This document shows, piece by piece, positions 1 through 64,000 of a stretch of DNA of 64,000 nt. The notes below the pieces were generated by a model. That model ran no database searches. It saw nothing but the letters and a program-made list of their open reading frames with translations, and was not told where the DNA came from. Positions within the stretch are counted from its first letter, which is position 1; each line of letters starts with the position of its first letter. The stretch spans positions 1 through 64,000 of the forward strand of contig NZ_LOKZ01000002.1 of the NCBI RefSeq assembly GCF_002211365.1, written 5' to 3'. Source of the stretch: Rhizobium sp. R711 (lineage in GTDB: Bacteria > Pseudomonadota > Alphaproteobacteria > Rhizobiales > Rhizobiaceae). The position numbers were made by a program, and so were the translations under genes.

Positions 1-56
1 GGCGAAATAATTGACCATTCGTGGTCCGTGAGTTCGTAGCGGCGGCGGGTCATCAT
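1..56 (-). mobile_element. IS5-family transposase, 5' end only (cut by window edge)
   Basis: Only the first 18 codons lie in the window. The minus strand reads ATG ATG and then translates to MMTRRRYELTDHEWSIISP. This matches the usual N-terminus of IS5-family (IS427-like) DDE transposases, which begin with an RYELTDxxW motif. An AGGAG ribosome binding site lies just upstream (about 60-65). The rest of the element, including the catalytic DDE residues, lies left of base 1. Its right inverted repeat should fall between about 60 and 200 but I could not identify it. Whether the element is intact cannot be judged here. Confidence 0.6.
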
Positions 57-212
57 AGCTCCTAATTCGGAAGCCTTGAATCACGCGGAACGCAATACGC
101 CAAGAGAATTTATGAGTTTACGGCCTAGCAGGCTGGGCACACCACGCCGCAACGGGCCACATTTAGCTGCAAAGAATTCTGGGCATCGCCAAATCCGCGG
201 GTACATTCTGTC

Positions 213-1025
213 GTGAGCGCTACAAGGTACTTGCTGATCTTGCCGCTGATGGCGCTCATCGCCTACATGGCGCTTGTCGGTCTGGTCTATCTTTCTCAGC
301 GAGCCTTGCTTTACCCCGGAGCCGGCGCCACACCTATTGCGGAGCACGCGAGTTGGGGCCAGACGATCCACATCAAGACGCCCGATGGAGAGACGCTTCA
401 GGGACTGTACAGCCAGGGCGATGACGACAAGCCCTGCGTTCTCCTCTTTTTCGGAAACGGTGACCGCGTCAACAACTACGAGTTTCTTGCACAGGCGCTG
501 GCCACGCGAAGCATTGGATTGCTGGTGATTTCTTATCGCGGCTATCCCGGATCGACCGGCTCACCCAGCGAGCAGGGGCTGCAGACAGATGGCATCGCCG
601 CGTTCGACTGGCTTTCGGCACGCACCAGAAGCAAGATCGTTGTGCTGGGCCGGTCACTTGGCACTGGAGTTGCTGTGAACACGGCCGGGAAGAGGCCGGC
701 CGCTGGCGTCATTCTTGTGTCTCCGTACCTGTCGGTTCTGTCGGTTGCGCAGACACATTATCCGTTCCTCCCGGTCGAGGTTCTTCTCAAGGACCCGTTT
801 CGCTCCGACCTCAACATCGGAAAAGTAAGACAACCGAAGTTGTTCCTCCACGGCCGGCTTGACGATAGCATCCCGCTTTCCTCAGGGGAGGCATTGTACC
901 GCATCGCACCCGAGCCCAAGCGGATGTTGATCTATGACAGTGCGGGTCATAACGATATCTTCAGCGATAGCATGGTTGGTGACGTGATCGGTTTTGTGGA
1001 GGCGCTGAAAGGAAACGTGTCTTAA
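213..1025 (+). CDS. alpha/beta hydrolase with N-terminal membrane anchor
   Basis: The 270-residue protein begins with one hydrophobic segment (residues about 5-28), probably a membrane anchor, followed by an alpha/beta hydrolase fold of the BEM46/YfhR (DUF1749/S33-like) type. The nucleophile elbow GRSLG places Ser148. Asp217 or Asp218 in HGRLDDSIP and His246 in AGHND complete a plausible catalytic triad. Length and layout fit the BEM46-like family, whose substrates are mostly unknown. The start is GTG. The gene stands alone, with the IS end upstream and a degraded region downstream. The fold assignment is secure; no substrate can be inferred from context. Confidence 0.85.
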   Translation: MSATRYLLILPLMALIAYMALVGLVYLSQRALLYPGAGATPIAEHASWGQTIHIKTPDGETLQGLYSQGDDDKPCVLLFFGNGDRVNNYEFLAQALATRSIGLLVISYRGYPGSTGSPSEQGLQTDGIAAFDWLSARTRSKIVVLGRSLGTGVAVNTAGKRPAAGVILVSPYLSVLSVAQTHYPFLPVEVLLKDPFRSDLNIGKVRQPKLFLHGRLDDSIPLSSGEALYRIAPEPKRMLIYDSAGHNDIFSDSMVGDVIGFVEALKGNVS

Positions 1026-1302
1026 ATCTCGTCACCGAGGGGAGCGGTTTCGGTAACATCGGGGCGACGAATTTCACCCCGCACGTGGCGAGACAGTGCT
1101 GGCCGTAACCACGCTATCATAAGAACGGACATTATCTCGCAATATCCTTGCGTGGTCGCATGCCTGCGCAAACGCTGCGCTCGCTGCGGCTAAAGCCTTT
1201 CGTGGCTGGAATTTCCAAAATCCCGCGGCGGCGTTCGGAGACGGAGCCGGTCCGCGGCTTAGTTCAATCCAAAAGTAGATTTCCTAACGGCGATTGTTTT
1301 TA
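1026..1302. other. non-coding stretch after the hydrolase gene
   Basis: No gene-like frame is supported here. A weak five-pair GC hairpin lies at about 1059-1085 (CGGGG/CCCCG) and could end transcription of the hydrolase gene, but it has no T-tract. The open frame that starts near 1148 has arginine-rich, shadow-like composition and was not accepted. Confidence 0.4.
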
Positions 1303-1497
1303 TCATTCTTCCCTGAACGCTCGCACCACCTGGTCAGTCAGTGGTTTTGCCCAATACGCCAGCGCAGTGCGCCGGCCCATCTGAACAAATGCCTCCACCG
1401 GCATTCCGGCTATTTGACGAGCCGCGCCCATTCGTTCTCTGGAACAGATACTCTGACGCAGTAATCTCTGCCCGATTTACTGATCCGTCGAAAGACG
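1303..1497 (-). pseudogene. remnant of type I secretion adaptor (PrsE/HlyD family), C-terminal end only
   Basis: Two minus-strand frames together give the end of a HlyD/PrsE membrane-fusion protein. One frame (about 1497-1416) contains YCVRVSVPENEWARL; after a frame change near 1415-1425 the other continues with GMPVEAFVQMGRRTALAYW, then KPLTDQVVRAFREE and a TGA stop at 1303-1305. PrsE-type adaptors normally end in this way (VPE.E..RL, then GMPVEAFVQTG..., then KPL.D...RAFRE). Everything upstream is missing, because the neighbouring polymerase-like gene ends within the same bases. PrsDE exports EPS-modifying enzymes in rhizobia, so this relic suggests the region was rearranged within a polysaccharide locus. 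Confidence 0.7.
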
Positions 1498-2907
1498 CGC
1501 ATTGGCAACCTCCTTGAAAGGTGCACCACGCAAGGGCAGCAGCGGAACCTCGCTTGTCTTCGCAAGAGGCCGGCTTGCACAAAGGCCAGCCAGGACGAAA
1601 AATAGAAGCCCCAGATCCACGGTCGGTCCAGCCACCAGGGATCCAATCAAAAGAGCCAGGCAGCCGTTCAACCCGGCAAGCCTGACGTCCGATTCGAACG
1701 TGCGGGAAGATAGGCGCGGTCTCAAGGCGGTAATCGCAAACAACATGAACAGGACGGCGCCCGGAACGCCAACATTTGACAGCACTGCAAGCGGGAAGCT
1801 CGACGTGCGCGCAGTGCCCAATCCGACGCCAAGGCCAATGGTATCGATGAAATTTTGCAGTGCCGCTGCGTTCCACGACCCGCGCTCCACTGCTGAACTG
1901 GAGGTCGATTTGCTCAGCACCAGCAGATCGACGTAGTCATAAAGCGCCCGAAAAAGGCCGTCCTGGATCAGGACGAGAAGAAAAAGCGCCAGCATGATCG
2001 GAGGAGCCAGAAGAACGACGGCCGTGCTTCGCTGGCCAAGCGGCTCGACGCCGCACCGCAAAACAGCGGTGAGATAAAGAAGGAGCAGGCAGAGCGGCGC
2101 GGCAATCAATCCAGTCGATGACGTCGACAGGAGGATCAGGGCAAACGAACAAAGCGCGAGCGGTCCGCTCCAGCCGGTCCGGCGTCCGCAAATCCACAGG
2201 CTCCCGGTAAAGCCGAAAGCACCAAGCGTCATTCCTGCAAAAGCTGACGCTTCCGGCCAGGATCCAACGATCCGCTTCATTCCGTTGACGGTGTCGCTGT
2301 CGTGAAACGTGTACTGCGCATTGCGCACGAACTGCAAAAGCCACTCAGTCCCGGTTGCACTGGTTGCCAAATCCAATGCGGCAAACATCACGTTGACCGC
2401 AGCATAGGCGATCAGCCCATCAAGGGTTGCTCGAAAACCAGAGTGCGTCGAGCAAACAGCGGTGATTGTCATGAAACACAAGAGATCCGCTGCAAGGTAT
2501 ATCGTTTGGGTCAGATTGCTCGATACTGGTCCGAGAGGCACGGTGCCGCCGGTCGAGGGGTATTCAGAGGCGCCAAGGGGTATGATGTAGCTCATTCCGG
2601 CAAAGAGCCTCGGTAAAAAATAGGCCGAGATGGCGCCATAGACCACAAGGCATGCAAACCAGAACGCCGGCCGGCCAAAGCGGAGGGTTTTCACTGCGAC
2701 AGCCGGAAGTTCGCGGGTGCGCAGGACCGCGAGCGTGAGAAACAACAGGAACAGATGTGCCGGCGGAACGCTTGACCCACCGAAGCTCAGTGCCGCTGCA
2801 GATCCAAGAAGGGTCAACACAATGAAGAAGGGCACGGTGACGGGATATCCGCGCGTCAAACAATAGAACCCCAAAAGAAGGGTGAACATCCCGATGGGTT
2901 CTACCAT
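1477..2907 (-). CDS. O-antigen ligase/polymerase-like integral membrane protein
   Basis: The protein has about 476 residues and is almost entirely hydrophobic, with around 10-12 predicted membrane helices. One long central extramembrane stretch, around the sequence STGGTVPLGPVSSN, is interrupted by charged residues. This is the general design of Wzy/WaaL-like polysaccharide polymerases or ligases, which act in the inner membrane. No single signature motif proves the family. The ATG at 2907 is preferred over an upstream start at 2940 because an AGGA ribosome binding site lies just before it. Nearby ExoX-like, methyltransferase and HlyD-relic sequences support a role in exopolysaccharide synthesis. 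Substrate unknown. Confidence 0.65.
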   Translation of the reverse strand: MVEPIGMFTLLLGFYCLTRGYPVTVPFFIVLTLLGSAAALSFGGSSVPPAHLFLLFLTLAVLRTRELPAVAVKTLRFGRPAFWFACLVVYGAISAYFLPRLFAGMSYIIPLGASEYPSTGGTVPLGPVSSNLTQTIYLAADLLCFMTITAVCSTHSGFRATLDGLIAYAAVNVMFAALDLATSATGTEWLLQFVRNAQYTFHDSDTVNGMKRIVGSWPEASAFAGMTLGAFGFTGSLWICGRRTGWSGPLALCSFALILLSTSSTGLIAAPLCLLLLYLTAVLRCGVEPLGQRSTAVVLLAPPIMLALFLLVLIQDGLFRALYDYVDLLVLSKSTSSSAVERGSWNAAALQNFIDTIGLGVGLGTARTSSFPLAVLSNVGVPGAVLFMLFAITALRPRLSSRTFESDVRLAGLNGCLALLIGSLVAGPTVDLGLLFFVLAGLCASRPLAKTSEVPLLPLRGAPFKEVANARLSTDQ

Positions 2908-3417
2908 GTCGGCGTCCTGCCCTCGCGCTTGACACCGCAATCGGCCGCCGTTTTTTCAGTCGTTAAAACTGCGGAGCCTTTTCGGTCTCGCTTTATTGGA
3001 CCTGGTGGCGGTTTATCTTCAGGATCATCAAGACGATTGCTTAGCTGTGGCAATGATCCCTCCCGATAATTTCATCGGACAAACACCGTCGAGTCAGTTG
3101 GTATTCTTTTGCAGCGATCGAAATACTATTACGCTGCGCTGCAGCATAGCGTTGCTCGAAGCACTTAAAAAGCGTCACCTCTTCGACGGCTGGCGGGCCG
3201 AACACGCTTTTCTAGAACAAGTCATCAATAATCGCCCATCCAACTGCTATCTTTAGCATCTTTGCTTTCAAGTTGCCGGAAAACATTCACGAAGCTGCAC
3301 GCAACTCCGATGTTAGCCGTTTGGCTGTGACGAATACTTGGATCTCGCGATTTGCGTTCGCACTTGCAAAATATCAACCGTCGTGTGAACCTCAAGCGAA
3401 AAGGCGGGGAACTACTT
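2908..3417. other. intergenic region between polymerase-like gene and exoX-like gene
   Basis: These 510 bases separate two divergent genes and should contain both promoters. The region is more AT-rich than its surroundings (for example 3290-3400). A frame from TTG at 2996 to 3256 (86 codons) has no recognisable domain and no clear ribosome binding site, so it is not called a gene. Confidence 0.4.
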
Positions 3418-3633
3418 ATGAAGCGTTTTGGCGAATTAATGCGTGCGCCCGGTATCTATATACGGATGCTCTTTGCGACATTCGTATTCTTTATCCTTTG
3501 CCTGTTTCACTATAAGAGCATCATAACTTCATTATACTATAGCGTTATTTGTATCGTTCTGATGCAGGTAGGCTATGTCGGCGGCGTCCTGTTCCTTGTC
3601 TGGCGCGAGGCGAAATCACGGCGGGCGCGGTGA
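3418..3633 (+). CDS. ExoX/SyrA-like exopolysaccharide production repressor
   Basis: The 71-residue protein begins MKRFGELMRAPGIYIRML and has two membrane helices (about residues 15-33 and 37-60), followed by a short basic tail (WREAKSRRAR). Size and topology match the rhizobial ExoX/Psi/SyrA family (PF11089). These small inner-membrane proteins modulate exopolysaccharide production, probably by acting on the first glycosyltransferase or on signalling. The start at 3418 has a GGGGA ribosome binding site 7-8 bases upstream; a longer frame from 3352 adds 22 basic residues without support. The position beside a polymerase-like gene fits. Whether it represses (ExoX) or stimulates (SyrA) cannot be read from the sequence. 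Confidence 0.7.
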   Translation: MKRFGELMRAPGIYIRMLFATFVFFILCLFHYKSIITSLYYSVICIVLMQVGYVGGVLFLVWREAKSRRAR

Positions 3634-3813
3634 GGTTTGTGGGGACCACTAAGGGGTTCGTCGTGCCGACGCGTGCGCATCGGCTTCGAGTATCCTTTCC
3701 GAGGGGACGATACGAACAGGCTTGTGCCCACTCCATCACCTCAATGATCGAGCCCGGCCTTTCGAACACGGTACGATCTTTGACGTGATCGTCGTCCCCC
3801 ATGCGCCAAACCC

Positions 3814-4521
3814 TTACTCCGCCAACACAAGCAGCGAGTACCCCCCTAAGACCCTCACTGCGAGGTCAGGGCTCAGTGGAAACAACAGCTTCCGCGGCAG
3901 GCTCATCACCCTGCTGCTGAATGCCTGGTTCGGCAATTCGATCCGGCTTGCCGTATAGGCATAATCGACGACGGTGTAGCCGCAATCGGTAAGGGTGGCG
4001 AGGGCAGTATCCTTGAAGAAATAGTGCAAGTGGCCGACATTCTTGCGCAAAGTCGTAATCGGCCACCCTCGCAGGACCGACTGAACTGAAAGGTCAAGCG
4101 GGATATGGAAGATCTTGTAGCGAGCAAGTGTCCGCAATCCCTTGATGAAGGTAATGTAATCCTCGACATGCTCTATGACGTCCGCAATGACGAGGACGTC
4201 ATAGTGGACATCAGGCGCCTTGAGAATATCCTGCAAGCGGAATGAGACGTTGCTTGTCGTCTTCAGCCTGGCCCTCTGGTAGGCATGAGGAGCCACCTCA
4301 TATCCGTCAAATTTAGCATTGGGATAGGTGCGCGCCAGGTTGAGCAATATCTCGCCCGTGCCGCAACCCACCTCGCAGAGGCTGGAAAACTCCAGGCGGT
4401 TCTTGTCGATGATTTTCGCGATCTGCTCGGCCTTCCAGGGAGAATCCTCCTCATGCCATGTGGGATTGAGTTCGGCGTACTGATTAGAGATGTAGATGTC
4501 TTCCAACGAAACGCTCCCCAC
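3814..4521 (-). CDS. class I SAM-dependent methyltransferase
   Basis: The 235-residue protein has the Rossmann motif I CEVGCGTGEILLNLA at about residues 48-62, the acidic end of strand beta-2 (FDGYEVAP), and motif IV VLVIADVIEHVEDY. This is a Methyltransf_11/23-type enzyme of the kind often found in polysaccharide and O-antigen clusters, where it methylates a sugar or lipid-linked intermediate. The start appears to be GTG at 4521. It stands alone on the minus strand near the ExoX-like and polymerase-like genes, so a role in surface-glycan methylation is likely but inferred. Confidence 0.8.
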   Translation of the reverse strand: MGSVSLEDIYISNQYAELNPTWHEEDSPWKAEQIAKIIDKNRLEFSSLCEVGCGTGEILLNLARTYPNAKFDGYEVAPHAYQRARLKTTSNVSFRLQDILKAPDVHYDVLVIADVIEHVEDYITFIKGLRTLARYKIFHIPLDLSVQSVLRGWPITTLRKNVGHLHYFFKDTALATLTDCGYTVVDYAYTASRIELPNQAFSSRVMSLPRKLLFPLSPDLAVRVLGGYSLLVLAE

Positions 4522-5166
4522 AAAACTTTCGCCAGTGTCGCCGATTCTGACCGGACGACACGGAAAGAGGCCACAAACTTGAAGTCAACATCTATCGGAG
4601 CGCGACGCATCTTCTGGTTCTTGCTCTCGATTGTGCATAGCAACATAACAATCACGACCCGGCTCGTCTAGCAATATTAAGTGACATAAAACATATATAT
4701 TTGCTCGGCGCTGGCGGCCGTTGAACTATATTCTCATTGCTCAAATAACGTGGAGTATAGAGCTATTCCGCAATTGCAGAGCGGACTTCACCCCAATTTT
4801 GGACTTCCGCCCGCGCGACTTCATGGGCAGTCAAGCGTCTTCGCAATCAAGCCGCGTGGCAAAGAAACTTGGCCCTCGACGTAGCGAATGTCGGTTCCTA
4901 AGTCGCGATGCAGTCCGACTGATGTGCGTTCAGACCTCGTTATCGAGGCATAGCTTGAGAGATCGTCCGACGCTAAAGATCGACATTGATGCGACGGTTC
5001 CTCCGCTAGCCGCGCCACCTGATAAATTAGAGGGATCGGTCGCCCTCACGTCGGGGCAGGTGACGAAAAATCGATCGGCCACTAGCATGCCAAACGCTCA
5101 CCCTGCAGCCTCCGGACGTTTAACGTCCGTTGGCTGGAAAGATCACGAGGATTTAAGCTCGCAGTC
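4522..5166. other. long intergenic region, AT-rich in its first part
   Basis: I see no convincing gene in these 645 bases. Bases 4660-4760 are AT-rich and contain promoter-like ACATATATAT. A long plus-strand frame (4721-5320) has arginine/serine-rich shadow composition and runs antisense through the DUF1328 gene, so it was rejected. Confidence 0.4.
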
Positions 5167-5328
5167 TCAGCGCCTCATGACACGCATAACGAGGGAGACG
5201 ACAAAGAGAACCAGGAAAATAAAGAATAGGACCTGGGCGATCGATGCCGATGCTCCGGCGACGCCACCGAAACCGAGCACGCCGGCAATCAGTGCAACCA
5301 CCAGGAAAACGAGTGCATAGTAAAGCAT
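5167..5328 (-). CDS. DUF1328 (UPF0391) small membrane protein
   Basis: The 53-residue protein starts [20 protein letters not shown] and has two membrane helices with a short [12 protein letters not shown] linker, ending in VMRVMRR. This is the standard form of DUF1328/UPF0391 proteins, which are small inner-membrane proteins common in proteobacteria and often induced by stress. The start was chosen because GGAGG lies five bases upstream; an earlier in-frame ATG would have no ribosome binding site. An EcfG/RpoE2-type promoter (5358-5382) precedes it, placing it in the general stress response. Molecular function unknown. Confidence 0.9.
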
Positions 5329-5357
5329 TTCCACCTCCGTCATTGTGACCAAAAGAA

Positions 5358-5382
5358 AACGGAGCGGCAGGCGATTGGTTCC
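5358..5382 (-). promoter_or_regulatory. EcfG (RpoE2)-type general-stress promoter for the DUF1328 gene
   Basis: Read on the minus strand, GGAAC (5382-5378) is followed after exactly 16 bases by CGTT (5361-5358). This matches the alphaproteobacterial EcfG/RpoE2 consensus GGAAC-N16/17-CGTT. Transcription should start about 8 bases further on, giving a leader of roughly 20 bases before the DUF1328 start at 5328. Confidence 0.7.
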
Positions 5383-5407
5383 GAGGAGCCGTGCGCGGCA
5401 CGCCCTG

Positions 5408-5935
5408 TCAGGCAGCCGTCACAAGGCCTCGGCGCATGAATATCTTGTCTCCGTCCCAGGGCTTTGGAGGTTCGGCCGCTGCCAGATACGCATTCGCAGG
5501 GGCGGTCAGAACGAACCAAAGGCCAGCTCCGATGACGAATAATTCCCCGTCGTGATCTCCGCCTCGGGCAAGCATCGGTAGACAGGCGGAGATCATGAGC
5601 ACCAATAGCCGCACCGCCCACTCTGTTTCCCGCTTCCTGATCGCCAGAGCGGCCATGGCACGATATGCACCCGCGTCATAGTCCCCACGCTCCTGTCTCG
5701 TCAGAACTTTCCATGCATGGGGAAACGAGAGCATCACCAACGCGCCCGCAGCAAGCAAACCGCGAGATCCGGGGAGAAACCACCAATTCAGCGCAAACAG
5801 GCACGAGATCACGAACAGGTTCCAAACGGGCGCAAGTTCCTCGGGAGAGCGACGGCTCCGCTCGTGCCAGATCTGGAGAAGTCGCGATGCCCCCTGAAGC
5901 ATCGGTTGATCAACGAAACGATTGATGAATTCCAT
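5408..5935 (-). CDS. hypothetical membrane protein (175 aa)
   Basis: I do not recognise a named domain. The protein has a soluble N-terminal part of about 40 residues, two adjacent hydrophobic segments ([18 protein letters not shown] and [13 protein letters not shown]), a charged middle ([19 protein letters not shown]), and two more hydrophobic segments near residues 107-120 and 130-150, giving about four membrane helices. It ends with a short charged tail. Codon use looks like its neighbours and the frame is clean, so it is probably real. It lies immediately upstream of the DUF1328 gene on the same strand, but the EcfG promoter between them suggests separate expression. Confidence 0.6.
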
Positions 5936-6264
5936 GTCGCGCCCTTTTGTTGAGGACGTACCAACAACAGAATTCCGGCACGAACGTGGCGCCAGCCACT
6001 ATTTCCGCGGTGGCTTGCGATCCTCCGCGAGCCTTCCATGGCACAGTAGACGCCAACCGGCCCCTTGGCGACATAACCGGCATTCAGGACCATCGTCGAT
6101 GCACTGCGAGACTGGTGCCGACTTCTGGAACGAATTGACTGTTTCGGTTGTTTTCAAACCTGCAAGGAGGCGATGTCACTGTGGCATGCCTTTCAGAGCC
6201 GGAACTCAAAGAATGCTTTGTCTTGCTTGATTGGCATTCGGCTCGACGGAAGGAGAATTCACAT
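5936..6264. promoter_or_regulatory. divergent promoter region upstream of udgX
   Basis: This 329-base region lies between a minus-strand membrane-protein gene and udgX. GGAAC at 6127-6131 followed after 17 bases by TGTT resembles an EcfG promoter with an imperfect -10, directed toward udgX; this is only suggestive. A small inverted repeat TTGTTG/CAACAA occurs at about 5946-5970. No other gene is supported. Confidence 0.3.
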
Positions 6265-6900
6265 ATGCCGGAACTCCTAGGCCCGGCTCTGGTGCAGGAG
6301 GCAGCACCTGCAACACACCTCGAGGAGGTCCGCAATCGGGCAGCCGGTTGTACCCGGTGCGATCTCTATAAAAACGCGACGCAGACTGTCTTTGGCGAAG
6401 GTCCGAAAACAGCCGACCTCGTATTCGTTGGCGAGCAGCCTGGCGACAAGGAAGATCTTGCCGGACGGCCGTTCGTCGGCCCGGCCGGAAAGCTTCTTGA
6501 TCGCTGCTTCGAGGAAGCCGGTATCGAGCGCGCTAAGTGTTACCTCACGAATGCCGTCAAACACTTCAAGTTTGAGCCGCGGGGCAAACGTCGCATCCAT
6601 GCCAAGCCCAGCAGGGGTGAAGTCGAGATTTGCGCATGGTGGCTTGCGGCAGAACTACGCCTAATCCGGCCAAAGCTGGTCGTGGCCCTGGGTGCCACCG
6701 CAGCCTATGCCCTGCTTGGGCCTAAAGCCAAGGTCAGCCGCGATCGAGGTGTGGTACTGCGCTCATCTGCCGGCCTTGCGGTTTTCATCACCATGCATCC
6801 GTCCGCGCTGCTGCGAATGCTCAAACAGCCAGACGGACAGAAAGAAATCGCCCGCTTTGTCGATGACTTGAAATCCGCGGCTGCTTTTGTCGATCGTTAG
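6265..6900 (+). CDS. udgX: UdgX-type uracil-DNA glycosylase
   Basis: The 211-residue protein belongs to the uracil-DNA glycosylase superfamily. The first motif, GEQPGDKEDLAGRPFVGPAG (residues about 56-75), is the UdgX form of the family-4 water-activating loop. The loop KRRIH at residues 108-112 is diagnostic of UdgX, whose His attacks the abasic sugar after uracil removal and leaves the protein covalently bound to DNA. MHPSALLR (178-185) is the DNA-binding motif. Cys29, Cys32, Cys92 and Cys123 are candidate [4Fe-4S] ligands. The start at 6265 has a GGAAGGAG ribosome binding site; the frame extending to 6148 lacks family sequence. Acts in DNA repair; it stands alone. Confidence 0.88.
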   Translation: MPELLGPALVQEAAPATHLEEVRNRAAGCTRCDLYKNATQTVFGEGPKTADLVFVGEQPGDKEDLAGRPFVGPAGKLLDRCFEEAGIERAKCYLTNAVKHFKFEPRGKRRIHAKPSRGEVEICAWWLAAELRLIRPKLVVALGATAAYALLGPKAKVSRDRGVVLRSSAGLAVFITMHPSALLRMLKQPDGQKEIARFVDDLKSAAAFVDR

Positions 6901-6907
6901 CGCCGTC

Positions 6908-7285
6908 CTACTCATCAAGCTTCAACCCAGACTGCAATTTCTCGACCAGGTAATCAATGAAGACGCGGGTTCTTGCAGGCATGTACCGGCGATTGCTGTA
7001 GACGACGTTTATCTCTTCGAGGTCGCCTCCGTTGTATTCCGACAGGACCTCGACCAGGCGCCCATCTTCGATATCCTTGGCAATATGAAACATTCCCAGC
7101 CGGCAAGGCGAACCAATGGCCCTTGTGACCGCCGACGCGGCATCGCGGGGGGCGAACGAGTTATCGAGCCATCGCACCTGGCAGCGATGCCGGAATGCCG
7201 CTTCGACCGCAAGCCCGCTCCAGGCCTGCTTTGGCAGACCGTCATCAAGGACCAACCGGGACGACCAGTTCAGGACGAAAGCCTG
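6908..7285 (-). pseudogene. 5'-truncated LysR-family regulator (effector-domain remnant)
   Basis: The frame encodes only the last part of a LysR substrate-binding domain: SFAPRDAASAVTRAIG, then GMFHIAKDIEDGRLVEVL, and an end of the usual form ARTRVFIDYLVEKLQ. The helix-turn-helix and the first half of the effector domain are absent. Upstream in the same frame there is a TGA at 7286-7288, and the ABC-exporter gene ends inside the remnant at 7270. An apparent TTG start at 7255 does not make a functional regulator. The break marks a recombination junction at the edge of the polysaccharide cluster. Confidence 0.7.
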
Positions 7286-9054
7286 TCAGGCTCATAGAGC
7301 TGGTCCATGCTCAACGTCGCGACCTCGGCAAAGGGCGCCTGGTTCTTGACGCGGCCGCCATGAAGGATGACGACTTCGTCGCAGAACGAGATGGTGCTGC
7401 GGTGATGGCTGATGACAATTGTCGTGCGCCGACCGGCTCTTGATTTCAAGGTTTCGACGATCGCCGCCTCGGACAGTCCATCCATGGCGTTCGTCGCCTC
7501 GTCCAGAATGAGAATTTCGGGATCGCGCACAAGCGCCCTTGCAAGCGCGATACGTTGTCGCTGGCCAGCCGAAACCGTGGCTCCCCTGTAGCCGACGACG
7601 GTGTCGTATCCGTCAGGCAGGCTGTCGATGAACTCGTGCGCCTCGGCCAGCTTGGCTGCGTTCTTGGCCTCATCCAGCGAAGCGCGGTGGCCATAGGTAA
7701 TATTGTCCAGGATAGTCCCATCGATCAATTCAAGATCCTGGCTGGCGAGTGCAATCTGTCGTCGCCACTGGTTCGGATCGATCTGATTGAGCGGAATGCC
7801 GTCAGCCAGGATGGTGCCATCATCAGGCTCGACAAATCGGCAAAGGAGATTGACGATCGTCGTTTTTCCAGCTCCCGATCGCCCGACAATTGCCGTCGAA
7901 CGGCCTTTGCGGATATCGAAAGTCGCAGCGCGCAGCACGACGGGTCGCAAGCCCGAGCCCGGATATTTGAATGTCACACCCTCAAATTTGATCTCATGAC
8001 GAAGCCCCTGAACCGGATGTTCGCCCTCGGGAGACTTCGGCTTATCCGATGAATCCAAGAGCCATCTGACCTCTTCCAAGGAGCCGCTCCAGCCTTGTAC
8101 GGCACTCCATGCCATTTGCAGTGCACGCACATGCGGTTGCAGGCGATAAAGCAACACGACGAAAGCCACGATAACCGGAAAACTCACCCCCCAGAGCCAG
8201 GCGCTGACGACGACGGTCAAAAACAGACCTGAATGCAGGACCTCCGTCAGCGGCGGCAATAAAGCCTGGCGCGATTGCAGGATGAAGCCCGCCTTTCTGA
8301 CCGCATCCGAGCAAGAATCGAAGATCGCCTTCTCGCGCTGTTCCTGTCCAAAGGCACGCACGAGCCGCCCGGCATGCACGAGATGAAGCATCCTGGCAGC
8401 GAGCTCACTGTTGAACGACGTGACATTGCGGCTCGGAGCCTTGAGGCTGGCTGACAACAGCGCGTGGAGAGCCTGGATCAATACGAGCCCGACAGCAACG
8501 GCAAGTGTCATCTGCCATGAAAGAAGCAGGAGAAAGGCAAGCAAAATGATCACGGCCGATGCATTTACGATCGTCGCGAGAGTCGTCTGGATTGCGTCCG
8601 ACGCCCGCCAGGATTCATTGGAGATGATATTGAGCAGCCGCCCGGGGCTTTCCTGGAGGAAGAACGGGAAGCCGATCGTTAAAAGCTGGTTGGCAAGAGA
8701 ACTTCGCATGGCATGACCGGCCCGGCCATAGATCAAATTGGTAAGCACGGCATTGGCGAACGCCAGCACATTCTTGAGCGTGATCAATCCGAGGATCGCG
8801 AGCGCGATCGCAATCAGCCGTGTCCGGTCATCCAACCCCGCACCCACCTGCTGGAAGACCGCCGAGAGGCCGGCCAGTCCCGACGGTTCCCCCTCGCCCG
8901 CGATAATGCCGAGCATCGGGATAATGAGCCCGATGCCAGTCCCTTCGAGGACAGCTGTGCTCAGTCCCAAAATGACGACGACCGCCAGCAAACCTGCCCG
9001 CCGGCCAAGCGCCTGTTGCAATAGCCTAAAACTCAATGCAAGGAAGTCTAGCAT
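7270..9054 (-). CDS. ABC exporter, fused permease-ATPase (MsbA/lipid-glycan type)
   Basis: The protein has about 594 residues. The N-terminal half carries about six membrane helices (ABC type-1 exporter domain); the C-terminal half is an ATPase with Walker A GRSGAGKTT, Q-loop ALASQDLE, signature VSAGQRQRIALARAL, Walker B EILILDEAT and switch His in VISHH. Such half-transporters dimerise and export lipids, lipid-linked glycans or peptides. The ATG at 9054 is preferred over the TTG at 9126, which would overlap the upstream glycosyltransferase gene; GAGG lies 10 bases before the ATG. It follows the GT2 and acyltransferase genes on the same strand, so export of a surface glycan or its precursor is the likely role. 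Confidence 0.85.
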   Translation of the reverse strand: MLDFLALSFRLLQQALGRRAGLLAVVVILGLSTAVLEGTGIGLIIPMLGIIAGEGEPSGLAGLSAVFQQVGAGLDDRTRLIAIALAILGLITLKNVLAFANAVLTNLIYGRAGHAMRSSLANQLLTIGFPFFLQESPGRLLNIISNESWRASDAIQTTLATIVNASAVIILLAFLLLLSWQMTLAVAVGLVLIQALHALLSASLKAPSRNVTSFNSELAARMLHLVHAGRLVRAFGQEQREKAIFDSCSDAVRKAGFILQSRQALLPPLTEVLHSGLFLTVVVSAWLWGVSFPVIVAFVVLLYRLQPHVRALQMAWSAVQGWSGSLEEVRWLLDSSDKPKSPEGEHPVQGLRHEIKFEGVTFKYPGSGLRPVVLRAATFDIRKGRSTAIVGRSGAGKTTIVNLLCRFVEPDDGTILADGIPLNQIDPNQWRRQIALASQDLELIDGTILDNITYGHRASLDEAKNAAKLAEAHEFIDSLPDGYDTVVGYRGATVSAGQRQRIALARALVRDPEILILDEATNAMDGLSEAAIVETLKSRAGRRTTIVISHHRSTISFCDEVVILHGGRVKNQAPFAEVATLSMDQLYEPDRLSS

Positions 9055-9118
9055 GGCGATTGTGACCTCAACGAGTGAAAGGGCGCGTGAGCGCGCGATT
9101 TCGCCGTCCGCCTCGCCA

Positions 9119-10222
9119 TCACGCAAGGCCCTGAAGCGGCTCTACGCTTCTGGCTGGGACCGACTGGTAGTAACGCGCCATGAGATCCATGTGTCGGGTC
9201 GCACCGGCAGAAAAACGGCACAGCCACGGTGCATAAGCATGAGAACGAAGGCCGTACCGCTCCCGACGCCGGATGAGCCGCCACTTTCCAGTCAGCGTCA
9301 GAAAGGCATGTGTCAGCTCTGGTTGCTGCGCGTCGATGACGAGCTGATACAGAAAATAGAAGAAACACAAGGTGCCGTGCGCATAGCTCAAGGCCGCACG
9401 GCCTGGCTGTTCGGCGATTTTTCCTTCGATTGCGAGAATGCAATTGGCAGCACGGCGCACGGTCTCAGGGGTGACTGCCACACCAATGGCGTGAAGGGCC
9501 CCAGGATCGTCGCAAAGAGATTGTCGTTCGAGATTTTCGGCAACGATCTTCAGGTGGGTTTGGCGCATTTGCCGCTTGTGCCGGCTTGAGACACTTTGGC
9601 TGTGAATGCGATAGGCGACCAGGCTCTCATCGATCATCGCCACTTTGAACTGTCGCGCAATGCGTCCGAAGAGATCGAAGTCTTCGGCATGAAGATAGCC
9701 TGCGTCATAGACAAGCATGTCATCCGAAATGACATTGCGGTTATACATCACCGTCGAGTGCAGGAAGATGGTGAAGAACATCGACAATATGCGCCAATCG
9801 CCGGTCTGATAGATTGGATTTGGCTGACCGCGGACCACCCGATTTCCGATGAGCTGGTCGATGCCCGTACCGCTCATTGCGAGGTCGGGCTGCCTTGCAA
9901 AGAGCGCGACCTGCTTGGAGAAACGGGATGGGTAGGAAATGTCGTCCGCATCCATTCTGGCCACAAGATCACCGTTGGCCAAGGCGATGCCCTCGTTCAA
10001 AGTGGCGATCAGTCCACGATTTTCCCGCGTGACGACACGGATGCGGTCATCGGCATTGCGATATCGCTGGAGGATGTCTAGCGAACCATCGGTCGACCCG
10101 TCGTCAAGCGCGATGACTTCGAAGTGTCCATAATCCTGACGCAGAACGCTCTCGAGCGCTGCGGCAAGGTGAGGCGCGCCATTATAGACCGGCAACACGA
10201 CAGAAATCAGCGGAAGAGACAT
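9119..10222 (-). CDS. family 2 glycosyltransferase
   Basis: The 367-residue protein opens with the GT-A fold hallmark ISVVLPVYNGAPHLAAALES. It contains the nucleotide-binding ALDDGSTD and the metal-binding DAD at residues 91-93 (VARMDADDISYPSRF). It should transfer a sugar from a nucleotide donor at the cytoplasmic face of the inner membrane. The C-terminal 150 residues are less conserved and basic. It sits between an acyltransferase gene (upstream) and an ABC exporter gene (downstream), all minus strand, forming a small polysaccharide-assembly operon. Donor and acceptor sugars cannot be predicted. Confidence 0.85.
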   Translation of the reverse strand: MSLPLISVVLPVYNGAPHLAAALESVLRQDYGHFEVIALDDGSTDGSLDILQRYRNADDRIRVVTRENRGLIATLNEGIALANGDLVARMDADDISYPSRFSKQVALFARQPDLAMSGTGIDQLIGNRVVRGQPNPIYQTGDWRILSMFFTIFLHSTVMYNRNVISDDMLVYDAGYLHAEDFDLFGRIARQFKVAMIDESLVAYRIHSQSVSSRHKRQMRQTHLKIVAENLERQSLCDDPGALHAIGVAVTPETVRRAANCILAIEGKIAEQPGRAALSYAHGTLCFFYFLYQLVIDAQQPELTHAFLTLTGKWRLIRRRERYGLRSHAYAPWLCRFSAGATRHMDLMARYYQSVPARSVEPLQGLA

Positions 10223-10269
10223 CGTTCAACTCCCACCTTGATCGCGCTTGGCACAACTTGGCTGAAGGC

Positions 10270-11385
10270 TCATATTTGCGCTCCTTGGCCCTGCTTTGCG
10301 GGATCGACGCTGGCGTGGGTGGCCTTTGGAGGGCCGACATAGGGAAAGTGTCGTTTGAATTGGTTGAGCGGCTTCTCGAACGTCAGCCAGGAAATCGAGG
10401 CCAGGACCAATGTCGCCGCGGTCGCGACCACAAAGCGACCGGGGCCCTGCTGCGAGACGTTGACCGGGATCAGGGTCTGAGCCTTAACAACCAGCGACAA
10501 GACAAGTGGATGAAAGAGGTAGACGCCGTAGCTCATCCGTCCGACGGCGGTCATCGCCGGGCGTTCCAGGACGCGGCCGAGTGGTCCGCGCATGCCAGAG
10601 GAACAACATCCGACCAGCACGACCAGTGGAACGAGCGGCAAAACCTCCGCACCAATCCAGGTTAGCCACTCCAGCCATGGTGTCATCAGTAACGACTTCA
10701 ACCAAAGAACGACAATGGAGGCGACTGTCAAAGGAACCACGCTCAGTCCGATCCACACCGGCCACCGCTCCGTTCTTCGTCGATGGACGGCGAGAAGGGA
10801 GCCGGCAACGAGCGCATCGAGCGAAGCCGGCGGAAGAAGGTCCCGCGCAACAGATGCTGTGCCTGTAAGTGGCCAACAGAAGCGATAGGCCAGCGAAACT
10901 GCTATGACGGCAACGCAAATCGGTGCAATCAGCCGGCGCGGAGCCAAGAGAATGACCAGCGGCCAGGCGATATAGAACTGTTCCTCGATGCTCAGGCTCC
11001 AGGTGTGACACAAGAGCCAAGGCGTCCACTCGTTGCGAAGGGCATACCAGTAGTTCGAGAGATAGAGCGCGTGCCACTTGAGACTGCCGCGTGTTCCTTC
11101 GAGATTGACAAACCAGATGAAGCCTAACATCGCAAAATAGGGCGGGAATATGCGCAGTGCACGGCGAAGGTAAAACGCTTTGAGCGCAGCGCCCGGCTGA
11201 TAGTGCGCGGCAGAACGCGCATCCAAGAGAAGCCGGGTGATCAGAAAGCCGCTCAAGACGAAGAACAAACGGACGCCGAGATGCCCCAGAACCGACCCTT
11301 CGACGGCGAAGAAATGGTGATACAGGACCATTGAAACGGCGACAGTGCGAAGTCCGTCCAGTTGCCGGTCGCGTAAATGAGACAT
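10270..11385 (-). CDS. acyltransferase family 3 (OafA/ExoZ-like) membrane protein
   Basis: The protein has about 371 residues and around ten membrane helices. It starts with the family motif RQLDGLRTVAVSMVLYHHFF, which contains the catalytic-type His, followed by LGVRLFFVLSGFLIT and the loop motif FYLRRALRIFPPYF. These are hallmarks of acyltransferase-3 (OafA, ExoZ, NodX), which O-acetylate sugars of surface polysaccharides. A longer frame upstream to 11661 was rejected; the ATG at 11385 has a GAGG ribosome binding site and begins at the conserved domain. It is the first gene of the minus-strand operon with the GT2 and ABC exporter genes. Confidence 0.85.
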   Translation of the reverse strand: MSHLRDRQLDGLRTVAVSMVLYHHFFAVEGSVLGHLGVRLFFVLSGFLITRLLLDARSAAHYQPGAALKAFYLRRALRIFPPYFAMLGFIWFVNLEGTRGSLKWHALYLSNYWYALRNEWTPWLLCHTWSLSIEEQFYIAWPLVILLAPRRLIAPICVAVIAVSLAYRFCWPLTGTASVARDLLPPASLDALVAGSLLAVHRRRTERWPVWIGLSVVPLTVASIVVLWLKSLLMTPWLEWLTWIGAEVLPLVPLVVLVGCCSSGMRGPLGRVLERPAMTAVGRMSYGVYLFHPLVLSLVVKAQTLIPVNVSQQGPGRFVVATAATLVLASISWLTFEKPLNQFKRHFPYVGPPKATHASVDPAKQGQGAQI

Positions 11386-11988
11386 GGATCCCCTCAGCCT
11401 TTGAGACACAACTCCTTGCAAGAGCATGTCCCGATGGCATTCCTGCAGCCCGTTTCCTGCTGCTGATTGTTCCATCCCGGACGAGACGGACTGAAGTGTC
11501 GACGCGGGGATGAAAATTCGGACGGAATCGGGCCAAACTGTGACCCGCTGTCCGTGGTCGGACTTTAGTCCGAAAGCGCAGGTCAGATATTCTCCCGTCC
11601 GATCTAAGGACAGCTGACATGTGTCTGAACTATCGGGCCCCTTGTTAGATGCAGAGTGCACCGCTCCAATCGCAAGCGCTCCAAGGGTTCACGGCCTGCA
11701 GGTCGCTTGCTGGCAGGCAATGAAGGTTGCCCTGGCTTATGCGTATCTGGAAAACCCTCGCAGCCAACGAAATTTTTTGTGGAAGCAAGATTCCAGCCCG
11801 TTTCATCGGCACCTGTTTTCGTCGCCGGCTGCCGCCGAGCCACCCAGTCTCCCATCGCCCGGTCAGTAGCAGAGAGCAAAAATACTACCATCCCTTGTCG
11901 GAAATCTTGCCCGTCCTAACTGACAGCTGATAGCGTTGAAGCGAGATTGATTGGTCCCTTTTCGTCGTTGCCGAGGTCCGATACCAAA
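11386..11988. promoter_or_regulatory. divergent control region between the acyltransferase operon and bgsBA-like operon
   Basis: These 603 bases carry no accepted gene. Two direct repeats, CCCGTCC-N8-GACAGCTGA (11594-11617) and CCCGTCC-N5-GACAGCTGA (11910-11930), lie about 310 bases apart; the second is about 60 bases before the bgsB-like start. A perfect palindrome TCGGACT-TT-AGTCCGA lies at 11558-11573. These are candidate operator sites for co-ordinated control of the two divergent polysaccharide operons. Confidence 0.4.
11558..11573. repeat. 16-bp palindrome, possible operator
   Basis: TCGGACT and AGTCCGA form perfect 7-base arms separated by TT, within the divergent region between the two polysaccharide operons and about 175 bases upstream of the acyltransferase start. 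There is no T-tract, so a protein-binding site is more likely than a terminator. No known regulator site is recognised. Confidence 0.35.
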
Positions 11989-13218
11989 ATGATATGGAAC
12001 CATCGCCTAATCCGCATCACGATCGGGCTCGTGCTGCTCGTGCTTGCCGTCATCGTTTTCTTGCCTGGCCTGACAGGGGTCACCAGTCTTGACGGAACGG
12101 TCAACGCACGCTTTGTCGCTATAAATGCGCCAATCGACGGCGCGGTTGCAGAAGCGCCAGCCAGGGTGGGCAGTCCGGTCGCCGAAGGACAGCCGCTCCT
12201 GAGGATCGTCAATGCGCGTGTCAACCGAGCAACGCTCGCTTCGCTTCAGGCCGAGCACAATGCGGCGCTTGATCGCGCTGCGGCGCTCAAACGCGAGCGC
12301 GACGAGCTCAATGCGCTTCGCCAGCAACTGTCGACGCGATTGGATGTCTACAAGAACACGTCGGTCGCCAATCTGGAGCGCGAAGTCGAAATTCTGCGCA
12401 AGAGGGTCGAGGTTTCCCAGGCACAGGATCTTGTCGCCCAGGTCGATCTCGATCGGCGGCTGACCCTCGAGCAGAAGGGTATCTTGACGAAAAAGCTCGT
12501 CGAATCGGCCCGAGCGGCCGGAGCGGCCACGGGTGGGGAAGTCGAAATCAGCAACCTGACCGTAGAACAGCTGCAACAGAAGCTTGATGCTGTCCGGCAG
12601 GGCATCTTTATCGGCGACGGACAAAACGATGTCCCCTATTCCCGGCAGCGCGAGGACGAAGTGCTCGTTCGGATCAACGATCTCAACACGCGCATTGCAG
12701 AAAACGAAACACGCGCAATCGAAGTCGAAAAGCAGATCGCCGAAGAACGCAGCCGCGTCGACAGCCTGGCATCGGCAACCGTTTCGGCATCATTCGATGG
12801 CGTCGTATGGAGCAGCAACATCGTGAATGGCTCGAACGTTCTTTTGAACAACGAGCTGATGCGCGTCCTCGATTGCCGCGAATTGTTCGTGGATATTCTC
12901 GTGCCAGAGGGCGATTATGACGAAATCTACGTTGGTCGGACCGCCGAAGTGAGACTTTTCGGGCGCGGCGATGCCTTCAAGGCCGCAGTCCTGTCGGTAC
13001 GAGGCAGCTCGGCCATTATCGAGAAAGACGCCTTTGCGGCCAACCAGCCCGTGACGACGGCGCGCAGCGCTCGTATTCGCCTCAGCCTGGCTCCTTCCAC
13101 CCTCAATACCGACTTTGCGAATTTCTGCCAGGTTGGGCGTTCGGTGCAGGTGCGCCTGTCCAAGCACGATGTCGGTTTCAAAAAATGGATTGAAAGCCTG
13201 TGGTTCAGCATCTCGTAG
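11989..13218 (+). CDS. bgsB: HlyD-type membrane-fusion protein of the glucan synthase operon (BgsB-like)
   Basis: The 409-residue protein has one N-terminal membrane helix (residues about 8-28), a biotinyl-lipoyl-like half-motif (INAPIDGAVAEAPARVGSPV), a long coiled-coil-rich alpha-helical section (about 85-260), and a second beta-barrel half (SASFDGVVWSSNIVNGSNV). This is the adaptor design of HlyD/Alg44-like proteins that span the periplasm. It overlaps the downstream GT2 synthase gene by 19 bases. The same pair, bgsB-bgsA, makes mixed-linkage beta-glucan in Sinorhizobium meliloti; the symbol is given on architecture and gene order. The start at 11989 is preceded by GAGG; an upstream in-frame start at 11947 is less likely. 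Confidence 0.7.
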   Translation: MIWNHRLIRITIGLVLLVLAVIVFLPGLTGVTSLDGTVNARFVAINAPIDGAVAEAPARVGSPVAEGQPLLRIVNARVNRATLASLQAEHNAALDRAAALKRERDELNALRQQLSTRLDVYKNTSVANLEREVEILRKRVEVSQAQDLVAQVDLDRRLTLEQKGILTKKLVESARAAGAATGGEVEISNLTVEQLQQKLDAVRQGIFIGDGQNDVPYSRQREDEVLVRINDLNTRIAENETRAIEVEKQIAEERSRVDSLASATVSASFDGVVWSSNIVNGSNVLLNNELMRVLDCRELFVDILVPEGDYDEIYVGRTAEVRLFGRGDAFKAAVLSVRGSSAIIEKDAFAANQPVTTARSARIRLSLAPSTLNTDFANFCQVGRSVQVRLSKHDVGFKKWIESLWFSIS

Positions 13219-15194
13219 CGCTGGCGCCGACCTTTCTTGTCCTTGCCTTCTTTCTTCTCGGGCCTTTCAATTGGTCGCGCTCGCACACCTGGGCGCGGAC
13301 GATCACGTGCCTTTTCGTGGCCGCGGTGGCACTGCGCTATATGGTGTGGCGATTGGTTGAAACCGTCCTTCCCTTTCCGAATGATGGTCCAGGTTTTTAT
13401 TGGGTCTGGTTCCTGTTCGCTGTCGAAATTCTGGCCGTTTTCGAGGTCGTGCTGTTTCTGATCTTGATGAGCCGAAGCGTCGATCGCAGCGCCGAGGCGG
13501 ACAGGCTCGCGCAAGCCTTCTTCGACTGCAACGAAGACGAGCTTCCAACGGTCGACATTTTCATTCCGACCTATAACGAGCCCCTCGATGTCCTGGAAAG
13601 AACCATCATCGGTGCACTATCGCTTGATTATCCGGCCCACAAGCTGAAGGTTCTTGTTCTCGATGATCAACGTCGGGATTGGCTGAAAGCCTATTGCGAA
13701 GCAAGGGGTGCAATCCACGTGACGCGACCCGACAATGCCCATGCAAAAGCTGGCAACATGAACAATGGGCTGAAGGTGAGCTCGGGCGACTTTGTTGCAA
13801 TCTTTGATGCAGACTTCGTGCCTTACCGGCATTTCCTTCGCCGGACGCTCCCTTTCTTTTCCGATGAGAGCATTGGCATCGTCCAAACGCCGCAGCATTT
13901 CTTCAATACCGATCCGGTCCAGACAAACCTCGGCCTGGAAAATATCTGGCCGGATGAGCAGCGATTGTTCTTTGACGAAATCGCGCCAAGCAGAGACGTC
14001 TGGGACGTCAGCTTCTGTTGCGGATCGTGTTCGATCGCGCGACGCAAGGCAATCGATGCAATCGGCGGCTTTCCCACCGAGTCCATCACGGAAGACCTGT
14101 TGACCACGCTTGCCATGCTGAACCGGGGCTACAAGACACGCTATTTGAACGAGCGGCTGTCGATGGGGTTGGCGGCGGAGAATCTGGCCGGCTATTTCGT
14201 GCAGCGCGAGCGGTGGTGCCAGGGCGGCATCCAGACGCTTTATCTGCCCAACGGCCCATTGCGCGGACCGGGCTTGTCACTCTTTCAGCGGGTCATGTTC
14301 CTGCCGGTGTCGTGGCTGGTGCAATATCTGGTCCGCTTCACCATATTGGTCGTGCCGATTATTTATCTATGGTTCGGCGTGCTGCCGCTCTATTTCACCA
14401 GTGCCGCCGACTACGTGTCCCACCAGGTGCCGCTGCTGACCGCCTATTTTCTCCTGATGCTCTGGATAACGCCGACACGATACCTGCCGTTGATCTCAAG
14501 CGCGGTCGGTGCCTTCGCCACGTTTCGCATGCTGCCGACCGTCATTTCGAGCCTGGTGCGTCCGTTCGGCAAGCCATTTAGGGTCACCCCCAAGGGTAGC
14601 GGCAACGAAGCCGGTGGATTCGACAGGTATACCTTCGCCTGGATTGCCAGCTTGAGCGCGATCACGGCACTCGGTTTGCTCGTCAACGTCGTGCCGGAGA
14701 CCGCTCACATCACGGGGGAGTTCTCGCCCGTTGCCGCTTGCTGGTCGGGCATCAACATTGTCGTGCTCGCCATTGCCTCCCTGATCTGCTTCGAAAAGCC
14801 CCGACGATTGTTCCACGCCTTCAAGCTTGACGAGCCGGCAAAAGTGGACGGTATGTTCGGTCGTGTCGTCAGTCTTGCGTTGGACAAGGCGGTCGTGACC
14901 GTACCTGAAGGAACCCTGTTCCAATCGAAAACGGTGACACTGTCACTCGACGGCTTCGAACCTTTCAACGCCGAACTAAGACAGGTCACCCAGCGGCGCA
15001 GAAGCATAAGCCGCACCGGCGACAAGCAGGGCTATTACCTGCATCTCCATTTCGACCTGGACGGGCCAGCGCGCGACAAACTGATCGTAAAGCTCTATAC
15101 CGGCCGCTATTCACAGGACGTGGCCGATATCGACAAGGTGGCCGTATCGCTTAATCTTTTCTTGCGGACCTTCGGGCGAACGCGTGGGTTGTAG
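13200..15194 (+). CDS. bgsA: cellulose-synthase-like GT2 (BgsA-like mixed-linkage beta-glucan synthase)
   Basis: This 664-residue processive GT2 has N-terminal membrane helices and a catalytic core with FIPTYNEPLDVLE, the DAD at residues about 203-205 (AIFDADFVPYRHF), TED in ITEDLLTT and the QRERW form of QxxRW. Four or more helices follow, then a soluble C-terminal tail of about 120 residues. That tail lacks an evident PilZ signature (RxxxR and DxSxxG), as reported for S. meliloti BgsA, which binds c-di-GMP without PilZ. The start is GTG inside the preceding gene, implying translational coupling. It should polymerise and export a beta-glucan across the inner membrane, probably under c-di-GMP control. 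The alternative is another curdlan- or cellulose-like synthase. Confidence 0.72.
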   Translation: MVQHLVALAPTFLVLAFFLLGPFNWSRSHTWARTITCLFVAAVALRYMVWRLVETVLPFPNDGPGFYWVWFLFAVEILAVFEVVLFLILMSRSVDRSAEADRLAQAFFDCNEDELPTVDIFIPTYNEPLDVLERTIIGALSLDYPAHKLKVLVLDDQRRDWLKAYCEARGAIHVTRPDNAHAKAGNMNNGLKVSSGDFVAIFDADFVPYRHFLRRTLPFFSDESIGIVQTPQHFFNTDPVQTNLGLENIWPDEQRLFFDEIAPSRDVWDVSFCCGSCSIARRKAIDAIGGFPTESITEDLLTTLAMLNRGYKTRYLNERLSMGLAAENLAGYFVQRERWCQGGIQTLYLPNGPLRGPGLSLFQRVMFLPVSWLVQYLVRFTILVVPIIYLWFGVLPLYFTSAADYVSHQVPLLTAYFLLMLWITPTRYLPLISSAVGAFATFRMLPTVISSLVRPFGKPFRVTPKGSGNEAGGFDRYTFAWIASLSAITALGLLVNVVPETAHITGEFSPVAACWSGINIVVLAIASLICFEKPRRLFHAFKLDEPAKVDGMFGRVVSLALDKAVVTVPEGTLFQSKTVTLSLDGFEPFNAELRQVTQRRRSISRTGDKQGYYLHLHFDLDGPARDKLIVKLYTGRYSQDVADIDKVAVSLNLFLRTFGRTRGL

Positions 15195-15221
15195 TGGCAA
15201 GGACCGGCAACGACAGCCGGA

Positions 15222-16376
15222 TCAGCCACTCGGGGCTCGCTGAAAGTCGAATATGTTCTGGGTTGCCAATGCGGCCGCTCCCCGTGGCCAGGAATTCGAC
15301 ACCCAGTCCGCAATCAATGCAGGCTTGGAAAAGAAAGAAAACCGTTCCATGTTTTCCCGGATCGGGCCCAATAGCAGCTCTCCAAACTGCACCGCCTCGC
15401 CTCCAACGATGATGACATCGGGATCGAACATGTTGACGACGTCGGCCAGATGTCGTCCGACGCGCGAACCCGCATCACGAAGGATGGAGATCGCCAGTTT
15501 TGAATTGCTGGTCGCTGCCTCGACGAAGCCGTCGCGCGAAATCGGCGCCCCGGACAGGCGCTCCCATTCATCAAGCATGTAAGGTTCTGCCGCATGCGCC
15601 ATGAGACAGCCGCGCCGTCCACACTCACATCGCCTTCCGTTCTCAACTGAGATTATGTGTCCAAGCTTTCCAGCCGCGCTCCTGCCGCCATGATATATCT
15701 CGCCTCCGATGATGAGAGAGCATCCAATGCCCGCCCCGATCGCAAGCGCCGCGAAGTTCTGATGCTCCCTTCCTGCCCCGAAAAGCCTTTGGGCGATACC
15801 GAAGGCGTTGACGTCGTCGTCGATCCATACGGGGACTTTGACCTGCTCCCCCAAAAGCTCGGCGAATGGGAGTGATTGCCATCCGAAGCGTGGGCTCTGG
15901 ATACACATGCCTCTCACCGGATCGATTTCACCCGGGATGGAAACGCCAATCCCCATCACCTCCGTCTCGGCCCTGCCGGCCATCTCAAGAAGAATGGGCA
16001 TGTTGCTGACGATCGCCGTGGTGATTCCGGCTGGCGACGTATCCGAAATGGGCACGTCGGCCGAGGCAAGCACCGTCGTCGCCAGATCGGTCAGGACGCA
16101 GTTGATCCTGTCCCTGTTGAGCTTGAACCCGAATGCCAGCCGTGAACCGTAATTGATGTCGATCGGCGTCGAAGGTCGCCCCTTGATATTGGCGACAGCT
16201 TCTCGCTCATGAACCAGCGCCTCGTCCATCAGTTCGGCAACGACAAAGGTAACAGCGGCGGGACTGAGGCCGGTCAGAGCGGTGATGTCGGCGCGCGACA
16301 TCGGACCCTCGCGGCGGAGATGGTTCAGGACCATTCGGCGGTTTAGCGCCCGCGACATCGTGGCGTTGATCTTCAT
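15222..16376 (-). CDS. ROK-family transcriptional regulator
   Basis: The 384-residue protein has an N-terminal winged helix (MSRADITALTGLSPAAVTFV) and a ROK sugar-kinase-like domain. The zinc motif is complete (GHIISVENGRRCECGRRGC), as in NagC, Mlc and XylR regulators. Catalytic-type residues remain (ALAIGAGIGCSLIIGG), but the HTH makes it a regulator. It is divergent from a sugar ABC importer operon with a GH42 beta-galactosidase, and an AT-rich inverted repeat lies between them, so it probably represses that operon until a sugar ligand binds. It converges on bgsA with only 27 bases between the stops. Confidence 0.88.
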   Translation of the reverse strand: MKINATMSRALNRRMVLNHLRREGPMSRADITALTGLSPAAVTFVVAELMDEALVHEREAVANIKGRPSTPIDINYGSRLAFGFKLNRDRINCVLTDLATTVLASADVPISDTSPAGITTAIVSNMPILLEMAGRAETEVMGIGVSIPGEIDPVRGMCIQSPRFGWQSLPFAELLGEQVKVPVWIDDDVNAFGIAQRLFGAGREHQNFAALAIGAGIGCSLIIGGEIYHGGRSAAGKLGHIISVENGRRCECGRRGCLMAHAAEPYMLDEWERLSGAPISRDGFVEAATSNSKLAISILRDAGSRVGRHLADVVNMFDPDVIIVGGEAVQFGELLLGPIRENMERFSFFSKPALIADWVSNSWPRGAAALATQNIFDFQRAPSG

Positions 16377-16383
16377 GGTTACC

Positions 16384-16406
16384 TTTATTTTTTTTGTTAA
16401 AATAAA
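16384..16406. promoter_or_regulatory. AT-rich inverted repeat, candidate ROK operator
   Basis: TTTATTTT (16384-16391) and AAAATAAA (16399-16406) form perfect 8-base arms with a 7-base spacer. They sit just upstream of the ROK gene and before the importer operon. NagC/Mlc-type regulators bind sites with TTATT...AATAA arms, so this is a good candidate operator for both divergent units. The sequence was seen directly; binding is inferred. Confidence 0.55.
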
Positions 16407-16582
16407 TATTGTCCGGCTGTTGAAACTAAGCTAGGTTGCCCGCGTTGGCAATTGAGGAGTGCGCCGCGGGTCGACAATTCGATGCTTGCGCGGCGGCAAT
16501 AACAACCAAGTGGGAAACAGAGACGATTGCGCGGGAAAACCTTCGCGCAATCGAGGCGAAGCTTTGTCTGGAGGAGACATTT

Positions 16583-17857
16583 ATGAAGGATTTGACGTCA
16601 CAGCTCACATTCGCGGCACCATCACGCCGCCAGTTCATCATTGGCGCTGGCACAATGCTGGCAGGAGCGGCTTTGAGCGCGCCCGCCATTGCTCAATCCA
16701 ATGAAGTCACGATCATCTCCAACATTGGCGATGCCGGACAGCGTGGGGTCCTTCAAAAGATTGCCGAGGCCTTTTCCAAGGAGAGCGGCACCAAGGTCAC
16801 CATCAACAACATGGACCACGAGGCCCACAAGACGGCGATCCGCAGCTATCTCGTCGTCGGCGCGCCAGATGTCTGCTTTTGGTTCTCTGGCAATCGCATG
16901 AAGGCTTTTGTCAAACGCGGACTGTTCGACGACATCTCGGACCTGTTTGAGAAGGAAGGTTACCAAAAAGCGCTCGGACAGACCGCCGGCGCCGTCACTG
17001 TGGATAAAAAGCAGTACGGTCTACCGCTTGCAGGTCTTTTGTGGGGCATGTTCTACCGGACGGACGTATTTGCCGAAAAGGGCTGGACGCCACCCAAGAC
17101 CTTGGACGAACTCATGGCGCTTGGTGAGAGTGCCAAATCAGCGGGAATGGTCCCCGTCAGCATGGGTACGAAGGAGATGTGGCCAGCGGCGGGGTGGTTC
17201 GATCACATGAACCTGCGCATCAACGGCCTCGACAAGCACCTCGAGCTCATGGATGGCAAGATGGCCTACACCGACCCGGCTCTAAAGCCCGTCTTCGACA
17301 AGTGGGAGGAGATGATCAAGGCAGGCATGTTCAGCCCGAACCATACCTCTTCGGGCTGGGAGCAGGCCGCCGCAGCGCTCGCCCAGAAGAAAGCAGCCAT
17401 GATGGACTTGGGCGGCTTCATCAAATACGGGTTTTCGGCCGACCAGGTGAGCCAGATCGGCTACGCCCCTTTCCCCGAGATTGCTCCGGGCCTGGCCCGA
17501 TACGAGGATTTTTCGGTAAATTCCGTCCACGTGCCTGCGAAGGCAAAGAACAAGCAGGGCGCTCGTGACTTCCTGGCCTATTTCTACAAACCGGAAAATC
17601 TTGGCGCCTTCGTCGAGGCCGAAAGCGGCGTACCTCCGCGCAACGACTGCCCGCCGAGCAACGATCCGCTCGTCAATGCGGCAGTCCAGTCCCTGAAGAC
17701 TGTCGCAGGGTCGGCGCAATATTACGATCGCGACACGGATCCGGATATGGCGCAGGAGGGCCTGAAAGGCTTCCAGGAGTTCATGGTCAAACCGGAGCGC
17801 CGCGACCAGATCCTTCAGCGCCTCGAAGCGACGCGCAAGCGCATCTTCAAATCGTAG
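16583..17857 (+). CDS. sugar ABC transporter, periplasmic substrate-binding protein
   Basis: The 424-residue protein begins with a twin-arginine-type signal (PSRRQFIIGAGTML...SAPAIAQ; cleavage after AIAQ), then a family-1 extracellular solute-binding fold with the usual DAGQRGVLQKIAEAFSKESG start and a FSVNSVHVPAKAKNKQGARDFL section. It captures a sugar in the periplasm and delivers it to the two permeases encoded downstream. The ATG at 16583 has a GGAGGAG ribosome binding site; a frame open from 16436 was rejected. The next permease gene is 128 bases away, with a stem-loop between, and a GH42 gene ends the operon, so the ligand is probably a galactoside oligosaccharide. Confidence 0.88.
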   Translation: MKDLTSQLTFAAPSRRQFIIGAGTMLAGAALSAPAIAQSNEVTIISNIGDAGQRGVLQKIAEAFSKESGTKVTINNMDHEAHKTAIRSYLVVGAPDVCFWFSGNRMKAFVKRGLFDDISDLFEKEGYQKALGQTAGAVTVDKKQYGLPLAGLLWGMFYRTDVFAEKGWTPPKTLDELMALGESAKSAGMVPVSMGTKEMWPAAGWFDHMNLRINGLDKHLELMDGKMAYTDPALKPVFDKWEEMIKAGMFSPNHTSSGWEQAAAALAQKKAAMMDLGGFIKYGFSADQVSQIGYAPFPEIAPGLARYEDFSVNSVHVPAKAKNKQGARDFLAYFYKPENLGAFVEAESGVPPRNDCPPSNDPLVNAAVQSLKTVAGSAQYYDRDTDPDMAQEGLKGFQEFMVKPERRDQILQRLEATRKRIFKS

Positions 17858-17906
17858 CCACGCTGACTGCGACGCGTCTCCTCCCTTGCGCGCCGCTTCT
17901 GGCGGG

Positions 17907-17928
17907 GACCGTGCCTGAAAGGCCGGTC
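17907..17928 (+). terminator. intercistronic stem-loop between binding-protein and permease genes
   Basis: GACCG-(T)-GCCT pairs with AGGC-CGGTC around a GAA loop, a strong hairpin with one bulge. It lies between the binding-protein stop and the first permease start, with a short A-rich rather than T-rich tail. Such hairpins typically stabilise the upstream mRNA or attenuate transcription, allowing more binding protein than permease to be made. Confidence 0.5.
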
Positions 17929-17985
17929 TCCGTCGAAAAAAGCGATGGCCGGCGATCTTTACCCCAAAGGACTAGAGTAACGAAG

Positions 17986-18870
17986 ATGTCAGTTTTCTGG
18001 CGACAAAACCGGAGTTGGATCGCTCCAGCATTGTTCCTGATGCCTGGAGCGGTCCTGTTCGGCATCGTCATCATCATGGCCTCGCTCGAGACCGTCTGGA
18101 TATCGTTCTTCGACTGGGACGGCGTGGGCGTCAAGACGTGGGTCGGCCTGTCCAACTACTCTGAGCTTGTGGGCGACCCCCAGTTCTACGTCTCGCTGAA
18201 GAACAATCTCATTTGGCTCGCAGTCTTCATGCTTGCCCCGCCGATCGGTCTGGCGTTGGCGCTGCTGCTCAATCAGCCGCTCGCCGGCATGAGGGTCCTC
18301 AAGTCATTGTTCTTCGTACCGCTGGTGCTTGCCTCCGTGACGGTCGGCGTTGTCTTCACCTGGTTCTACGATCCGACGTTCGGTCTCATGGCGCTCGCCT
18401 TTTCGGCATTTGGTGCCACCGCGCCGGCCCTATTGTCGAACGAGAACCTCGTAACCTTTGCGGTGGTATTCGCAGCACTCTGGCCGCAGATCGCCTTCTG
18501 TCTCGTGCTCTTTCTCGCCGGACTGAACAACCTCAGTGAGGATCTGATCGGTGCGGGCCGCGTCGATGGTGCGCGGGGGCTCGCCATGCTCCGGCACATC
18601 ATCCTGCCGCAGTTGCGCGAGGTCAGCTTCATTGCGTTGGCAGTCACCGTGATCGGCGCTCTTCGATCGTTCGACATGGTGGCCGTCATGACGTCGGGCG
18701 GGCCATTTGGCTCATCACAGGTCCTCGCATACCAGATGTACGAACAATCGATCTTTTCGTACCGGTTCGGCTATGGCGCGGCGATCGCCACGGTTCTTTT
18801 CGTGATCATGGCCGCGTTTATCGCCTGGTACCTGCACACCCTTTTGAAACCGGAACAGGAGGGCGCCTGA
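17986..18870 (+). CDS. sugar ABC transporter permease (MalF/UgpA type)
   Basis: The protein has 294 residues and six predicted membrane helices. It carries the EAA loop LIGAGRVDGARGLAMLRHIILPQL, whose conserved Gly contacts the ATPase, in the form typical of carbohydrate type-1 permeases. The ATG at 17986 begins MSVFWRQNRSWIAPALFLMP, the usual permease start; the frame extending to 17911 runs into the intercistronic hairpin. It forms the channel together with the next gene product, whose start overlaps this stop by one base (TGATG). Confidence 0.87.
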   Translation: MSVFWRQNRSWIAPALFLMPGAVLFGIVIIMASLETVWISFFDWDGVGVKTWVGLSNYSELVGDPQFYVSLKNNLIWLAVFMLAPPIGLALALLLNQPLAGMRVLKSLFFVPLVLASVTVGVVFTWFYDPTFGLMALAFSAFGATAPALLSNENLVTFAVVFAALWPQIAFCLVLFLAGLNNLSEDLIGAGRVDGARGLAMLRHIILPQLREVSFIALAVTVIGALRSFDMVAVMTSGGPFGSSQVLAYQMYEQSIFSYRFGYGAAIATVLFVIMAAFIAWYLHTLLKPEQEGA

Positions 18871-19721
18871 TGTATCCCCGTCCAATCGCCGACGATGCAC
18901 CGCTGAAGCGCGGCCTTTATATCAGTCTTGTTGGCCTGGTTCTCATCCTTTGGCTCGTTCCCTTGCTTGCGGTCATGGCAACCTCCTTGCGCTCTTTCGA
19001 CGAGGTTATGGCGGGCAACTATTGGGGTTGGCCGAAAACGTTCAACTTCGTTGAAAACTACACGGCTGTTTTTACCCAGACCGCCATGGCGCGCTATTTC
19101 GCAAACAGCCTGCTTATCACCGTCCCGTCGGTATTTGGCGTGCTCGTCCTCTCCACCATGACCGGCTTCGTCCTTTCCCGCTACAGGTTCAGGTCTGCGC
19201 AACTGATCTTTGCACTCTTCGTCGGCGGCAACTTCCTTCCGGCTCAAATCATGATGATCCCGGTTCGCGACCTCATGGTGGGACTGGGGTTGTACGACAC
19301 CTACTATGCCCTCATCATCTTCCACATCGCGTTCCAGACCGGATTTGCGACACTGTTCATGCGCAACTTCATCGCCGCCCTGCCCGACGAATTGTTCCAG
19401 GCAGCGCGTGCCGAGGGTGCATCTGCGTTGCAGACACTGGTTCATGTCGTGGTTCCACTCGTGCGTCCAGCGCTGGCGGCACTGGCAATTCTCACCTTTA
19501 CGTTCGTCTGGAATGACTACTTCTGGGCGATCGTGCTCACCCAGAGCGAAGCGGTCAAGCCGGTGACGGCCGGTCTTAACAACCTAAGAGGCGAATGGGT
19601 GTCCTCCTGGAACCTCGTTGCGGCCGCAACGATCATGGTCGCAATCCCACCCGTCGCCATGTTTTTCCTCATGCAACGCCACTTCATCGCCGGCCTGACG
19701 GTCGGCGCCGTCAAGGGCTGA
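18870..19721 (+). CDS. sugar ABC transporter permease (MalG/UgpE type)
   Basis: This 283-residue protein has six predicted membrane helices and the EAA loop ELFQAARAEGASALQTLVHVVVPLV, the MalG-type signature. The TGATG junction with the preceding gene indicates translational coupling. It forms the heterodimeric inner-membrane channel with the upstream permease. It is followed 23 bases later by the ATPase gene. Confidence 0.88.
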   Translation: MYPRPIADDAPLKRGLYISLVGLVLILWLVPLLAVMATSLRSFDEVMAGNYWGWPKTFNFVENYTAVFTQTAMARYFANSLLITVPSVFGVLVLSTMTGFVLSRYRFRSAQLIFALFVGGNFLPAQIMMIPVRDLMVGLGLYDTYYALIIFHIAFQTGFATLFMRNFIAALPDELFQAARAEGASALQTLVHVVVPLVRPALAALAILTFTFVWNDYFWAIVLTQSEAVKPVTAGLNNLRGEWVSSWNLVAAATIMVAIPPVAMFFLMQRHFIAGLTVGAVKG

Positions 19722-19744
19722 GAAAAATCCAAGGAACATGTCAA

Positions 19745-20881
19745 ATGAGCAGTGTGGAAATCAAGGGCGTCGAGAAGCACTATGGAGGCTTCCATGCGCT
19801 GAAGAACATCGACCTTGCAATCGACGAAGGCGAATTCGTCGTCATGGTGGGGCCGTCGGGCTGCGGCAAGTCCACCCTTCTCAAGACGATCGCCGGGCTT
19901 GAGACGGTGACATCGGGCAAGCTTCTGATCAAGGGGCGCGAGGTGACCAGGCTGGAACCGGGTGATCGCGGCATTGCCATGGTCTTCCAGTCCTATGCGC
20001 TTTATCCGCACATGACGGTCAAGGACAACATGGGGTTTGGCCTGCGCATGGCGGGACGCCCGAAAAAGGAGATCGACGCGGCGGTGGGGCGCGCTGCCCA
20101 AATCTTGCGGCTCGAGGAACAGCTTGAGAAAAAACCCAAGCAGCTTTCCGGCGGACAGAGGCAACGTGTGGCCATCGGTCGCGCAATTACCCGATCGCCT
20201 GACGTCTTTCTGTTCGATGAGCCGCTATCCAACCTCGACGCAGCCCTCAGAACGCAGATGCGTGTCGAACTTTCCACGCTGCATGCGCAGCTGGGCTCGA
20301 CGATGATCTACGTCACCCACGACCAGGTCGAAGCAATGACGATGGCGAGCCGCATCGTTGTCCTCAACCGGGGCCAGATCGAACAGGTGGGTGCGCCGCT
20401 CGAACTCTATGATAATCCGGTCAATCTGTTCGTCGCAGGCTTCCTCGGCGCGCCGCGGATGAATTTCGTCGCAGGCCAGGTCGCAGCCGCCGACGCACAT
20501 TCGGCCAAGGTCGTCTGCGCCGGGGGACTAACCGTCGACTTCGAGGCGCTGATCGAACCCGTAAGCGCAGGCGATGCCGTGACCATCGGCATTCGCCCGG
20601 AAAAGCTGCGCATAAACGATATGACCACGGCGCTGACATTTCCGGCTGATATCCGCCTGACGGAATATCTCGGCCGCGAGACGATCGTCTATGCCGAGGC
20701 CGGAGAACTCGTCACCACGGGATCGGATAGCGGAACGGGCGTGTTCACCGTTCAGATCGGCGATATCCGGCCGTTCGTGCTCGGAACGCGCGTTTCTGTC
20801 GGCTTCGACCAGCGTGACGCCTATCTCTTCGCCACCGATGGTCGCACCGTCTCTCTTCCCAAACCTTTTGCGAAAATCTGA
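19745..20881 (+). CDS. sugar ABC transporter ATPase (UgpC/MsmK family)
   Basis: The 378-residue ATPase has Walker A GPSGCGKST, Q-loop VFQSYALYPHMTV, signature LSGGQRQRVAIGRAI, Walker B VFLFDEPLSNLDA and the switch His in YVTHDQVEAMT. A C-terminal OB-like (TOBE) regulatory domain follows (GIRPEKLRI). This is the MalK/UgpC type that powers sugar import. The ATG at 19745 follows AAGGA; the frame open from 19595 overlaps the permease gene and was rejected. Confidence 0.9.
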   Translation: MSSVEIKGVEKHYGGFHALKNIDLAIDEGEFVVMVGPSGCGKSTLLKTIAGLETVTSGKLLIKGREVTRLEPGDRGIAMVFQSYALYPHMTVKDNMGFGLRMAGRPKKEIDAAVGRAAQILRLEEQLEKKPKQLSGGQRQRVAIGRAITRSPDVFLFDEPLSNLDAALRTQMRVELSTLHAQLGSTMIYVTHDQVEAMTMASRIVVLNRGQIEQVGAPLELYDNPVNLFVAGFLGAPRMNFVAGQVAAADAHSAKVVCAGGLTVDFEALIEPVSAGDAVTIGIRPEKLRINDMTTALTFPADIRLTEYLGRETIVYAEAGELVTTGSDSGTGVFTVQIGDIRPFVLGTRVSVGFDQRDAYLFATDGRTVSLPKPFAKI

Positions 20882-20896
20882 GCAAGGACATATCAA

Positions 20897-23032
20897 ATGA
20901 AGCGCATACCACCAGCGCCGCTGTCGGTCTGGCGTACCCTCAATATTGACGAATTCCTGATCGGCGCGCCGCATTATCCCGAGCACGTAGACGAACGCTA
21001 TTGGCAGCGCGACGCCGAGCGAATGGCGGCTGCCGGCTTCAATACCGTGCGCCTCGGCGAGTTCGCCTGGCACATCCTGGAGCCGCGTGAAGGCACGTTC
21101 GATTTTACGCTGTTTGACAGGGCAATCGACGTTCTCGGCGCGCATGGCATCAAGACGGTCTTCTGCACGCCGACGGCGACGCCGCCGCGCTGGCTGACGT
21201 CGACCTATCCCGAGGTGCTGCGCGTCGATCATAACGGACGCGTTGCCACGCATGGCTCGCGCCAGCACGCCGACACCAACAGCCCCGTCTTTCGTACCCA
21301 TAGCAAGCGGATCACCAAGGCGCTTGCCGATCACTACCGCGACAATCCGCATATTATCGGCTGGCAGACCGACAACGAGCTGAATACGACAGTCTCGACG
21401 TCCTATTCGGAGGCGAGCGAACGCGAGTTCCGGCGCTACCTCCACGACACGTACCGGGACATTGCCTCGTTGAACTTCGCCTGGGGCGGAAATTTCTGGG
21501 CGACAGCCTATGACAATTTCGGCCAGATCACTGCACCTCGGCAGAACAATCCGGGTTTTCCCGCTCCGGGCCACGTCCAGGACTACCATCGTTTCCTGGC
21601 GCAGGCGACCGCGGCATTCCAGCATGATCAAGTCGAAATCCTGCGGGCCGCAAATCCGGACTGGTTCATCTTCCACAATCTCGGGCGTCTCGAGGACATC
21701 GACTTCCGTGGCCAGTTTGGGCAGGATCTCGACTTCCTCGGTTTTGATATCTACCCGATGCTTTACGATGAGATGCGTCGCACGGGCGGCCACGCCGCCA
21801 CGCAAGCCTTGCACCTCGACGTCTGCAGGGCCTTCAGCGGCAACTTCATCGTGCCTGAACAGGCCTCGGGCTTCGGCAGCCAGCCGGGTTTTTCGACGAT
21901 GACACCGGAACCCGGCGAGATGCGGCGCATGGCAATGAGTTCGGTCGCGCGCGGCGCCGACGGCCTGATGTTCTTCAGATGGCGTCCGGCACATTACGGC
22001 GCGGAAATCTATTGGATGGGCATCATCGATCATGACGACGTGCCGCGCCGCAGATATCAGGAGGCAGCCGAGTTCGCCTCCGACATCGCCAAGATCAAGA
22101 GCGACCTTTCCGGCACGACGGTTCGCATGGACGTGGGTATCGCCGGAGCCGACTTCGACAATCAGGAAGCCTACAAGACATATCCGATCGGGCTTCCGAG
22201 CCCGATGGAAGATGCCGTCCATCTGCATCGCTATTGCTATGCCAACGGCATCGCTTGCGGTTTCATCCACCCGCAAGACGATCTCTCGAAGATCAAGCTC
22301 CTCTACGTTCCCCATTGGGTGATGTGGAAGCCACAGTGGGACGCCAAGGTCGAGGAATTTGTGAAGCATGGCGGGACGGTTGTCTTCGGCGCCATGACCG
22401 GGACGCGCGACGTCAATAATCACATTCCAACGGTCCAGGCTCCCGGTATCACGCTTTCGAAGTTGTGCGGGGTGCGGGTCGAGGAGTTCGGTCGCGTGGT
22501 GGAACCCGGCGCGGGTGGCCTTTTTGGACTACAGGCGACTGAATACGGCATGCACAATCCAGCAACGCAGCTTCAATCCAGTTCCGCCGACCGTCGCTAC
22601 AGCTTCGTACTTGGCAACCGCGAGCACGAGGCGGCGCATCTTTATGAAATCCTCGATGCCGATTCCGACGTCGAGGTCCTCGGCAAATGGACGAGCCGCT
22701 TTGCAACTGGACGGGCGATGATCACAAGCCGCAGCTTTGGCGCCGGCCACGCCGTCTATATGGGAACATATCTGACACCTTGGCTCGTCGACGGGCTGGC
22801 CGATCAGCTGTTTTCCCGGGCCGGGATTGCGCCCCTGGTCGCCAATCTTCCTCCCACGGTGGAAGTGTCTGTCCGGGAGGGTAAAGACCGCATGCTGATG
22901 TTTGTCATCAATACCGGGGAAGCGCCCGTCACCATAACGTCGCTGCCTTCGGGGACAGACCTTTTGACGGGCGAAGACATACGCTCAGGTCTGGAGCTCG
23001 GACCCTATGGGTGCGCCGTGATCAGATACTGA
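20897..23032 (+). CDS. GH42 beta-galactosidase
   Basis: The 711-residue enzyme has the GH42 layout: an N-terminal TIM barrel starting LIGAPHYPEHVDERYWQRDA, a trimerisation-like domain, and a small C-terminal beta domain. The acid/base Glu161 is in WQTDNELNT and the nucleophile Glu321 in FIVPEQASGF. There is no signal peptide, so it is cytoplasmic and hydrolyses terminal beta-galactosides imported by the ABC system. It is the last gene of the operon (AAGGACATATCAA before the ATG). Some GH42 enzymes prefer plant galactan oligosaccharides or alpha-L-arabinopyranosides; the substrate cannot be decided from sequence. Confidence 0.9.
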   Translation: MKRIPPAPLSVWRTLNIDEFLIGAPHYPEHVDERYWQRDAERMAAAGFNTVRLGEFAWHILEPREGTFDFTLFDRAIDVLGAHGIKTVFCTPTATPPRWLTSTYPEVLRVDHNGRVATHGSRQHADTNSPVFRTHSKRITKALADHYRDNPHIIGWQTDNELNTTVSTSYSEASEREFRRYLHDTYRDIASLNFAWGGNFWATAYDNFGQITAPRQNNPGFPAPGHVQDYHRFLAQATAAFQHDQVEILRAANPDWFIFHNLGRLEDIDFRGQFGQDLDFLGFDIYPMLYDEMRRTGGHAATQALHLDVCRAFSGNFIVPEQASGFGSQPGFSTMTPEPGEMRRMAMSSVARGADGLMFFRWRPAHYGAEIYWMGIIDHDDVPRRRYQEAAEFASDIAKIKSDLSGTTVRMDVGIAGADFDNQEAYKTYPIGLPSPMEDAVHLHRYCYANGIACGFIHPQDDLSKIKLLYVPHWVMWKPQWDAKVEEFVKHGGTVVFGAMTGTRDVNNHIPTVQAPGITLSKLCGVRVEEFGRVVEPGAGGLFGLQATEYGMHNPATQLQSSSADRRYSFVLGNREHEAAHLYEILDADSDVEVLGKWTSRFATGRAMITSRSFGAGHAVYMGTYLTPWLVDGLADQLFSRAGIAPLVANLPPTVEVSVREGKDRMLMFVINTGEAPVTITSLPSGTDLLTGEDIRSGLELGPYGCAVIRY

Positions 23033-23295
23033 AGTGTTCCGGTCCATCGTCGCGATCGGCTGACAACAACCTGTCCGCCACGCGATCCTCTGCGGGCTCG
23101 TCGCACACGCGTGCCGCGAGCCTTGTCGCCTCGGCCAAATGCGATCATCGGCCATTTGCGTACGTTCCGATTGCGGTCCAGGTCGCCTGTCGGCCCCGAA
23201 AGTCGATTTATCGGCCGACTGCATTGTTCCGTGCCATTGGCGTTGGCACGTCGGGCAGGTGTTTTCGCACCAGGACTACGCCTGGCCGACCAGGG

Positions 23296-23556
23296 TTACG
23301 CGAACATATTGGGACCGATCTCCTCGCTAACTTCAATGATCACGTCCGCGGGAACATTGTTCCTGCGCGCTGCAGCGCGAATGGCTTCAGGATTGGGCGC
23401 CTCGTAAAGGCAGTAAGTCTTTTTCCTGTCCGCGCTGAGGAAAGAAAAAATCCACTTCACGCCTTCCTGGTCGTTGATCAGGTTGATTTCCTCGACTCCG
23501 TCTTTCGACAATTCGAGTTGTTCGGCAAAATTTCTTTCAATGATGTAGCGTGGCAT
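23296..23556 (-). CDS. DUF4242 small protein
   Basis: The 86-residue protein (MPRYIIERNF..., later TYCLYEAPNPEAIRAAARRN) matches the DUF4242 ferredoxin-like fold: RYxxER near the start, a central hydrophobic YCLYEAP strand, and a helix with AAxxxGxPAD-like sequence (here ARRNNVPADVI). Some members bind nickel. It lies just downstream of the large cyclase-ATPase gene on the same strand, 40 bases from its stop, so co-transcription is likely. Function unknown; DUF4242 proteins often accompany class III cyclase and flavin oxidase genes, as here. Confidence 0.8.
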   Translation of the reverse strand: MPRYIIERNFAEQLELSKDGVEEINLINDQEGVKWIFSFLSADRKKTYCLYEAPNPEAIRAAARRNNVPADVIIEVSEEIGPNMFA

Positions 23557-23596
23557 GACGAGACCCTCTTCCCACCAAAGCTGCGAACTGTTGGTC

Positions 23597-26500
23597 CTAA
23601 TGAATCGTCGGCTTCAGTCGCTGTTGCAGCCGGACCATTCCAAGTTCGGCCGCAGTTGACCGGGCATGCTCGGACAGTGACATTGCTCTTTTTATCGCGG
23701 CCCGGCTACCCATTTTCATAAGCACATCCGCATATTCTGCCTGCGTGTGCGCGAGCCACGGTCGCGAGCCGATGGCCGCGTTCATCTCGACAGCATGCTC
23801 ATAGTGCTTGGACGCTCTGTCGAATTCGCCCAGAGCGGCCGCCAGCATACCCAGATAGCGGCTTGCCGCGCCGAAGCAGACGGTCGCCATACCGATCGTG
23901 ACGGTCATCTCCTTGTAGTCGAGCATAAGCCTGTAGAGGGTCTGGGCAGCCTCCGCGTCGCCGAGACCAGCGGCGACTTCCGTCAGGAACGAGAGGGATG
24001 CACTTCGCTTCCCATCAAGCGGAAGGGTAAAGCCGGTGCGGGCAAGCTCGTTCAATCTCCCTTGGGCCGCTTCCCGATAACCGAGGTCCAAGGCGACCAA
24101 CGCGAAGCCCGGTAGCCAGGTGGTTTCCTCCGGGTTTTCATCGATCAACAACTTAATCACTGGTGCGACCTCCGTAAGACGGCTCTGCTCCCGGCGGATC
24201 GCGAACATTTGCATGCCGTAGACACCTTCGGGTGCCACGCCCAGGGTCCGCATGCCGAGCTTCAGCGCTTCTTCGGCGAACGCCTCGGCGGCAGTGAACC
24301 TTCCATCGAGTATCGCCATCATCGCTCTCCCGATCCGGGCGTAGAACTGGACGTTGAGATGCTGCCGCTTGGTGCCGAGTTCTTCCAGGGCGTCGACTGC
24401 CCGGTCGGCTCGCGCGCGATCCCCCAACTCAGTCGAGACGTAGGCGTCAATGGAAAGCGCCCTCGTCAGCACGTCGTCATCGTCAATCTCCCCCGCCAGG
24501 CGCCTTATTTCATCCACGCGGGCGAACCGGTTATTTTTCTCCGTGGCGGTTTTGACCGGTGAGGCTGTCAGGAGTGGCAGAACGGAGAGCTCCACAAGCG
24601 AAGTCTTGTCGCCGACCTGCCGGGCGAGTTCTATTCCGGCGCTACGGCACTGTGCGGCTTTCTCGCTGTCACTCAGGTAGGCGTATGCCCGCGCAAGATG
24701 GCTGAGAAGCTGACACCGCGACCTCTTGTCCGCGGGCTGAACCAGCGCCATGGCCTCCTCGAGAAGCGGCAAGGTTTCGGCAAGCGAGTTCGAGGAGAGG
24801 AATTGGGAGCCGTCAAGGCCGATCACCGCGCGAACGAAGCCCTGCGTGTCTGCGGCCTTGCGCGCCAATGGAACGGCCAGCCTGTATTTCGCCAGCGAGT
24901 CCGTCATGCGGCCCGCGGCGTACAAGGCATCGCCAAGCTTGAGAATCGCGGCAAGCAAGTCGGTCTGCCGATTGGGTGATTGGAGCGCTTGCTCCGCGAT
25001 CGTCAGGGCGTTCTGGAAATGGTCGACCGCCTCGTAGTTGGCTGATCGCGCAAGAGCGCGTTCTCCGGCCTTCATCCAGTAAGGAAGCGCCAGCTCAATC
25101 CGTTGCGCCTTCTCGAAGTGCTGGGCAATGAGCTCGGGCTGCGTGGCGGCGACGTCCGGATAATGGTCGACGAGAACTCTGGCGATCTCCTCGTGGAAAT
25201 GTCGCCGCCGTCGGTTGAGGAGCGATTGATATGCCGCATCCTGAATGAGCGCATGGCGGAAAACGAGGGCGGCATCCCGCAAGACGCCGCCTGCGACGAC
25301 GATTTGGCTGGTCTCAAGCTGGTTCAGTGCTTCTTCGAGCGTTCGCTCGTCGAGGCCTGCGATCTTTGAAAGAAGGTCGCGATCGAATTCCCTGCCTATC
25401 ACAGACGCAATTTGCGCGACCTCTTTGGCTGTCGTCGGCAAGCGATCCAGACGTGTCATCAACGATCCCTGCAGACTGTCGGGGATCTCCACGTTGATCG
25501 ACGTCGACTTTCCGCTCTCTGTGATCGAGCGGGTCAATTCCTCGATGAACAGAGGCACACCGTCCGTTCGCTCCGCGATCATTTCGGCAAGCTGTTCGGG
25601 AATGTCGGAAACCATCGATTCGATCAACTCGCGCATCTGCTGCCTCGTCAGGCGCCCGACGGAGAGCGTCGTCGCCTGCGCCAGTCCGCTTGCCCAAGTC
25701 GCGCTCCATTCCGGTCGATGGGTAACAACGATAAGGGCGGCCGTGCCGTGAAGTCGGCCGACGAGTTCTTGCAGCACCTCGCTGGTGGACGGGTCCATCC
25801 AGTGCGCGTCTTCGACAACCATGAGCACCGGTGCGATCCTGGCCGCAAGCAGCAAGCGGTTCGCCAACGTGCGGACAAGAAGTTCCTTGCGCTGGTGGGC
25901 AGAGAGCGCCGGCGGTGTGAACTCGTCGCCGACGTCGAGCGAAAGCAGCTCGGCATAGATCGCGCCAACTTCTGCAGGACTTTCGCCGTAGCGGCGTACA
26001 AGGGTGCGAAACTTTTCAACGCGCATGTCCCGGTCGTCCGTCGACGCAAACAACGCGACCCGGCTTAGTCTCTCGACGATCGGGTAAAAGGCCGAGGTAG
26101 CGTGATAGGGTGAACACTGCAATCGGATGAGTTCATGCGGGGTCTCGTGCAAACGCTGTTCGAAAGCCTCGACAAGACGCGATTTCCCGATGCCAGCCTC
26201 GCCCGAAAGAAAGACCATCTGGCCTTGACCGGTCTTCGAAAGCTCCCACCGTTCGAGCAGAAGGCCAATCTCGCTGATGCGCCCGACAAATTTCGAAAGC
26301 CCGCTCGCATGCGCTGCTTCGAAGCGGCTTTCCACCTCTCGCTCACCGCGGACTTCAAACAGTGCAATGGGTGAGGCAAACCCTCTGAGTTCCCGCTCGC
26401 CGAGGCTGATGATATCGAACGACTGCCCGGCAAGCCGGCGGGTGCTGTCGGAGATCACGATCTGGCCTGGGGCAGCCGAGCCCTGCAGGCGTGCTGCCAG

Positions 26501-27115
26501 GTTGGGAGTGTCTCCCGCGATCGATCCACGCTCCTTCGCGCTGCCGTCGGTGTTGCCAACGACCACGTGCCCGGATGCGATGCCAATTCGAGCCTTCAAT
26601 CGCTGCGCGTTCGGCGACTGCAGCGCGTCGACGGCGGCCATCGCCTCGAGACCGGCCCGGATTGAACGCTCGGCGTGGTCCTCGAAAGCCATGGGCCATC
26701 CGAAATAGGCAAGCACGCCATCGCCGAGATACTTGGCGACGTAACCTCCGAACCGCGTCACAGCGCCTGCGACGCTATCTTGATAATGGCGGGTCACCTC
26801 GTGCATGTCTTCCGGGTCTAGCTCAGCCGACAGCGCCGTCGACCCGACCAGGTCGCAGAAGAGCACACTGAGCAACCGCCGGTCAGCCGCAGCTTCGGAT
26901 GCGGCCAACCCGAAAGGCTGTTCGTCCGGAGCTTGCTGCGCAAGCCGGCTTATGGCAGCCAGAATAATCTTGCGATGTCCAAGCGAGACGCCGAGCTCCC
27001 GCAGATCGGATTCCGCGACATGAGGGAGCGCTCGCAAATCCACGTCATTCTCGACGAAGGCCTCGGCGTACTTGCCGAGACCGAGTTGGCCTAGCCAATC
27101 CCCAATCGTCTGCAT
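23597..27115 (-). CDS. SAM domain - class III adenylate/guanylate cyclase - AAA ATPase - TPR regulator
   Basis: This very large protein (1172 residues) begins with a SAM domain (MQTIGDWLGQLGLGKYAEAF, residues 1-60). A class III nucleotidyl cyclase domain follows (about 80-240), with the metal-binding strand LLSVLFCDLVGST and KYLGDGVLAYFG. Next is a STAND/AAA-type ATPase with P-loop GEAGIGKSR and Walker B-like VLMVVEDAHWMD. The C-terminal 500 residues are helical TPR-like repeats. This family senses ligands through the ATPase/TPR part and may make cyclic nucleotide. The catalytic Asp of the cyclase strand is present (CDLVGST). It is divergent from a BBE flavoenzyme gene and upstream of the DUF4242 gene. 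Confidence 0.88.
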   Translation of the reverse strand: MQTIGDWLGQLGLGKYAEAFVENDVDLRALPHVAESDLRELGVSLGHRKIILAAISRLAQQAPDEQPFGLAASEAAADRRLLSVLFCDLVGSTALSAELDPEDMHEVTRHYQDSVAGAVTRFGGYVAKYLGDGVLAYFGWPMAFEDHAERSIRAGLEAMAAVDALQSPNAQRLKARIGIASGHVVVGNTDGSAKERGSIAGDTPNLAARLQGSAAPGQIVISDSTRRLAGQSFDIISLGERELRGFASPIALFEVRGEREVESRFEAAHASGLSKFVGRISEIGLLLERWELSKTGQGQMVFLSGEAGIGKSRLVEAFEQRLHETPHELIRLQCSPYHATSAFYPIVERLSRVALFASTDDRDMRVEKFRTLVRRYGESPAEVGAIYAELLSLDVGDEFTPPALSAHQRKELLVRTLANRLLLAARIAPVLMVVEDAHWMDPSTSEVLQELVGRLHGTAALIVVTHRPEWSATWASGLAQATTLSVGRLTRQQMRELIESMVSDIPEQLAEMIAERTDGVPLFIEELTRSITESGKSTSINVEIPDSLQGSLMTRLDRLPTTAKEVAQIASVIGREFDRDLLSKIAGLDERTLEEALNQLETSQIVVAGGVLRDAALVFRHALIQDAAYQSLLNRRRRHFHEEIARVLVDHYPDVAATQPELIAQHFEKAQRIELALPYWMKAGERALARSANYEAVDHFQNALTIAEQALQSPNRQTDLLAAILKLGDALYAAGRMTDSLAKYRLAVPLARKAADTQGFVRAVIGLDGSQFLSSNSLAETLPLLEEAMALVQPADKRSRCQLLSHLARAYAYLSDSEKAAQCRSAGIELARQVGDKTSLVELSVLPLLTASPVKTATEKNNRFARVDEIRRLAGEIDDDDVLTRALSIDAYVSTELGDRARADRAVDALEELGTKRQHLNVQFYARIGRAMMAILDGRFTAAEAFAEEALKLGMRTLGVAPEGVYGMQMFAIRREQSRLTEVAPVIKLLIDENPEETTWLPGFALVALDLGYREAAQGRLNELARTGFTLPLDGKRSASLSFLTEVAAGLGDAEAAQTLYRLMLDYKEMTVTIGMATVCFGAASRYLGMLAAALGEFDRASKHYEHAVEMNAAIGSRPWLAHTQAEYADVLMKMGSRAAIKRAMSLSEHARSTAAELGMVRLQQRLKPTIH

Positions 27116-27478
27116 CGACGTTCATTCCGCTACACGGTTGTCGAAAAAAATACCACGAACGCCAGCGTCCTGCCACGCCCTGGCGCGGCAGCTGTTCGAA
27201 GGGGATCGAGGCGCTCAAGATGTCCACGGGGCACGCCTGGTCACGGGGCTTGCGAAGCGTAAGTTTCGCGACACCTGCTTGCATTTACCCATCAGGCACA
27301 ACAGCGTCGAAGCTTCCAGGACGATTGTGGACTATCGGTGTCTTTCAGCGCATTCTTTGAGCTCGCAATCGACCGCTGTGGGTAGCCAAACCAGTTGTCA
27401 GTACATCGTTGTGTGGGCGCGCCTTGTCAGCGTTCGATCCAATGTCAGGAACTCCAGGCTTGGCTTCAGGAGGGTGTA
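27116..27478. promoter_or_regulatory. divergent promoter region between cyclase-ATPase and BBE genes
   Basis: This 363-base gap holds both promoters. I see no gene and no clear operator. A strong AGGAGG ribosome binding site (about 27468-27473) belongs to the flavoenzyme gene. Open frames crossing the gap have shadow-like composition. Confidence 0.4.
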
Positions 27479-28861
27479 ATGAACAGCGAAACCATCGGGA
27501 AGCTCACTCAGAATCTGCGCGGCGCCCTTATCGGACGCGATCACATCGACTACGAAGACGCCCGCAAGCTGTACAACGCCATGATCGACAAGCGGCCGCT
27601 GTTGATCGCAAAGTGTTCGGATGCAGCCGACGTGATTGCCGCCGTAAACTTCGGCCGCGACGCCGATCTTCCGATCGCCGTGCGCGCCGGCGGCCACAAC
27701 GGAGCAGGATTTGCGAGCGTCGACGACGGCCTCGTCATCGATCTGTCGTTGATGAGGGGGGTGCGGGTCGACCCGGTAAAGCGGACAGTTCGCGTAGGCG
27801 CCGGGTGCACAACTGGCGATGTCGACCATGCCACCCACGGCTTTGGGCTTGCAATCCCCTTCGGTGTCGTCTCGACCACGGGCGTAGCAGGACTGACGCT
27901 GAACGGTGGCCACGGATACCTCACCCGTCAATACGGGCTTGCGATCGACAATTTGATCGAGGCAGACGTAGTGTTGGCGGATGGCACGTTCGTAACCGCC
28001 AGCAAGACGGAGCGACCCGATCTCTTCTGGGGACTGCGCGGCGGCGGCGGCAACTTTGGCATCGTCACCAGTTTTCTGTTCGAGGCACACCCTGCAGACA
28101 CTGTCTATGCCGGTCCGATCTTCTGGGAGTTGAAGGACGCTACGCAGATCATGCGCTGGTATCGCGAGTTTCTGGCGACCGCGCCGAACGAGTTTTACGT
28201 TTTCCTTGGGCTTCAGACGGTTCCCTCTGCCGATCCATTCCCGGTGGAGCATCGTGGCAAGCGGATCTGCGTGCTCCTCGTGTCGTACAATGGCGCGGTT
28301 GTCGAGGGGGAGAAGGCAGTCAATGCTGTACGCCGGTCGCTTCCCGCGCCGATCTTCGATTTTGTCGGTCCGATGCCCTACCCGGCACTTCAAGGCATGT
28401 TCGACGGGCTCTACCCCAAAGGCCTCCAATGGTACTGGAAGGGCGACTTTGTAAAGACGCTTCCCGACGCGGCGATCGAAGCGCACATCGAGCACGTCGC
28501 CGAGGCGCCCAGCGAAGCCTCGTTGATGCACCTCTACCCGATTGATGCCGCCGTCCACCGCAAGGCGCGAAATGAAACGGCATGGAATTGCCGCGATGCC
28601 ACGTGGTCGATGGTGATTGCCGGCGTTGACGCCGATCCGCGCCAGGCGCCGACGCTGAAGAAATGGGCGAGCGACTATTGGCAAGCGGTCCATCCATTCG
28701 ATCTCGGCGGCGCTTATCCGAACTTCATGATGGCCGACGAAGGCGATGCACGCCTGAAGGCCACATACGGCGACAACTACGAGGGCCTCCTCAACCTGAA
28801 AAAGAAATACGACCCAGACAACCTGTTCCGGATGAACCACAATATCCGCCCTGCCGCCTGA
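27479..28861 (+). CDS. FAD-linked oxidoreductase, berberine-bridge (BBE) type
   Basis: The 460-residue protein has a PCMH-type FAD-binding domain with RAGGHNGAGFASVDDGLVID and GGGGNFGIVTSFLF, and ends with the BBE substrate-domain motif LLNLKKKYDPDNLFRMNHNI. In the sequence RAGGHN the His that is usually covalently bound to FAD is present. A second Cys attachment, around GVVSTTGVAGLTLNGGHGY, is not seen, so single covalent attachment is likely. No signal peptide is present. ATG at 27479 after AGGAGG. It oxidises an alcohol or carbohydrate-type substrate with O2; the substrate is unknown. It is probably controlled by the divergent cyclase-ATPase. Confidence 0.88.
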   Translation: MNSETIGKLTQNLRGALIGRDHIDYEDARKLYNAMIDKRPLLIAKCSDAADVIAAVNFGRDADLPIAVRAGGHNGAGFASVDDGLVIDLSLMRGVRVDPVKRTVRVGAGCTTGDVDHATHGFGLAIPFGVVSTTGVAGLTLNGGHGYLTRQYGLAIDNLIEADVVLADGTFVTASKTERPDLFWGLRGGGGNFGIVTSFLFEAHPADTVYAGPIFWELKDATQIMRWYREFLATAPNEFYVFLGLQTVPSADPFPVEHRGKRICVLLVSYNGAVVEGEKAVNAVRRSLPAPIFDFVGPMPYPALQGMFDGLYPKGLQWYWKGDFVKTLPDAAIEAHIEHVAEAPSEASLMHLYPIDAAVHRKARNETAWNCRDATWSMVIAGVDADPRQAPTLKKWASDYWQAVHPFDLGGAYPNFMMADEGDARLKATYGDNYEGLLNLKKKYDPDNLFRMNHNIRPAA

Positions 28862-28916
28862 CCCGATCGCGGCGATGCTCGTCGTCTCCTCGTGCCCGCT
28901 GAGAGGTGTTGCTTGA

Positions 28917-28961
28917 AAAACGCTACCCTCGGATGCTTGTCATCGCAGTGGGTGGCGTTTT
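28917..28961 (+). terminator. Rho-independent-like terminator after the BBE gene
   Basis: AAAACGCTACCC pairs with GGGTGGCGTTTT (12 pairs including one G-U) around a 21-base loop, and the second arm runs into TTTT. It lies 55 bases after the BBE stop. The symmetrical A/T flanks could work in either direction. Confidence 0.6.
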
Positions 28962-29089
28962 GGGTTTCTGGTGCAAACACCTGATCGTTGGTGCTGCGAT
29001 CAGGAATTATCGTGTCGACAATTTGCCTACAACTGCCCTATGCTGGATGAAGAGGTCTCATTCAGCCATCATTGCAGGTAGATAATCGC

Positions 29090-30235
29090 GTGTCACATTC
29101 GCACTGGCCCCACCCCGTCGCGGCAATTACGCAAGAGGAGCATCACGCCCGCCTGTCGCAACTTCGCCAACGCATGCAGGCAAAGGGCGTTGCCGCGACC
29201 TTCCTCGGGCCAGGTGAGAGCCTGCGCTACTTCACCGGCCTCATCTGGCATCTGAGCGAGAGGCTTATCGGTGCCATCGTGACGGACGTGAAGCTCACCT
29301 ACGTCGTTCCCGGCTTCGAACGCAGCCGCGTCGAGACCCTGCCCCACCTACCAGGCGACATTCAAAGCTGGGAGGAAGAAGAAAGCAGCGCCGCACTCGT
29401 GTCAAAACTGGTCGATCCGGCCGGCAAGCTGGCGCTCGACGACGCCCTGCCTCTCGCCTTCTACCACGCTTTTGCAGAACAGATGGGGACAGTGCGGCTT
29501 GTCGACGGCGGACCGATGCTACGGGCGCTGCGGGCGATCAAGTCGCCGGCCGAGATCGCCCTGATCCAGCATGCGATGAATATCACCCTGGACATTCACC
29601 GCAAGGTCCGCGACACAATCGCGCCCGGTATTGCCGCCTCCGAAGTGGCACGCTTCATCGACCAGCAGCATCGCAGCGCAGGTGCCGACGACGGTTCCAC
29701 ATTCTGCATCGTGTCGTTCGGGTCGGCGACATCGTTGCCGCATGGCGCCGATGGCGAACAGATTTTGAAACAGGGAGACGTTATCCTTGTCGACACCGGC
29801 TGCCGAATTGACGGCTATCACTCCGATCTGACGCGCACTTATATGCTTGACGATGGCTATAAGGAATTTATGCGCGCATGGGCAATCGAGCGTGAGGGAC
29901 AGCAGGCCGTGTTCGAGGCGGCAAAATCGGGAGCCGCCTGCGAAAGCCTTGATGCCGCCGCCCGCAACGCATTTGCCCGGCACGGTCTTGGTCCGGACTA
30001 TCGTCTGCCCGGTCTGCCCCACCGCGCAGGCCATGGGCTGGGCCTCGAGATTCACGAAGCACCTTACATAGTCAAAGGCAACCGGACGCCGCTTTCTGCC
30101 GGCATGTGCTTTTCGAACGAGCCAATGATCGTCTTTCCCGGCGCATTCGGTGTTCGGCTAGAGGATCACATCTATATGGCTGAAGACGGTCCGCACTGGT
30201 TCACGACGCCGTCGGCGTCTGCCTCTGCGGTCTAA
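29090..30235 (+). CDS. M24 family metallopeptidase (Xaa-Pro aminopeptidase/creatinase-like)
   Basis: The protein has about 381 residues: an N-terminal creatinase-like domain (QEEHHARLSQLRQRMQAKG) and a C-terminal pita-bread fold. The metal ligands of a dinuclear site are all present: Asp in VDTGCRIDGYHSDLTRTY (two Asp), His in PHRAGHGLGLEIHE, Glu in SNEPMIV and Glu in GVRLEDH. It should cleave Xaa-Pro bonds in the cytoplasm. The start is uncertain: GTG at 29090 has AGGTAG nearby, while a TTG at 29072 adds six residues. It stands alone between terminators. Confidence 0.88.
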   Translation: MSHSHWPHPVAAITQEEHHARLSQLRQRMQAKGVAATFLGPGESLRYFTGLIWHLSERLIGAIVTDVKLTYVVPGFERSRVETLPHLPGDIQSWEEEESSAALVSKLVDPAGKLALDDALPLAFYHAFAEQMGTVRLVDGGPMLRALRAIKSPAEIALIQHAMNITLDIHRKVRDTIAPGIAASEVARFIDQQHRSAGADDGSTFCIVSFGSATSLPHGADGEQILKQGDVILVDTGCRIDGYHSDLTRTYMLDDGYKEFMRAWAIEREGQQAVFEAAKSGAACESLDAAARNAFARHGLGPDYRLPGLPHRAGHGLGLEIHEAPYIVKGNRTPLSAGMCFSNEPMIVFPGAFGVRLEDHIYMAEDGPHWFTTPSASASAV

Positions 30236-30295
30236 GGTGACGGGGCGCGCGGGAACCCTCTGGCGAGTTGAGCGTTAGATAGACACTCTTCCTCC

Positions 30296-30321
30296 AGCCC
30301 CGCTTCGGTGGGGCTTCTTTT
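30296..30321 (+). terminator. Rho-independent terminator after the M24 peptidase gene
   Basis: AGCCCC (30296-30301) pairs with GGGGCT (30310-30315) around a GCTTCGGT loop that itself contains a UUCG-type tetraloop, followed by TCTTTT. This is a classic intrinsic terminator about 60 bases after the M24 stop. Confidence 0.8.
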
Positions 30322-30421
30322 AGCCTTGCAAGCGGAGCCACGACTATAAGCGAATTGCCGATATCTGTCGTGCTCGGATAAACATGGCTTGCTCAGCCTT
30401 TACGATTCTCGGGAGCCATGC

Positions 30422-31576
30422 ATGAAAATCGCGCCGCAGCAGCGGATCTATGTCTGCTTCTTCCTTTTTGCGGTGTCGATGGGAGCAATGCTTTCGCGTC
30501 TGCCCGATGTTCAGGACGCCTTGCAGATCGACAAATCCGAGCTTGGATTGACGCTGATCGGCGCCGCCATTGGCGCTCTCGTATCGCTGACATTTTCATC
30601 CACCATCGTCGCACGCCTCGGCGCGCGAACGACGGCGTTCCTCACTATTCTTGGAACCTCCGCGCTGCTTGCGCTCGTGCCGTGGATGAGTGCGGCACCC
30701 TTCGTCTTTGCGCTCCTCCTCATGGAAGGGCTTCTGGCGGGAGCGCTGGAGATCAATCTTAACGTCGAGATCGATCGCATCGAGGCGCAGCTTGGCCGTG
30801 GCGTCATGAACAGAGCTCACGGATTTTGGAGTCTTGGGTTTTTCGTGACCGCCCTGGTTTCGGCCTTTGCCCGCCAGGCAGGACTATCGGTGCAGCTTCA
30901 TCTTGCCCTGACGTTCGCATTCGTCCTCCTGGCTGGTACGACCATCATCGCTGGCATGCGCAATGCTCCTGCCCGCCCAACGCTTTCACATGCCGATCCA
31001 GGGCACATCGCGCTTCCGACGCTTGGGCTGCTTCCGCTGTGCCTCATAGGCATCGCGGCATTTCTTGTCGAAGGTGCAGGGATTGACTGGTCAGCGATCT
31101 ATATGCGTGACGTCTTTGACTCAGAGCCGTTTGTCGGAGGACTTGGTCTTACGTTCTTCACGTTTTTCATGGCGCTCACACGCCTCTTTGCCGACCCGTT
31201 TGTCGATCGCTTTGGCTCCAGAACGGTCGCCTTTACGCTGCTTCTCGTATCTGCCGCCGGGCTTTGTGCCGTTTGGCTCGCCCCGCACCAATCTATGGCC
31301 CTTGCGGGGTTTGCCCTCATGGGTGGGGGATGCAGCGCGGTCTATCCGCTCGCCGTCTCGGCAGCAGCGCAGCGCGCGGATCGCGCTGCCCATCTCAACG
31401 TCGCAGCACTCGGCCAGATGTCATTCGTCGTGTTCTTCCTTGCCCCTCCGCTCCTGGGCTTCGTGGCAGAGCACGCCGGCATCCGCACGTCCTATCTTGC
31501 GTGCCTGCCGGTGATCCTTTCTGCCATGGCCTGTATTCGATCCCTGCCATTTTCCCGAAGGATGGTTGCCGCATAG
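30422..31576 (+). CDS. major facilitator superfamily transporter
   Basis: The 384-residue protein has about 12 membrane helices. It starts MKIAPQQRIYVCFFLFAVSMG with MLSRLPDVQDALQIDKSELG after the first helix, typical of the YbjJ/FucP-like MFS group. The cytoplasmic loop motif A region reads VARLGARTTAF. ATG at 30422; the frame open from 30389 has no ribosome binding site. It is single and not clearly linked to a pathway, so export or sugar transport cannot be told apart. Confidence 0.85.
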   Translation: MKIAPQQRIYVCFFLFAVSMGAMLSRLPDVQDALQIDKSELGLTLIGAAIGALVSLTFSSTIVARLGARTTAFLTILGTSALLALVPWMSAAPFVFALLLMEGLLAGALEINLNVEIDRIEAQLGRGVMNRAHGFWSLGFFVTALVSAFARQAGLSVQLHLALTFAFVLLAGTTIIAGMRNAPARPTLSHADPGHIALPTLGLLPLCLIGIAAFLVEGAGIDWSAIYMRDVFDSEPFVGGLGLTFFTFFMALTRLFADPFVDRFGSRTVAFTLLLVSAAGLCAVWLAPHQSMALAGFALMGGGCSAVYPLAVSAAAQRADRAAHLNVAALGQMSFVVFFLAPPLLGFVAEHAGIRTSYLACLPVILSAMACIRSLPFSRRMVAA

Positions 31577-31696
31577 GATGGAAACTTCATCCGTGCCGTC
31601 GACGGCCGGTGCAACGTGCTCGAGATCTCGGCGGAAGCAGTGATCAGTCGCAGCCTTCGCCACCCCAGGCCGGGCAATCACAGCACAAACGAAAAA

Positions 31697-31728
31697 GCCT
31701 GCCGCGGGAGGAGGTGCGGCAGGCTTTT
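31697..31728 (-). ncRNA. cuckoo (CcsR-like) sRNA hairpin 1, terminator-like end of the array
   Basis: Read on the minus strand, GCCTGCCGC (31724-31716) pairs with GCGGCAGGC (31705-31697) around the loop ACCTCCTCCC, and is followed by TTTTT. This is both a CCUCCUCCC-loop hairpin and a perfect intrinsic terminator, so it is the last unit of the array when transcribed from the DUF1127 side. Confidence 0.75.
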
Positions 31729-31740
31729 CCTGAAATAACC

Positions 31741-31773
31741 GAACAGCAGCTGGGAGGAGGAGTGCTGCTGTTC
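31741..31773 (-). ncRNA. cuckoo (CcsR-like) sRNA hairpin 2
   Basis: The 10-base arms GAACAGCAGC (31741-31750) and GCTGCTGTTC (31764-31773) are exact complements. On the minus strand the 13-base loop contains CCTCCTCCC. It is the second unit from the terminator end of the array. Confidence 0.75.
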
Positions 31774-31774
31774 C

Positions 31775-31809
31775 GCAAGCGACCTTGGGAGGAGGAGAAG
31801 GACGCTTGC
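31775..31809 (-). ncRNA. cuckoo (CcsR-like) sRNA hairpin 3
   Basis: GCAAGCG (31775-31781) pairs with CGCTTGC (31803-31809), then CCTT with AAGG after an A-A mismatch. On the minus strand the loop contains CCTCCTCCC. Stem sequence differs from its neighbours while the loop is identical, as expected for independently conserved anti-Shine-Dalgarno loops. Confidence 0.75.
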
Positions 31810-31813
31810 CATA

Positions 31814-31845
31814 CGAAGCGCTGCGGGAGGAGGTGCATCGCTTCG
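31814..31845 (-). ncRNA. cuckoo (CcsR-like) sRNA hairpin 4
   Basis: CGAAGCG (31814-31820) pairs with CGCTTCG (31839-31845), then TGC with GCA after one mismatch; the minus-strand loop is ACCTCCTCCC. It is the first unit downstream of the DUF1127 gene, about 190 bases from its stop. Four units match the four-copy CcsR array described in Rhodobacter sphaeroides. Confidence 0.75.
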
Positions 31846-31973
31846 ATGGATAGACTTCTACACCATTTTCGCCCAAATGACAGGCATCTTTCTGCATGTC
31901 TGCCATGCGCTATGCGTCTACCGGGTGGCTCGACAGGCATTCCAAACGCCCGCCGACAGTGCAGACGCCAAAG

Positions 31974-32005
31974 AAAAAAGCGCCCGCAAGAAGACTGCGG
32001 ACGCT
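31974..32005 (-). terminator. terminator between DUF1127 gene and cuckoo RNA array
   Basis: Read on the minus strand, AGCG-(T)-CCGCA (32005-31996) pairs with TGCGG-(G)-CGCT (31988-31979), followed by TTTTTT. It lies 33 bases after the DUF1127 stop. Read-through, processing or a separate promoter would be needed to express the hairpin array further on. Confidence 0.7.
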
Positions 32006-32037
32006 CGGAAATCGAAAACTTTGGCGGTTTGCCGGCC

Positions 32038-32184
32038 TTAACGGCCGATCGCTGCCTTCGCAACGCTACGGATGTCGGCGCGCTCGATGCCGAGATCGAA
32101 AAGCTCGCGAGTGCTCATACGGCCAAGCTCGGAGACCGTCTGACGGTACTTGCGCCAATTGTTGAAAGAGCGTGCTACGTTCAT
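32038..32184 (-). CDS. DUF1127 small RNA-binding-type protein
   Basis: The 48-residue basic protein (MNVARSFNNWRKYRQTVSEL then GRMSTRELFDLGIERADI) is a canonical DUF1127 (YjiS-like) protein, with the RxTxxELxxLxDxxLxDIGI-type helix. In Rhodobacter the DUF1127 protein CcaF1, encoded upstream of CcsR RNAs, binds RNA and affects sRNA maturation and turnover. Here the gene is likewise upstream of an array of CCUCCUCCC hairpins. ATG at 32184 follows AAGGGG; a frame extending to 32268 adds unrelated sequence. Confidence 0.85.
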   Translation of the reverse strand: MNVARSFNNWRKYRQTVSELGRMSTRELFDLGIERADIRSVAKAAIGR

Positions 32185-32447
32185 GATAATCCCCTTTCCT
32201 GGGCTTTCGAAGCACAGCTGCCAGTCCGTGGCGCTTCGTTTGCTTCGATGACCCTGATATAGGCGCATCTTCTGCCGGCGAACAGCATCAAGACCTCACG
32301 CCACCCATGCGGCAGACGCATAGCGGCCGAAGGCCGCAACCGGTTAGACCGTCCTCGTTTCAGGAGACGCCAAGCCGCGCACCCGACTTGCCACAGCGTG
32401 AGCCATCGATTGCGCGGCCGCAGTGAGTTACCCCGTGTCGTTGGCAC

Positions 32448-33239
32448 TTAAAGCAACATCGACGCACCGCGATCGAGATAGGTGTCGAGGAACTGCTCGA
32501 GCCGTGCATTTCTCGGCTTCCTGAAAACCTCTTGCGGAGGCCCGGTGAAGACGATCCTGCCGTGGTCGAGAAATGCGATCTGCTGTCCGACAGTGGCGGC
32601 AAAGCCGATTTCATGGGAGACGACGACCATCGTCATCCCTTCGGCGGCGAGATCGCGCATGACATTCAGCACTTCGCCTGTCAGCTCCGGGTCGAGAGAG
32701 GACGTCGGCTCGTCGAAAAGCATGATCTTTGGCTTGAGAGCCAGCGCCCGGGCAATCGCCACGCGCTGTTGCTGCCCGCCGGAAAGCTGCGACGGATAGT
32801 GCCCTGCCCGGCTTTCCAGGCCGACCTTCACGAGTTGTGCCATGGCACGCTCTTCGGCATCCTTGCGGCTCATCTTGTGGACGGTCTTCAGCGCCTCGCT
32901 GACATTTCCAAGCGCTGTCATGTGCGGCCAGAGGTTGAACTGCTGAAACACCATGCCGATCTGCGCACGGATCGCACGGTTGGCGGCAGGCGCAATGCGC
33001 TCCCGCATCCCTTGGGCATTTTCGGTGAAACCCAGGACCTCGCCATTGACCGTGATCGTTCCCGACGTTGCTTCCTCGAGAAAAGCCATGCAGCGAAGCA
33101 GCGTGCTCTTGCCCGAACCCGACGGTCCGATCAGGCAGGAGACCTGGCCCTGCGGGATCTCGATGTCGATATTTTGGAGAACCGTCGTATTTCCAAACGT
33201 CTTGACGAGATTTCTAACTGCGATCGCGGGAAGGCTCAT
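32448..33239 (-). CDS. polar amino-acid ABC transporter ATPase (GlnQ/HisP type)
   Basis: The 263-residue ATPase has Walker A GPSGSGKST, Q-loop VFQQFNLWPHMTAL, signature LSGGQQQRVAIARAL and Walker B IMLFDEPTSSLDPEL. This is the short single-domain form used by polar amino-acid importers. Its start overlaps the end of the permease gene by four bases (ATGA, 33236-33239), so it is the last gene of a four-gene minus-strand operon. A longer frame to 33317 overlaps the permease and was rejected. Confidence 0.9.
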   Translation of the reverse strand: MSLPAIAVRNLVKTFGNTTVLQNIDIEIPQGQVSCLIGPSGSGKSTLLRCMAFLEEATSGTITVNGEVLGFTENAQGMRERIAPAANRAIRAQIGMVFQQFNLWPHMTALGNVSEALKTVHKMSRKDAEERAMAQLVKVGLESRAGHYPSQLSGGQQQRVAIARALALKPKIMLFDEPTSSLDPELTGEVLNVMRDLAAEGMTMVVVSHEIGFAATVGQQIAFLDHGRIVFTGPPQEVFRKPRNARLEQFLDTYLDRGASMLL

Positions 33240-33904
33240 GCGTTGAAAAACCTGAATCTGGTGAGTTTTGTTTCGACGAGGCGGCCAAGCCTGCCGGTGA
33301 TCTCCACGAGCACCCAATAGAAGAGCGCCAGCACGGAGAGGGCTTCGACAAAGGCATATTGCTGGGCGCCGATGGCGCTCAGTGTCGCCGTCAGTTCCGG
33401 AACAGTGATGATCGACAAGACGGCAGTCTCCTTCATCAGGAGAACCGCCATATTGAGAGACGGTGGGAGCACGAGCATGGTCATCTCAGGCAACAGGATG
33501 CGCCGGATAATCTGCCTCTGCGTTAAGCCCACGCACTCGCCCGCCTCGATGTGACCCTTGGGAACGGCCATGAAACCGGATCGGAAGATCTCGCTGTAGT
33601 AGGCAGCGCCATAGATCGAAATGCCAATCAAGCCGGCAGGGAGCGGATCGAGCGACAGGCCGATGAACGGACCGCCGTAATAGACGAGAAAGATCTGGAT
33701 GAGGAACGGTGTACCGCGCAGCACGGCAACGATCAGGAAAAGCGCCTTGTTTAGCATCGGGCCACCGAACCGCCGGCCGACAGCGACGAAGAATCCGAGG
33801 ATGGCAGCAGCGATTGTCCCGACGATCCAGATCAGGATCGTGACGCCGGCACCACTTGTGATCGCCGGCAGTTGGTCGAGGATGACGTTTATGTCGAAGG
33901 TCAT
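33236..33904 (-). CDS. polar amino-acid ABC transporter permease 2 (HisM/GlnP type)
   Basis: This 222-residue permease begins MTFDINVILDQLPAITSGAG and has about five membrane helices. The EAA loop reads EAGECVGLTQRQIIRRILLPEM, the form of the His/Glu/Gln importer group. ATGA overlaps join it to the upstream permease (33901-33904) and the downstream ATPase gene (33236-33239), giving tight translational coupling. A frame extending to 34270 is an antisense shadow of the other permease and was rejected. Confidence 0.88.
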   Translation of the reverse strand: MTFDINVILDQLPAITSGAGVTILIWIVGTIAAAILGFFVAVGRRFGGPMLNKALFLIVAVLRGTPFLIQIFLVYYGGPFIGLSLDPLPAGLIGISIYGAAYYSEIFRSGFMAVPKGHIEAGECVGLTQRQIIRRILLPEMTMLVLPPSLNMAVLLMKETAVLSIITVPELTATLSAIGAQQYAFVEALSVLALFYWVLVEITGRLGRLVETKLTRFRFFNA

Positions 33905-34542
33905 CGCGGCACTCCCGGAAGAGAGCGCTCGATAAGATCGCCGGCAAGCGCGACGATCCAGTTGATGACGAGATAGATAAGGCCCGCGGCCGCAAATATC
34001 TGCAGCGGCAGGAAGGTGCTGCCGGCGAGATCCTGCGCCATGCGCGTCAATTCGATGACGCCGACGACGGAAACCAGCGACGACGCCTTGAGGATCAGGA
34101 TTGCCTCGTTGACCAGCGCCGGAAAGGTCAGCCTGAGCGCGATTGGCGCCTTGATGCGCCGGAAGATCTGGCCCGGTGTCAGGCCAACCATTTCGGCGGA
34201 TTCCACGAGACCGATCGGGACGCTGGCAAATCCGCCGCGCATGTTTTCTGCCTGGTAGGCGGCTGTGCACAGTGAGAGGCCGATGATCGCAGCGACGATG
34301 CTCGGCACGTTCAGCCCGATCGCGGGCAACATGTTGTAGATCAACAGCAGCTGCACGAGCAGAGGAACGCCGCGGAAGAAACTGATGAAAATTTGTGCGG
34401 GAATGACGAAGGGCGCCTTCTTCGACAGCAGCATGCCCGACAGAAGGATTGCGATTGCAAAGCCGATCAAAATGGAGACGACACTTATCAGCACCGTGTA
34501 GATCGACGCATAGAGAAGCAATTCAAAGAGTTTGATGGACAT
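33901..34542 (-). CDS. polar amino-acid ABC transporter permease 1 (HisQ/GlnP type)
   Basis: The 213-residue permease has about five membrane helices and the EAA loop ESAEMVGLTPGQIFRRIKAPIA. RGVPLLVQLLLIYNMLP is the usual family sequence after the second helix. It pairs with the next gene product to form the channel. It is separated from the binding-protein gene by 88 bases that contain a 12-pair stem-loop. Confidence 0.88.
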   Translation of the reverse strand: MSIKLFELLLYASIYTVLISVVSILIGFAIAILLSGMLLSKKAPFVIPAQIFISFFRGVPLLVQLLLIYNMLPAIGLNVPSIVAAIIGLSLCTAAYQAENMRGGFASVPIGLVESAEMVGLTPGQIFRRIKAPIALRLTFPALVNEAILILKASSLVSVVGVIELTRMAQDLAGSTFLPLQIFAAAGLIYLVINWIVALAGDLIERSLPGVPR

Positions 34543-34587
34543 GTCCGGCTTTTGCCCGCCTGGCTGTCATAGAGGCAAATGGCGTCT

Positions 34588-34616
34588 TCGATTGCGCCCC
34601 GACCGGGCGCAATCGA
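34588..34616 (-). terminator. intercistronic stem-loop between binding-protein and permease genes
   Basis: TCGATTGCGCCC (34588-34599) and GGGCGCAATCGA (34605-34616) are perfect 12-base complements around a five-base loop. It lies between the binding-protein stop and the first permease start on the minus strand. There is no T-tract, so it probably protects or attenuates the transcript rather than ending it. Confidence 0.6.
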
Positions 34617-34630
34617 TGATCGGTCTACAG

Positions 34631-35458
34631 TCAGAACGCAGGATCCTTGACCGCATCGGGCGTGTCGAAGGTGGCGCCAAACCACTTCTTCTGCAGCTCG
34701 GCCATACGGCCGTCCGCCTTGATCTTCAAAAGTGCTGCATCGATAGCGTCCATCAGCGGCCCGTGATCGGCATCCTTCAGGCCGATGAAACCGAAATAGG
34801 ACTTCTTGCCGAACGGCGGCAGGACGACTTCGAAGGTTCCCTCCCGCTGCTTGGCGACGAAAGCGATATTCGGCAAAGAGTTGGCAACGCCAGCAATACG
34901 ACCAGCTGCGAGATCAGCATAGGATTCGGTGAAGGCGGGGTATTCGCGGATGTCCACCTTCGAAGGCAGGGTTGCCGAAAATTCCTTCAGCTGATCGAGC
35001 TGTGAAGTCGCCTTGCCAACGCCAATCGTCTTGCCGGCGATGTCCTCGGGCTTGCTGATCGTCGTGTCACCGGCCTTCTTCAGGATCGCGATGGTCGCTT
35101 CGGCAATCGGGGGCGTGAAGCGATAACGCTCCAGGCGCTTCTTGGTGATGGTCGCAGGGCCGGCAACGACGTCGAACTTCCCAGCTTCAAGCGCCGGGAA
35201 CACGCCGTCCCAAGGAAGAGCTACCCATTCGATCTTGACCCCGAGCTCCTTGCCGATTTCGGCAAAAAGATCAACGTTCAAACCAGCGTGCTCGCCGGCA
35301 TCGATAAAATCAAAGGGCGCAAAGGCGGTTTCCGTACCGACTTTCAGCGTGCCCGCTGCCTTGACGGCGGCAAGCGTGTCGGCCGCATGCGCCGACAGGG
35401 TCGCCCCGACCAGAAAGGCGGCGCCGACGAGGCCCTTAAGCAGTGAACGTGCGATCAT
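34631..35458 (-). CDS. amino-acid ABC transporter substrate-binding protein
   Basis: The 275-residue protein has a Sec signal peptide (MIARSLLKGLVGAAFLVGATLSAHA, about 25 residues; cleavage after AHA) and a family-3 solute-binding fold starting with LKVGTETAFAPFDFI. An LNVDLFAEIGKELGVKIEWV strand-helix follows. It binds an amino acid or related small organic solute in the periplasm. The start at 35458 is preferred, with GGAGAG nine bases upstream. Ligand unknown; linkage to an LLM monooxygenase suggests a substituted amino acid. Confidence 0.85.
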   Translation of the reverse strand: MIARSLLKGLVGAAFLVGATLSAHAADTLAAVKAAGTLKVGTETAFAPFDFIDAGEHAGLNVDLFAEIGKELGVKIEWVALPWDGVFPALEAGKFDVVAGPATITKKRLERYRFTPPIAEATIAILKKAGDTTISKPEDIAGKTIGVGKATSQLDQLKEFSATLPSKVDIREYPAFTESYADLAAGRIAGVANSLPNIAFVAKQREGTFEVVLPPFGKKSYFGFIGLKDADHGPLMDAIDAALLKIKADGRMAELQKKWFGATFDTPDAVKDPAF

Positions 35459-35681
35459 GATTGTCATCTCTCCAGTTTCCACACCCGCCAGGATGCGTTC
35501 GAGTTCCCGATTTTTAGTCCCGTGCGCGGACGTCTGCGATCCGCTTTTGACTATACAAATAGATATGCGCTAGCCTAGGGTGTCAATGTCAAAGTCGACG
35601 AACGCAATTTTTGTGCCGGACGGCTTCCTGCCGGCGTAATTTCGCGGTTGCGTTTTTTGGTCGGCAGCGCGATGAGGCCGT

Positions 35682-36413
35682 GTGTTGGAGCCAATTTATC
35701 TTCAGATATTCAAAGACATCGAGGCGAAGATCCTGAGCGGAGACTGGCGTCCAGGTGATCGGATACCGAGAGAGCATGACCTCATCAATGACTACGCGTG
35801 CTCGCGCATGACGGTGAGCAAGGCGCTGACGGCACTCGTCGAGCGCGGGCTTGTCGTGCGCAAGCGCAAAACCGGTTCATTCGTCGCCTCGCCGCAGATC
35901 GACCGTACCGTCATGGACATCCAGGATATCGGCACCGAGGCAATGCTGGCGGGCCACGAGCACCGCTATGAGATCCTGACGCGAACGATAGAGACCCTGG
36001 GGCCCATCGAGGCTCGCCGGCTGGGCAGCACGTCGGGAGCCGAAATCCTCAGAATTCAGTGTCTGCACATTCTCGACGGAAAGCCCACTGCAATCGAGCG
36101 ACGCATCATCCTTTTGGATACCGTACCGCTTGCCAGAAACGAGAGTTTTGCAGCCGTACCACCGGCACAATGGCTGCTGTCGCAAGTGCCCTGGTCTAAG
36201 GCCAAACATGTGATACGGGCTGTCGCAGCCGACGCGGTGACCGCACGCATGCTGGCGATCGACCGTGGCGAGCCCTGCCTCACCCTCATTCGTCAGACGT
36301 GGCAGAATGAGCGCATGGTGACGTATGTCGAGATCACGCATCCCGGAGATCGCTTCCAATTTGCTGGCATATTTCATCCGGCCGATAAGCCTGCGTCACG
36401 ACGAGAGCCATAG
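35682..36413 (+). CDS. GntR-family regulator, HutC-like
   Basis: The 243-residue protein has an N-terminal winged helix (PIYLQIFKDIEAKILSGDW...SRMTVSKALTALVERGLV) and a UTRA ligand domain (RYEILTRTIETLGPIEARRL...LHILDGKPTAIERRIILLD), matching the HutC subfamily. The start is GTG. It is divergent from the amino-acid importer operon and directly upstream of a LysR gene, so it probably represses the importer. No hut genes are present here, so the HutC name reflects family only. Confidence 0.87.
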   Translation: MLEPIYLQIFKDIEAKILSGDWRPGDRIPREHDLINDYACSRMTVSKALTALVERGLVVRKRKTGSFVASPQIDRTVMDIQDIGTEAMLAGHEHRYEILTRTIETLGPIEARRLGSTSGAEILRIQCLHILDGKPTAIERRIILLDTVPLARNESFAAVPPAQWLLSQVPWSKAKHVIRAVAADAVTARMLAIDRGEPCLTLIRQTWQNERMVTYVEITHPGDRFQFAGIFHPADKPASRREP

Positions 36414-36423
36414 TGGGGATGCG

Positions 36424-37362
36424 TTGAGCGACGAACAGATATTCCGGGGAATTCCCCTCAAAGGTCTGCAGGCATTCGAAGCGGTCGGGCGCTGTGGGAG
36501 CGTAATGGCAGCTGCCGCCGAGCTCGACGTATCTCCGGGCGCTATTAGCCAGCAGATACGCAAGATCGAGAGCTTTCTTGGCATCACTCTTGTGGAACGA
36601 AGCGGCCGGACTGTCGAGCTGACGCAATGGGGTCGTCTTTACCACCGCGAAATATCGAAGGCGTTTGAGCAATTTGCGCTCGCCCAACAGGTCCTGGAGC
36701 GTGCCCGCAACGAAAATGCGCTGGTTCTGAGTGCACTGTCGTCGGTTGTCAACAAATGGATTGGCAGGCGCATTTTCGACTGGCAGGCCCTGCATCCCGA
36801 TGCGCATGTGCGCGTGACCGGTCGCGACAAGGAGCCACGAATGGGCTTCGACGAAGTCGATTTCCGCGTCAGTTACGGTTCGGACGTCGTGCAGCACGAC
36901 CACTATGCCGAGCTGTTTCGCGACTGGGTCGTTCCCGCTTGCTCCCCTGCCCTGGTCGGCGACAAAGGGCTGGCGGCCGCCGATCTCATGTCCTACCCGC
37001 TGCTGCATGTCGAATGGGAACGGCATTTCACACCCTATCCCAGCTGGGCCGAATTTGCTGCAAAGGTCGGATTGAGTTTCAAGGGTCCGCCCTCCGGCTT
37101 GTCCTTTACCCTGTCGAGCAGCGCCATAGATGCTGCCGTCAACAAGCGCGGCATCGTGCTTGCACAGATGTCGATGATTGCCGACGAATTGGAAGCGCAG
37201 ACATTGGTCATCCCGATCGATATCAGAATGCCGCTGCGCGAGAGCTATTTCCTCGCCTGGGACCGCTCAGCACTGCAAAAGCCCTATGGTCTGGAGTTTC
37301 GCGATTGGCTCATTGCCATCTCGCGGCGGCAGGCGCAGATCTCTGCACCGGCGACACTTTAG
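36424..37362 (+). CDS. LysR-family transcriptional regulator (GcvA-like)
   Basis: The protein has about 312 residues: a winged HTH near the start (LKGLQAFEAVGRCGSVMAAA...SPGAISQQIRKIESFLG) and a type-2 periplasmic-binding-like effector domain. The sequence LKGLQAFEAVGR is typical of the GcvA/AmpR-like group. I chose TTG at 36424 because GGGGA lies five bases upstream and the domain begins there; a longer frame from 36325 overlaps the GntR gene. It lies between the GntR gene and the LLM monooxygenase gene and probably activates the latter. Confidence 0.85.
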   Translation: MSDEQIFRGIPLKGLQAFEAVGRCGSVMAAAAELDVSPGAISQQIRKIESFLGITLVERSGRTVELTQWGRLYHREISKAFEQFALAQQVLERARNENALVLSALSSVVNKWIGRRIFDWQALHPDAHVRVTGRDKEPRMGFDEVDFRVSYGSDVVQHDHYAELFRDWVVPACSPALVGDKGLAAADLMSYPLLHVEWERHFTPYPSWAEFAAKVGLSFKGPPSGLSFTLSSSAIDAAVNKRGIVLAQMSMIADELEAQTLVIPIDIRMPLRESYFLAWDRSALQKPYGLEFRDWLIAISRRQAQISAPATL

Positions 37363-37458
37363 AAAAACTAAAACGGAAGCCAGCATCGCGATATTGATGA
37401 AAAAAGTCGCGTGGCGCTACCTTGGGCAATCACGGATCAGAGCCTGCGGGAGAATGTC

Positions 37459-38811
37459 ATGGCGCGTACCGACAAGATGAAACTGGGCACCTTCGTCTAC
37501 ACGTTCGGCTTTCATCCAGCCTCCTGGCTGCACCCGGCCAGCAACGTGAACGGCGCCAACGATTTCAGCCACCTCCTCGATGTCGCCAAACGATCAGAAG
37601 CGGCGAAGTTCGATTTCATGTTCATGGCCGACTCTCCGGCTGCAGCAGTCGGCGACCCGGATGCTCTCGCCCGCATTCCGACCAAGATGAACCGTTTCGA
37701 ACCCTTGTCCCTGCTCGCCGCCCTGTCGGTGACGACGGAAAACCTCGGGCTCGTCGCCACCGTCTCGACCAGCTACTACGAGCCCTACAACGTCGCCCGG
37801 CTATTTGCCTCGATCGACCATCTGAGCCATGGGCGAGCGTGCTGGAACGTCGTCACCTCGGACCACGACGAGACGGGCTACAATTTCAATCGCGAGGGGC
37901 TGGATCCGCACGCCTTGCGCTACGAGCGCGGCAACGAGTTTTTAGACGTCGTCCTTGGTCTCTGGGACAGTTTCGAGGACGGCGCGCTGCTGCTCGATCG
38001 TGAGAGCGGCGTCTACTATGACAAGAGCAAGCACCACGCGCTCAATCACAGGGGCAAGCACTTCCAGGTGCGCGGACCGCTCAACATTGCGCGGTCGCCG
38101 CAGGGTCGGCCCGTCATCGCACAGGCAGGCGGTTCCGAACCCGGCATGGACATGGCGGCACGCACAGCCGAGATCGTCTTCAGCCTCGCCTCGAACATCG
38201 ACCGAAACCGCGCATTCTACGAAAACGTCAAGGGTCGTATGCCCGCCTACGGACGCAATCCTGATGACCTCAAGATCATGCCGGGTGTTGTCTTAAATGT
38301 CGGCGAAACGGAGGCCGAGGCTCAGGCCAAGGTCAACTACCTCATCGACAAGATGCATCCGGACGTTGGTCGCTTGATGCTTTCCGAGTTTCTCGAGGCC
38401 GACCTGCGCGGCGTGCCGTTGGACAAGCCGTTTCCGATGGATCGACTGCCGACTGCGCCCAAGGGGTCGCGGGCGCTGTTCGAAGAGCTCACCGATTTCG
38501 TCAAGAGCGGGCGGACAGTCGGTGAGTTGGTGCGTCACTATGCCGAAAAGCACACGGGCAACGGCATCACCGGCACACCGACCCAGATTGCCGACTTCAT
38601 GGAAGAGTGGTTTAATTCCCGTGCGGCGGACGGCTTCATCCTGATGTTCCCGACACTTCCCTCGAGCCTCGACGATTTCGTGACGCTGGTCCTTCCTGAA
38701 TTGCGCCGGCGCGGGCTCTTCCGAGAAGAATATGAAGGCAAGACGCTACGGGAGAACCTCGGCCTTTCAATGCCAACCAATCGTTTCGCCAAGGCACAAG
38801 CCGCGGGCTAA
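37459..38811 (+). CDS. LLM-class flavin-dependent monooxygenase (NtaA/SnaA/DszA family)
   Basis: The 450-residue protein begins KLGTFVYTFGFHPASWLHP, the family's TIM-barrel start, and contains the FMN-binding-type NVVTS segment, GKHFQVRGPLN, and IAQAGGSEPGMDMAA. This is the NtaA/SnaA/DszA/YtnJ group, which uses reduced FMN from a partner reductase to cleave C-N, C-S or similar bonds. The flavin reductase gene follows 15 bases later. ATG at 37459 follows GGGAG. Adjacent importer and regulators suggest the substrate is an imported substituted amino acid, for example an S- or N-modified one; this is inference. Confidence 0.87.
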   Translation: MARTDKMKLGTFVYTFGFHPASWLHPASNVNGANDFSHLLDVAKRSEAAKFDFMFMADSPAAAVGDPDALARIPTKMNRFEPLSLLAALSVTTENLGLVATVSTSYYEPYNVARLFASIDHLSHGRACWNVVTSDHDETGYNFNREGLDPHALRYERGNEFLDVVLGLWDSFEDGALLLDRESGVYYDKSKHHALNHRGKHFQVRGPLNIARSPQGRPVIAQAGGSEPGMDMAARTAEIVFSLASNIDRNRAFYENVKGRMPAYGRNPDDLKIMPGVVLNVGETEAEAQAKVNYLIDKMHPDVGRLMLSEFLEADLRGVPLDKPFPMDRLPTAPKGSRALFEELTDFVKSGRTVGELVRHYAEKHTGNGITGTPTQIADFMEEWFNSRAADGFILMFPTLPSSLDDFVTLVLPELRRRGLFREEYEGKTLRENLGLSMPTNRFAKAQAAG

Positions 38812-38826
38812 CCAGGGAGAGAACGG

Positions 38827-39354
38827 ATGCCAGAGGTGACAACCCGACCTGTCGTCGATCAATCTGTGTTCAAGCTGTCGATGCGGTATCTGGCCGGGGC
38901 GGTCAGCGTCGTCACCGTTGGTGAAGGCGAAGAACGGACAGGCTTTACCGCGACATCGGTATCTTCCCTATCGGCAGATCAGCCCTCGGTAATCGTCAGC
39001 CTCAATCGCAAATCGTCTTCCTGGCCTGTGGTCGAGCGGTATCGCCGCTTCTGCGTGAACGTGCTTACCGCCGACCAGCAGCACATCGCACAATCCTTCG
39101 CCGGGTTCGACGGACGGCGCGGTATCGAGCGCTATCAGGACGCGCAATGGCATAGTCTTTCGACCGGAACGTCGGCGCTAAAGGACGCGCTGACCGTTCT
39201 CGACTGCGAACTGGAAACGGTACTCAACCACCATTCGCACGCGATCCTTATCGGTCGCGTTTGTGCGATCGAAACGCGCGAGGATGTTTTGCCACTGCTT
39301 TACTGGCGTGGCGGCTACCGACGACTATCGGGCGAGGCTGGCATTCGCGCCTGA
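38827..39354 (+). CDS. flavin reductase (NtaB-like)
   Basis: The 175-residue protein matches the flavin reductase-like split-barrel fold: MRYLAGAVSVVTVGEGEERTGF near the start, TATSVSSLSADQPSVIVSLN (the FMN-binding loop), FCVNVLTADQQ and FAGFDG...RY. It reduces FMN with NAD(P)H and supplies it to the monooxygenase encoded upstream, from which it is separated by 15 bases. It converges on the ureohydrolase gene. Confidence 0.88.
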   Translation: MPEVTTRPVVDQSVFKLSMRYLAGAVSVVTVGEGEERTGFTATSVSSLSADQPSVIVSLNRKSSSWPVVERYRRFCVNVLTADQQHIAQSFAGFDGRRGIERYQDAQWHSLSTGTSALKDALTVLDCELETVLNHHSHAILIGRVCAIETREDVLPLLYWRGGYRRLSGEAGIRA

Positions 39355-39368
39355 TGAACGCCAGGCAA

Positions 39369-40340
39369 TCAGGCGCCCGCAGCGTTGCGCCGATCCCCGA
39401 TCTGCTTGGCAATGACGCAAAGAAGTTCGAACATCATCGTGGCACCGGCAAGCGCCGTCATGCCAACCAGGTCGAATGGCGGCGAGACCTCGACCACGTC
39501 GGCGCCGACGATATCAACTCCGGCAAGCAGCCTGATCATTTGCTGTGCCTCCCGCGTCGTGAAGCCGCCCGCCTCCGGCGTTCCGGTTCCGGGCGCCATT
39601 GATGGATCGATGCTGTCGATATCAAAGGTAACGTAGGTCGGCAGGCCACGCGCGATCTCTCGCGCCTCCCGCATCACATCTTGCGCGCCGCGGCTGACAA
39701 ACTCCTCCATATAGATGATCCGCACGCCCCGCTCTTTCGCCCAGTCGTGCTCGCCTGGATCGTAGATCGAGCCGCGAATTCCGATCTGAACAATTCGTTT
39801 CGGGTCGAGCAGTCCCTCCTCGATCGCACGACGAAACGGCGTTCCGTGCGTGTAAGGATTGTCGCCGAAGTAACGATCGTTGGTGTCGGAGTGTGCGTCG
39901 AAATGGATCAGTCCGAGGGGCCGGTTCTTGGCGACCGCACGCAACACGGGGAGCGTCGTCAAATGGTCGCCGCCCACCGACAACGGAATGGCACCGGCAG
40001 CGACAATCTCGTTCATGCCGCTTTCAATGCGTTTGAGACCGTCCATAAGATCGATTGGGTTGACCGAGAGGTCGCCGACATCGGCGACATTCGCGATACT
40101 GAACGGCTCTGTCCCTGAGACGTGATGCACACGCCGCATCAGGCTCGACTGATTGCGAACTTCCCGCGGCCCGTGGCGTGCGCCTGCCCTGTTCGTTGTT
40201 CCGCCGTCCCAGGGGATTCCCACAAGCGCGATATCAAGCCCGACTGCGGTCTGCACCGCTGGCAGACGCATGAAGGTCGAATGCCCGGCGAAGCGCGGAA
40301 CGTCTGCAGCATCAACTGGTTGAAAGAAAGTTCCCCTCAT
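39369..40340 (-). CDS. agmatinase/guanidino-acid ureohydrolase (arginase family), copy 1
   Basis: The 323-residue enzyme has all Mn ligands of the ureohydrolase family: GGDH (PLSVGGDHLTTLPV), DAHSDTND, and DIDSIDPSMAPGTGTPE. It hydrolyses a guanidino compound to urea plus an amine. The ATG at 40340 (AGGA upstream) is preferred to a longer frame. It is beside an aldehyde dehydrogenase and Pot-type transporter genes, so agmatine or a guanidinobutyrate-type substrate is likely. A second, divergent family member is encoded at 47749-48813. Confidence 0.87.
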   Translation of the reverse strand: MRGTFFQPVDAADVPRFAGHSTFMRLPAVQTAVGLDIALVGIPWDGGTTNRAGARHGPREVRNQSSLMRRVHHVSGTEPFSIANVADVGDLSVNPIDLMDGLKRIESGMNEIVAAGAIPLSVGGDHLTTLPVLRAVAKNRPLGLIHFDAHSDTNDRYFGDNPYTHGTPFRRAIEEGLLDPKRIVQIGIRGSIYDPGEHDWAKERGVRIIYMEEFVSRGAQDVMREAREIARGLPTYVTFDIDSIDPSMAPGTGTPEAGGFTTREAQQMIRLLAGVDIVGADVVEVSPPFDLVGMTALAGATMMFELLCVIAKQIGDRRNAAGA

Positions 40341-40423
40341 CGTTCGTCCTGCGTTTGCAATTGCCGCTGCGCAATGTGCGATGCTCATGTCGCGCGCGCA
40401 AGCCCATGTATTCACCACACCGA

Positions 40424-41857
40424 TCAGGCAGCATCAGGACGGTGAAGGGTCTTGACCTCAAGGAAGTCCTCAAGTCCGAATATACCGCCTTCTCGTCCGT
40501 TGCCCGATTGCTTGTAGCCCCCGAAGGGGCTTCCATAACGATGCGGCGCACCGTTTATATGGACCATCCCGGCCCTGAGCCTTGCCGCTACGCGTTCGGC
40601 ACGAGCAGGGTCGCCGGTCTGGATATAGGCAGCCAGTCCGTAGCTCGTGTCGTTGGCGATCGCGATCGCCTCCTCCTCGGTGTCGAACGGCATCATGGCC
40701 AGCACCGGCCCGAATATCTCCTCACGGGCAATGCGCATGTCATTGTTGACGTCGGCGAAAATCGTCGGCCTGACGAAATAGCCGGTCTCGAAGCCCTCCG
40801 GCTTGCCAGACCCGCCGACGAGAACGCGCGCACCCTCGGCAATACCCGCATTGATCAATGACTGTACCCGAGCGAACTGGAGGTCGCTGACAAGCGGGCC
40901 GATGTGGCTGCCTTCTTCTGCGGGACTACCGACCCTGGCCTCACGACCGACACGCAAGGCGATCTCGACAGCCTTGTCATAGACCGACGTCTGAACGAGG
41001 AGGCGGCTCGGTGCATCGCAGGACTGGCCCGAATTGTTGAAACATTCAAGCACGCTTCCGATGATGCGGTCCTCAAGATCAGCGTCCTCGAATACGAGGT
41101 TGGGGGACTTCCCGCCGAGTTCAAGTGTTACCCGTTTGACTGTGTCGGCCGCGTCCTTGCTGACGGCAATGCCGGCCCGGGTCGAACCGGTAAAGGACAT
41201 CATGTCCACATCCCTGTGCCTCGAAAGTGCGGCACCGGCATTAACGCCATCGCCGTTCACGAGGTTGAAGGTGCCGGCGGGGAAGCCGGCTTCATGTATC
41301 ATCTCCGCATAGAGCATGGCGTTGAGCGGTGTGAACTCGGACGGCTTCAGTACGCAGGTCGAGCCTGTGGCCAGCGCCGGAACCACTTTCAGTGCTATTT
41401 GGTTGATCGGCCAGTTCCAGGGAGTGACAAGACCGCAAACGCCGATCGGCTCGCGCAAGACAACGTCGCCGTTCGCCAATGCGTCGCGTGTCTTCAGCCG
41501 CCTCAGCGCATCGATGAAACCCTGCAAATGCCCAACTCCAACGTCGGCCTGCTGCTGGCGGCTCATGGTAATCGGCGCGCCGAGCTCGAGCGTGATCGTC
41601 TGCGCCATCTCTTCGTAGCGGCGCTTGTAGATCTCAAGCAATCTCTCCAACAGCGCCAGGCGTTCCTCGACGCTCGTGCGGCTGTAGCTCGAAAACGCCT
41701 TCTTCGCAGCTGTGACCGCGCGATCGATATCGGCGGCCGTGCCCATCGAAATCACAGCCACCGGCTGTTCGGTCGCAGGATTGACGACCTTAAGATCATT
41801 CGCTGCCAGCGGCGCTACCCACTCGCCATTGATGTAGAATTTGCGCTTGTCGAGCAT
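40424..41857 (-). CDS. aldehyde dehydrogenase
   Basis: The 477-residue NAD(P)-dependent enzyme has the Rossmann motif FTGSTRAGIAVSKDAA, the catalytic Glu in VTLELGGKSP and the catalytic Cys in NNSGQSCDAPSR, with PWNWPINQIALKVVPAL earlier. It should oxidise an aminoaldehyde to an acid. Its operon position, 14 bases before the MBL gene's end and within the polyamine-type cluster, supports 4-aminobutanal/4-guanidinobutanal-like substrates, but many aldehydes are possible. Confidence 0.88.
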   Translation of the reverse strand: MLDKRKFYINGEWVAPLAANDLKVVNPATEQPVAVISMGTAADIDRAVTAAKKAFSSYSRTSVEERLALLERLLEIYKRRYEEMAQTITLELGAPITMSRQQQADVGVGHLQGFIDALRRLKTRDALANGDVVLREPIGVCGLVTPWNWPINQIALKVVPALATGSTCVLKPSEFTPLNAMLYAEMIHEAGFPAGTFNLVNGDGVNAGAALSRHRDVDMMSFTGSTRAGIAVSKDAADTVKRVTLELGGKSPNLVFEDADLEDRIIGSVLECFNNSGQSCDAPSRLLVQTSVYDKAVEIALRVGREARVGSPAEEGSHIGPLVSDLQFARVQSLINAGIAEGARVLVGGSGKPEGFETGYFVRPTIFADVNNDMRIAREEIFGPVLAMMPFDTEEEAIAIANDTSYGLAAYIQTGDPARAERVAARLRAGMVHINGAPHRYGSPFGGYKQSGNGREGGIFGLEDFLEVKTLHRPDAA

Positions 41858-41870
41858 GTCTTCACTCCCG

Positions 41871-42605
41871 TCAGATCTTCTTGTGTCTTTCGTTCAGCCA
41901 ATCCGTGATCAGCTGGCGGTATCGCTCGCCGCTGAAGCTCGGAAAATGCCCGCCATGCACGACACGGGCCGGTATCGTCAAAAGCCGCTCCATCGAGGCA
42001 AGATAATCGGCCGCGTTGGAATGATAGGCGTCCTCGATCAGCGGCCCGTCGTAGAGAATATCACCAGAGATGAGGGTTTGCGTCCTCGCTTCCCAAAGTG
42101 CGATGCCACCGGGCGAGTGGCCGGGGGTATGGACGACCTCGAAGCGCCGGTCGCCAAGATCGATGACATCTCCGTCCTCCAGAATACGCGTCGCCGGCGC
42201 CTTCTTCACGCCATAGCATTTCGAGCAATAGGGTTCGGGTGGCAATGCGTCGAAGATGTCATCGGTGACGTAGGGGTCGGCAAGCGTGTTCGTCCGCGTC
42301 GGATTGGCAATGAGGTCGGCTTCCGCTGAATGGACCGCGCGGCACTCGAACTCGTGATGGCAGCCAATATGGTCGAAGTGGGTGTGGCTTGCGACCGCAA
42401 TCAGATCCCGCTCGGTGACCAGGGGCACCCATTCGCGTAGCGACACAACGCCCATACCGCTGTCGACAAGCAAATCGCGATCGCGCCCGCGAACGTGCCA
42501 GACATTGCAGCGGTAGAACTCCTGGATGAAAGGCTCGGAAATGAGAGTGACGTCGTCCGCCAGCCGTTTCACCTGATACCATTTGTCCGGGGTCACGCGT
42601 TCCAT
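41871..42605 (-). CDS. MBL-fold metallohydrolase
   Basis: The 244-residue protein has the metal motif HTHFDHIG (HxHxDH), then VVHTPGHSPGGIALW (third His), SGDILYDG (bridging Asp) and VVHGGHFPSF (last His). This is a complete dinuclear metal site of the glyoxalase-II/lactonase-like group. The hydrolysed ester, thioester or lactone is unknown. It lies between the aldehyde dehydrogenase gene and the ABC transporter genes, on the same strand, so it may act on an intermediate of the same pathway. Confidence 0.86.
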   Translation of the reverse strand: MERVTPDKWYQVKRLADDVTLISEPFIQEFYRCNVWHVRGRDRDLLVDSGMGVVSLREWVPLVTERDLIAVASHTHFDHIGCHHEFECRAVHSAEADLIANPTRTNTLADPYVTDDIFDALPPEPYCSKCYGVKKAPATRILEDGDVIDLGDRRFEVVHTPGHSPGGIALWEARTQTLISGDILYDGPLIEDAYHSNAADYLASMERLLTIPARVVHGGHFPSFSGERYRQLITDWLNERHKKI

Positions 42606-42614
42606 GGTGTGAGC

Positions 42615-43709
42615 CTATGCCTGTTTCGACGGCAAGGCCACGATGTCGCCGACATTGACCGCGAGCCTGACTGCCTGGCCCTCCATCACCGCCGCCGATT
42701 GCGGCATGTGCGCGACGATGCGCATTTGCGGGGCGCCGGTGGGCGTCAGGTGGCATCGATAATGCGTTCCGAAAAAGGCGCTGCCAGATACGGTCGCTTG
42801 GCCCAGCGCAGTGGCGGGGCCGTTCCCCTCGCCGGCACGACGGAAATGTTCCGGCCTGATGCAAAGCGTCGTCGCCTGACCGATGCACGGCATGCCAGCC
42901 GTAAAGCAGCTTTTCGGCAACGCCACCTTTCCAAGCGCCGTCTCGACGATCGCCTGGGTGCCGTCGACATCTCTGATCGTGCCTTCGATGAAGTTTACCT
43001 CACCCATGAAGCCGGCGGCAAAGAGCGAGCGCGGACGCATGTAGATTTCGGAAGGTGGTCCGAAATCCTCGACCTTCCCCTGGTTCATCACAACGATCCT
43101 GTCAGCGATGGCCATCGCCTCTTCCTGGTCATGGGTGACGTGGACGAAGGTCGTACCGACGCGCTTCTGAATCGCTTTCAACTCGTCCTGCATCTGCCGG
43201 CGAAGCTTGAGGTCAAGAGCGCCCAGCGGTTCGTCGAGCAGCAGAACGTCAGGATCGACCGCAAGAGCCCGGGCGAGCGCCACGCGCTGTCGCTGACCAC
43301 CAGAAAGCTCATGCGGCTTCTTGTCGGCGGAGGCCTTGAGACCGACAAGATCGAGGAAGACCTCGGCGCGCTGCTCGCGCTCCGGCTTGCCGATGCCGCG
43401 CATTCTGAGGCCAAAACCGACATTGTCCTTGAGCTTCATATGCGGGAAGAGAGCATAGTCCTGAAACATCGTGGTCGTCGGGCGTTTCGCCGGCGGAACG
43501 CCGGTCATTTCCTTGCCGCCGATTAAAATGCGCCCCTTCGTCGGCTGCAGGAAACCTCCGAGAATGGACAAAAGCGTGGTCTTGCCGCAGCCGGAGGGCC
43601 CGAGCAGGACGATGAATTCGCCCGCGTTGATGTTAAGGGAAACGTTGTCGAGCGCCGTGAAGCTGGCGAACGTCTTCGTCGCGTTCTCAATCGAAACCGG
43701 GGCGGTCAT
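42615..43709 (-). CDS. spermidine/putrescine-type ABC transporter ATPase (PotA-like)
   Basis: The 364-residue ATPase has Walker A GPSGCGKTT, Q-loop MFQDYALFPHMKL, signature LSGGQRQRVALARAL and Walker B VLLLDEPLGALDLKL. A C-terminal TOBE domain follows (LCIRPEHFRRA). This is the PotA/FbpC-like class. It overlaps the upstream permease gene by four bases (43706-43709). It energises the PotBC-like permeases encoded upstream. Confidence 0.88.
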   Translation of the reverse strand: MTAPVSIENATKTFASFTALDNVSLNINAGEFIVLLGPSGCGKTTLLSILGGFLQPTKGRILIGGKEMTGVPPAKRPTTTMFQDYALFPHMKLKDNVGFGLRMRGIGKPEREQRAEVFLDLVGLKASADKKPHELSGGQRQRVALARALAVDPDVLLLDEPLGALDLKLRRQMQDELKAIQKRVGTTFVHVTHDQEEAMAIADRIVVMNQGKVEDFGPPSEIYMRPRSLFAAGFMGEVNFIEGTIRDVDGTQAIVETALGKVALPKSCFTAGMPCIGQATTLCIRPEHFRRAGEGNGPATALGQATVSGSAFFGTHYRCHLTPTGAPQMRIVAHMPQSAAVMEGQAVRLAVNVGDIVALPSKQA

Positions 43710-44497
43710 GACTTCTTTGTCCTTCCGAACAGGAACAGTTCCAACACGATCAGTAAGACGACCGAAACGAGAAACACCAGTGACCCGATGGCATTGGTCT
43801 TGGGATTGAGACCGGAACGAAGCAGGCTCCAGATCTCGACAGGCAGCGTCACGTCGAAACGGGACAGCAAGAAAGCGATGATGAATTCATCCCAGCTGAA
43901 CGTCATCGACAGGAAGAAGGAGGCGAGGAGCGACGGCAGCAGCATCGGCGCCGTAACGAGCGCCATGACCTTTATGTCGCTGGCGCCGAGATCACGCGCG
44001 GCGCGCTCGATATTGATATGCTGGTCGCCCATAGACGAATAGATGATCGCGAAGCAGAGCGGCAGATTGATCACCACGTGACCGATGCCGACTGTCCACA
44101 ACGAAAGGCCAATGCCCAGCACATTGAGGACGCTCGACAGCCCAAGTGCGATAATCAGATAGCTGACCGTCATCGGCGCAATAAGCAATCCGCGTTGCAA
44201 GGCGCTGCCCGGCAGCTTGAAGCGTGCCAGCCCATAGGCAGCGAAAAATCCGAGAAGGCAGGCAACAAGAGACGATATGGTCGCCACCAGGAACGAATGC
44301 AGCAGCGCGTTCATCAGCTTCCGATCGGCGAAGACGGCTTCATACCATTGCAGCGAGAACCCGTTGAACGGCGGCACCGGCAGGCGACCGTCCTGGAAGG
44401 AAAACAGCACAAGCACGATCACCGGCAGAAAGATGAAGCCGAAAATCAGAACGGCATAGACACTGGAAACGAGGTTGGTGAGCCTGTTGCGCGCCAT
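43706..44497 (-). CDS. PotC-like ABC transporter permease
   Basis: The 263-residue protein has six predicted membrane helices and the EAA loop ERAARDLGASDIKVMALVTAPML. VLFSFQDGRLPVPPFNGFSLQWY is the usual loop after the first helix of PotC-type permeases. It overlaps both neighbours by ATGA/TAATG-type junctions and forms the channel with the PotB-like protein. Confidence 0.87.
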   Translation of the reverse strand: MARNRLTNLVSSVYAVLIFGFIFLPVIVLVLFSFQDGRLPVPPFNGFSLQWYEAVFADRKLMNALLHSFLVATISSLVACLLGFFAAYGLARFKLPGSALQRGLLIAPMTVSYLIIALGLSSVLNVLGIGLSLWTVGIGHVVINLPLCFAIIYSSMGDQHINIERAARDLGASDIKVMALVTAPMLLPSLLASFFLSMTFSWDEFIIAFLLSRFDVTLPVEIWSLLRSGLNPKTNAIGSLVFLVSVVLLIVLELFLFGRTKKS

Positions 44498-45366
44498 TAC
44501 GTCCTCTTAATCTTCAGCCAGCGGGCGCAGGCAATATATGCGGCAGTGACGACCAGCATCAGGATGATCGAGAGCGCTGCGGCCATCGGGAAGTCGGCGC
44601 GGCGACCAAGCTGCAACATGATGATCTGCGGCAGGACAAGCTCATTGTTGCCCCCAAGAATCTGCGGCGTGACGTAGTCACCGATGCAAAGAACGAAGGT
44701 CAGGAACGCGCCGGTCATGATGCCCGGCATGGTGAGTGGCAGGATGACGTGCCAGAATGTCTGAAACGCATTCGCACCGAGGTCAGCCGCCGCGCGGCGA
44801 TAATTCGGCGAGAGCTGCACGAGATTGGCATAAATCGTCAGGGTAAGAAGCATGACGAAGAAATGGACAAAGCCGATCACCGTTGCCGTGCGGTTGCTGG
44901 CGAGTTCCAGCGGCTCGCTGATGACACCGAGATTAAGAAGCGCCTGATTGATCACGCCATTGCGCGAGAGCACCAGCAGCCAGGAATAGGATCGAACGAC
45001 GTAGGAGGTCCAGAACGGCAAGATCGCCAGGATGAGGGCTGTTCGCTGATATTTCTGCGGTACCCGCTCAGCGATGATCCAGGCCAGAGGATAGGCAAGC
45101 AGGATCGAGAAAACCGTGACGATCGCGGTGATCTCCAATGAATTCGTCAGTCCGCGAAACAGCGCGTCCTTCTCGAAGAAGGCGATGTAGTTGTTGAGTT
45201 TCCAGACGCGGACAATCCCTCCGCCCTGCTGCTCCCAAAGGCTCATGGCCGCCATGAAGAGAAACGGGGCGACAAAGAAGACGATGGTCCACACAAGCGC
45301 CGGAGCCACAAAACTCCAGGCCTTGCGGCGTTCGGCGACTTCAAGAGAAACATGAGCCACGGACAA
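44497..45366 (-). CDS. PotB-like ABC transporter permease
   Basis: The 289-residue permease has six predicted membrane helices and the EAA loop RRAAADLGANAFQTFWHVILPL. PFWTSYVVRSYSWLLVLSRNG is highly typical of PotB-type permeases. It is the first permease gene after the binding-protein gene, with a 72-base gap carrying a nine-pair stem-loop. Confidence 0.87.
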   Translation of the reverse strand: MSVAHVSLEVAERRKAWSFVAPALVWTIVFFVAPFLFMAAMSLWEQQGGGIVRVWKLNNYIAFFEKDALFRGLTNSLEITAIVTVFSILLAYPLAWIIAERVPQKYQRTALILAILPFWTSYVVRSYSWLLVLSRNGVINQALLNLGVISEPLELASNRTATVIGFVHFFVMLLTLTIYANLVQLSPNYRRAAADLGANAFQTFWHVILPLTMPGIMTGAFLTFVLCIGDYVTPQILGGNNELVLPQIIMLQLGRRADFPMAAALSIILMLVVTAAYIACARWLKIKRT

Positions 45367-45377
45367 GTCTCCGACTG

Positions 45378-45403
45378 CCCTCTCCCAAGAACGGGGGAGA
45401 GGG
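45378..45403 (-). terminator. intercistronic stem-loop between binding-protein and PotB-like genes
   Basis: CCCTCTCCC (45378-45386) and GGGAGAGGG (45395-45403) are exact complements with an eight-base loop. It lies between the binding-protein gene stop and the permease gene start on the minus strand; no T-tract follows. It likely balances expression by stabilising the upstream message. Confidence 0.6.
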
Positions 45404-45438
45404 TATTGTGATGGTCTGATGACGGAAGAGACGAACCG

Positions 45439-46530
45439 CTAGTTTTGCAGCATCTCGGTCCAGGCGTCCTGCATCTTTGCGTCAAGTTCCGCAGTTGGGA
45501 TCGGATAAAGCTGCGTGCGCTTGAGATAGTCGGCCTGCTCGTTCCAGCGCAAAGCGGCCTTCTGTTCGTCAGTCAGATGCTCGCCGGCCTTGGCGTTCGC
45601 GGGCATTGCCCAGTAACAGGACGACGTCGCAAGCCGCGCCTGCCCTTCGGGGCTGACGATATACTGGACGAACTTGAGAGCAAGGTCCTTCTTCGTGGAA
45701 TCCTTCATGACGCCGATGGACTGCGCCCAGCGCACTGCACCCTGCTCGGGGATGGTCCAGTCGAGGTTAGGCTTGTCTTTCACCAATCCGGCCGTCAACC
45801 ACTCCCCGCCGCCGAAAACGATGTCGACCTCGCCTGTCGCAAGCGCTGTCTGCGAGGAGACGACGTCACTGACCTGCTTTGCGTTGGCCTTGAGTGCAAG
45901 CAGCTTATCCTTGATTGCCGGCATATCGGCATCCGTCAGGCTCGCCGTCGCCTTTCCAAGATCGATGCCGGTGAGACCGATCATCGGCAGATAGTAGTCG
46001 TAGACAGCGATGCGGCCCTTGTATTTATCCGACCAGAGCTTCGACATGTCCTTCATGTCGGCCGGGTCAACTTTCGTCTTGTCGTAGGAAACAGTGTTGT
46101 AGCCGAACTTCTCGGTGACGGCGTAGGTCCTGCCGTCGCGGCTGTTGTTGGCCTCCATGCGCACGTCCGGGAAGATATCCGCGTTCGGGAGTGCGTCAGC
46201 TGGAATCTCCGCAAGGATCTCCTTGTCGACGGCGCGCTGGACGTCAACGCCGTCGATGACAAGCACGTCCCAGTCTCCCGGGCGCGACTGATCGATGATG
46301 GAGAGGCCAGCGCCTGTGCCCTCATACTCCTTCAGATTGACCTTGACGTTGTTCGCCTTCTCGAAAGGTTCGATCAATGCCGGATCGGTGTGGTCGCACC
46401 AGACAAGCGCGTTCAACTCGTCCTGTGCCAGGACGGGTTCAGATGTCAGCGCGGCGGCTGCAGCAAGCGCCAATGTCGCGGCAAAGGTCAGAAATCTAGG
46501 CGCAGATATGCCTGCAATGAAATCGGTCAT
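45439..46530 (-). CDS. PotD-like ABC transporter substrate-binding protein
   Basis: The 363-residue protein has a Sec signal peptide (residues about 1-35, ending EPVLAQ) and a PotD/PotF-like fold: LVWCDHTDPALIEPFEKANN near the start and DVLVIDGVDVQRAVD. It binds a cationic or polyamine-like solute. Aromatic and acidic residues suited to polyamines cannot be mapped without a structure. It is the first gene of a binding protein-permease-permease-ATPase operon that also includes the MBL hydrolase, aldehyde dehydrogenase and ureohydrolase genes. Confidence 0.86.
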   Translation of the reverse strand: MTDFIAGISAPRFLTFAATLALAAAAALTSEPVLAQDELNALVWCDHTDPALIEPFEKANNVKVNLKEYEGTGAGLSIIDQSRPGDWDVLVIDGVDVQRAVDKEILAEIPADALPNADIFPDVRMEANNSRDGRTYAVTEKFGYNTVSYDKTKVDPADMKDMSKLWSDKYKGRIAVYDYYLPMIGLTGIDLGKATASLTDADMPAIKDKLLALKANAKQVSDVVSSQTALATGEVDIVFGGGEWLTAGLVKDKPNLDWTIPEQGAVRWAQSIGVMKDSTKKDLALKFVQYIVSPEGQARLATSSCYWAMPANAKAGEHLTDEQKAALRWNEQADYLKRTQLYPIPTAELDAKMQDAWTEMLQN

Positions 46531-46584
46531 GATGTTGCCCTCTGGTCGGTGACGCTCGTTTCGGCGCCTTCACGAAAAAGATTG

Positions 46585-46596
46585 AATGAGTTCATT
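46585..46596. promoter_or_regulatory. inverted repeat, candidate TetR operator
   Basis: AATGA and TCATT form perfect 5-base arms around GT, placed between the divergent PotD-like and TetR starts. A related half-site (CATTCATT) recurs at 46622-46630. This is a plausible autoregulatory operator of the adjacent TetR protein; the match is short. Confidence 0.4.
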
Positions 46597-46647
46597 TTTT
46601 AAGTCAATATGATTTTTGAGGGCATTCATTATTTGAGAGAGCTGGAC

Positions 46648-47274
46648 ATGACGGGGCTGCGCGCCAAGCAGAAAGCCGATCGCAATCGCCGCATTTTGGA
46701 AGCGGCTGCGAGCCTGTTTCGCGAGGTTGGTTATGACAGCGCGCGCATCGAGGACATAGCCGAGCGCGCCGAGGTGTCGGTCGGCACCTTTTACAACTAC
46801 TATGAAAACAAGGGAGACATTCTCGTCGCCACGGTTTCGATGGAAGTCGAAGAGGTCCTGGAATCGGGCAAGGCCATCGTTGAAAACCCACCGGCCACGA
46901 CGCTCGACGCATTAAAGGTGCTGATCGACCAGTACTTCGATCATTCGCTCGTCTACCTTAGCAAGGAGATGTGGCGAACTGCCATGGCGACATCCATACA
47001 GCAGCCAGAAACACCGTTCTCCAGGCGATACACGCAGCTCGATCGACGCCTGTGTGATCAGGTTTCGATGCTGGTGCAGAAACTGCAGCTTCGCGGTGCC
47101 GTTATGCCGGGGATCGACGCGATCGCGGTGGGCCAGATGCTCTTTAACAACCTCAACATGATGTTCATCGAGTTCGTAAAAGATGAAGCGATGACGCTTG
47201 AGGCACTTAAGGAAGGCGTGGCGCGGCAGAACAGGCCGCTTGCCGTCCTGATCAGCAGCCCAAAAATTCAATAG
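46648..47274 (+). CDS. TetR-family transcriptional regulator
   Basis: The 208-residue protein has the standard N-terminal HTH: ADRNRRILEAAASLFREVGY...IEDIAERAEVSVGTFYNYYE, followed by a variable helical ligand domain. ATG at 46648 (GAGAG upstream) is preferred over 46609, which has no ribosome binding site. It is divergent from the PotD-like operon and the first gene of a plus-strand group with NTF2-like and ureohydrolase genes, so it likely controls both. Confidence 0.87.
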   Translation: MTGLRAKQKADRNRRILEAAASLFREVGYDSARIEDIAERAEVSVGTFYNYYENKGDILVATVSMEVEEVLESGKAIVENPPATTLDALKVLIDQYFDHSLVYLSKEMWRTAMATSIQQPETPFSRRYTQLDRRLCDQVSMLVQKLQLRGAVMPGIDAIAVGQMLFNNLNMMFIEFVKDEAMTLEALKEGVARQNRPLAVLISSPKIQ

Positions 47275-47286
47275 GAACCACAAGGG

Positions 47287-47679
47287 ATGGAACACCAGCA
47301 ACATGCCGTGCTTGCGGCGGCAGACAGACTAGTCGATGCTTTCGCCAGGCACGATCGCGATGGTTATTTCTCCGCTTTCGCGCCCGAGGCCACCTTCATA
47401 TTTCACAATCTCGACCGACGGCTGGCCACGCGTGCCGAATATGAAGCCGAGTGGGCCCTTTGGGAGACGCGCGATGGCTTTCGTGTTCACGCCTGTCGCT
47501 CGAGCGTCCGAGACGTTCAGATCGCCGGCTCCATTGCCATATTCACTCACTGCGTCGAGACTGACCTGAGTATCAACGGCGCACCTGTTACGAGCATGGA
47601 ACGCGAAACAATCGTTTTCGAGAAACAGTCAACCGGCGATTGGCTGGCCATCCACGAGCATCTCTCGCCACGGTCGTGA
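47287..47679 (+). CDS. NTF2-like (SnoaL/DUF4440-type) protein
   Basis: The 130-residue protein starts with a helix AADRLVDAFARHDRDGYFSAF and APEATFIFH, the hallmark of the NTF2-like fold, and ends with WLAIHEHLSPR. Such proteins act as small enzymes or ligand-binding partners. It lies between the TetR and ureohydrolase genes on the same strand (7 bases after TetR). Its role in the pathway is unknown. Confidence 0.8.
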   Translation: MEHQQHAVLAAADRLVDAFARHDRDGYFSAFAPEATFIFHNLDRRLATRAEYEAEWALWETRDGFRVHACRSSVRDVQIAGSIAIFTHCVETDLSINGAPVTSMERETIVFEKQSTGDWLAIHEHLSPRS

Positions 47680-47748
47680 AAACAGCAATCGGGTGCGGCC
47701 CTTCGCGACAGGGGTGCACCTGTCAGTGATACTGTCGAGCAATTTCGA

Positions 47749-48813
47749 ATGAAGGACGAAACGATGGTCGAGTTGAAGAAGCACCTGGAAGATCTTAGGA
47801 GGAAGTTTGGCGACAGCGCGCAGTTCTTCGACCCGCGCTTCCGCCGCGTGGCCGAAAAAATCTTCAAGGGCGGGACGCGCGCGGCACCCTACAGCGGTAT
47901 TTCGACCTTCGCGGGCCTGCCTTACAAGGCGGTCAATTTCGCCGCTCCTGATTTCGCAGACCTGCAGGTTGCGGCAATCGGCATCCCGATGGATCTCGGT
48001 GTCAGCAATCGACCGGGCTCGCGCTTCGGACCGAGGGCCGTGCGCAGCATCGAACGGATCGGCCCCTACAACCACGTGCTGGACTGCGCTCCTGCCTACG
48101 ACCTGAGGGCAGCCGATATCGGTGATATCCCGTTTGGGAGCCGCTACCGGCTGGAGCAATGCCACGACAATATCGAGGCGGCGATCCGCAAGATTGTCGA
48201 GGCAGGCGTCATTCCGCTTTCTGTCGGCGGCGACCACTCCATAACCCATCCGATTCTGAAGTCTGTGGGTGCCAAGGAGCCCATCGGGCTCATCCATATC
48301 GATGCCCATTGCGATACCGGCGGTCCCTTTGATCAGACGAAATTCCACCACGGCGGCCCGATGCGCAATGCCGTACTCGACGGTGTTCTCGATCCGACCC
48401 GCACGATCCAGATCGGCATCAGGGGCCCTTCCGAATATCTCTGGGAATTCTCCTACGAATCCGGGATGACTGTCATCCACGCCGAGGAGATCAACGCCAT
48501 GGGTATCCCTGCGATCATCGAGAAGGCACGCCAGATCGTCGGCGACGGCCCAACCTACCTGTCTTTCGACGTCGACAGTCTCGACCCGGCCTTTGCGCCC
48601 GGTACCGGAACGCCCGAGATCGGCGGCCTGACCAGCCGTGAGGCGCTTGAACTGCTTCGCGGTTTTAAGGGTCTCAATCTCGTCGGTGGCGATGTCGTGG
48701 AGGTGGCTCCGCAATATGACAGCACCACCAACACCGCACAGGCTGGCGCTCAGGTGCTGTTTGAGATCCTCAGCCTGCTGGTCTTCAGCCCGGCCGTGAC
48801 AGACCGTAAGTAG
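47749..48813 (+). CDS. agmatinase/guanidinobutyrase-type ureohydrolase, copy 2
   Basis: The 354-residue enzyme has all Mn ligands: GGDH (PLSVGGDHSITHPI), DAHCDTGGPF and DVDSLDPAFAPGTGTPEIGG. It carries an N-terminal extension of about 60 residues (KKHLEDLRRKFGDSAQFFDP) not seen in copy 1, similar to guanidinobutyrase/guanidinopropionase enzymes, some of which prefer guanidino acids over agmatine. It is the third gene after TetR. Two divergent ureohydrolases in one cluster suggest a two-step or two-substrate guanidino pathway. Confidence 0.86.
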   Translation: MKDETMVELKKHLEDLRRKFGDSAQFFDPRFRRVAEKIFKGGTRAAPYSGISTFAGLPYKAVNFAAPDFADLQVAAIGIPMDLGVSNRPGSRFGPRAVRSIERIGPYNHVLDCAPAYDLRAADIGDIPFGSRYRLEQCHDNIEAAIRKIVEAGVIPLSVGGDHSITHPILKSVGAKEPIGLIHIDAHCDTGGPFDQTKFHHGGPMRNAVLDGVLDPTRTIQIGIRGPSEYLWEFSYESGMTVIHAEEINAMGIPAIIEKARQIVGDGPTYLSFDVDSLDPAFAPGTGTPEIGGLTSREALELLRGFKGLNLVGGDVVEVAPQYDSTTNTAQAGAQVLFEILSLLVFSPAVTDRK

Positions 48814-48831
48814 GCCTCATCATTCATCCGT

Positions 48832-48880
48832 GCGGCTTTTGCTCGAGCTTTGGCGATCACCCGCGCCGAGCAAAAGCCGC
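48832..48880. terminator. 14-bp perfect inverted repeat downstream of ureohydrolase gene
   Basis: GCGGCTTTTGCTCG (48832-48845) and CGAGCAAAAGCCGC (48867-48880) are perfect complements with a 21-base loop. It lies 18 bases after the ureohydrolase stop and could end transcription, though the T-run is inside the stem. It might also be a dispersed palindromic element. Confidence 0.45.
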
Positions 48881-48973
48881 GCGGCGCGCCGCCTGTCTGG
48901 CAGGTGCATGCTGCCTGCAGACCAGTGGGCCGCGGTGACCGGTCCAAGAGATTTGAACTCAGAGCTTGGTTTT

Positions 48974-49017
48974 GGGATTCCGTGCCGATCACAGGCACTC
49001 TTCTGCAACACTATAGT
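48974..49017 (+). promoter_or_regulatory. promoter-like block A shared with 50973-51016
   Basis: GGGATTC-N2-TGC-N1-GATCAC, followed 25 bases later by a CTATAGT -10-like box. An identical arrangement, with exactly the same 37-base spacing from GGGATTC to CTATAGT, occurs at 50973-51016. Block A ends 63 bases before the glycine-zipper lipoprotein start. Two matching blocks suggest a common activator. Confidence 0.45.
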
Positions 49018-49079
49018 CCGAAAGACGCGGCTGATGCCGCGATCTTCGGTGCCGGATGAACCTTACATGGGGGCGAGTG

Positions 49080-49337
49080 ATGAAGAGATTGCTGATGTGT
49101 TCGTTGGCAGGTCTGGCGCTTGCAAGTTGCACGCCGACGCAACAGGGTGCCGGTATTGGGGCCGCAACGGGTGCGGTGGTCGGTGGCGCGGTAACCAATA
49201 ACGTGCGCGGCGCCGCGGTTGGTGCTGCGATCGGAGGAGCCTCCGGTGCGGTCATCGGCAACGTCGCCGGTCGTCCGGGACAATGCGAATTCCGGGATCG
49301 CTACGGTCGGCGCTACATCGCTGCTTGCCCGCGCTGA
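49080..49337 (+). CDS. glycine-zipper lipoprotein
   Basis: The 85-residue protein starts MKRLLMCSLAGLALASC, a lipoprotein signal with lipobox LASC, then a glycine-zipper segment GAGIGAATGAVVGGAVTNN repeated as GAAVGAAIGGASGAVIGN, and ends with a short charged tail. Such YMGG/Gly-zipper envelope proteins are common in rhizobia and are probably anchored in the outer membrane. ATG at 49080 follows GGGGGCGAG. A promoter-like block lies about 60 bases upstream. Confidence 0.8.
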   Translation: MKRLLMCSLAGLALASCTPTQQGAGIGAATGAVVGGAVTNNVRGAAVGAAIGGASGAVIGNVAGRPGQCEFRDRYGRRYIAACPR

Positions 49338-49556
49338 CGGGTGGTAACTTCGGACCACTGTCGGAAGAATTCGCGCCAGCGGGCCATGGTGTGGCGTGTC
49401 CAAAGAGGCAACGGGCAAACCTGCCCGCTTCCGCCTCCTCCAATCTGTGGCCTATGCTTGCGCTCTATATCGTAGCCCCAATACGGCTTCCGTCAGCTCA
49501 TATGCTGTATCGATAAGACGAAATCCAGTCTGGTCGTTTGCGCTCCGGCATCTCCA

Positions 49557-50708
49557 CTACTGCCCTGCGGAAGCCTGCACGAGCCCACTCAGAATGCGGC
49601 TCGGGAGAAAGATCACAAGGGATGCGGCACCCTCTATAACCGATGCGCCGTCGGCGAGCATTGTCTGGCCGACCGGTGCCTGGTCCTCTCTTACCACGCT
49701 GCGCATCAGGGCGTCGTTGTTGACGATCTCCATCAGTGTTGGTGAACTCGCAAAGACGTTGTGGCGACCGCCATCGATGTTGGAGACATCGATGACCGCG
49801 ATCTCTCTCTTCTGAAGGTCGGCGACTTCGGAGCCGCTGCCGACACGTGGGTGGCCGCCTGCCAGGCGCCGGGAAAAACCGAGGGCGCGGTCGCGCTGCG
49901 AAACAATGATTGTGAACGGCCGCGGGATATCCCCGATATCGTCAAGCTGACTGCGGAAGACGTCGACGTCGATATCAGGCGCAGCAAGAACGACGCCACC
50001 CAAGCGCTTCAGGGTGGTGGTGCGGCCCCTCAATGCCAGATCGCGCAAGGCTTCGGTGACGACATAGGCGCCCATCGAATGGCCAACCAGGATTATTCTC
50101 TTTGCGTTGGTCTGCGCCGCGATCTCGATTGTCTCGGCAAGACCTCGTCGACCGATCAGGGCACTGTCGCGGTCGAAGACATAAAGAGGGATCGAGGCTC
50201 CAGATGGCCAGGCGTAATTGAGCGAGACCGACTTGATGTTGTAGTCGTAGGTGATCTGAGCATTGCGGAAGACGCTGTCGGCGAAATTGTTGTTGTAACC
50301 GTGTACGAAGATGAAGATCTCGCGATCTTCAGGCGCGCGCTGCGCCAAGGCGGCGTTCAACTGCCTGATGAATTCTTGTCGGTCAGCGATCGTTTGGTAG
50401 GTTCGCGCCGAAAAATGCCGGCAGGGATCGGGAATCCGCCCGCTTGTCTCGATGCGGCCAGGAACGTGGTTCCTTGGAATTCCGATATCGAGCTTCGCGA
50501 AATTCAGCGTCTGCGACCGCTCGGCCGAGTAAGGCAGGGACAGATTGTCGGATCTCGCGCGCGTGGTCGCGACATAGATCGGAACGATCGCCCCTGGTTC
50601 CGATCCCGATGACGATGTAACGGGCAGGCCAAGAACCGCGCGTGGCCCACCGCAGCCGACCAGCGCCAATAACATGATCACGATGACGGACAATCGCATT
50701 GACGACAT
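49557..50708 (-). CDS. lipoprotein alpha/beta hydrolase (DUF900 type)
   Basis: The 383-residue protein has a lipoprotein signal (MSSMRLSVIVIMLLALVGCG) and a DUF900-like alpha/beta hydrolase domain: YVATTRARSDN near the start, IFIFVHGYNNNF (oxyanion region) and the nucleophile motif GHSMG. It ends with a hydrophobic tail. It is predicted to act in the envelope. Substrate unknown. It stands alone on the minus strand. Confidence 0.82.
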   Translation of the reverse strand: MSSMRLSVIVIMLLALVGCGGPRAVLGLPVTSSSGSEPGAIVPIYVATTRARSDNLSLPYSAERSQTLNFAKLDIGIPRNHVPGRIETSGRIPDPCRHFSARTYQTIADRQEFIRQLNAALAQRAPEDREIFIFVHGYNNNFADSVFRNAQITYDYNIKSVSLNYAWPSGASIPLYVFDRDSALIGRRGLAETIEIAAQTNAKRIILVGHSMGAYVVTEALRDLALRGRTTTLKRLGGVVLAAPDIDVDVFRSQLDDIGDIPRPFTIIVSQRDRALGFSRRLAGGHPRVGSGSEVADLQKREIAVIDVSNIDGGRHNVFASSPTLMEIVNNDALMRSVVREDQAPVGQTMLADGASVIEGAASLVIFLPSRILSGLVQASAGQ

Positions 50709-51391
50709 GGCCCAGTCTAATTCTCTGGCAGCTGTTCAATCTGGCGTACACAAAGACAATCGGTTCAGATCACTTCTGTGGCTGCACGCATGAGGCGATC
50801 CATCTCAACGTTCTAAGCGATGAGCAGCGGACGCGGTAGATGAATTTCGGGCGTCCTTGCTCAAATCAGGGTTGCGTGTCGTTCGGGTGACAAGTTGACG
50901 GCGTTTCATTCTGGCACGCCTCGGGTTTCTTTCCGCCAGAGACTGCCAAATCTGGACTGCAGGCATAGTCGCGGGATTCTATGCTGATCACTTCGCTTCT
51001 TGAACCGCTCTATAGTTTGCGACGGGCACTGCGCCCTCGGGTACTGGCAAACTGCACAAGCTTGGCAGGGCATTTAAGGAGCAACGTCATTTGAGTTCTT
51101 CCACGGGACCTCCACCGTTCGCGCTGATCCCCGGAACAGATGGATTGATGAATAACGGGGGCGCTTTTTCGCTGCCCCGTCATTTTGGCGATGGGTTGCG
51201 CTTCGTCTCACCGCTGATCCCGGCTGCATCCAACAGGCGGCATGCCGCTTCCGGTCGCCGGGAAAGCGTTGGTGCTATTGGAACTTGTCAATTTCTGCTG
51301 CCCACGCATGGCAGGAAGTCGGCTGAGAATTGGTGGAATGGCCGGCGTTTCCGATTTTGGTGCAAGCCCATCCAGTAAAGGAGGACTGGTC
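50709..51391. other. long intergenic region with promoter-like block B and a weak ORF
   Basis: 683 bases without a firm gene. Block B (50973-51016) resembles the block upstream of the glycine-zipper gene. A TTG at 51091 has AAGGAG nine bases upstream and opens a 95-codon frame ending at 51378 (MSSSTGPPPFALIPGTDG...), which might be a short unknown gene or a relic; its composition is not convincing. The DUF1269 gene has its own ribosome binding site at the right end. Confidence 0.4.
50973..51016 (+). promoter_or_regulatory. promoter-like block B shared with 48974-49017
   Basis: GGGATTC-N2-TGC-N1-GATCAC and CTATAGT with the same 37-base offset as at 48974-49017. It lies about 75 bases before the weak TTG frame at 51091 and about 375 bases before the DUF1269 gene. 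Confidence 0.45.
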
Positions 51392-51889
51392 ATGTCTACT
51401 TTGATTGCAATTGTTTATCCGAGCGAAACCAAAGCCGAAGAGGTGCGTCAGCGCTTGTTCGAAATGCAGAAGGAATACCTGATCAAGGTCGGAGATGCCG
51501 TGATTGCGACGAAGAACGACGGTGGCAAGATCAAACTCAATCAATTGGTCAACACCACGGTTGCCGGTGCTGCCTCGGGCAGCTTCTGGGGTTTGCTGAT
51601 CGGTGTTCTGTTTCTCAATCCGCTTCTGGGTGTGGCGGTCGGCACGGCATCCGGCGCCATCGGCGGCGCTCTCACCGACGTCGGCATCAACGACCCATTC
51701 ATGAAGGAACTCGCCGCCAATCTTGATCCGGGCAAAGCCGCCTTGTTCGTGCTGATCCAGGAAATGACCGCAGACAAGGTCCTGAAAGAGATATCGGCCC
51801 ATGGTGGCGTCGTCCTCAAGACCTCTCTTGATGAAACGAAAGAACAGGTGTTGCGCGACGCGTTGCAAAAGGCGGCCGCTGCCAGCTAG
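51392..51889 (+). CDS. DUF1269 family membrane protein
   Basis: The 165-residue protein (MSTLIAIVYPSETKAEEVRQ) matches DUF1269: a ferredoxin-like first part with DAVIATKNDGGKIKLNQ, a glycine-rich membrane pair (GAASGSFWGLLIGVLFLNPL...GVAVGTASGAIGGALTD), and a C-terminal ALFVLIQEMTADKVLKEI strand-helix. Function unknown, often stress-linked. AAGGAGGACTGGTC precedes the ATG. Followed 155 bases later by the AI-2E family gene on the same strand, so the two may be co-expressed. Confidence 0.87.
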   Translation: MSTLIAIVYPSETKAEEVRQRLFEMQKEYLIKVGDAVIATKNDGGKIKLNQLVNTTVAGAASGSFWGLLIGVLFLNPLLGVAVGTASGAIGGALTDVGINDPFMKELAANLDPGKAALFVLIQEMTADKVLKEISAHGGVVLKTSLDETKEQVLRDALQKAAAAS

Positions 51890-52044
51890 TCTACATCGAG
51901 CGGGCATGTCGGCGGCGCGCGCATTTGGGCAGAAGGCAGGCGCGCGCCAGGAGGAAGGGCCTCGCCCGGGGAAGTCTCGCACGCAATGCCACTCCCCGTC
52001 TTCCTGGCGGAGGTTGGAAGATAGACCAACATCCAGGGGCAAAC

Positions 52045-53085
52045 ATGCAGGAAGCAGGCGGCAGTCGCATCATCGGTTCAACGGCAACCGGTATCCTGGT
52101 GCTTGCTTTGCTTTATGTCGCGCAATCGATCTTCGCGCCGCTCATCTTTTCTTTGTTCGTCATCGCGCTCGTCTGGCCTTGTCAGGCCGCGTTGCAGCGC
52201 TTTCTTCCCAAACTTCTTGCACTTCTGATCACCTTAAGCGTCACTATGATCGCGATCGTCGCCATCGGGTCATCGGTTGCCTGGGGGTTTGGCAGGCTGG
52301 CGCAATGGCTCTTCGTCAACGCCGACCGTTTCCAGGCCATCTACGTTAACTGGACAAGCTGGCTGGAAGAGCACGGCCTGGCCGTCGCAGGGCCCCTGGC
52401 CGACCGTTTTGATGTTGCCTGGCTGGTGGGTTTTGTCCAAGGGATGGCTGGACGGCTAAACAGCTTTGCCGGTTTTGCGGTTCTGGTCTTCATCTTCATC
52501 ATGCTGGGCCTGCTCGAAGTGGAAGACTTCACTAAACGTCTCGTCGTTCCCGCAGCACAACCTTACGGAACGCGCATCCTGGTGGCCAATCGAATGCTTG
52601 GCGCAAAATTGCGCCGCTTCATGATCGTTCGCACCTTTGCGAGTATCCTCACCGGGTTGGTGGTCTGGCTCTTTGCGCTGGGTGCCGGGCTCGAACTTGC
52701 AGCAGCATGGGGAGCGATCGCGTTTGCGCTCAACTACATCCCTTTTCTCGGGCCCTTCGTTGCGACAGCGCTTCCGACCCTGTTTGCCATTGCTCAATTC
52801 GAAGCATGGCAAACCGCCGTCGTCATTTTCACCAGCCTCAACTTCATCCAGTTCATCATCGGTAGCTACCTGGAGCCGCGGTTGACCGGGGCGTCGCTGG
52901 CAATATCTCCGTTTGCCGTCATTTTTTCGGTGTTTTTCTGGAGTTTCATGTGGGGCATTTCGGGTGCCTTCATCGGTGTGCCGATCCTTATCGCATTCAT
53001 TGTGTATTGCGCCGGTACGCCGTCTGCAATGTGGATTGCGGCGCTGCTGTCGGGCAGTTCAAGGGCGGAAGCGCATGGGCCATAG
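52045..53085 (+). CDS. AI-2E family (PerM/YdiK-type) transporter
   Basis: The 346-residue protein has about seven to eight membrane helices. PFLGPFVATALPTLFAIAQF and IQFIIGSYLEPRLTGASLAISPF are the conserved end of the AI-2E transporter family, whose members act as exporters or Na+/H+ antiporters. ATG at 52045 follows AGGGG; a frame open from 51925 was rejected as arginine-rich shadow. Its substrate cannot be predicted. Confidence 0.85.
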   Translation: MQEAGGSRIIGSTATGILVLALLYVAQSIFAPLIFSLFVIALVWPCQAALQRFLPKLLALLITLSVTMIAIVAIGSSVAWGFGRLAQWLFVNADRFQAIYVNWTSWLEEHGLAVAGPLADRFDVAWLVGFVQGMAGRLNSFAGFAVLVFIFIMLGLLEVEDFTKRLVVPAAQPYGTRILVANRMLGAKLRRFMIVRTFASILTGLVVWLFALGAGLELAAAWGAIAFALNYIPFLGPFVATALPTLFAIAQFEAWQTAVVIFTSLNFIQFIIGSYLEPRLTGASLAISPFAVIFSVFFWSFMWGISGAFIGVPILIAFIVYCAGTPSAMWIAALLSGSSRAEAHGP

Positions 53086-53605
53086 GCTCAGAAGCAAAAC
53101 GGCGCCACACGGGTACAAAACGACAACATGCGGCCACTCTATAGCGACCTTCTTTACCGATCGTGCATCTGACGGTTGAGGAAAGCGGCCGGACCGGCTA
53201 AATTGCCGGCGGGAGGAATACTGATGCCCGAGGCGGCTTGCCGAATATCCGGACGAGTGCTGGAGATTTCGCATCCACCATGACCGGGCATTCCCCTGAA
53301 ACGTAGACATCAGTTCGCTTGCATCATTCAGACGTCACCTTGTTTCGCTCCCGGGCCTAAGAGGAAAGCACGAATGAACTGCCTATTCTTTTCCGTCGCG
53401 TTACCGAGCCGTTTTTTTTGCGGCAGCCCCGGCCCACGGCATCCCGCTCCATGGGATCGTTTCGTTTCGATGCACCCAAACACAAAGCCGTCCGGCACTT
53501 TCTCCCGAAACGGAATTCTCTCAAAGCCACGCATGAGGGGCGACAATAAGGGCGGTTCTTCTACAGGTAGCGACACGGCCTCGCCTGCGGCCCACAAGAG
53601 GTGAC
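53086..53605. other. intergenic region before the AraC-type gene
   Basis: 520 bases with no supported gene. Short frames on both strands (for example 53374-53604 plus, 53328-53597 minus) have shadow-like composition and no domain. The region should contain the AraC-type promoter. Confidence 0.35.
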
Positions 53606-54745
53606 GTGATGATGGAAGGCGTCACCAACCATGTCAGGGCATCCGGAAGCCAGCCCAGTAGCGGGAGCCTCGCAAACCTTGACCGCAATGCCGTTGCGCC
53701 AATCTCTCTTAACGGAAGGGCATCATCCTTGCCCTCATTCGAATTTTCGACCGTTGGCCTGCCGCGAGCCGACCAGTTCGCGATGTGGCGCGACAGTTTC
53801 GCGCCGATGCTCGAGCTTTCCGATATCGACCCGATGACGGCGAATTTCAAAGGCCGACAGAAACTTTGGGATCTTGGCAGTCTTGTGTTTGCCGAAATCT
53901 CAACGGATCGTCTGGCCTTTTCAAGCCTGCCGGGACATGTACGGCGCGACCCCGTCGACCACTTCACCATGACGGTCCTATTGGCCGGACAGACGCGCAC
54001 CGATGCGCTAAAGACCGCGTTTACCGCGGGTCCGGGAGAGGTCCAGGTCCACTCGCTCGGTCGATCCTTCAATGGCGTTGTCGACAACAGCGAGATGCTC
54101 ATGCTGTTTGTTCCGCGTGATCTTTCGCTAGAGACGTCGGCCACGCTCGGCTCAGCAGAATTCTCCACGCTTGGGACCGGCATGGGGCGACTGTTTTCGG
54201 ATTATCTCGCTGACGTCGCCAATCGACTGCCGATGCTCACTCGGGCCGACCTTCCCGGGCTTGCAGCAGCCACGCGCGCAATGATCCTTGCCTGCGTACA
54301 GCCATCGGCCGATCATATCGAAGCCGCCGAAGCGCCGATTGCCAATGTGCTTCTCGAAAAGGCCCGTCAACTGGTACACACGCGGCTGCTCGACCCCAAA
54401 CTCGGGAGTGAGCTGGTAAGAAAGGAGCTCGGCATCTCTCGCACGCGGCTCTACAACCTGTTCGAGCCCTTCGGTGGCGTGATGCACTATATTCAGCACC
54501 GTCGTCTGCTCAGCGCCTACGCTGCGTTGACTGACCCGAACGACCGGCGTCTTATCTTTCAGATTGCCGAAGAACGCGGGTTCAGCGACGGCGCCGAGTT
54601 CGGCCGCGCGTTCAAGCGAGCGTTCGGCTACAGCCCGAGCGAGGTGAGGAACCGAGGAGGCGGCGGCATTCCCGTTCGCCCGGAACTCGACGATTGCCCA
54701 TCGCAGCAGCGCCTTGGCGTGCTCCTCAGACGTCTCCAGGGATGA
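53606..54745 (+). CDS. AraC-family transcriptional regulator
   Basis: The 379-residue protein has an N-terminal AraC-binding-like ligand domain (about 50-230) and a C-terminal double helix-turn-helix: LVRKELGISRTRLYNLFEPF, then HRRLLSAYAALTD and IFQIAEERGFSDGAEFGRAF...RAFGYSPSEVR, the AraC signature. A 30-residue tail follows. Target unknown; the GltS gene converges from the other side, so it need not be the target. Confidence 0.87.
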   Translation: MMMEGVTNHVRASGSQPSSGSLANLDRNAVAPISLNGRASSLPSFEFSTVGLPRADQFAMWRDSFAPMLELSDIDPMTANFKGRQKLWDLGSLVFAEISTDRLAFSSLPGHVRRDPVDHFTMTVLLAGQTRTDALKTAFTAGPGEVQVHSLGRSFNGVVDNSEMLMLFVPRDLSLETSATLGSAEFSTLGTGMGRLFSDYLADVANRLPMLTRADLPGLAAATRAMILACVQPSADHIEAAEAPIANVLLEKARQLVHTRLLDPKLGSELVRKELGISRTRLYNLFEPFGGVMHYIQHRRLLSAYAALTDPNDRRLIFQIAEERGFSDGAEFGRAFKRAFGYSPSEVRNRGGGGIPVRPELDDCPSQQRLGVLLRRLQG

Positions 54746-54790
54746 CGAGGCGCGCCTTTGAGCGGGCACTCGCCATCTTGTAAACAAAAC

Positions 54791-55996
54791 TCAGCGCACA
54801 AGAAAGCCAAGCGCGGCTGCGTTAGCCAGATCGATAAAGAATGCCGAAACGAGCGGCAGGATGATGAATGCGACCGTTGCAGCACCATGGATCTTGGTCA
54901 CGGCGGTCATGTTGGCGATCGCGGTCGGCGTTGCACCCAAGGAGACGCCGCAAAAACCCGCAGAAATCACGGCGGCTTCATAAGTGCGCCCCATTGCCGG
55001 AAACACCACGAACAGGATGTAGGCCACTGCGACGATCGTCTGGATCGCCAACACGATGGCGAGCGCCGGACCAAGCCCACTGAGGCCCCACAACTGCATG
55101 CTCATCAACGACATTGCCAAAAACACGTTTAAGGACAGCTCCGATATCAGCGAGAGCGCACGGGTGCGCGTCGGCCAGGGCAATTTCGGGACGACGAAGG
55201 GTACGGTGTTGGTCATCACAATTGCAACGAGCAAGCAGACGACAAACAGCGGAAGATTGATGCCAGCCTCGACGATAATCTCATGCAAGGCATATCCCAA
55301 GAGGATGGCAATGTTGGTGACCAGCAGGGTTCGCAGCAGGCTGACATAACTGACATCATCGTGATGGCTGCTTGTCGCTGCCCGCGAGACGCCGATCGTC
55401 AGTTCCTCGCTGGTGCGACCGCTCAGTCGATGACGCTTGATCAGAAAGTGTGCAATCGGCCCCCCGACCAGGCTGGCGATGACGAGACCGAGTGTGGCGC
55501 TAGCAATGCCGACCTCAAGCGCGTTCGCCAAGCCGAAACGGTTGCTTATGATCGGAGCCCAGGCAATGGTCGTACCGTGTCCCCCGATCAGCGAGGTCGA
55601 CCCGAGCAATATCGCAGTACCTGGCGCAAGACCAAGGATCTCGCTGGTCAAAATGGCAACGAGGTTCTGGATGACGAGGAAGACCAAGGTCAGGCTGAGT
55701 AGGATGAGGAAGGGCTTTCCTCCTGCCATCAGATCGGACAACCTGGCATTCAGCCCGACGCCCGTGAAGAAATAGAGAAGCAGCATGTCGCGCGCAGCAA
55801 GCGTGAAGCTGATTTCAACGTTCAGGAACTCGTAGGCAAGCAGGGTCGCCAACGCTGCCACAATACCGCCAGAGACCGCTTCGGGTATGTTCCAGTGCGC
55901 AAGGATCGGAATCGAACGATTGAGGTTGGCGCCTGCAAAGAAGACGAGTATTGCGATGGTAAAGGACAGCAGTCCCGGGACCTCGATCGCCGACAT
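54791..55996 (-). CDS. gltS: sodium/glutamate symporter (GltS)
   Basis: The 401-residue protein has about ten membrane helices and matches GltS: LSFTIAILVFFAGANLNR near the start, YFFTGVGLNARLSDL, GSTSLIGGHGTTIAWAP (the first conserved re-entrant loop) and the C-terminal repeat SAGFCGVSLGATPTAIANM. It imports glutamate with Na+ across the inner membrane. The family assignment is strong. It is a single gene convergent with the AraC-type gene. Confidence 0.88.
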   Translation of the reverse strand: MSAIEVPGLLSFTIAILVFFAGANLNRSIPILAHWNIPEAVSGGIVAALATLLAYEFLNVEISFTLAARDMLLLYFFTGVGLNARLSDLMAGGKPFLILLSLTLVFLVIQNLVAILTSEILGLAPGTAILLGSTSLIGGHGTTIAWAPIISNRFGLANALEVGIASATLGLVIASLVGGPIAHFLIKRHRLSGRTSEELTIGVSRAATSSHHDDVSYVSLLRTLLVTNIAILLGYALHEIIVEAGINLPLFVVCLLVAIVMTNTVPFVVPKLPWPTRTRALSLISELSLNVFLAMSLMSMQLWGLSGLGPALAIVLAIQTIVAVAYILFVVFPAMGRTYEAAVISAGFCGVSLGATPTAIANMTAVTKIHGAATVAFIILPLVSAFFIDLANAAALGFLVR

Positions 55997-56497
55997 ATGT
56001 CACCCCTTCTGATGCCGTCGCCTGGCGCCTTTGCGGTTGCGCATCACCTTGACATGCGAGCTGGATTTGGGCCAGCGCAAATGGCCAGCGTTGACCTCGG
56101 ACGCCGCGAGGCGGTGGTTGTAATCGCTTGCGGATCAACGGTGCGGTCCCCCCGGGACCTTTGACAGATTATCTGGATGCTTCGATCACGGAATGGGGTC
56201 AAGGCAAGCCGCATTACGACCAGCCCGAAGGGGAGCGCCCGTTGCGATCGGTTAACGATCGTTCCGACCGGATCAAGGTGCGCGTACGCACGACTCAAAC
56301 GCGCCCGCCGACCTTGCCAGCCAAATCCTGAAGAAAGTCTAAAGGACGGATGTCATAGAAGTCCAGCGATCAGGATCGCAACGCGCGGTGATGCCAGGTG
56401 CAATGCCGAGCGGTCAACCTCTCGAGGGCATCTGCTCAGATACTGGGAACAAACTTGGGCACAATTCATTTCTCTTTGAGCAGAGAGGAGAAACGAC
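55997..56497. other. intergenic region upstream of the small membrane-protein gene
   Basis: 501 bases without a supported gene. At its right end GGAAC (56446) and CATT (56467) form an EcfG-like promoter for the next gene, followed by GAGGAG. Short frames across the rest have shadow composition. Confidence 0.4.
56446..56470 (+). promoter_or_regulatory. EcfG-like promoter (imperfect -10) upstream of the 99-aa membrane-protein gene
   Basis: GGAAC (56446-56450), 16 bases, then CATT (56467-56470). It differs from the GGAAC-N16-CGTT consensus at one -10 base. Transcription would start near 56478, about 20 bases before the ATG at 56498, which is a good fit. Confidence 0.45.
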
Positions 56498-56797
56498 ATG
56501 ACGTACGACCCCAATGATCCCGTCCGCAACCCCAGCCTGGAACCAGACCTGCGCACGACGCCCCGTCGCCGCCATTCGAATAGCTGGATTGGGTGGGTTG
56601 CCGCGATCGCAGTGATACTCATTGCGGCCTTTGCGCTCACGCAATGGTTTGGCCGGCCGGACACTGACCCCAACCCGACCGCTTCGACGACGCAATCTCA
56701 GCCGATGAAGCCGCCGGTTGCACCTGCTGCACCGTCCAGCGAGCCGGCAACGCCAGCCCCGGCCAACCCTTCGACGAGCGGCACGCCCCAGCAGTAG
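56498..56797 (+). CDS. small single-pass membrane protein with Pro-rich tail
   Basis: The 99-residue protein has a charged N-terminus (MTYDPNDPVRNPSLEPDLRT), one membrane helix (WIGWVAAIAVILIAAFALTQ) and a Pro/Ala/Thr-rich C-terminal tail (PMKPPVAPAAPSSEPATPAP) on the outside. Such proteins are common in rhizobia and unnamed. GAGAGGAG precedes the ATG. An EcfG-like promoter and a strong terminator frame it as a single-gene unit, pointing to a stress role. Confidence 0.75.
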   Translation: MTYDPNDPVRNPSLEPDLRTTPRRRHSNSWIGWVAAIAVILIAAFALTQWFGRPDTDPNPTASTTQSQPMKPPVAPAAPSSEPATPAPANPSTSGTPQQ

Positions 56798-56807
56798 GCA
56801 CGTTGAC

Positions 56808-56845
56808 AAAGCGGGAGACCCTCTCTGGAGAGACTCCCGCTTTTT
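56808..56845 (+). terminator. Rho-independent terminator after the 99-aa gene
   Basis: AAAGCGGGAG (56808-56817) pairs with CTCCCGCTTT (56834-56843), followed by TT. An inner GC-rich stem may extend the hairpin. It lies 11 bases after the stop codon. Confidence 0.8.
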
Positions 56846-57011
56846 GGAGTCTGGCTTGTCGCTGCGAGACGTTCGCAGCGCATTTTGCCAAGAACAACCA
56901 CTGTCCAAGGGTAGGCAGGCGCGTGGACAAACCGCGTTTGCGCAGCAATCGCCCTGAGACGCGCGCAAATTGCGATGCGCATGCTTGACGAAATCCGATC
57001 ACTTCAGTTCG

Positions 57012-57800
57012 ATGGCGCCGAAACAGGCGAACTCGATCATGACAGCCCTTGCAACCGGATGCATTGTCGCACTGCTGTTGGCATGCGCAGCTTTACTTGG
57101 CGCGCGCATCAGCCGGCGTCTGCCTGACCATCACCTGTCCGCAGACTCCAAGGAAGCCATCAAGCTCGCAACCGCCGTTGTCGGTACCTTGTCAGCACTT
57201 GCGCTCGGCTTTTTGGTTGCATCGGCCAAGACGACCTTCGATGATGCAGAAACGGAACTGAAGACATCGGCTGCTCGGCTCGTTCTGCTTGACCGCGTCC
57301 TGGCGCAGTATGGTCCCGAAACGGCAGAGGCGCGCAAGAAACTTGCCGAACTCGTCGAGGCTCGCATTGAGCAGAGCTGGGGAGGTATTGCCGGCCAAGT
57401 CATCGCAACGACAGCGACCAATGACCTCGGCATCGAACCGGTCCAGACGATCGTGCGGGCGCTAATTCCCGAGGACAGTGTCCACCGCCTGCTCAAGATG
57501 CGCGCGCTGGAAGTCAGCGGCGACATAGCGGAGGCCCACTGGCTGGTTCTCGAGACCGGAAACGAGGGGCTGCCAACAGCCTTCCTGGTGGTGCTGACAT
57601 TCTGGCTGATCGTGATCTTCCTGACGTTCGGCCTTCTGTCGCCTCAAAACGGCACGGTCATATCGATCGTTATCGTGTGTGCGATATCGGTTGGAGGTGC
57701 GATCTTCATCGTCATCGATATGGCTCACCCCTACGGCGGCCTGATCTACGTGTCGGATGAACCTTTGCGTGTCGCCCTATCGCGTATGGGGCGCCCGTAA
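57012..57800 (+). CDS. DUF4239 (bestrophin-like) membrane protein
   Basis: The protein has about 262 residues: a first membrane helix (ALATGCIVALLLACAALLGA), the segment KEAIKLATAVVGTLSALALG, and two closely spaced C-terminal helices (VVLTFWLIVIFLTFGLL and VISIVIVCAISVGGAIFIVI), ending MAHPYGGLIYVSDEPLR. This is the DUF4239 layout, related to bestrophin channels. The start is uncertain (57012 or 57039; an upstream ATG at 56970 is less likely). Function unknown. Confidence 0.75.
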   Translation: MAPKQANSIMTALATGCIVALLLACAALLGARISRRLPDHHLSADSKEAIKLATAVVGTLSALALGFLVASAKTTFDDAETELKTSAARLVLLDRVLAQYGPETAEARKKLAELVEARIEQSWGGIAGQVIATTATNDLGIEPVQTIVRALIPEDSVHRLLKMRALEVSGDIAEAHWLVLETGNEGLPTAFLVVLTFWLIVIFLTFGLLSPQNGTVISIVIVCAISVGGAIFIVIDMAHPYGGLIYVSDEPLRVALSRMGRP

Positions 57801-57838
57801 GGGCAGCCCCCTTGAGCAACCCAGGGCCCGCGCGCCGA

Positions 57839-58036
57839 TCAGTGCGTCGCCGCGCGCTTCCTCGATGTCGCGAGAATGTAGTCGTCCGCAATATCGGCGA
57901 TCGCCATGGCTATTTCGCTCGACGAGAAACCGACGAGTTTTTCCCCCTGGATGATCAGATATACGGCTTCCTCAATTTTTTCCCGGCAGGCCGAAAGTCT
58001 GTCGGCGTGATTGATCATGATCGGACGTAGTTCCAT
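57839..58036 (-). CDS. small hypothetical protein (65 aa)
   Basis: The protein is MELRPIMINHADRLSACREK followed by an acidic/hydrophobic helical stretch (EEAVYLIIQGEKLVGFSS) and IAMAIADIADDYILAT. It has no signal or membrane segment and no domain I recognise. ATG at 58036 follows AAGGGCC. The composition is protein-like and not a shadow of the opposite strand, so it is probably real. It is convergent with the DUF4239 gene. Confidence 0.5.
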   Translation of the reverse strand: MELRPIMINHADRLSACREKIEEAVYLIIQGEKLVGFSSSEIAMAIADIADDYILATSRKRAATH

Positions 58037-58517
58037 GGCCCTTGTCTCCGGTCGATACGGCACACGTTGTTGATGTGCGTTGAATGCTGATGTTGGTTAA
58101 GCAGCGCACCTGTTCGTGACACCGAGACGCTGTCGAATGACATCCCACCCGTCGATCACTCAGCAGAAAGGCGTTGCGGCCCATTGTCTCCACAGGAGCC
58201 GGGGTCGCTGAGGCTTCAACTTAACCGTGCCTAAACCATAGTCATGGAAATCGGGAATGGCTTGTGAAATAGACGTGACACCACCATAAATGGATCTGGC
58301 AAAATATATACCGCCACAGGTCGGTAATGGGGTCAGGTCAATATTGCTATTTTGACATATCGGACTTGGCTGGCATTTCACAGGTTTGGGAAATTCGCAA
58401 CAGGATAGAAAAAGGGAGTGATCTATGTGATTCATTTGTTGAAAAAAATTACTCTCGGTTGTATTTTATTCGAAAGTCGTCATATTGCCAGTCTGACACG
58501 AGGAAACGGGGGAAGCC
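58037..58517. promoter_or_regulatory. promoter region of the XRE-SARP-YcaO-TfuA operon
   Basis: 481 bases without a supported gene, noticeably AT-rich from 58230 to 58500 (for example TTGAAAAAAATTACTC and CAAAATATATACC). This drop in GC sets off the RiPP operon and probably contains its promoter; no exact consensus was fixed. GGGGGAAGCC precedes the XRE start. Confidence 0.45.
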
Positions 58518-58961
58518 ATGAAGGCCAAGACTCCAAATGCTATCGATGCTTACGTGGGCGAGCGGGTGAGATTGCGGCGCAAACTACTTGGCATGAGCCA
58601 GGTTAGCCTTTCGGAATCGCTGGGCATTACCTTTCAACAACTCCAGAAGTACGAAAAAGGCGTGAACCGCATAGGCGCGTCTCGCCTGCAACGCATTGCA
58701 GAAGTCCTTGGTGTGCCCATTGGTTTCTTTTTCGATGAGGAAACCTCCCAAGCAGCCGGCCTGCGCTTGAGTGCCGATACCGATGAGGTCGCGCATTTCA
58801 TCGCGTCGAAAGAGGGACTGGCGCTGACACGGGCTTTCATTGCGATCGAAGATCCGAACATCAGGCGAAAGCTGCTTGCACTTGCACGCAGCCTTGGCTC
58901 CACCCACTCCGGGGCCGACGACTACGAGCGTTGGGATCATGCGGCCGAAACACGAGGATAG
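58518..58961 (+). CDS. XRE-family (HTH_3) transcriptional regulator
   Basis: The 147-residue protein has a Cro/C1-type HTH in its first 70 residues: RVRLRRKLLGMSQVSLSESL, then GITFQQLQKYEKGVNRIGAS. A helical C-terminal part (FIASKEGLALTRAFIAIEDP) follows, as in rhizobial HTH_3 proteins of unknown target. It is the first gene of the YcaO-TfuA operon, and its stop is only three bases from the start of the SARP-like gene, so it probably controls that operon. Confidence 0.85.
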   Translation: MKAKTPNAIDAYVGERVRLRRKLLGMSQVSLSESLGITFQQLQKYEKGVNRIGASRLQRIAEVLGVPIGFFFDEETSQAAGLRLSADTDEVAHFIASKEGLALTRAFIAIEDPNIRRKLLALARSLGSTHSGADDYERWDHAAETRG

Positions 58962-58964
58962 CAG

Positions 58965-60782
58965 GTGCTGCATCTCCAGACATTTGGCGAACTGCGTCTG
59001 AAGGACGAGGCAGGCAGGGTTGTGGGTTATCCCGCCAAGGCGCTGTTGACCATGGCCTACCTCTTCACGTGCAAGGGTCACGCGCTTACCCGCCAGGAGG
59101 TGGCAGCATTTCTATGGTCGGATGCCGAGCCCGATCAGGCAGGCCTCAATCTGCGAAAGCTGATTTCCCGCATCCGCCAGATCGATGACAGCGACACCGC
59201 GCCGCTGCAAATCACCGCAGCATCAGTGGCACTGCGCGCCCACCGCCTCACCGTCGATGTGCAGATCCTGGATCAGCCGGGGCGGGCGATGAAGGGGCTG
59301 AAAGCGTGCAGCGATCTGCTTCAGCGCGATTTTGCCGGCAATGTCAGATCGGCAAGCAAGGCGATCGACAACTGGATTGCACGGGAGCAGCGAACCCATC
59401 GGGTCAAATTGCGGCAGATACTTATCGAGACCGCGCGATCTGCCCGGTGCGCAGATGACCACCGGACCGTGTCCGGAGCGGCCCTGCACCTCCTGGAGCA
59501 GGATCCGACTGATGAGCCGATTCGCGCGATCCTACGCGGGCTGCCGGGCGTCGCCGGTCCGGGCGTTCTGCCTGTCAAAGGCGAAACTGCGAACAATGGG
59601 ACGCCTGCTCAAATCCTGGAGCAGGAGCCAGGGCCCGGTTCGGCCCTGCCGCGACTGGTGTTGCTTCCGCCCACCTCGCAAGGTGGTGTCGCGGGGCTGT
59701 CGCTTGCCGCAGCGCTGATCGAGGACGTCACGATAGAGTTGTGTGCCTTACGCAACGTTTCCATCGTCGCCCCACACACCGCAGAGCAGATCCGACGGGA
59801 TTCTGACAAGGCGGCCGCCATCGCTCGCCACTCGATTTCCTATCTCCTCGACACCAGACTTTCCGACGAAGGCCTCTATGCCCAACTTGTCTATTTCCCG
59901 ACCGACGAAATCATCTGGGCGACGCGTTTTCCAATGACTGCGGCAACGCTGCCGACCCAGCGGCGGCTCATTGCCTTGAACCTATCGTCATCTGTCGTGG
60001 ATCAGCTTGCCAGGCGTGAGCAAGCCCGGCTTAGTCTGGAGGCCAACCCGCAGGCCTATCACGCCTATCTTGTCGGTGCGAGCCTGATGGGCAAACTGAC
60101 GCTGCCGCACATTCGCAGGGCAAGAGCGGCCTTCAAGGAGGCTCTAAGATATAATCATGACTTTTCGCCGGCGTTCACCGGCCTTGCACGCACCTATACC
60201 AGCGAGTGGCTGGTGACGGCCCAGGGCAACGGGGAATTGTTGGGCCTTGCCGAGCAGAATGCCTTGAAGGCGATAGAGCGGGATGAGGGTTTCGCCGGCG
60301 GTCATCGGGAACTTGGCGTAACAAAGCTCTACCTCGGCGACGTCGACGAGAGCGTGTCTGCACTCAGCCATGCGGAAGAGTTGAGCCCGCATTTTGCCGA
60401 CGTCATCTACAGCCATGCCGACACACTGGTTCATGCCTCACGTCCCAAGGAAGCATTGGCAAAGATCCAGAAGGCGATGTCTCTCAACCCCATATCGCCG
60501 GACAGCTATCTTTGGTGTGCCGCCGGCGCGAGCTATTTCCTTCAGCAGTACGACGACGCCATGGCCTATGTGGAGGCCATGAAGGACAAAGCGCCCGCTT
60601 ACCGGATTGCCGCTGCGAGCTGCGCCATGATCGGCGACCGCAGGCGCGCACAGTTCTATCGCCAGCGTGCGGAAACACTGAACCCTGTCTTCGACCTGGA
60701 AAAATGGCTCTCCGTCGTTCCCATGAAGGAGCAATGGCAGAAGGATCTCTATAAAGAAGGGCTTTTGAAAGCTGGATTTTGA
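58965..60782 (+). CDS. SARP-like activator with TPR repeats
   Basis: The 605-residue protein starts MLHLQTFGELRLKDEAGRVV and has an OmpR/SARP-type winged helix (PAKALLTMAYLFTCKGHAL, then LNLRKLISRIRQ), followed by a BTAD-like helical region (about 100-200). A middle segment (LVLLPPTSQGG...) resembles the FlgO/TolB-like part of class III cyclase proteins. A TPR-rich C-terminus follows (ALKAIERDEGFAGGHRELG and LSPHFADVIYSHAD). The start is GTG at 58965. SARP-type regulators are rare outside actinobacteria; this form is known in rhizobial and Bradyrhizobium loci. It likely regulates the downstream precursor-YcaO-TfuA genes. Confidence 0.8.
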   Translation: MLHLQTFGELRLKDEAGRVVGYPAKALLTMAYLFTCKGHALTRQEVAAFLWSDAEPDQAGLNLRKLISRIRQIDDSDTAPLQITAASVALRAHRLTVDVQILDQPGRAMKGLKACSDLLQRDFAGNVRSASKAIDNWIAREQRTHRVKLRQILIETARSARCADDHRTVSGAALHLLEQDPTDEPIRAILRGLPGVAGPGVLPVKGETANNGTPAQILEQEPGPGSALPRLVLLPPTSQGGVAGLSLAAALIEDVTIELCALRNVSIVAPHTAEQIRRDSDKAAAIARHSISYLLDTRLSDEGLYAQLVYFPTDEIIWATRFPMTAATLPTQRRLIALNLSSSVVDQLARREQARLSLEANPQAYHAYLVGASLMGKLTLPHIRRARAAFKEALRYNHDFSPAFTGLARTYTSEWLVTAQGNGELLGLAEQNALKAIERDEGFAGGHRELGVTKLYLGDVDESVSALSHAEELSPHFADVIYSHADTLVHASRPKEALAKIQKAMSLNPISPDSYLWCAAGASYFLQQYDDAMAYVEAMKDKAPAYRIAAASCAMIGDRRRAQFYRQRAETLNPVFDLEKWLSVVPMKEQWQKDLYKEGLLKAGF

Positions 60783-60802
60783 CACCCACGAAAGGAAACG
60801 TC

Positions 60803-61030
60803 ATGTCAGGAGCAGTCGTATTTGGCGTCGAAGGGGACGCAAACCTTTGGGTCGCAGACCTCAAAGCGGGGACCGTCAAGCAACTCGCGCCCGCCGGTGA
60901 ACTGGCAAGGATCGCGGACCTGCGCAAGGCCGGCGCCACCGTCGTCAAGAAGGTGGACTTCGCGATCGCAGTCTCTACGGCGAAGGCAGCGTTCTCCGGT
61001 CACTTCGAGCCGCACCCTGACCATCATTGA
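60803..61030 (+). CDS. candidate RiPP precursor peptide (75 aa)
   Basis: The short frame MSGAVVFGVEGDANLWVADL... lies between the SARP-like and YcaO genes, with AAAGGA 7-12 bases before the ATG. It starts 20 bases after the SARP stop and its TGA overlaps the probable YcaO start. The leader-like first 60 residues are hydrophobic/charged and helical (AGELARIADLRKAGA, KKVDFAIAVSTAKAAF). The tail FSGHFEPHPDHH contains four His, two Pro, acidic residues, one Ser and no Cys. Position, size and partners fit a YcaO/TfuA substrate; the core residues and the modification cannot be read directly. It is the key gene of the candidate system. Confidence 0.55.
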   Translation: MSGAVVFGVEGDANLWVADLKAGTVKQLAPAGELARIADLRKAGATVVKKVDFAIAVSTAKAAFSGHFEPHPDHH

Positions 61031-62207
61031 GCCGTCCCTCTATTCCGATCGAACAATCCCGCCCTCGGAAACCCTTGCCCGAACCGCATCCTTGCTGGCG
61101 GATTTCGGCATCACGCGGGTGGCCCGGCATACGGGCCTGGACAACATCGGGATCCCGGTGTGGTGTGCTTACGTGCCGAATGGGCAATCGAGTGCGATCG
61201 CCCAGGGCAAGGGGCTGACCGACGACGACGCAAAGGCTTCGGCCGTCATGGAAGCACTGGAGCGCGTGGTGGCCAACCGCCCGGTCGTTGCGACGTTGCG
61301 CGCGTCTGCAACGGATCTGCAGGCGGCGGGCTCCCCTTTCAATACCCTTTCCTGCCTGATTGGCCACCTGCAGGAGGATATCGGGGCAGACGAGCCGATC
61401 GACTGGGCGCGCGGCAAGGACCTCCTGACCGACCAGGAGATTTATGTCCCCTTCGAGGCAGCGCTTTTGGACATGACGCGACGCAACCGCTTTTGGATGT
61501 CTTCTGATGGTCTCGCCTCCGGCAATACGCAGGAGGAGGCCGTTTTGCACGGGATGCTTGAGCGTATCGAACGCGACGCCTACTGCCTTTGGCAGATTGG
61601 CAGTGAAGAGGATCGTCTTGGACGCTGTATCGATCCACTTGGCTTTAACGACCCGCTTGTGGGCGAACTTGTTCGAAAGATCAAGGCGGCCGGGCTCGTG
61701 ATGCGCATCTTCGATATGACAAGCGACATAGCTGTCCCCTGCTTTACAGCGATCCTTGGGCCCGCAAGGCGAGACAGGCAAAACACCCGCTTTGTCGAAG
61801 TGACGGGAGGCAGCGGCGCACATCTCTCACCTGTGCGAGCGGCTATTCGGGCAATAACCGAGGCTGTTCAATCCAGGGTCACGTACATCAGCGGCGCCCG
61901 CGACGACGTGTCGCCGGAAGCCTTTCATAGGCCCGTGCCGGCGGAAACCTTGCGCGCCCTCGACGCCCTGCCGCTCGCGCCCACGAATATCGTGCCCCTA
62001 GAGCGGCATGGCGTCAGATCCCAGATCGAGCGGATCCTTCATACATTGCGGGAGCGACAGATTGGCTCGGTCATCGCGCTGCCGCTCAGCGATCCGCGCC
62101 TTCCCTTTCACGTTGTCAAAATATTCGTTCCGGATCTCGAAAACCCAGAAGGGGCGCGCGCCCGCCGTTTCGGCGCCCGTGCCATTGCAAGGGCGCTATT
62201 CTCGTGA
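61026..62207 (+). CDS. YcaO-domain enzyme (TfuA partner)
   Basis: The protein has about 393 residues. TLARTASLLADFGITRVARH opens the YcaO domain. ATP/Mg-binding motifs are present: QGKGLTDDDAKASAVMEALE, DGLASGNTQEEAVLHGMLER followed by IERDAY, and VTGGSGAHLSPVRAAIRAIT followed by EAVQSR. YcaO enzymes activate backbone amides with ATP, making azolines or, with TfuA, thioamides. It lacks the PxPxP tail of azoline-forming forms, as TfuA partners often do. No ATG/GTG/TTG fits the domain start; the frame is closed upstream by shadow sequence, and ATT at 61026 (or CTG at 61017) overlaps the peptide's TGA, so the true start, or a frameshift, is unresolved. Confidence 0.85.
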   Translation: MEPSLYSDRTIPPSETLARTASLLADFGITRVARHTGLDNIGIPVWCAYVPNGQSSAIAQGKGLTDDDAKASAVMEALERVVANRPVVATLRASATDLQAAGSPFNTLSCLIGHLQEDIGADEPIDWARGKDLLTDQEIYVPFEAALLDMTRRNRFWMSSDGLASGNTQEEAVLHGMLERIERDAYCLWQIGSEEDRLGRCIDPLGFNDPLVGELVRKIKAAGLVMRIFDMTSDIAVPCFTAILGPARRDRQNTRFVEVTGGSGAHLSPVRAAIRAITEAVQSRVTYISGARDDVSPEAFHRPVPAETLRALDALPLAPTNIVPLERHGVRSQIERILHTLRERQIGSVIALPLSDPRLPFHVVKIFVPDLENPEGARARRFGARAIARALFS

Positions 62208-62902
62208 AGGTCGTCTTTGTCGGGCCAAGCCTGCCGGATGCAGCTCGATTTGTCGGCGACGAGGTCACCCTATGCCCGCCGGCCGTTCGAGGCGATGTTA
62301 TAGCTGCTGTCAATGCGGGCGCACGCGTCATCGGCATCATCGATGGTGGTTTCGAATACATCGCACCGGTGTGGCACAAGGAAATCCTTTATGCGCTGTC
62401 GCAAAACGTAAACGTCTTCGGCGCCGCAAGCATGGGCGCGCTGCGGGCGGCCGAGTGTCGGGTTTTCGGGATGGTCGGTGTCGGTCGGATCTACTGCGAC
62501 TACGCGTCTGGCGTGACAATCGACGATTCCGATGTTGCATTGCTGCATGGCCCGGCCGAGCTTGGATATAAGGCGCTGACGATCCCTCTGGTCAATGTCA
62601 GGGCGACCCTTGATGAGCTTGAGCGTCGTCAGGCCTTGACGCGGGAGCTTTGCAGGGGCCTCGAGGCGGCCGCGGCCAATCTTTTCTTCAAGGCACGGAC
62701 ATGGCCAGCAATCGTTGCAAGCGTCGATGCTCCCGAGACCGAAAGACAGCGATTGCTGTCACTGCTTCGCGCGAGCGAGGTCGATCAGAAGCGGGCAGAC
62801 GCTCTCGCCCTGGTCGAAGCGGTTCGGGCGGCAAACGACCCTCATCCTGCTGGCATGACATGGCAACTCAACAAGACATTTATTATGCCGGAAAAGCTGT
62901 AA
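62204..62902 (+). CDS. tfuA: TfuA-like protein
   Basis: The 232-residue protein begins MKVVFVGPSLPDAARFVGDE and contains CPPAVRGDVIAAVNAGARVI and FEYIAPVWHKEILYALSQNV, followed by the strongly conserved GAASMGALRAAEC. This is the TfuA domain (named for trifolitoxin). TfuA works with YcaO, and in characterised cases supplies sulfur for backbone thioamide formation. GTG at 62204 overlaps the YcaO stop by four bases (GTGA), so the two are translationally coupled. It is the last gene of the operon. Confidence 0.88.
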   Translation: MKVVFVGPSLPDAARFVGDEVTLCPPAVRGDVIAAVNAGARVIGIIDGGFEYIAPVWHKEILYALSQNVNVFGAASMGALRAAECRVFGMVGVGRIYCDYASGVTIDDSDVALLHGPAELGYKALTIPLVNVRATLDELERRQALTRELCRGLEAAAANLFFKARTWPAIVASVDAPETERQRLLSLLRASEVDQKRADALALVEAVRAANDPHPAGMTWQLNKTFIMPEKL

Positions 62903-63009
62903 TTTATCGTCCACCGCATCAAATGCAACAATAAGATGTGTCACGGGTTTTTCACGGGCCTTTTGCGCGTATGCTGAATATTCTTTGCGCCGTTCGAGGG
63001 AGAACAGAA

Positions 63010-63261
63010 ATGAGTTCAGCATTGGCAAACAGACCGATCGACCTGGGCAACAGTGAGCGATCGTCAGACGATCTGGAAGAACTCGTCGCACTGGCGCGCA
63101 TGATCGCCTACGCAAAATACGTGGCCGAAGACGTCGACCTGGTAGGCGCGATGCACTGTCTTGGAATGGCGCTGAATGAAGTTCTGCGTGAAATTGGGGA
63201 GGGTCCGCACGAGGGTCTGGCGGACGTGCTTTCGTCTAGAGGGGCGACGTGTCTGAACTGA
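63010..63261 (+). CDS. small hypothetical protein (83 aa)
   Basis: The protein (MSSALANRPIDLGNSERSSD, then LEELVALARMIAYAKYVAED) is helical and acidic, with no membrane segment or domain I recognise. ATG at 63010 follows GAGGGAGAACAGAA. It lies 108 bases after tfuA and ends 23 bases before a strong hairpin, so it may be part of the same transcript. Codon use is normal. Confidence 0.6.
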   Translation: MSSALANRPIDLGNSERSSDDLEELVALARMIAYAKYVAEDVDLVGAMHCLGMALNEVLREIGEGPHEGLADVLSSRGATCLN

Positions 63262-63283
63262 GGTTGTTGAGGGGAGTGCGGCG

Positions 63284-63310
63284 ATAGGCCGGCGTCATGC
63301 GCCGGCCTAT
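63284..63310. terminator. bidirectional terminator-like hairpin
   Basis: ATAGGCCGGCG (63284-63294) and CGCCGGCCTAT (63300-63310) are perfect complements with a TCATG loop. It lies between the convergent small-protein and GNAT genes and includes the GNAT stop codon. T-tracts are short (TTT after the plus-strand arm). Confidence 0.65.
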
Positions 63311-63753
63311 TTCAACGTCTTGGAATAGACACACAGCTTCTCGGAATGCTGATAGTCATTGCTCCTATAGTATTCCGCAACGCCGCCGGTACTGCGTGAG
63401 ACGAGCCACACGTGCACGTAGCCCATGATGCGAGCTTCCGCTTCCAAACGGTTCAACAGGCACGATCCGATTCCTGAGCGCTGGTGCTGTGGCCGTATCG
63501 CTATTTCGGCGACATGTATCCCTCGCCCCATCACGGAGGTATGCGGCAGGCCAAAGGCGAAGCCAACGGGCCTTTGCGCCTCGAACGCTGCCACGGCCAG
63601 GCACATCGGTGTCGTTGTCAACTCGTCGATGCGCGAGACCGCGTTCTGGACCGACCACTCTTCGTGCCAAGGTGACTTGGCGTAGGCTTCAACGATGATG
63701 TCTGCGTTTTCGAGCGCTTCATCCCGGGTCATGCGTCTATACATGATTGCCAT
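63307..63753 (-). CDS. GNAT-family N-acetyltransferase
   Basis: The 148-residue enzyme has the GNAT fold: VAAFEAQRPVGFAFGLPH before motif A, and VAEIAIRPQHQRSGIGSCLL, which contains the acetyl-CoA pyrophosphate-binding Q/RxxGxG/A. A C-terminal AEYYRSNDYQHSEKL follows. It acetylates an unknown amine, possibly a small molecule or peptide. It is convergent with the small protein next to the YcaO-TfuA operon; a link to the peptide is possible but not shown. Confidence 0.82.
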   Translation of the reverse strand: MAIMYRRMTRDEALENADIIVEAYAKSPWHEEWSVQNAVSRIDELTTTPMCLAVAAFEAQRPVGFAFGLPHTSVMGRGIHVAEIAIRPQHQRSGIGSCLLNRLEAEARIMGYVHVWLVSRSTGGVAEYYRSNDYQHSEKLCVYSKTLK

Positions 63754-64000
63754 TCACGTCACTGTCACCACAACCACGCATGATACGCTTCGTGGCGCCT
63801 TCCTGTTCACTCTACCCCGTCACGTTTAAAGCACAGGCCTGACGCGCCGTGTCGTGACTTCACCGTGACACGCGTGGCGCGTGCATGATGGAATTGACAT
63901 GACAGGTATTTTTCCATTTTTCTTTTTGCGTATACACGCTGCGGTTAAGGTCGCCTGCGATTGCGAGCCGCGATCTCGCGCTCGCCGCTTGACACCAAAC
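63754..64000. other. intergenic right edge
   Basis: 247 bases with no gene. A short inverted repeat CGTGTC...GACACG occurs at about 63849-63873. This region should hold the GNAT promoter. Confidence 0.35.

Follow-up and report, generated by a model that had tools for sequence, protein, structure and literature searches.

The minus strand of the window, the whole 64,000-nt stretch of DNA analysed here, carries a short DUF1127 gene followed by four consecutive hairpins with a common loop, which covariance-model matching assigns to the ar14 = NfeR1/cuckoo family of RNAs. The best explanation overall, to which we give a probability of about 0.72, is that the array would be a single four-hairpin, trans-acting RNA of the ar14/NfeR1 type, that the RNA and the DUF1127 gene would constitute a CIN1 pair, and that the two would form separate transcription units, both activated by LsrB. 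The RNA family and its pairing with DUF1127 genes are already known in print; what the window adds is one more well-formed copy next to that known partner, an ordinary member with an interesting difference in layout. The features of the locus are, in the direction of transcription:

32307..32320, minus: LsrB/VtlR-like box TGCGTCTGCCGCAT; distance to the DUF1127 start codon, 136 nt
32038..32184, minus: DUF1127 gene, 48 aa (open reading frame; PF06568, 55 bits, cut-off 23.3)
31978..32006, minus: predicted intrinsic terminator of the DUF1127 gene (12-bp stem and T run)
31893..31908, minus: degenerate LsrB-like box GCATGGCAGACATGCA before the array, differing from the family box at three positions and lying in the conserved place, 75 nt ahead of the first loop
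31810..31848, minus: hairpin 1, the extra 5' hairpin, loop CCTCCTCCC; present in 14/14 loci of the window type (defined below)
31775..31809, minus: hairpin 2, loop CCTCCTCCC, first ar14 hairpin (Rfam match, fold)
31741..31773, minus: hairpin 3, loop CCTCCTCCC (Rfam match, fold)
31691..31730, minus: hairpin 4, loop CCTCCTCCC, T run after it, also the predicted terminator (Rfam match, fold)
31690..31815, minus: match to Rfam ar14 (RF02344), 108.3 bits, E 4.5e-19
31706-31714, 31752-31760, 31787-31795 and 31825-31833, minus: the four CCTCCTCCC sites

The array fits a four-hairpin RNA of the ar14 family

A motif count over the 64,000 nt showed that CCTCCTCCC occurs exactly four times in the whole window, always on the minus strand, where 0.49 occurrences are expected; none of 100 dinucleotide shuffles reached four (largest shuffle, 2). 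Each site is the loop of a 10-13 bp stem that is 91-100% complementary. A sequence-only reading of this DNA had described four different stems sharing one identical minus-strand loop, and this description is correct; the locus was also rightly placed, with the hairpins running from 31848 to 31691, slightly beyond the limit of 31697 given there. Folding of 31849-31684 gives -76.9 kcal/mol (z -7.6), lower than any of 200 shuffles. Genome-wide, the bare 9-mer is not rare (50 copies vs 48 for the reversed control), and the distinctive point is the clustering of CCTCCTCCC within hairpins, not the 9-mer alone. A 161-aa open frame runs through the array (31421-31906, minus) and could be mis-annotated as a gene.

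The ar14 match exceeds the cut-off of that model (58.8 bits) and takes in the last three hairpins, all with CCUCCUCCC loops and with a T run behind the last, as expected of ar14, while the 5'-most hairpin 1 falls outside the model. With 108.3 bits, the covariance-model search bears out the proposal of a cuckoo-type anti-Shine-Dalgarno (aSD) RNA. The same reading had likened the hairpins to four RNAs corresponding to CcsR1-4. They fit instead one ar14-type RNA plus an extra 5' hairpin, the last hairpin being the predicted terminator, and the CcsR1 model applied to the first two hairpins gave 34.8 bits (E 1.4e-6, short search), where the cut-off is 65.3. CcsR1 and ar7 were both rejected as family assignments, their models scoring below cut-off.

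Among the RNAs described in PMC3927594 are the three-hairpin SmelA075, the four-hairpin SmelA099 and the related two-hairpin forms SmelC201 and RS0680a of R. sphaeroides, and a single family with a varying number of hairpins is suggested there. The window has the four consecutive aSD hairpins by which PMC3927594 describes the four-hairpin cuckoo form SmelA099; compared by that description, the two are also alike in their CCUCCUCCC-like loops and in having several copies per genome, and differ in that the term DUF1127 is absent from the main text of PMC3927594. NfeR1/ar14 (RF02344) of Sinorhizobium meliloti resembles the array in covariance score, CCUCCUCCC loops, terminator hairpin and, in relatives of the window, an LsrB-type box upstream, whereas the window has an extra 5' hairpin, a DUF1127 gene directly upstream and a degenerate box.

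The stems covary

The window and 20 four-hairpin copies from the genus Rhizobium were aligned (21 rows). Scored against an RNAalifold structure taken from this same alignment, which favours the structure, 98.6% of stem cells pair and both-side changes affect 10 of 40 pairs (39 cells); these values are reached by none of 500 shuffles and by no slid version. The number of pair types showed no excess in the 21 rows (26 vs 25.3 in shuffles; 188/500). Covariation is found almost entirely in hairpins 2 and 3; hairpin 1 and the terminator hairpin hardly vary, and hairpin 4 is nearly invariant across the alignment. The earlier statement that the loops stay constant while the stems vary is thus supported by covariation. 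A repeat or DNA element, considered as a candidate, was ruled out by the covariance-model match together with the covarying stems.

DUF1127 genes and ar14 RNAs are recurrently linked

As the sequence-only reading had it, a DUF1127 gene lies just upstream of the array (32184-32038, minus; PF06568, 55 bits). In alphaproteobacteria, short DUF1127 proteins frequently go together with CcsR-like RNAs, an arrangement named the CIN1 locus by Reinkensmeier and Giegerich 2015 (PMC10253847), and by this definition, which is one sentence in PMC10253847, the window's short DUF1127 gene and CcsR-like RNA make up a CIN1 locus. Genes of an amino-acid type ABC transporter (solute-binding protein, permease and ATPase) stand just upstream of the DUF1127 gene (32448-35482, minus).

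The host genome, of the genus Rhizobium, has four ar14 copies and seven DUF1127 matches over cut-off. Two of the four copies adjoin DUF1127 genes, namely the window's and one on contig C36; at this second linked locus (G000:C36:136613-137713) an ar14 copy is followed by two DUF1127 genes. The 67 ar14 copies over cut-off in 13 Rhizobium genomes could be sorted by their neighbourhood. Fourteen follow a same-strand DUF1127 match at a distance of 225-270 nt (window type), 12 precede a pair of DUF1127 matches, the first of them 410-467 nt away (other locus type), and for the remaining 41 the 59 DUF1127 matches used include none within 2 kb. Four hairpins are present in all 14 window-type loci after overlapping matches were merged by eye, and seven ar14 copies without a listed DUF1127 gene are also four-hairpin forms, one of them (L065) near a contig end. 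Across all genomes of the tally, 41 of the 46 DUF1127 matches of at least 45 bits lie within 1.2 kb of an ar14 match. The association is real and recurrent.

A protein search supplied further, named loci, for which the best 80 of 424 were taken. Our own detector placed a hairpin array downstream of the DUF1127 gene in 49 of these best 80, upstream in 5 and none within 1.5 kb in 26, the last group including all 9 Ensifer and Sinorhizobium loci of the set.

A terminator and two boxes point to two transcription units

The separate terminator previously noted between gene and array is present (32006-31978, 12-bp stem and T run). One is found between DUF1127 stop codon and array in 14/14 window-type loci over the ar14 cut-off in the 13 Rhizobium genomes; in shuffled gene-array stretches some terminator was detected in 89/280, and one as good as the real one in 2/280. 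The idea that the DUF1127 terminator is a relic aSD hairpin was set aside as a lead, a CTCC loop being present in just 13 of 77 detected terminators; CTCC-loop terminators that are possibly such relics occur at L142, L143, L157, L160, L150, L168, L171 and other loci. A TPP riboswitch lies near one DUF1127-ar14 locus (L150, 1170-1266, minus).

Upstream of the gene, TGCGTCTGCCGCAT differs at one position from the published TGCA-N6-GCAT and occupies the conserved place, as an LsrB-like box of the DUF1127 gene would. All 14 window-type loci have this core within one mismatch, at -135 to -137 relative to the DUF1127 start (2.2 expected), and it is exact before the first DUF1127 genes of the other locus type (12/12, 0.06 expected). 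The second DUF1127 genes of that type do not fit it (1/12 within one mismatch, 2.9 expected). Upstream stretches of ar14 copies contain the core within one mismatch in 37 of 50 cases (8.4 expected), as do those of ar14 copies that precede DUF1127 genes in 9 of 12 (1.9 expected). Scanning DUF1127 upstream stretches with the array-box matrix had given a mixed result (26 genes, shuffles as good 0 to 0.49); since DUF1127 genes keep mainly the TGCA-N6-GCAT half, the published core was used next. Five weak ar14 copies (L109-L113, 60-82 bits), in which no such box was seen by eye, were excluded from the matrix scan and from these core counts. At about 880-1010 these divergent copies have, without an LsrB box, a common CTTGAATTTGCCGCATTGCGGCACTACCTC-like upstream sequence, which we take to resemble an RpoH-type promoter.

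The named loci gave a similar picture for the gene: 75 of the best 80 of 424 carry the core with at most one mismatch (10.3 expected), always starting at -140 to -129. The box pattern itself comes from relatives that partly recur in the named set, and loci of related strains do not count as independent. Before window-type arrays TGCA-N6-GCAT is mostly poor, with 3/14 within one mismatch and 11/14 at two mismatches. A neighbouring element, GCATNGCTGCANTGCA, is kept before 13/14 of them within two mismatches, the window's array having three. Allowing three mismatches, GCATNGCTGCANTGCA precedes the array in 49/49 linked named loci of the best 80 of 424 (0.92 expected), and in 46 of these 49 its position is -74 to -76 relative to the first loop detected; the three off-distance cases arise because the detector skipped hairpins with altered loops.

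The window's own array box is a poor representative: when the 140 nt upstream of the array were shuffled 1000 times, an equally good match turned up somewhere in 19 cases. At the aligned -10 place the window reads TAGAAG against a 37-locus consensus of GTAt..T, and a sigma-70 scan found no promoter before its array. These features, the three mismatches of the array box included, count against the best explanation, as do the mostly poor TGCA-N6-GCAT half before window-type arrays, the second DUF1127 genes that depart from the pattern, the mixed first matrix scan and the dependence among the loci. The three mismatches and the poor -10 also favour the possibility that the promoter has decayed and that the intact array is hardly expressed in this strain, where three other ar14 copies over cut-off could compensate. 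Such decay seems improbable, because the stems and loops are intact and Rhizobium sp. CF122 (L131), the closest DUF1127 match among the best 80 of 424, keeps a near-same variant, GCATGGCAGTCATGCA, at the same place.

An alternative to two units is modelled on Rhodobacter sphaeroides, in which a single transcript of gene and RNAs starts from an RpoHI/RpoHII promoter and is cleaved by RNase E (PMC10253847). In a CcaF1-CcsR-like operon in the window, transcription from the DUF1127 promoter would have to pass a leaky terminator, with the RNA processed from the joint transcript. The gene order is the same as in ccaF1-CcsR1-4, an operon-like layout with the RNA 0-14 nt after the stop codon exists in 22 loci of other genera, and the window's own array promoter is degenerate, all of which suits an operon. 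We nevertheless regard it as unlikely, given the terminator in 14/14 window-type loci and the array box at a fixed distance in 46/49 linked loci of the best 80 of 424. The window shares with ccaF1-CcsR1-4, as with the CIN1 locus, the same-strand upstream DUF1127 gene and the CCUCCUCCC loops; there, one cotranscript yields four RNAs, whereas here a terminator, a separate box and one predicted four-hairpin RNA are found. Hence the CcaF1-CcsR1-4 arrangement formerly read into this DNA holds for the gene order and finds less support for a single transcription unit, against which the terminators and the LsrB-like box before the array speak. For heat, one of the stresses under which the same reading proposed to look for transcripts, the scans for LsrB-type boxes and sigma-70 promoters gave no sign of induction, and the boxes point to LsrB. 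Gene and array are best read as two separately promoted genes that are probably under LsrB control.

An LsrB orthologue and possible targets

The host genome carries trxB on contig C38 with a LysR gene behind it, the protein of which matches LsrB of A. tumefaciens (PDB 9HH1) with 636 bits over residues 2-299 of 299 searched; by sequence, it is the LsrB orthologue. LsrB binds and activates NfeR1 (PMC10746234). VtlR, which is Agrobacterium LsrB, binds and activates atu1667 (PMC7486931), called in that paper an orthologue of Brucella genes that PMC12595884 calls DUF1127, and in Brucella VtlR activates three DUF1127 genes (PMC12595884). The window agrees with the LsrB/VtlR regulon of Rhizobiales in the box type before gene and array and in the orthologue behind trxB; it differs in the weakness of its array box, and regulation in this strain is predicted from sequence.

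Under the two-unit reading, the redox-responsive LysR regulator LsrB would activate both the DUF1127 gene, as a unit with its own LsrB-like box and terminator, and the RNA, as a unit with its own box and terminator hairpin. Each hairpin would present CCUCCUCCC for pairing with GGGAGG-type Shine-Dalgarno sites, by which the translation start of target mRNAs would be blocked, and the four loops are probably redundant. NfeR1 likewise has three redundant aSD loops and silences ntrB; in a reporter assay the silencing was lost once its three loops were mutated, and its predicted targets are mostly ABC transporter genes (PMC10746234). DUF1127 proteins of Agrobacterium bind PhoR, and RNA binding by CcaF1 is discussed (PMC12501420); an action of the window's DUF1127 protein on the RNA is conceivable.

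The target prediction against GGAGG-type sites proposed earlier was carried as far as a pattern count and one gene. The best match to an NtrB model in the genome scores 193.6 bits, short of the cut-off of 240, and has GGGAGG before its likely ATG, which lends weak support because such sites are common. GGGAGGA stands 3-10 nt before ATG at 157 places in the genome, compared with 28 for the reversed control pattern. That many start sites could therefore pair would suit a general translation brake, or a protein sponge, working through the four loops and not on particular target mRNAs. We consider this very improbable, as the loop-dependent ntrB silencing by the family member NfeR1 in the reporter assay (PMC10746234) argues against it.

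Operon-like and split layouts within one family

Across the wider family to which the genus belongs, ar14 was found at E 1e-4 in 60 of 61 genomes (59/60 genera) and over cut-off in 56, and DUF1127 at E 1e-8 in 58 of 61. At least 50 of the 56 genomes contain a linked pair, with DUF1127 on the strand of the RNA and either up to 700 nt upstream or up to 1 kb downstream of it. In at least 30 of the 56 the layout is operon-like, the DUF1127 domain being followed by an ar14 copy after 27-61 nt. In 22 operon-like loci of other genera read in detail, 0-14 nt separate the stop codon from the RNA, which leaves no room for a terminator between DUF1127 gene and RNA. The LsrB core within one mismatch precedes the gene in 16 of these loci; in 4 others, where two DUF1127 genes form a pair, it precedes the first of them, giving 20/22 (3.7 expected). 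The gap is wide in seven loci, among them one from the window's genus; five of the seven combine a terminator with a box ahead of the RNA, and L233 and L237 have no such box. Three loci with gaps of 51-74 nt show no clear terminator or box.

These layouts suggest that the operon-like form is older and that the window's is an uncoupled form, a direction drawn from breadth (at least 30/56 genomes, one genome outside the family and Rhodobacter in print). Tentatively, the RNA would be the 3' untranslated region of the DUF1127 mRNA in at least 30 of the 56 sampled genomes and would have become uncoupled in Rhizobium, Agrobacterium, Neorhizobium and some relatives, where an ordinary terminator would close the gene and a second copy of the same LsrB-type promoter would serve the RNA; one regulator would still drive both, and their ratio could differ. 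A literature search found no title or abstract on the contrast between split and operon-like layouts, which may still be in print. The occurrence of both layouts within one family, with the same type of regulator box, is possibly useful.

Unusual arrangements were also seen. In a genome outside the family (G043), four DUF1127 units stand in a row (L116, G043:C130, 400-2300). Three of the four are directly followed by two hairpins with CCTCC-type loops, the second a terminator, as judged by eye; their Rfam scores of 32-46 bits are below cut-off, and each unit has an LsrB-like box by eye. At L231 (G087:C45, 335-829), four ar14 copies lie in tandem directly behind one DUF1127 gene.
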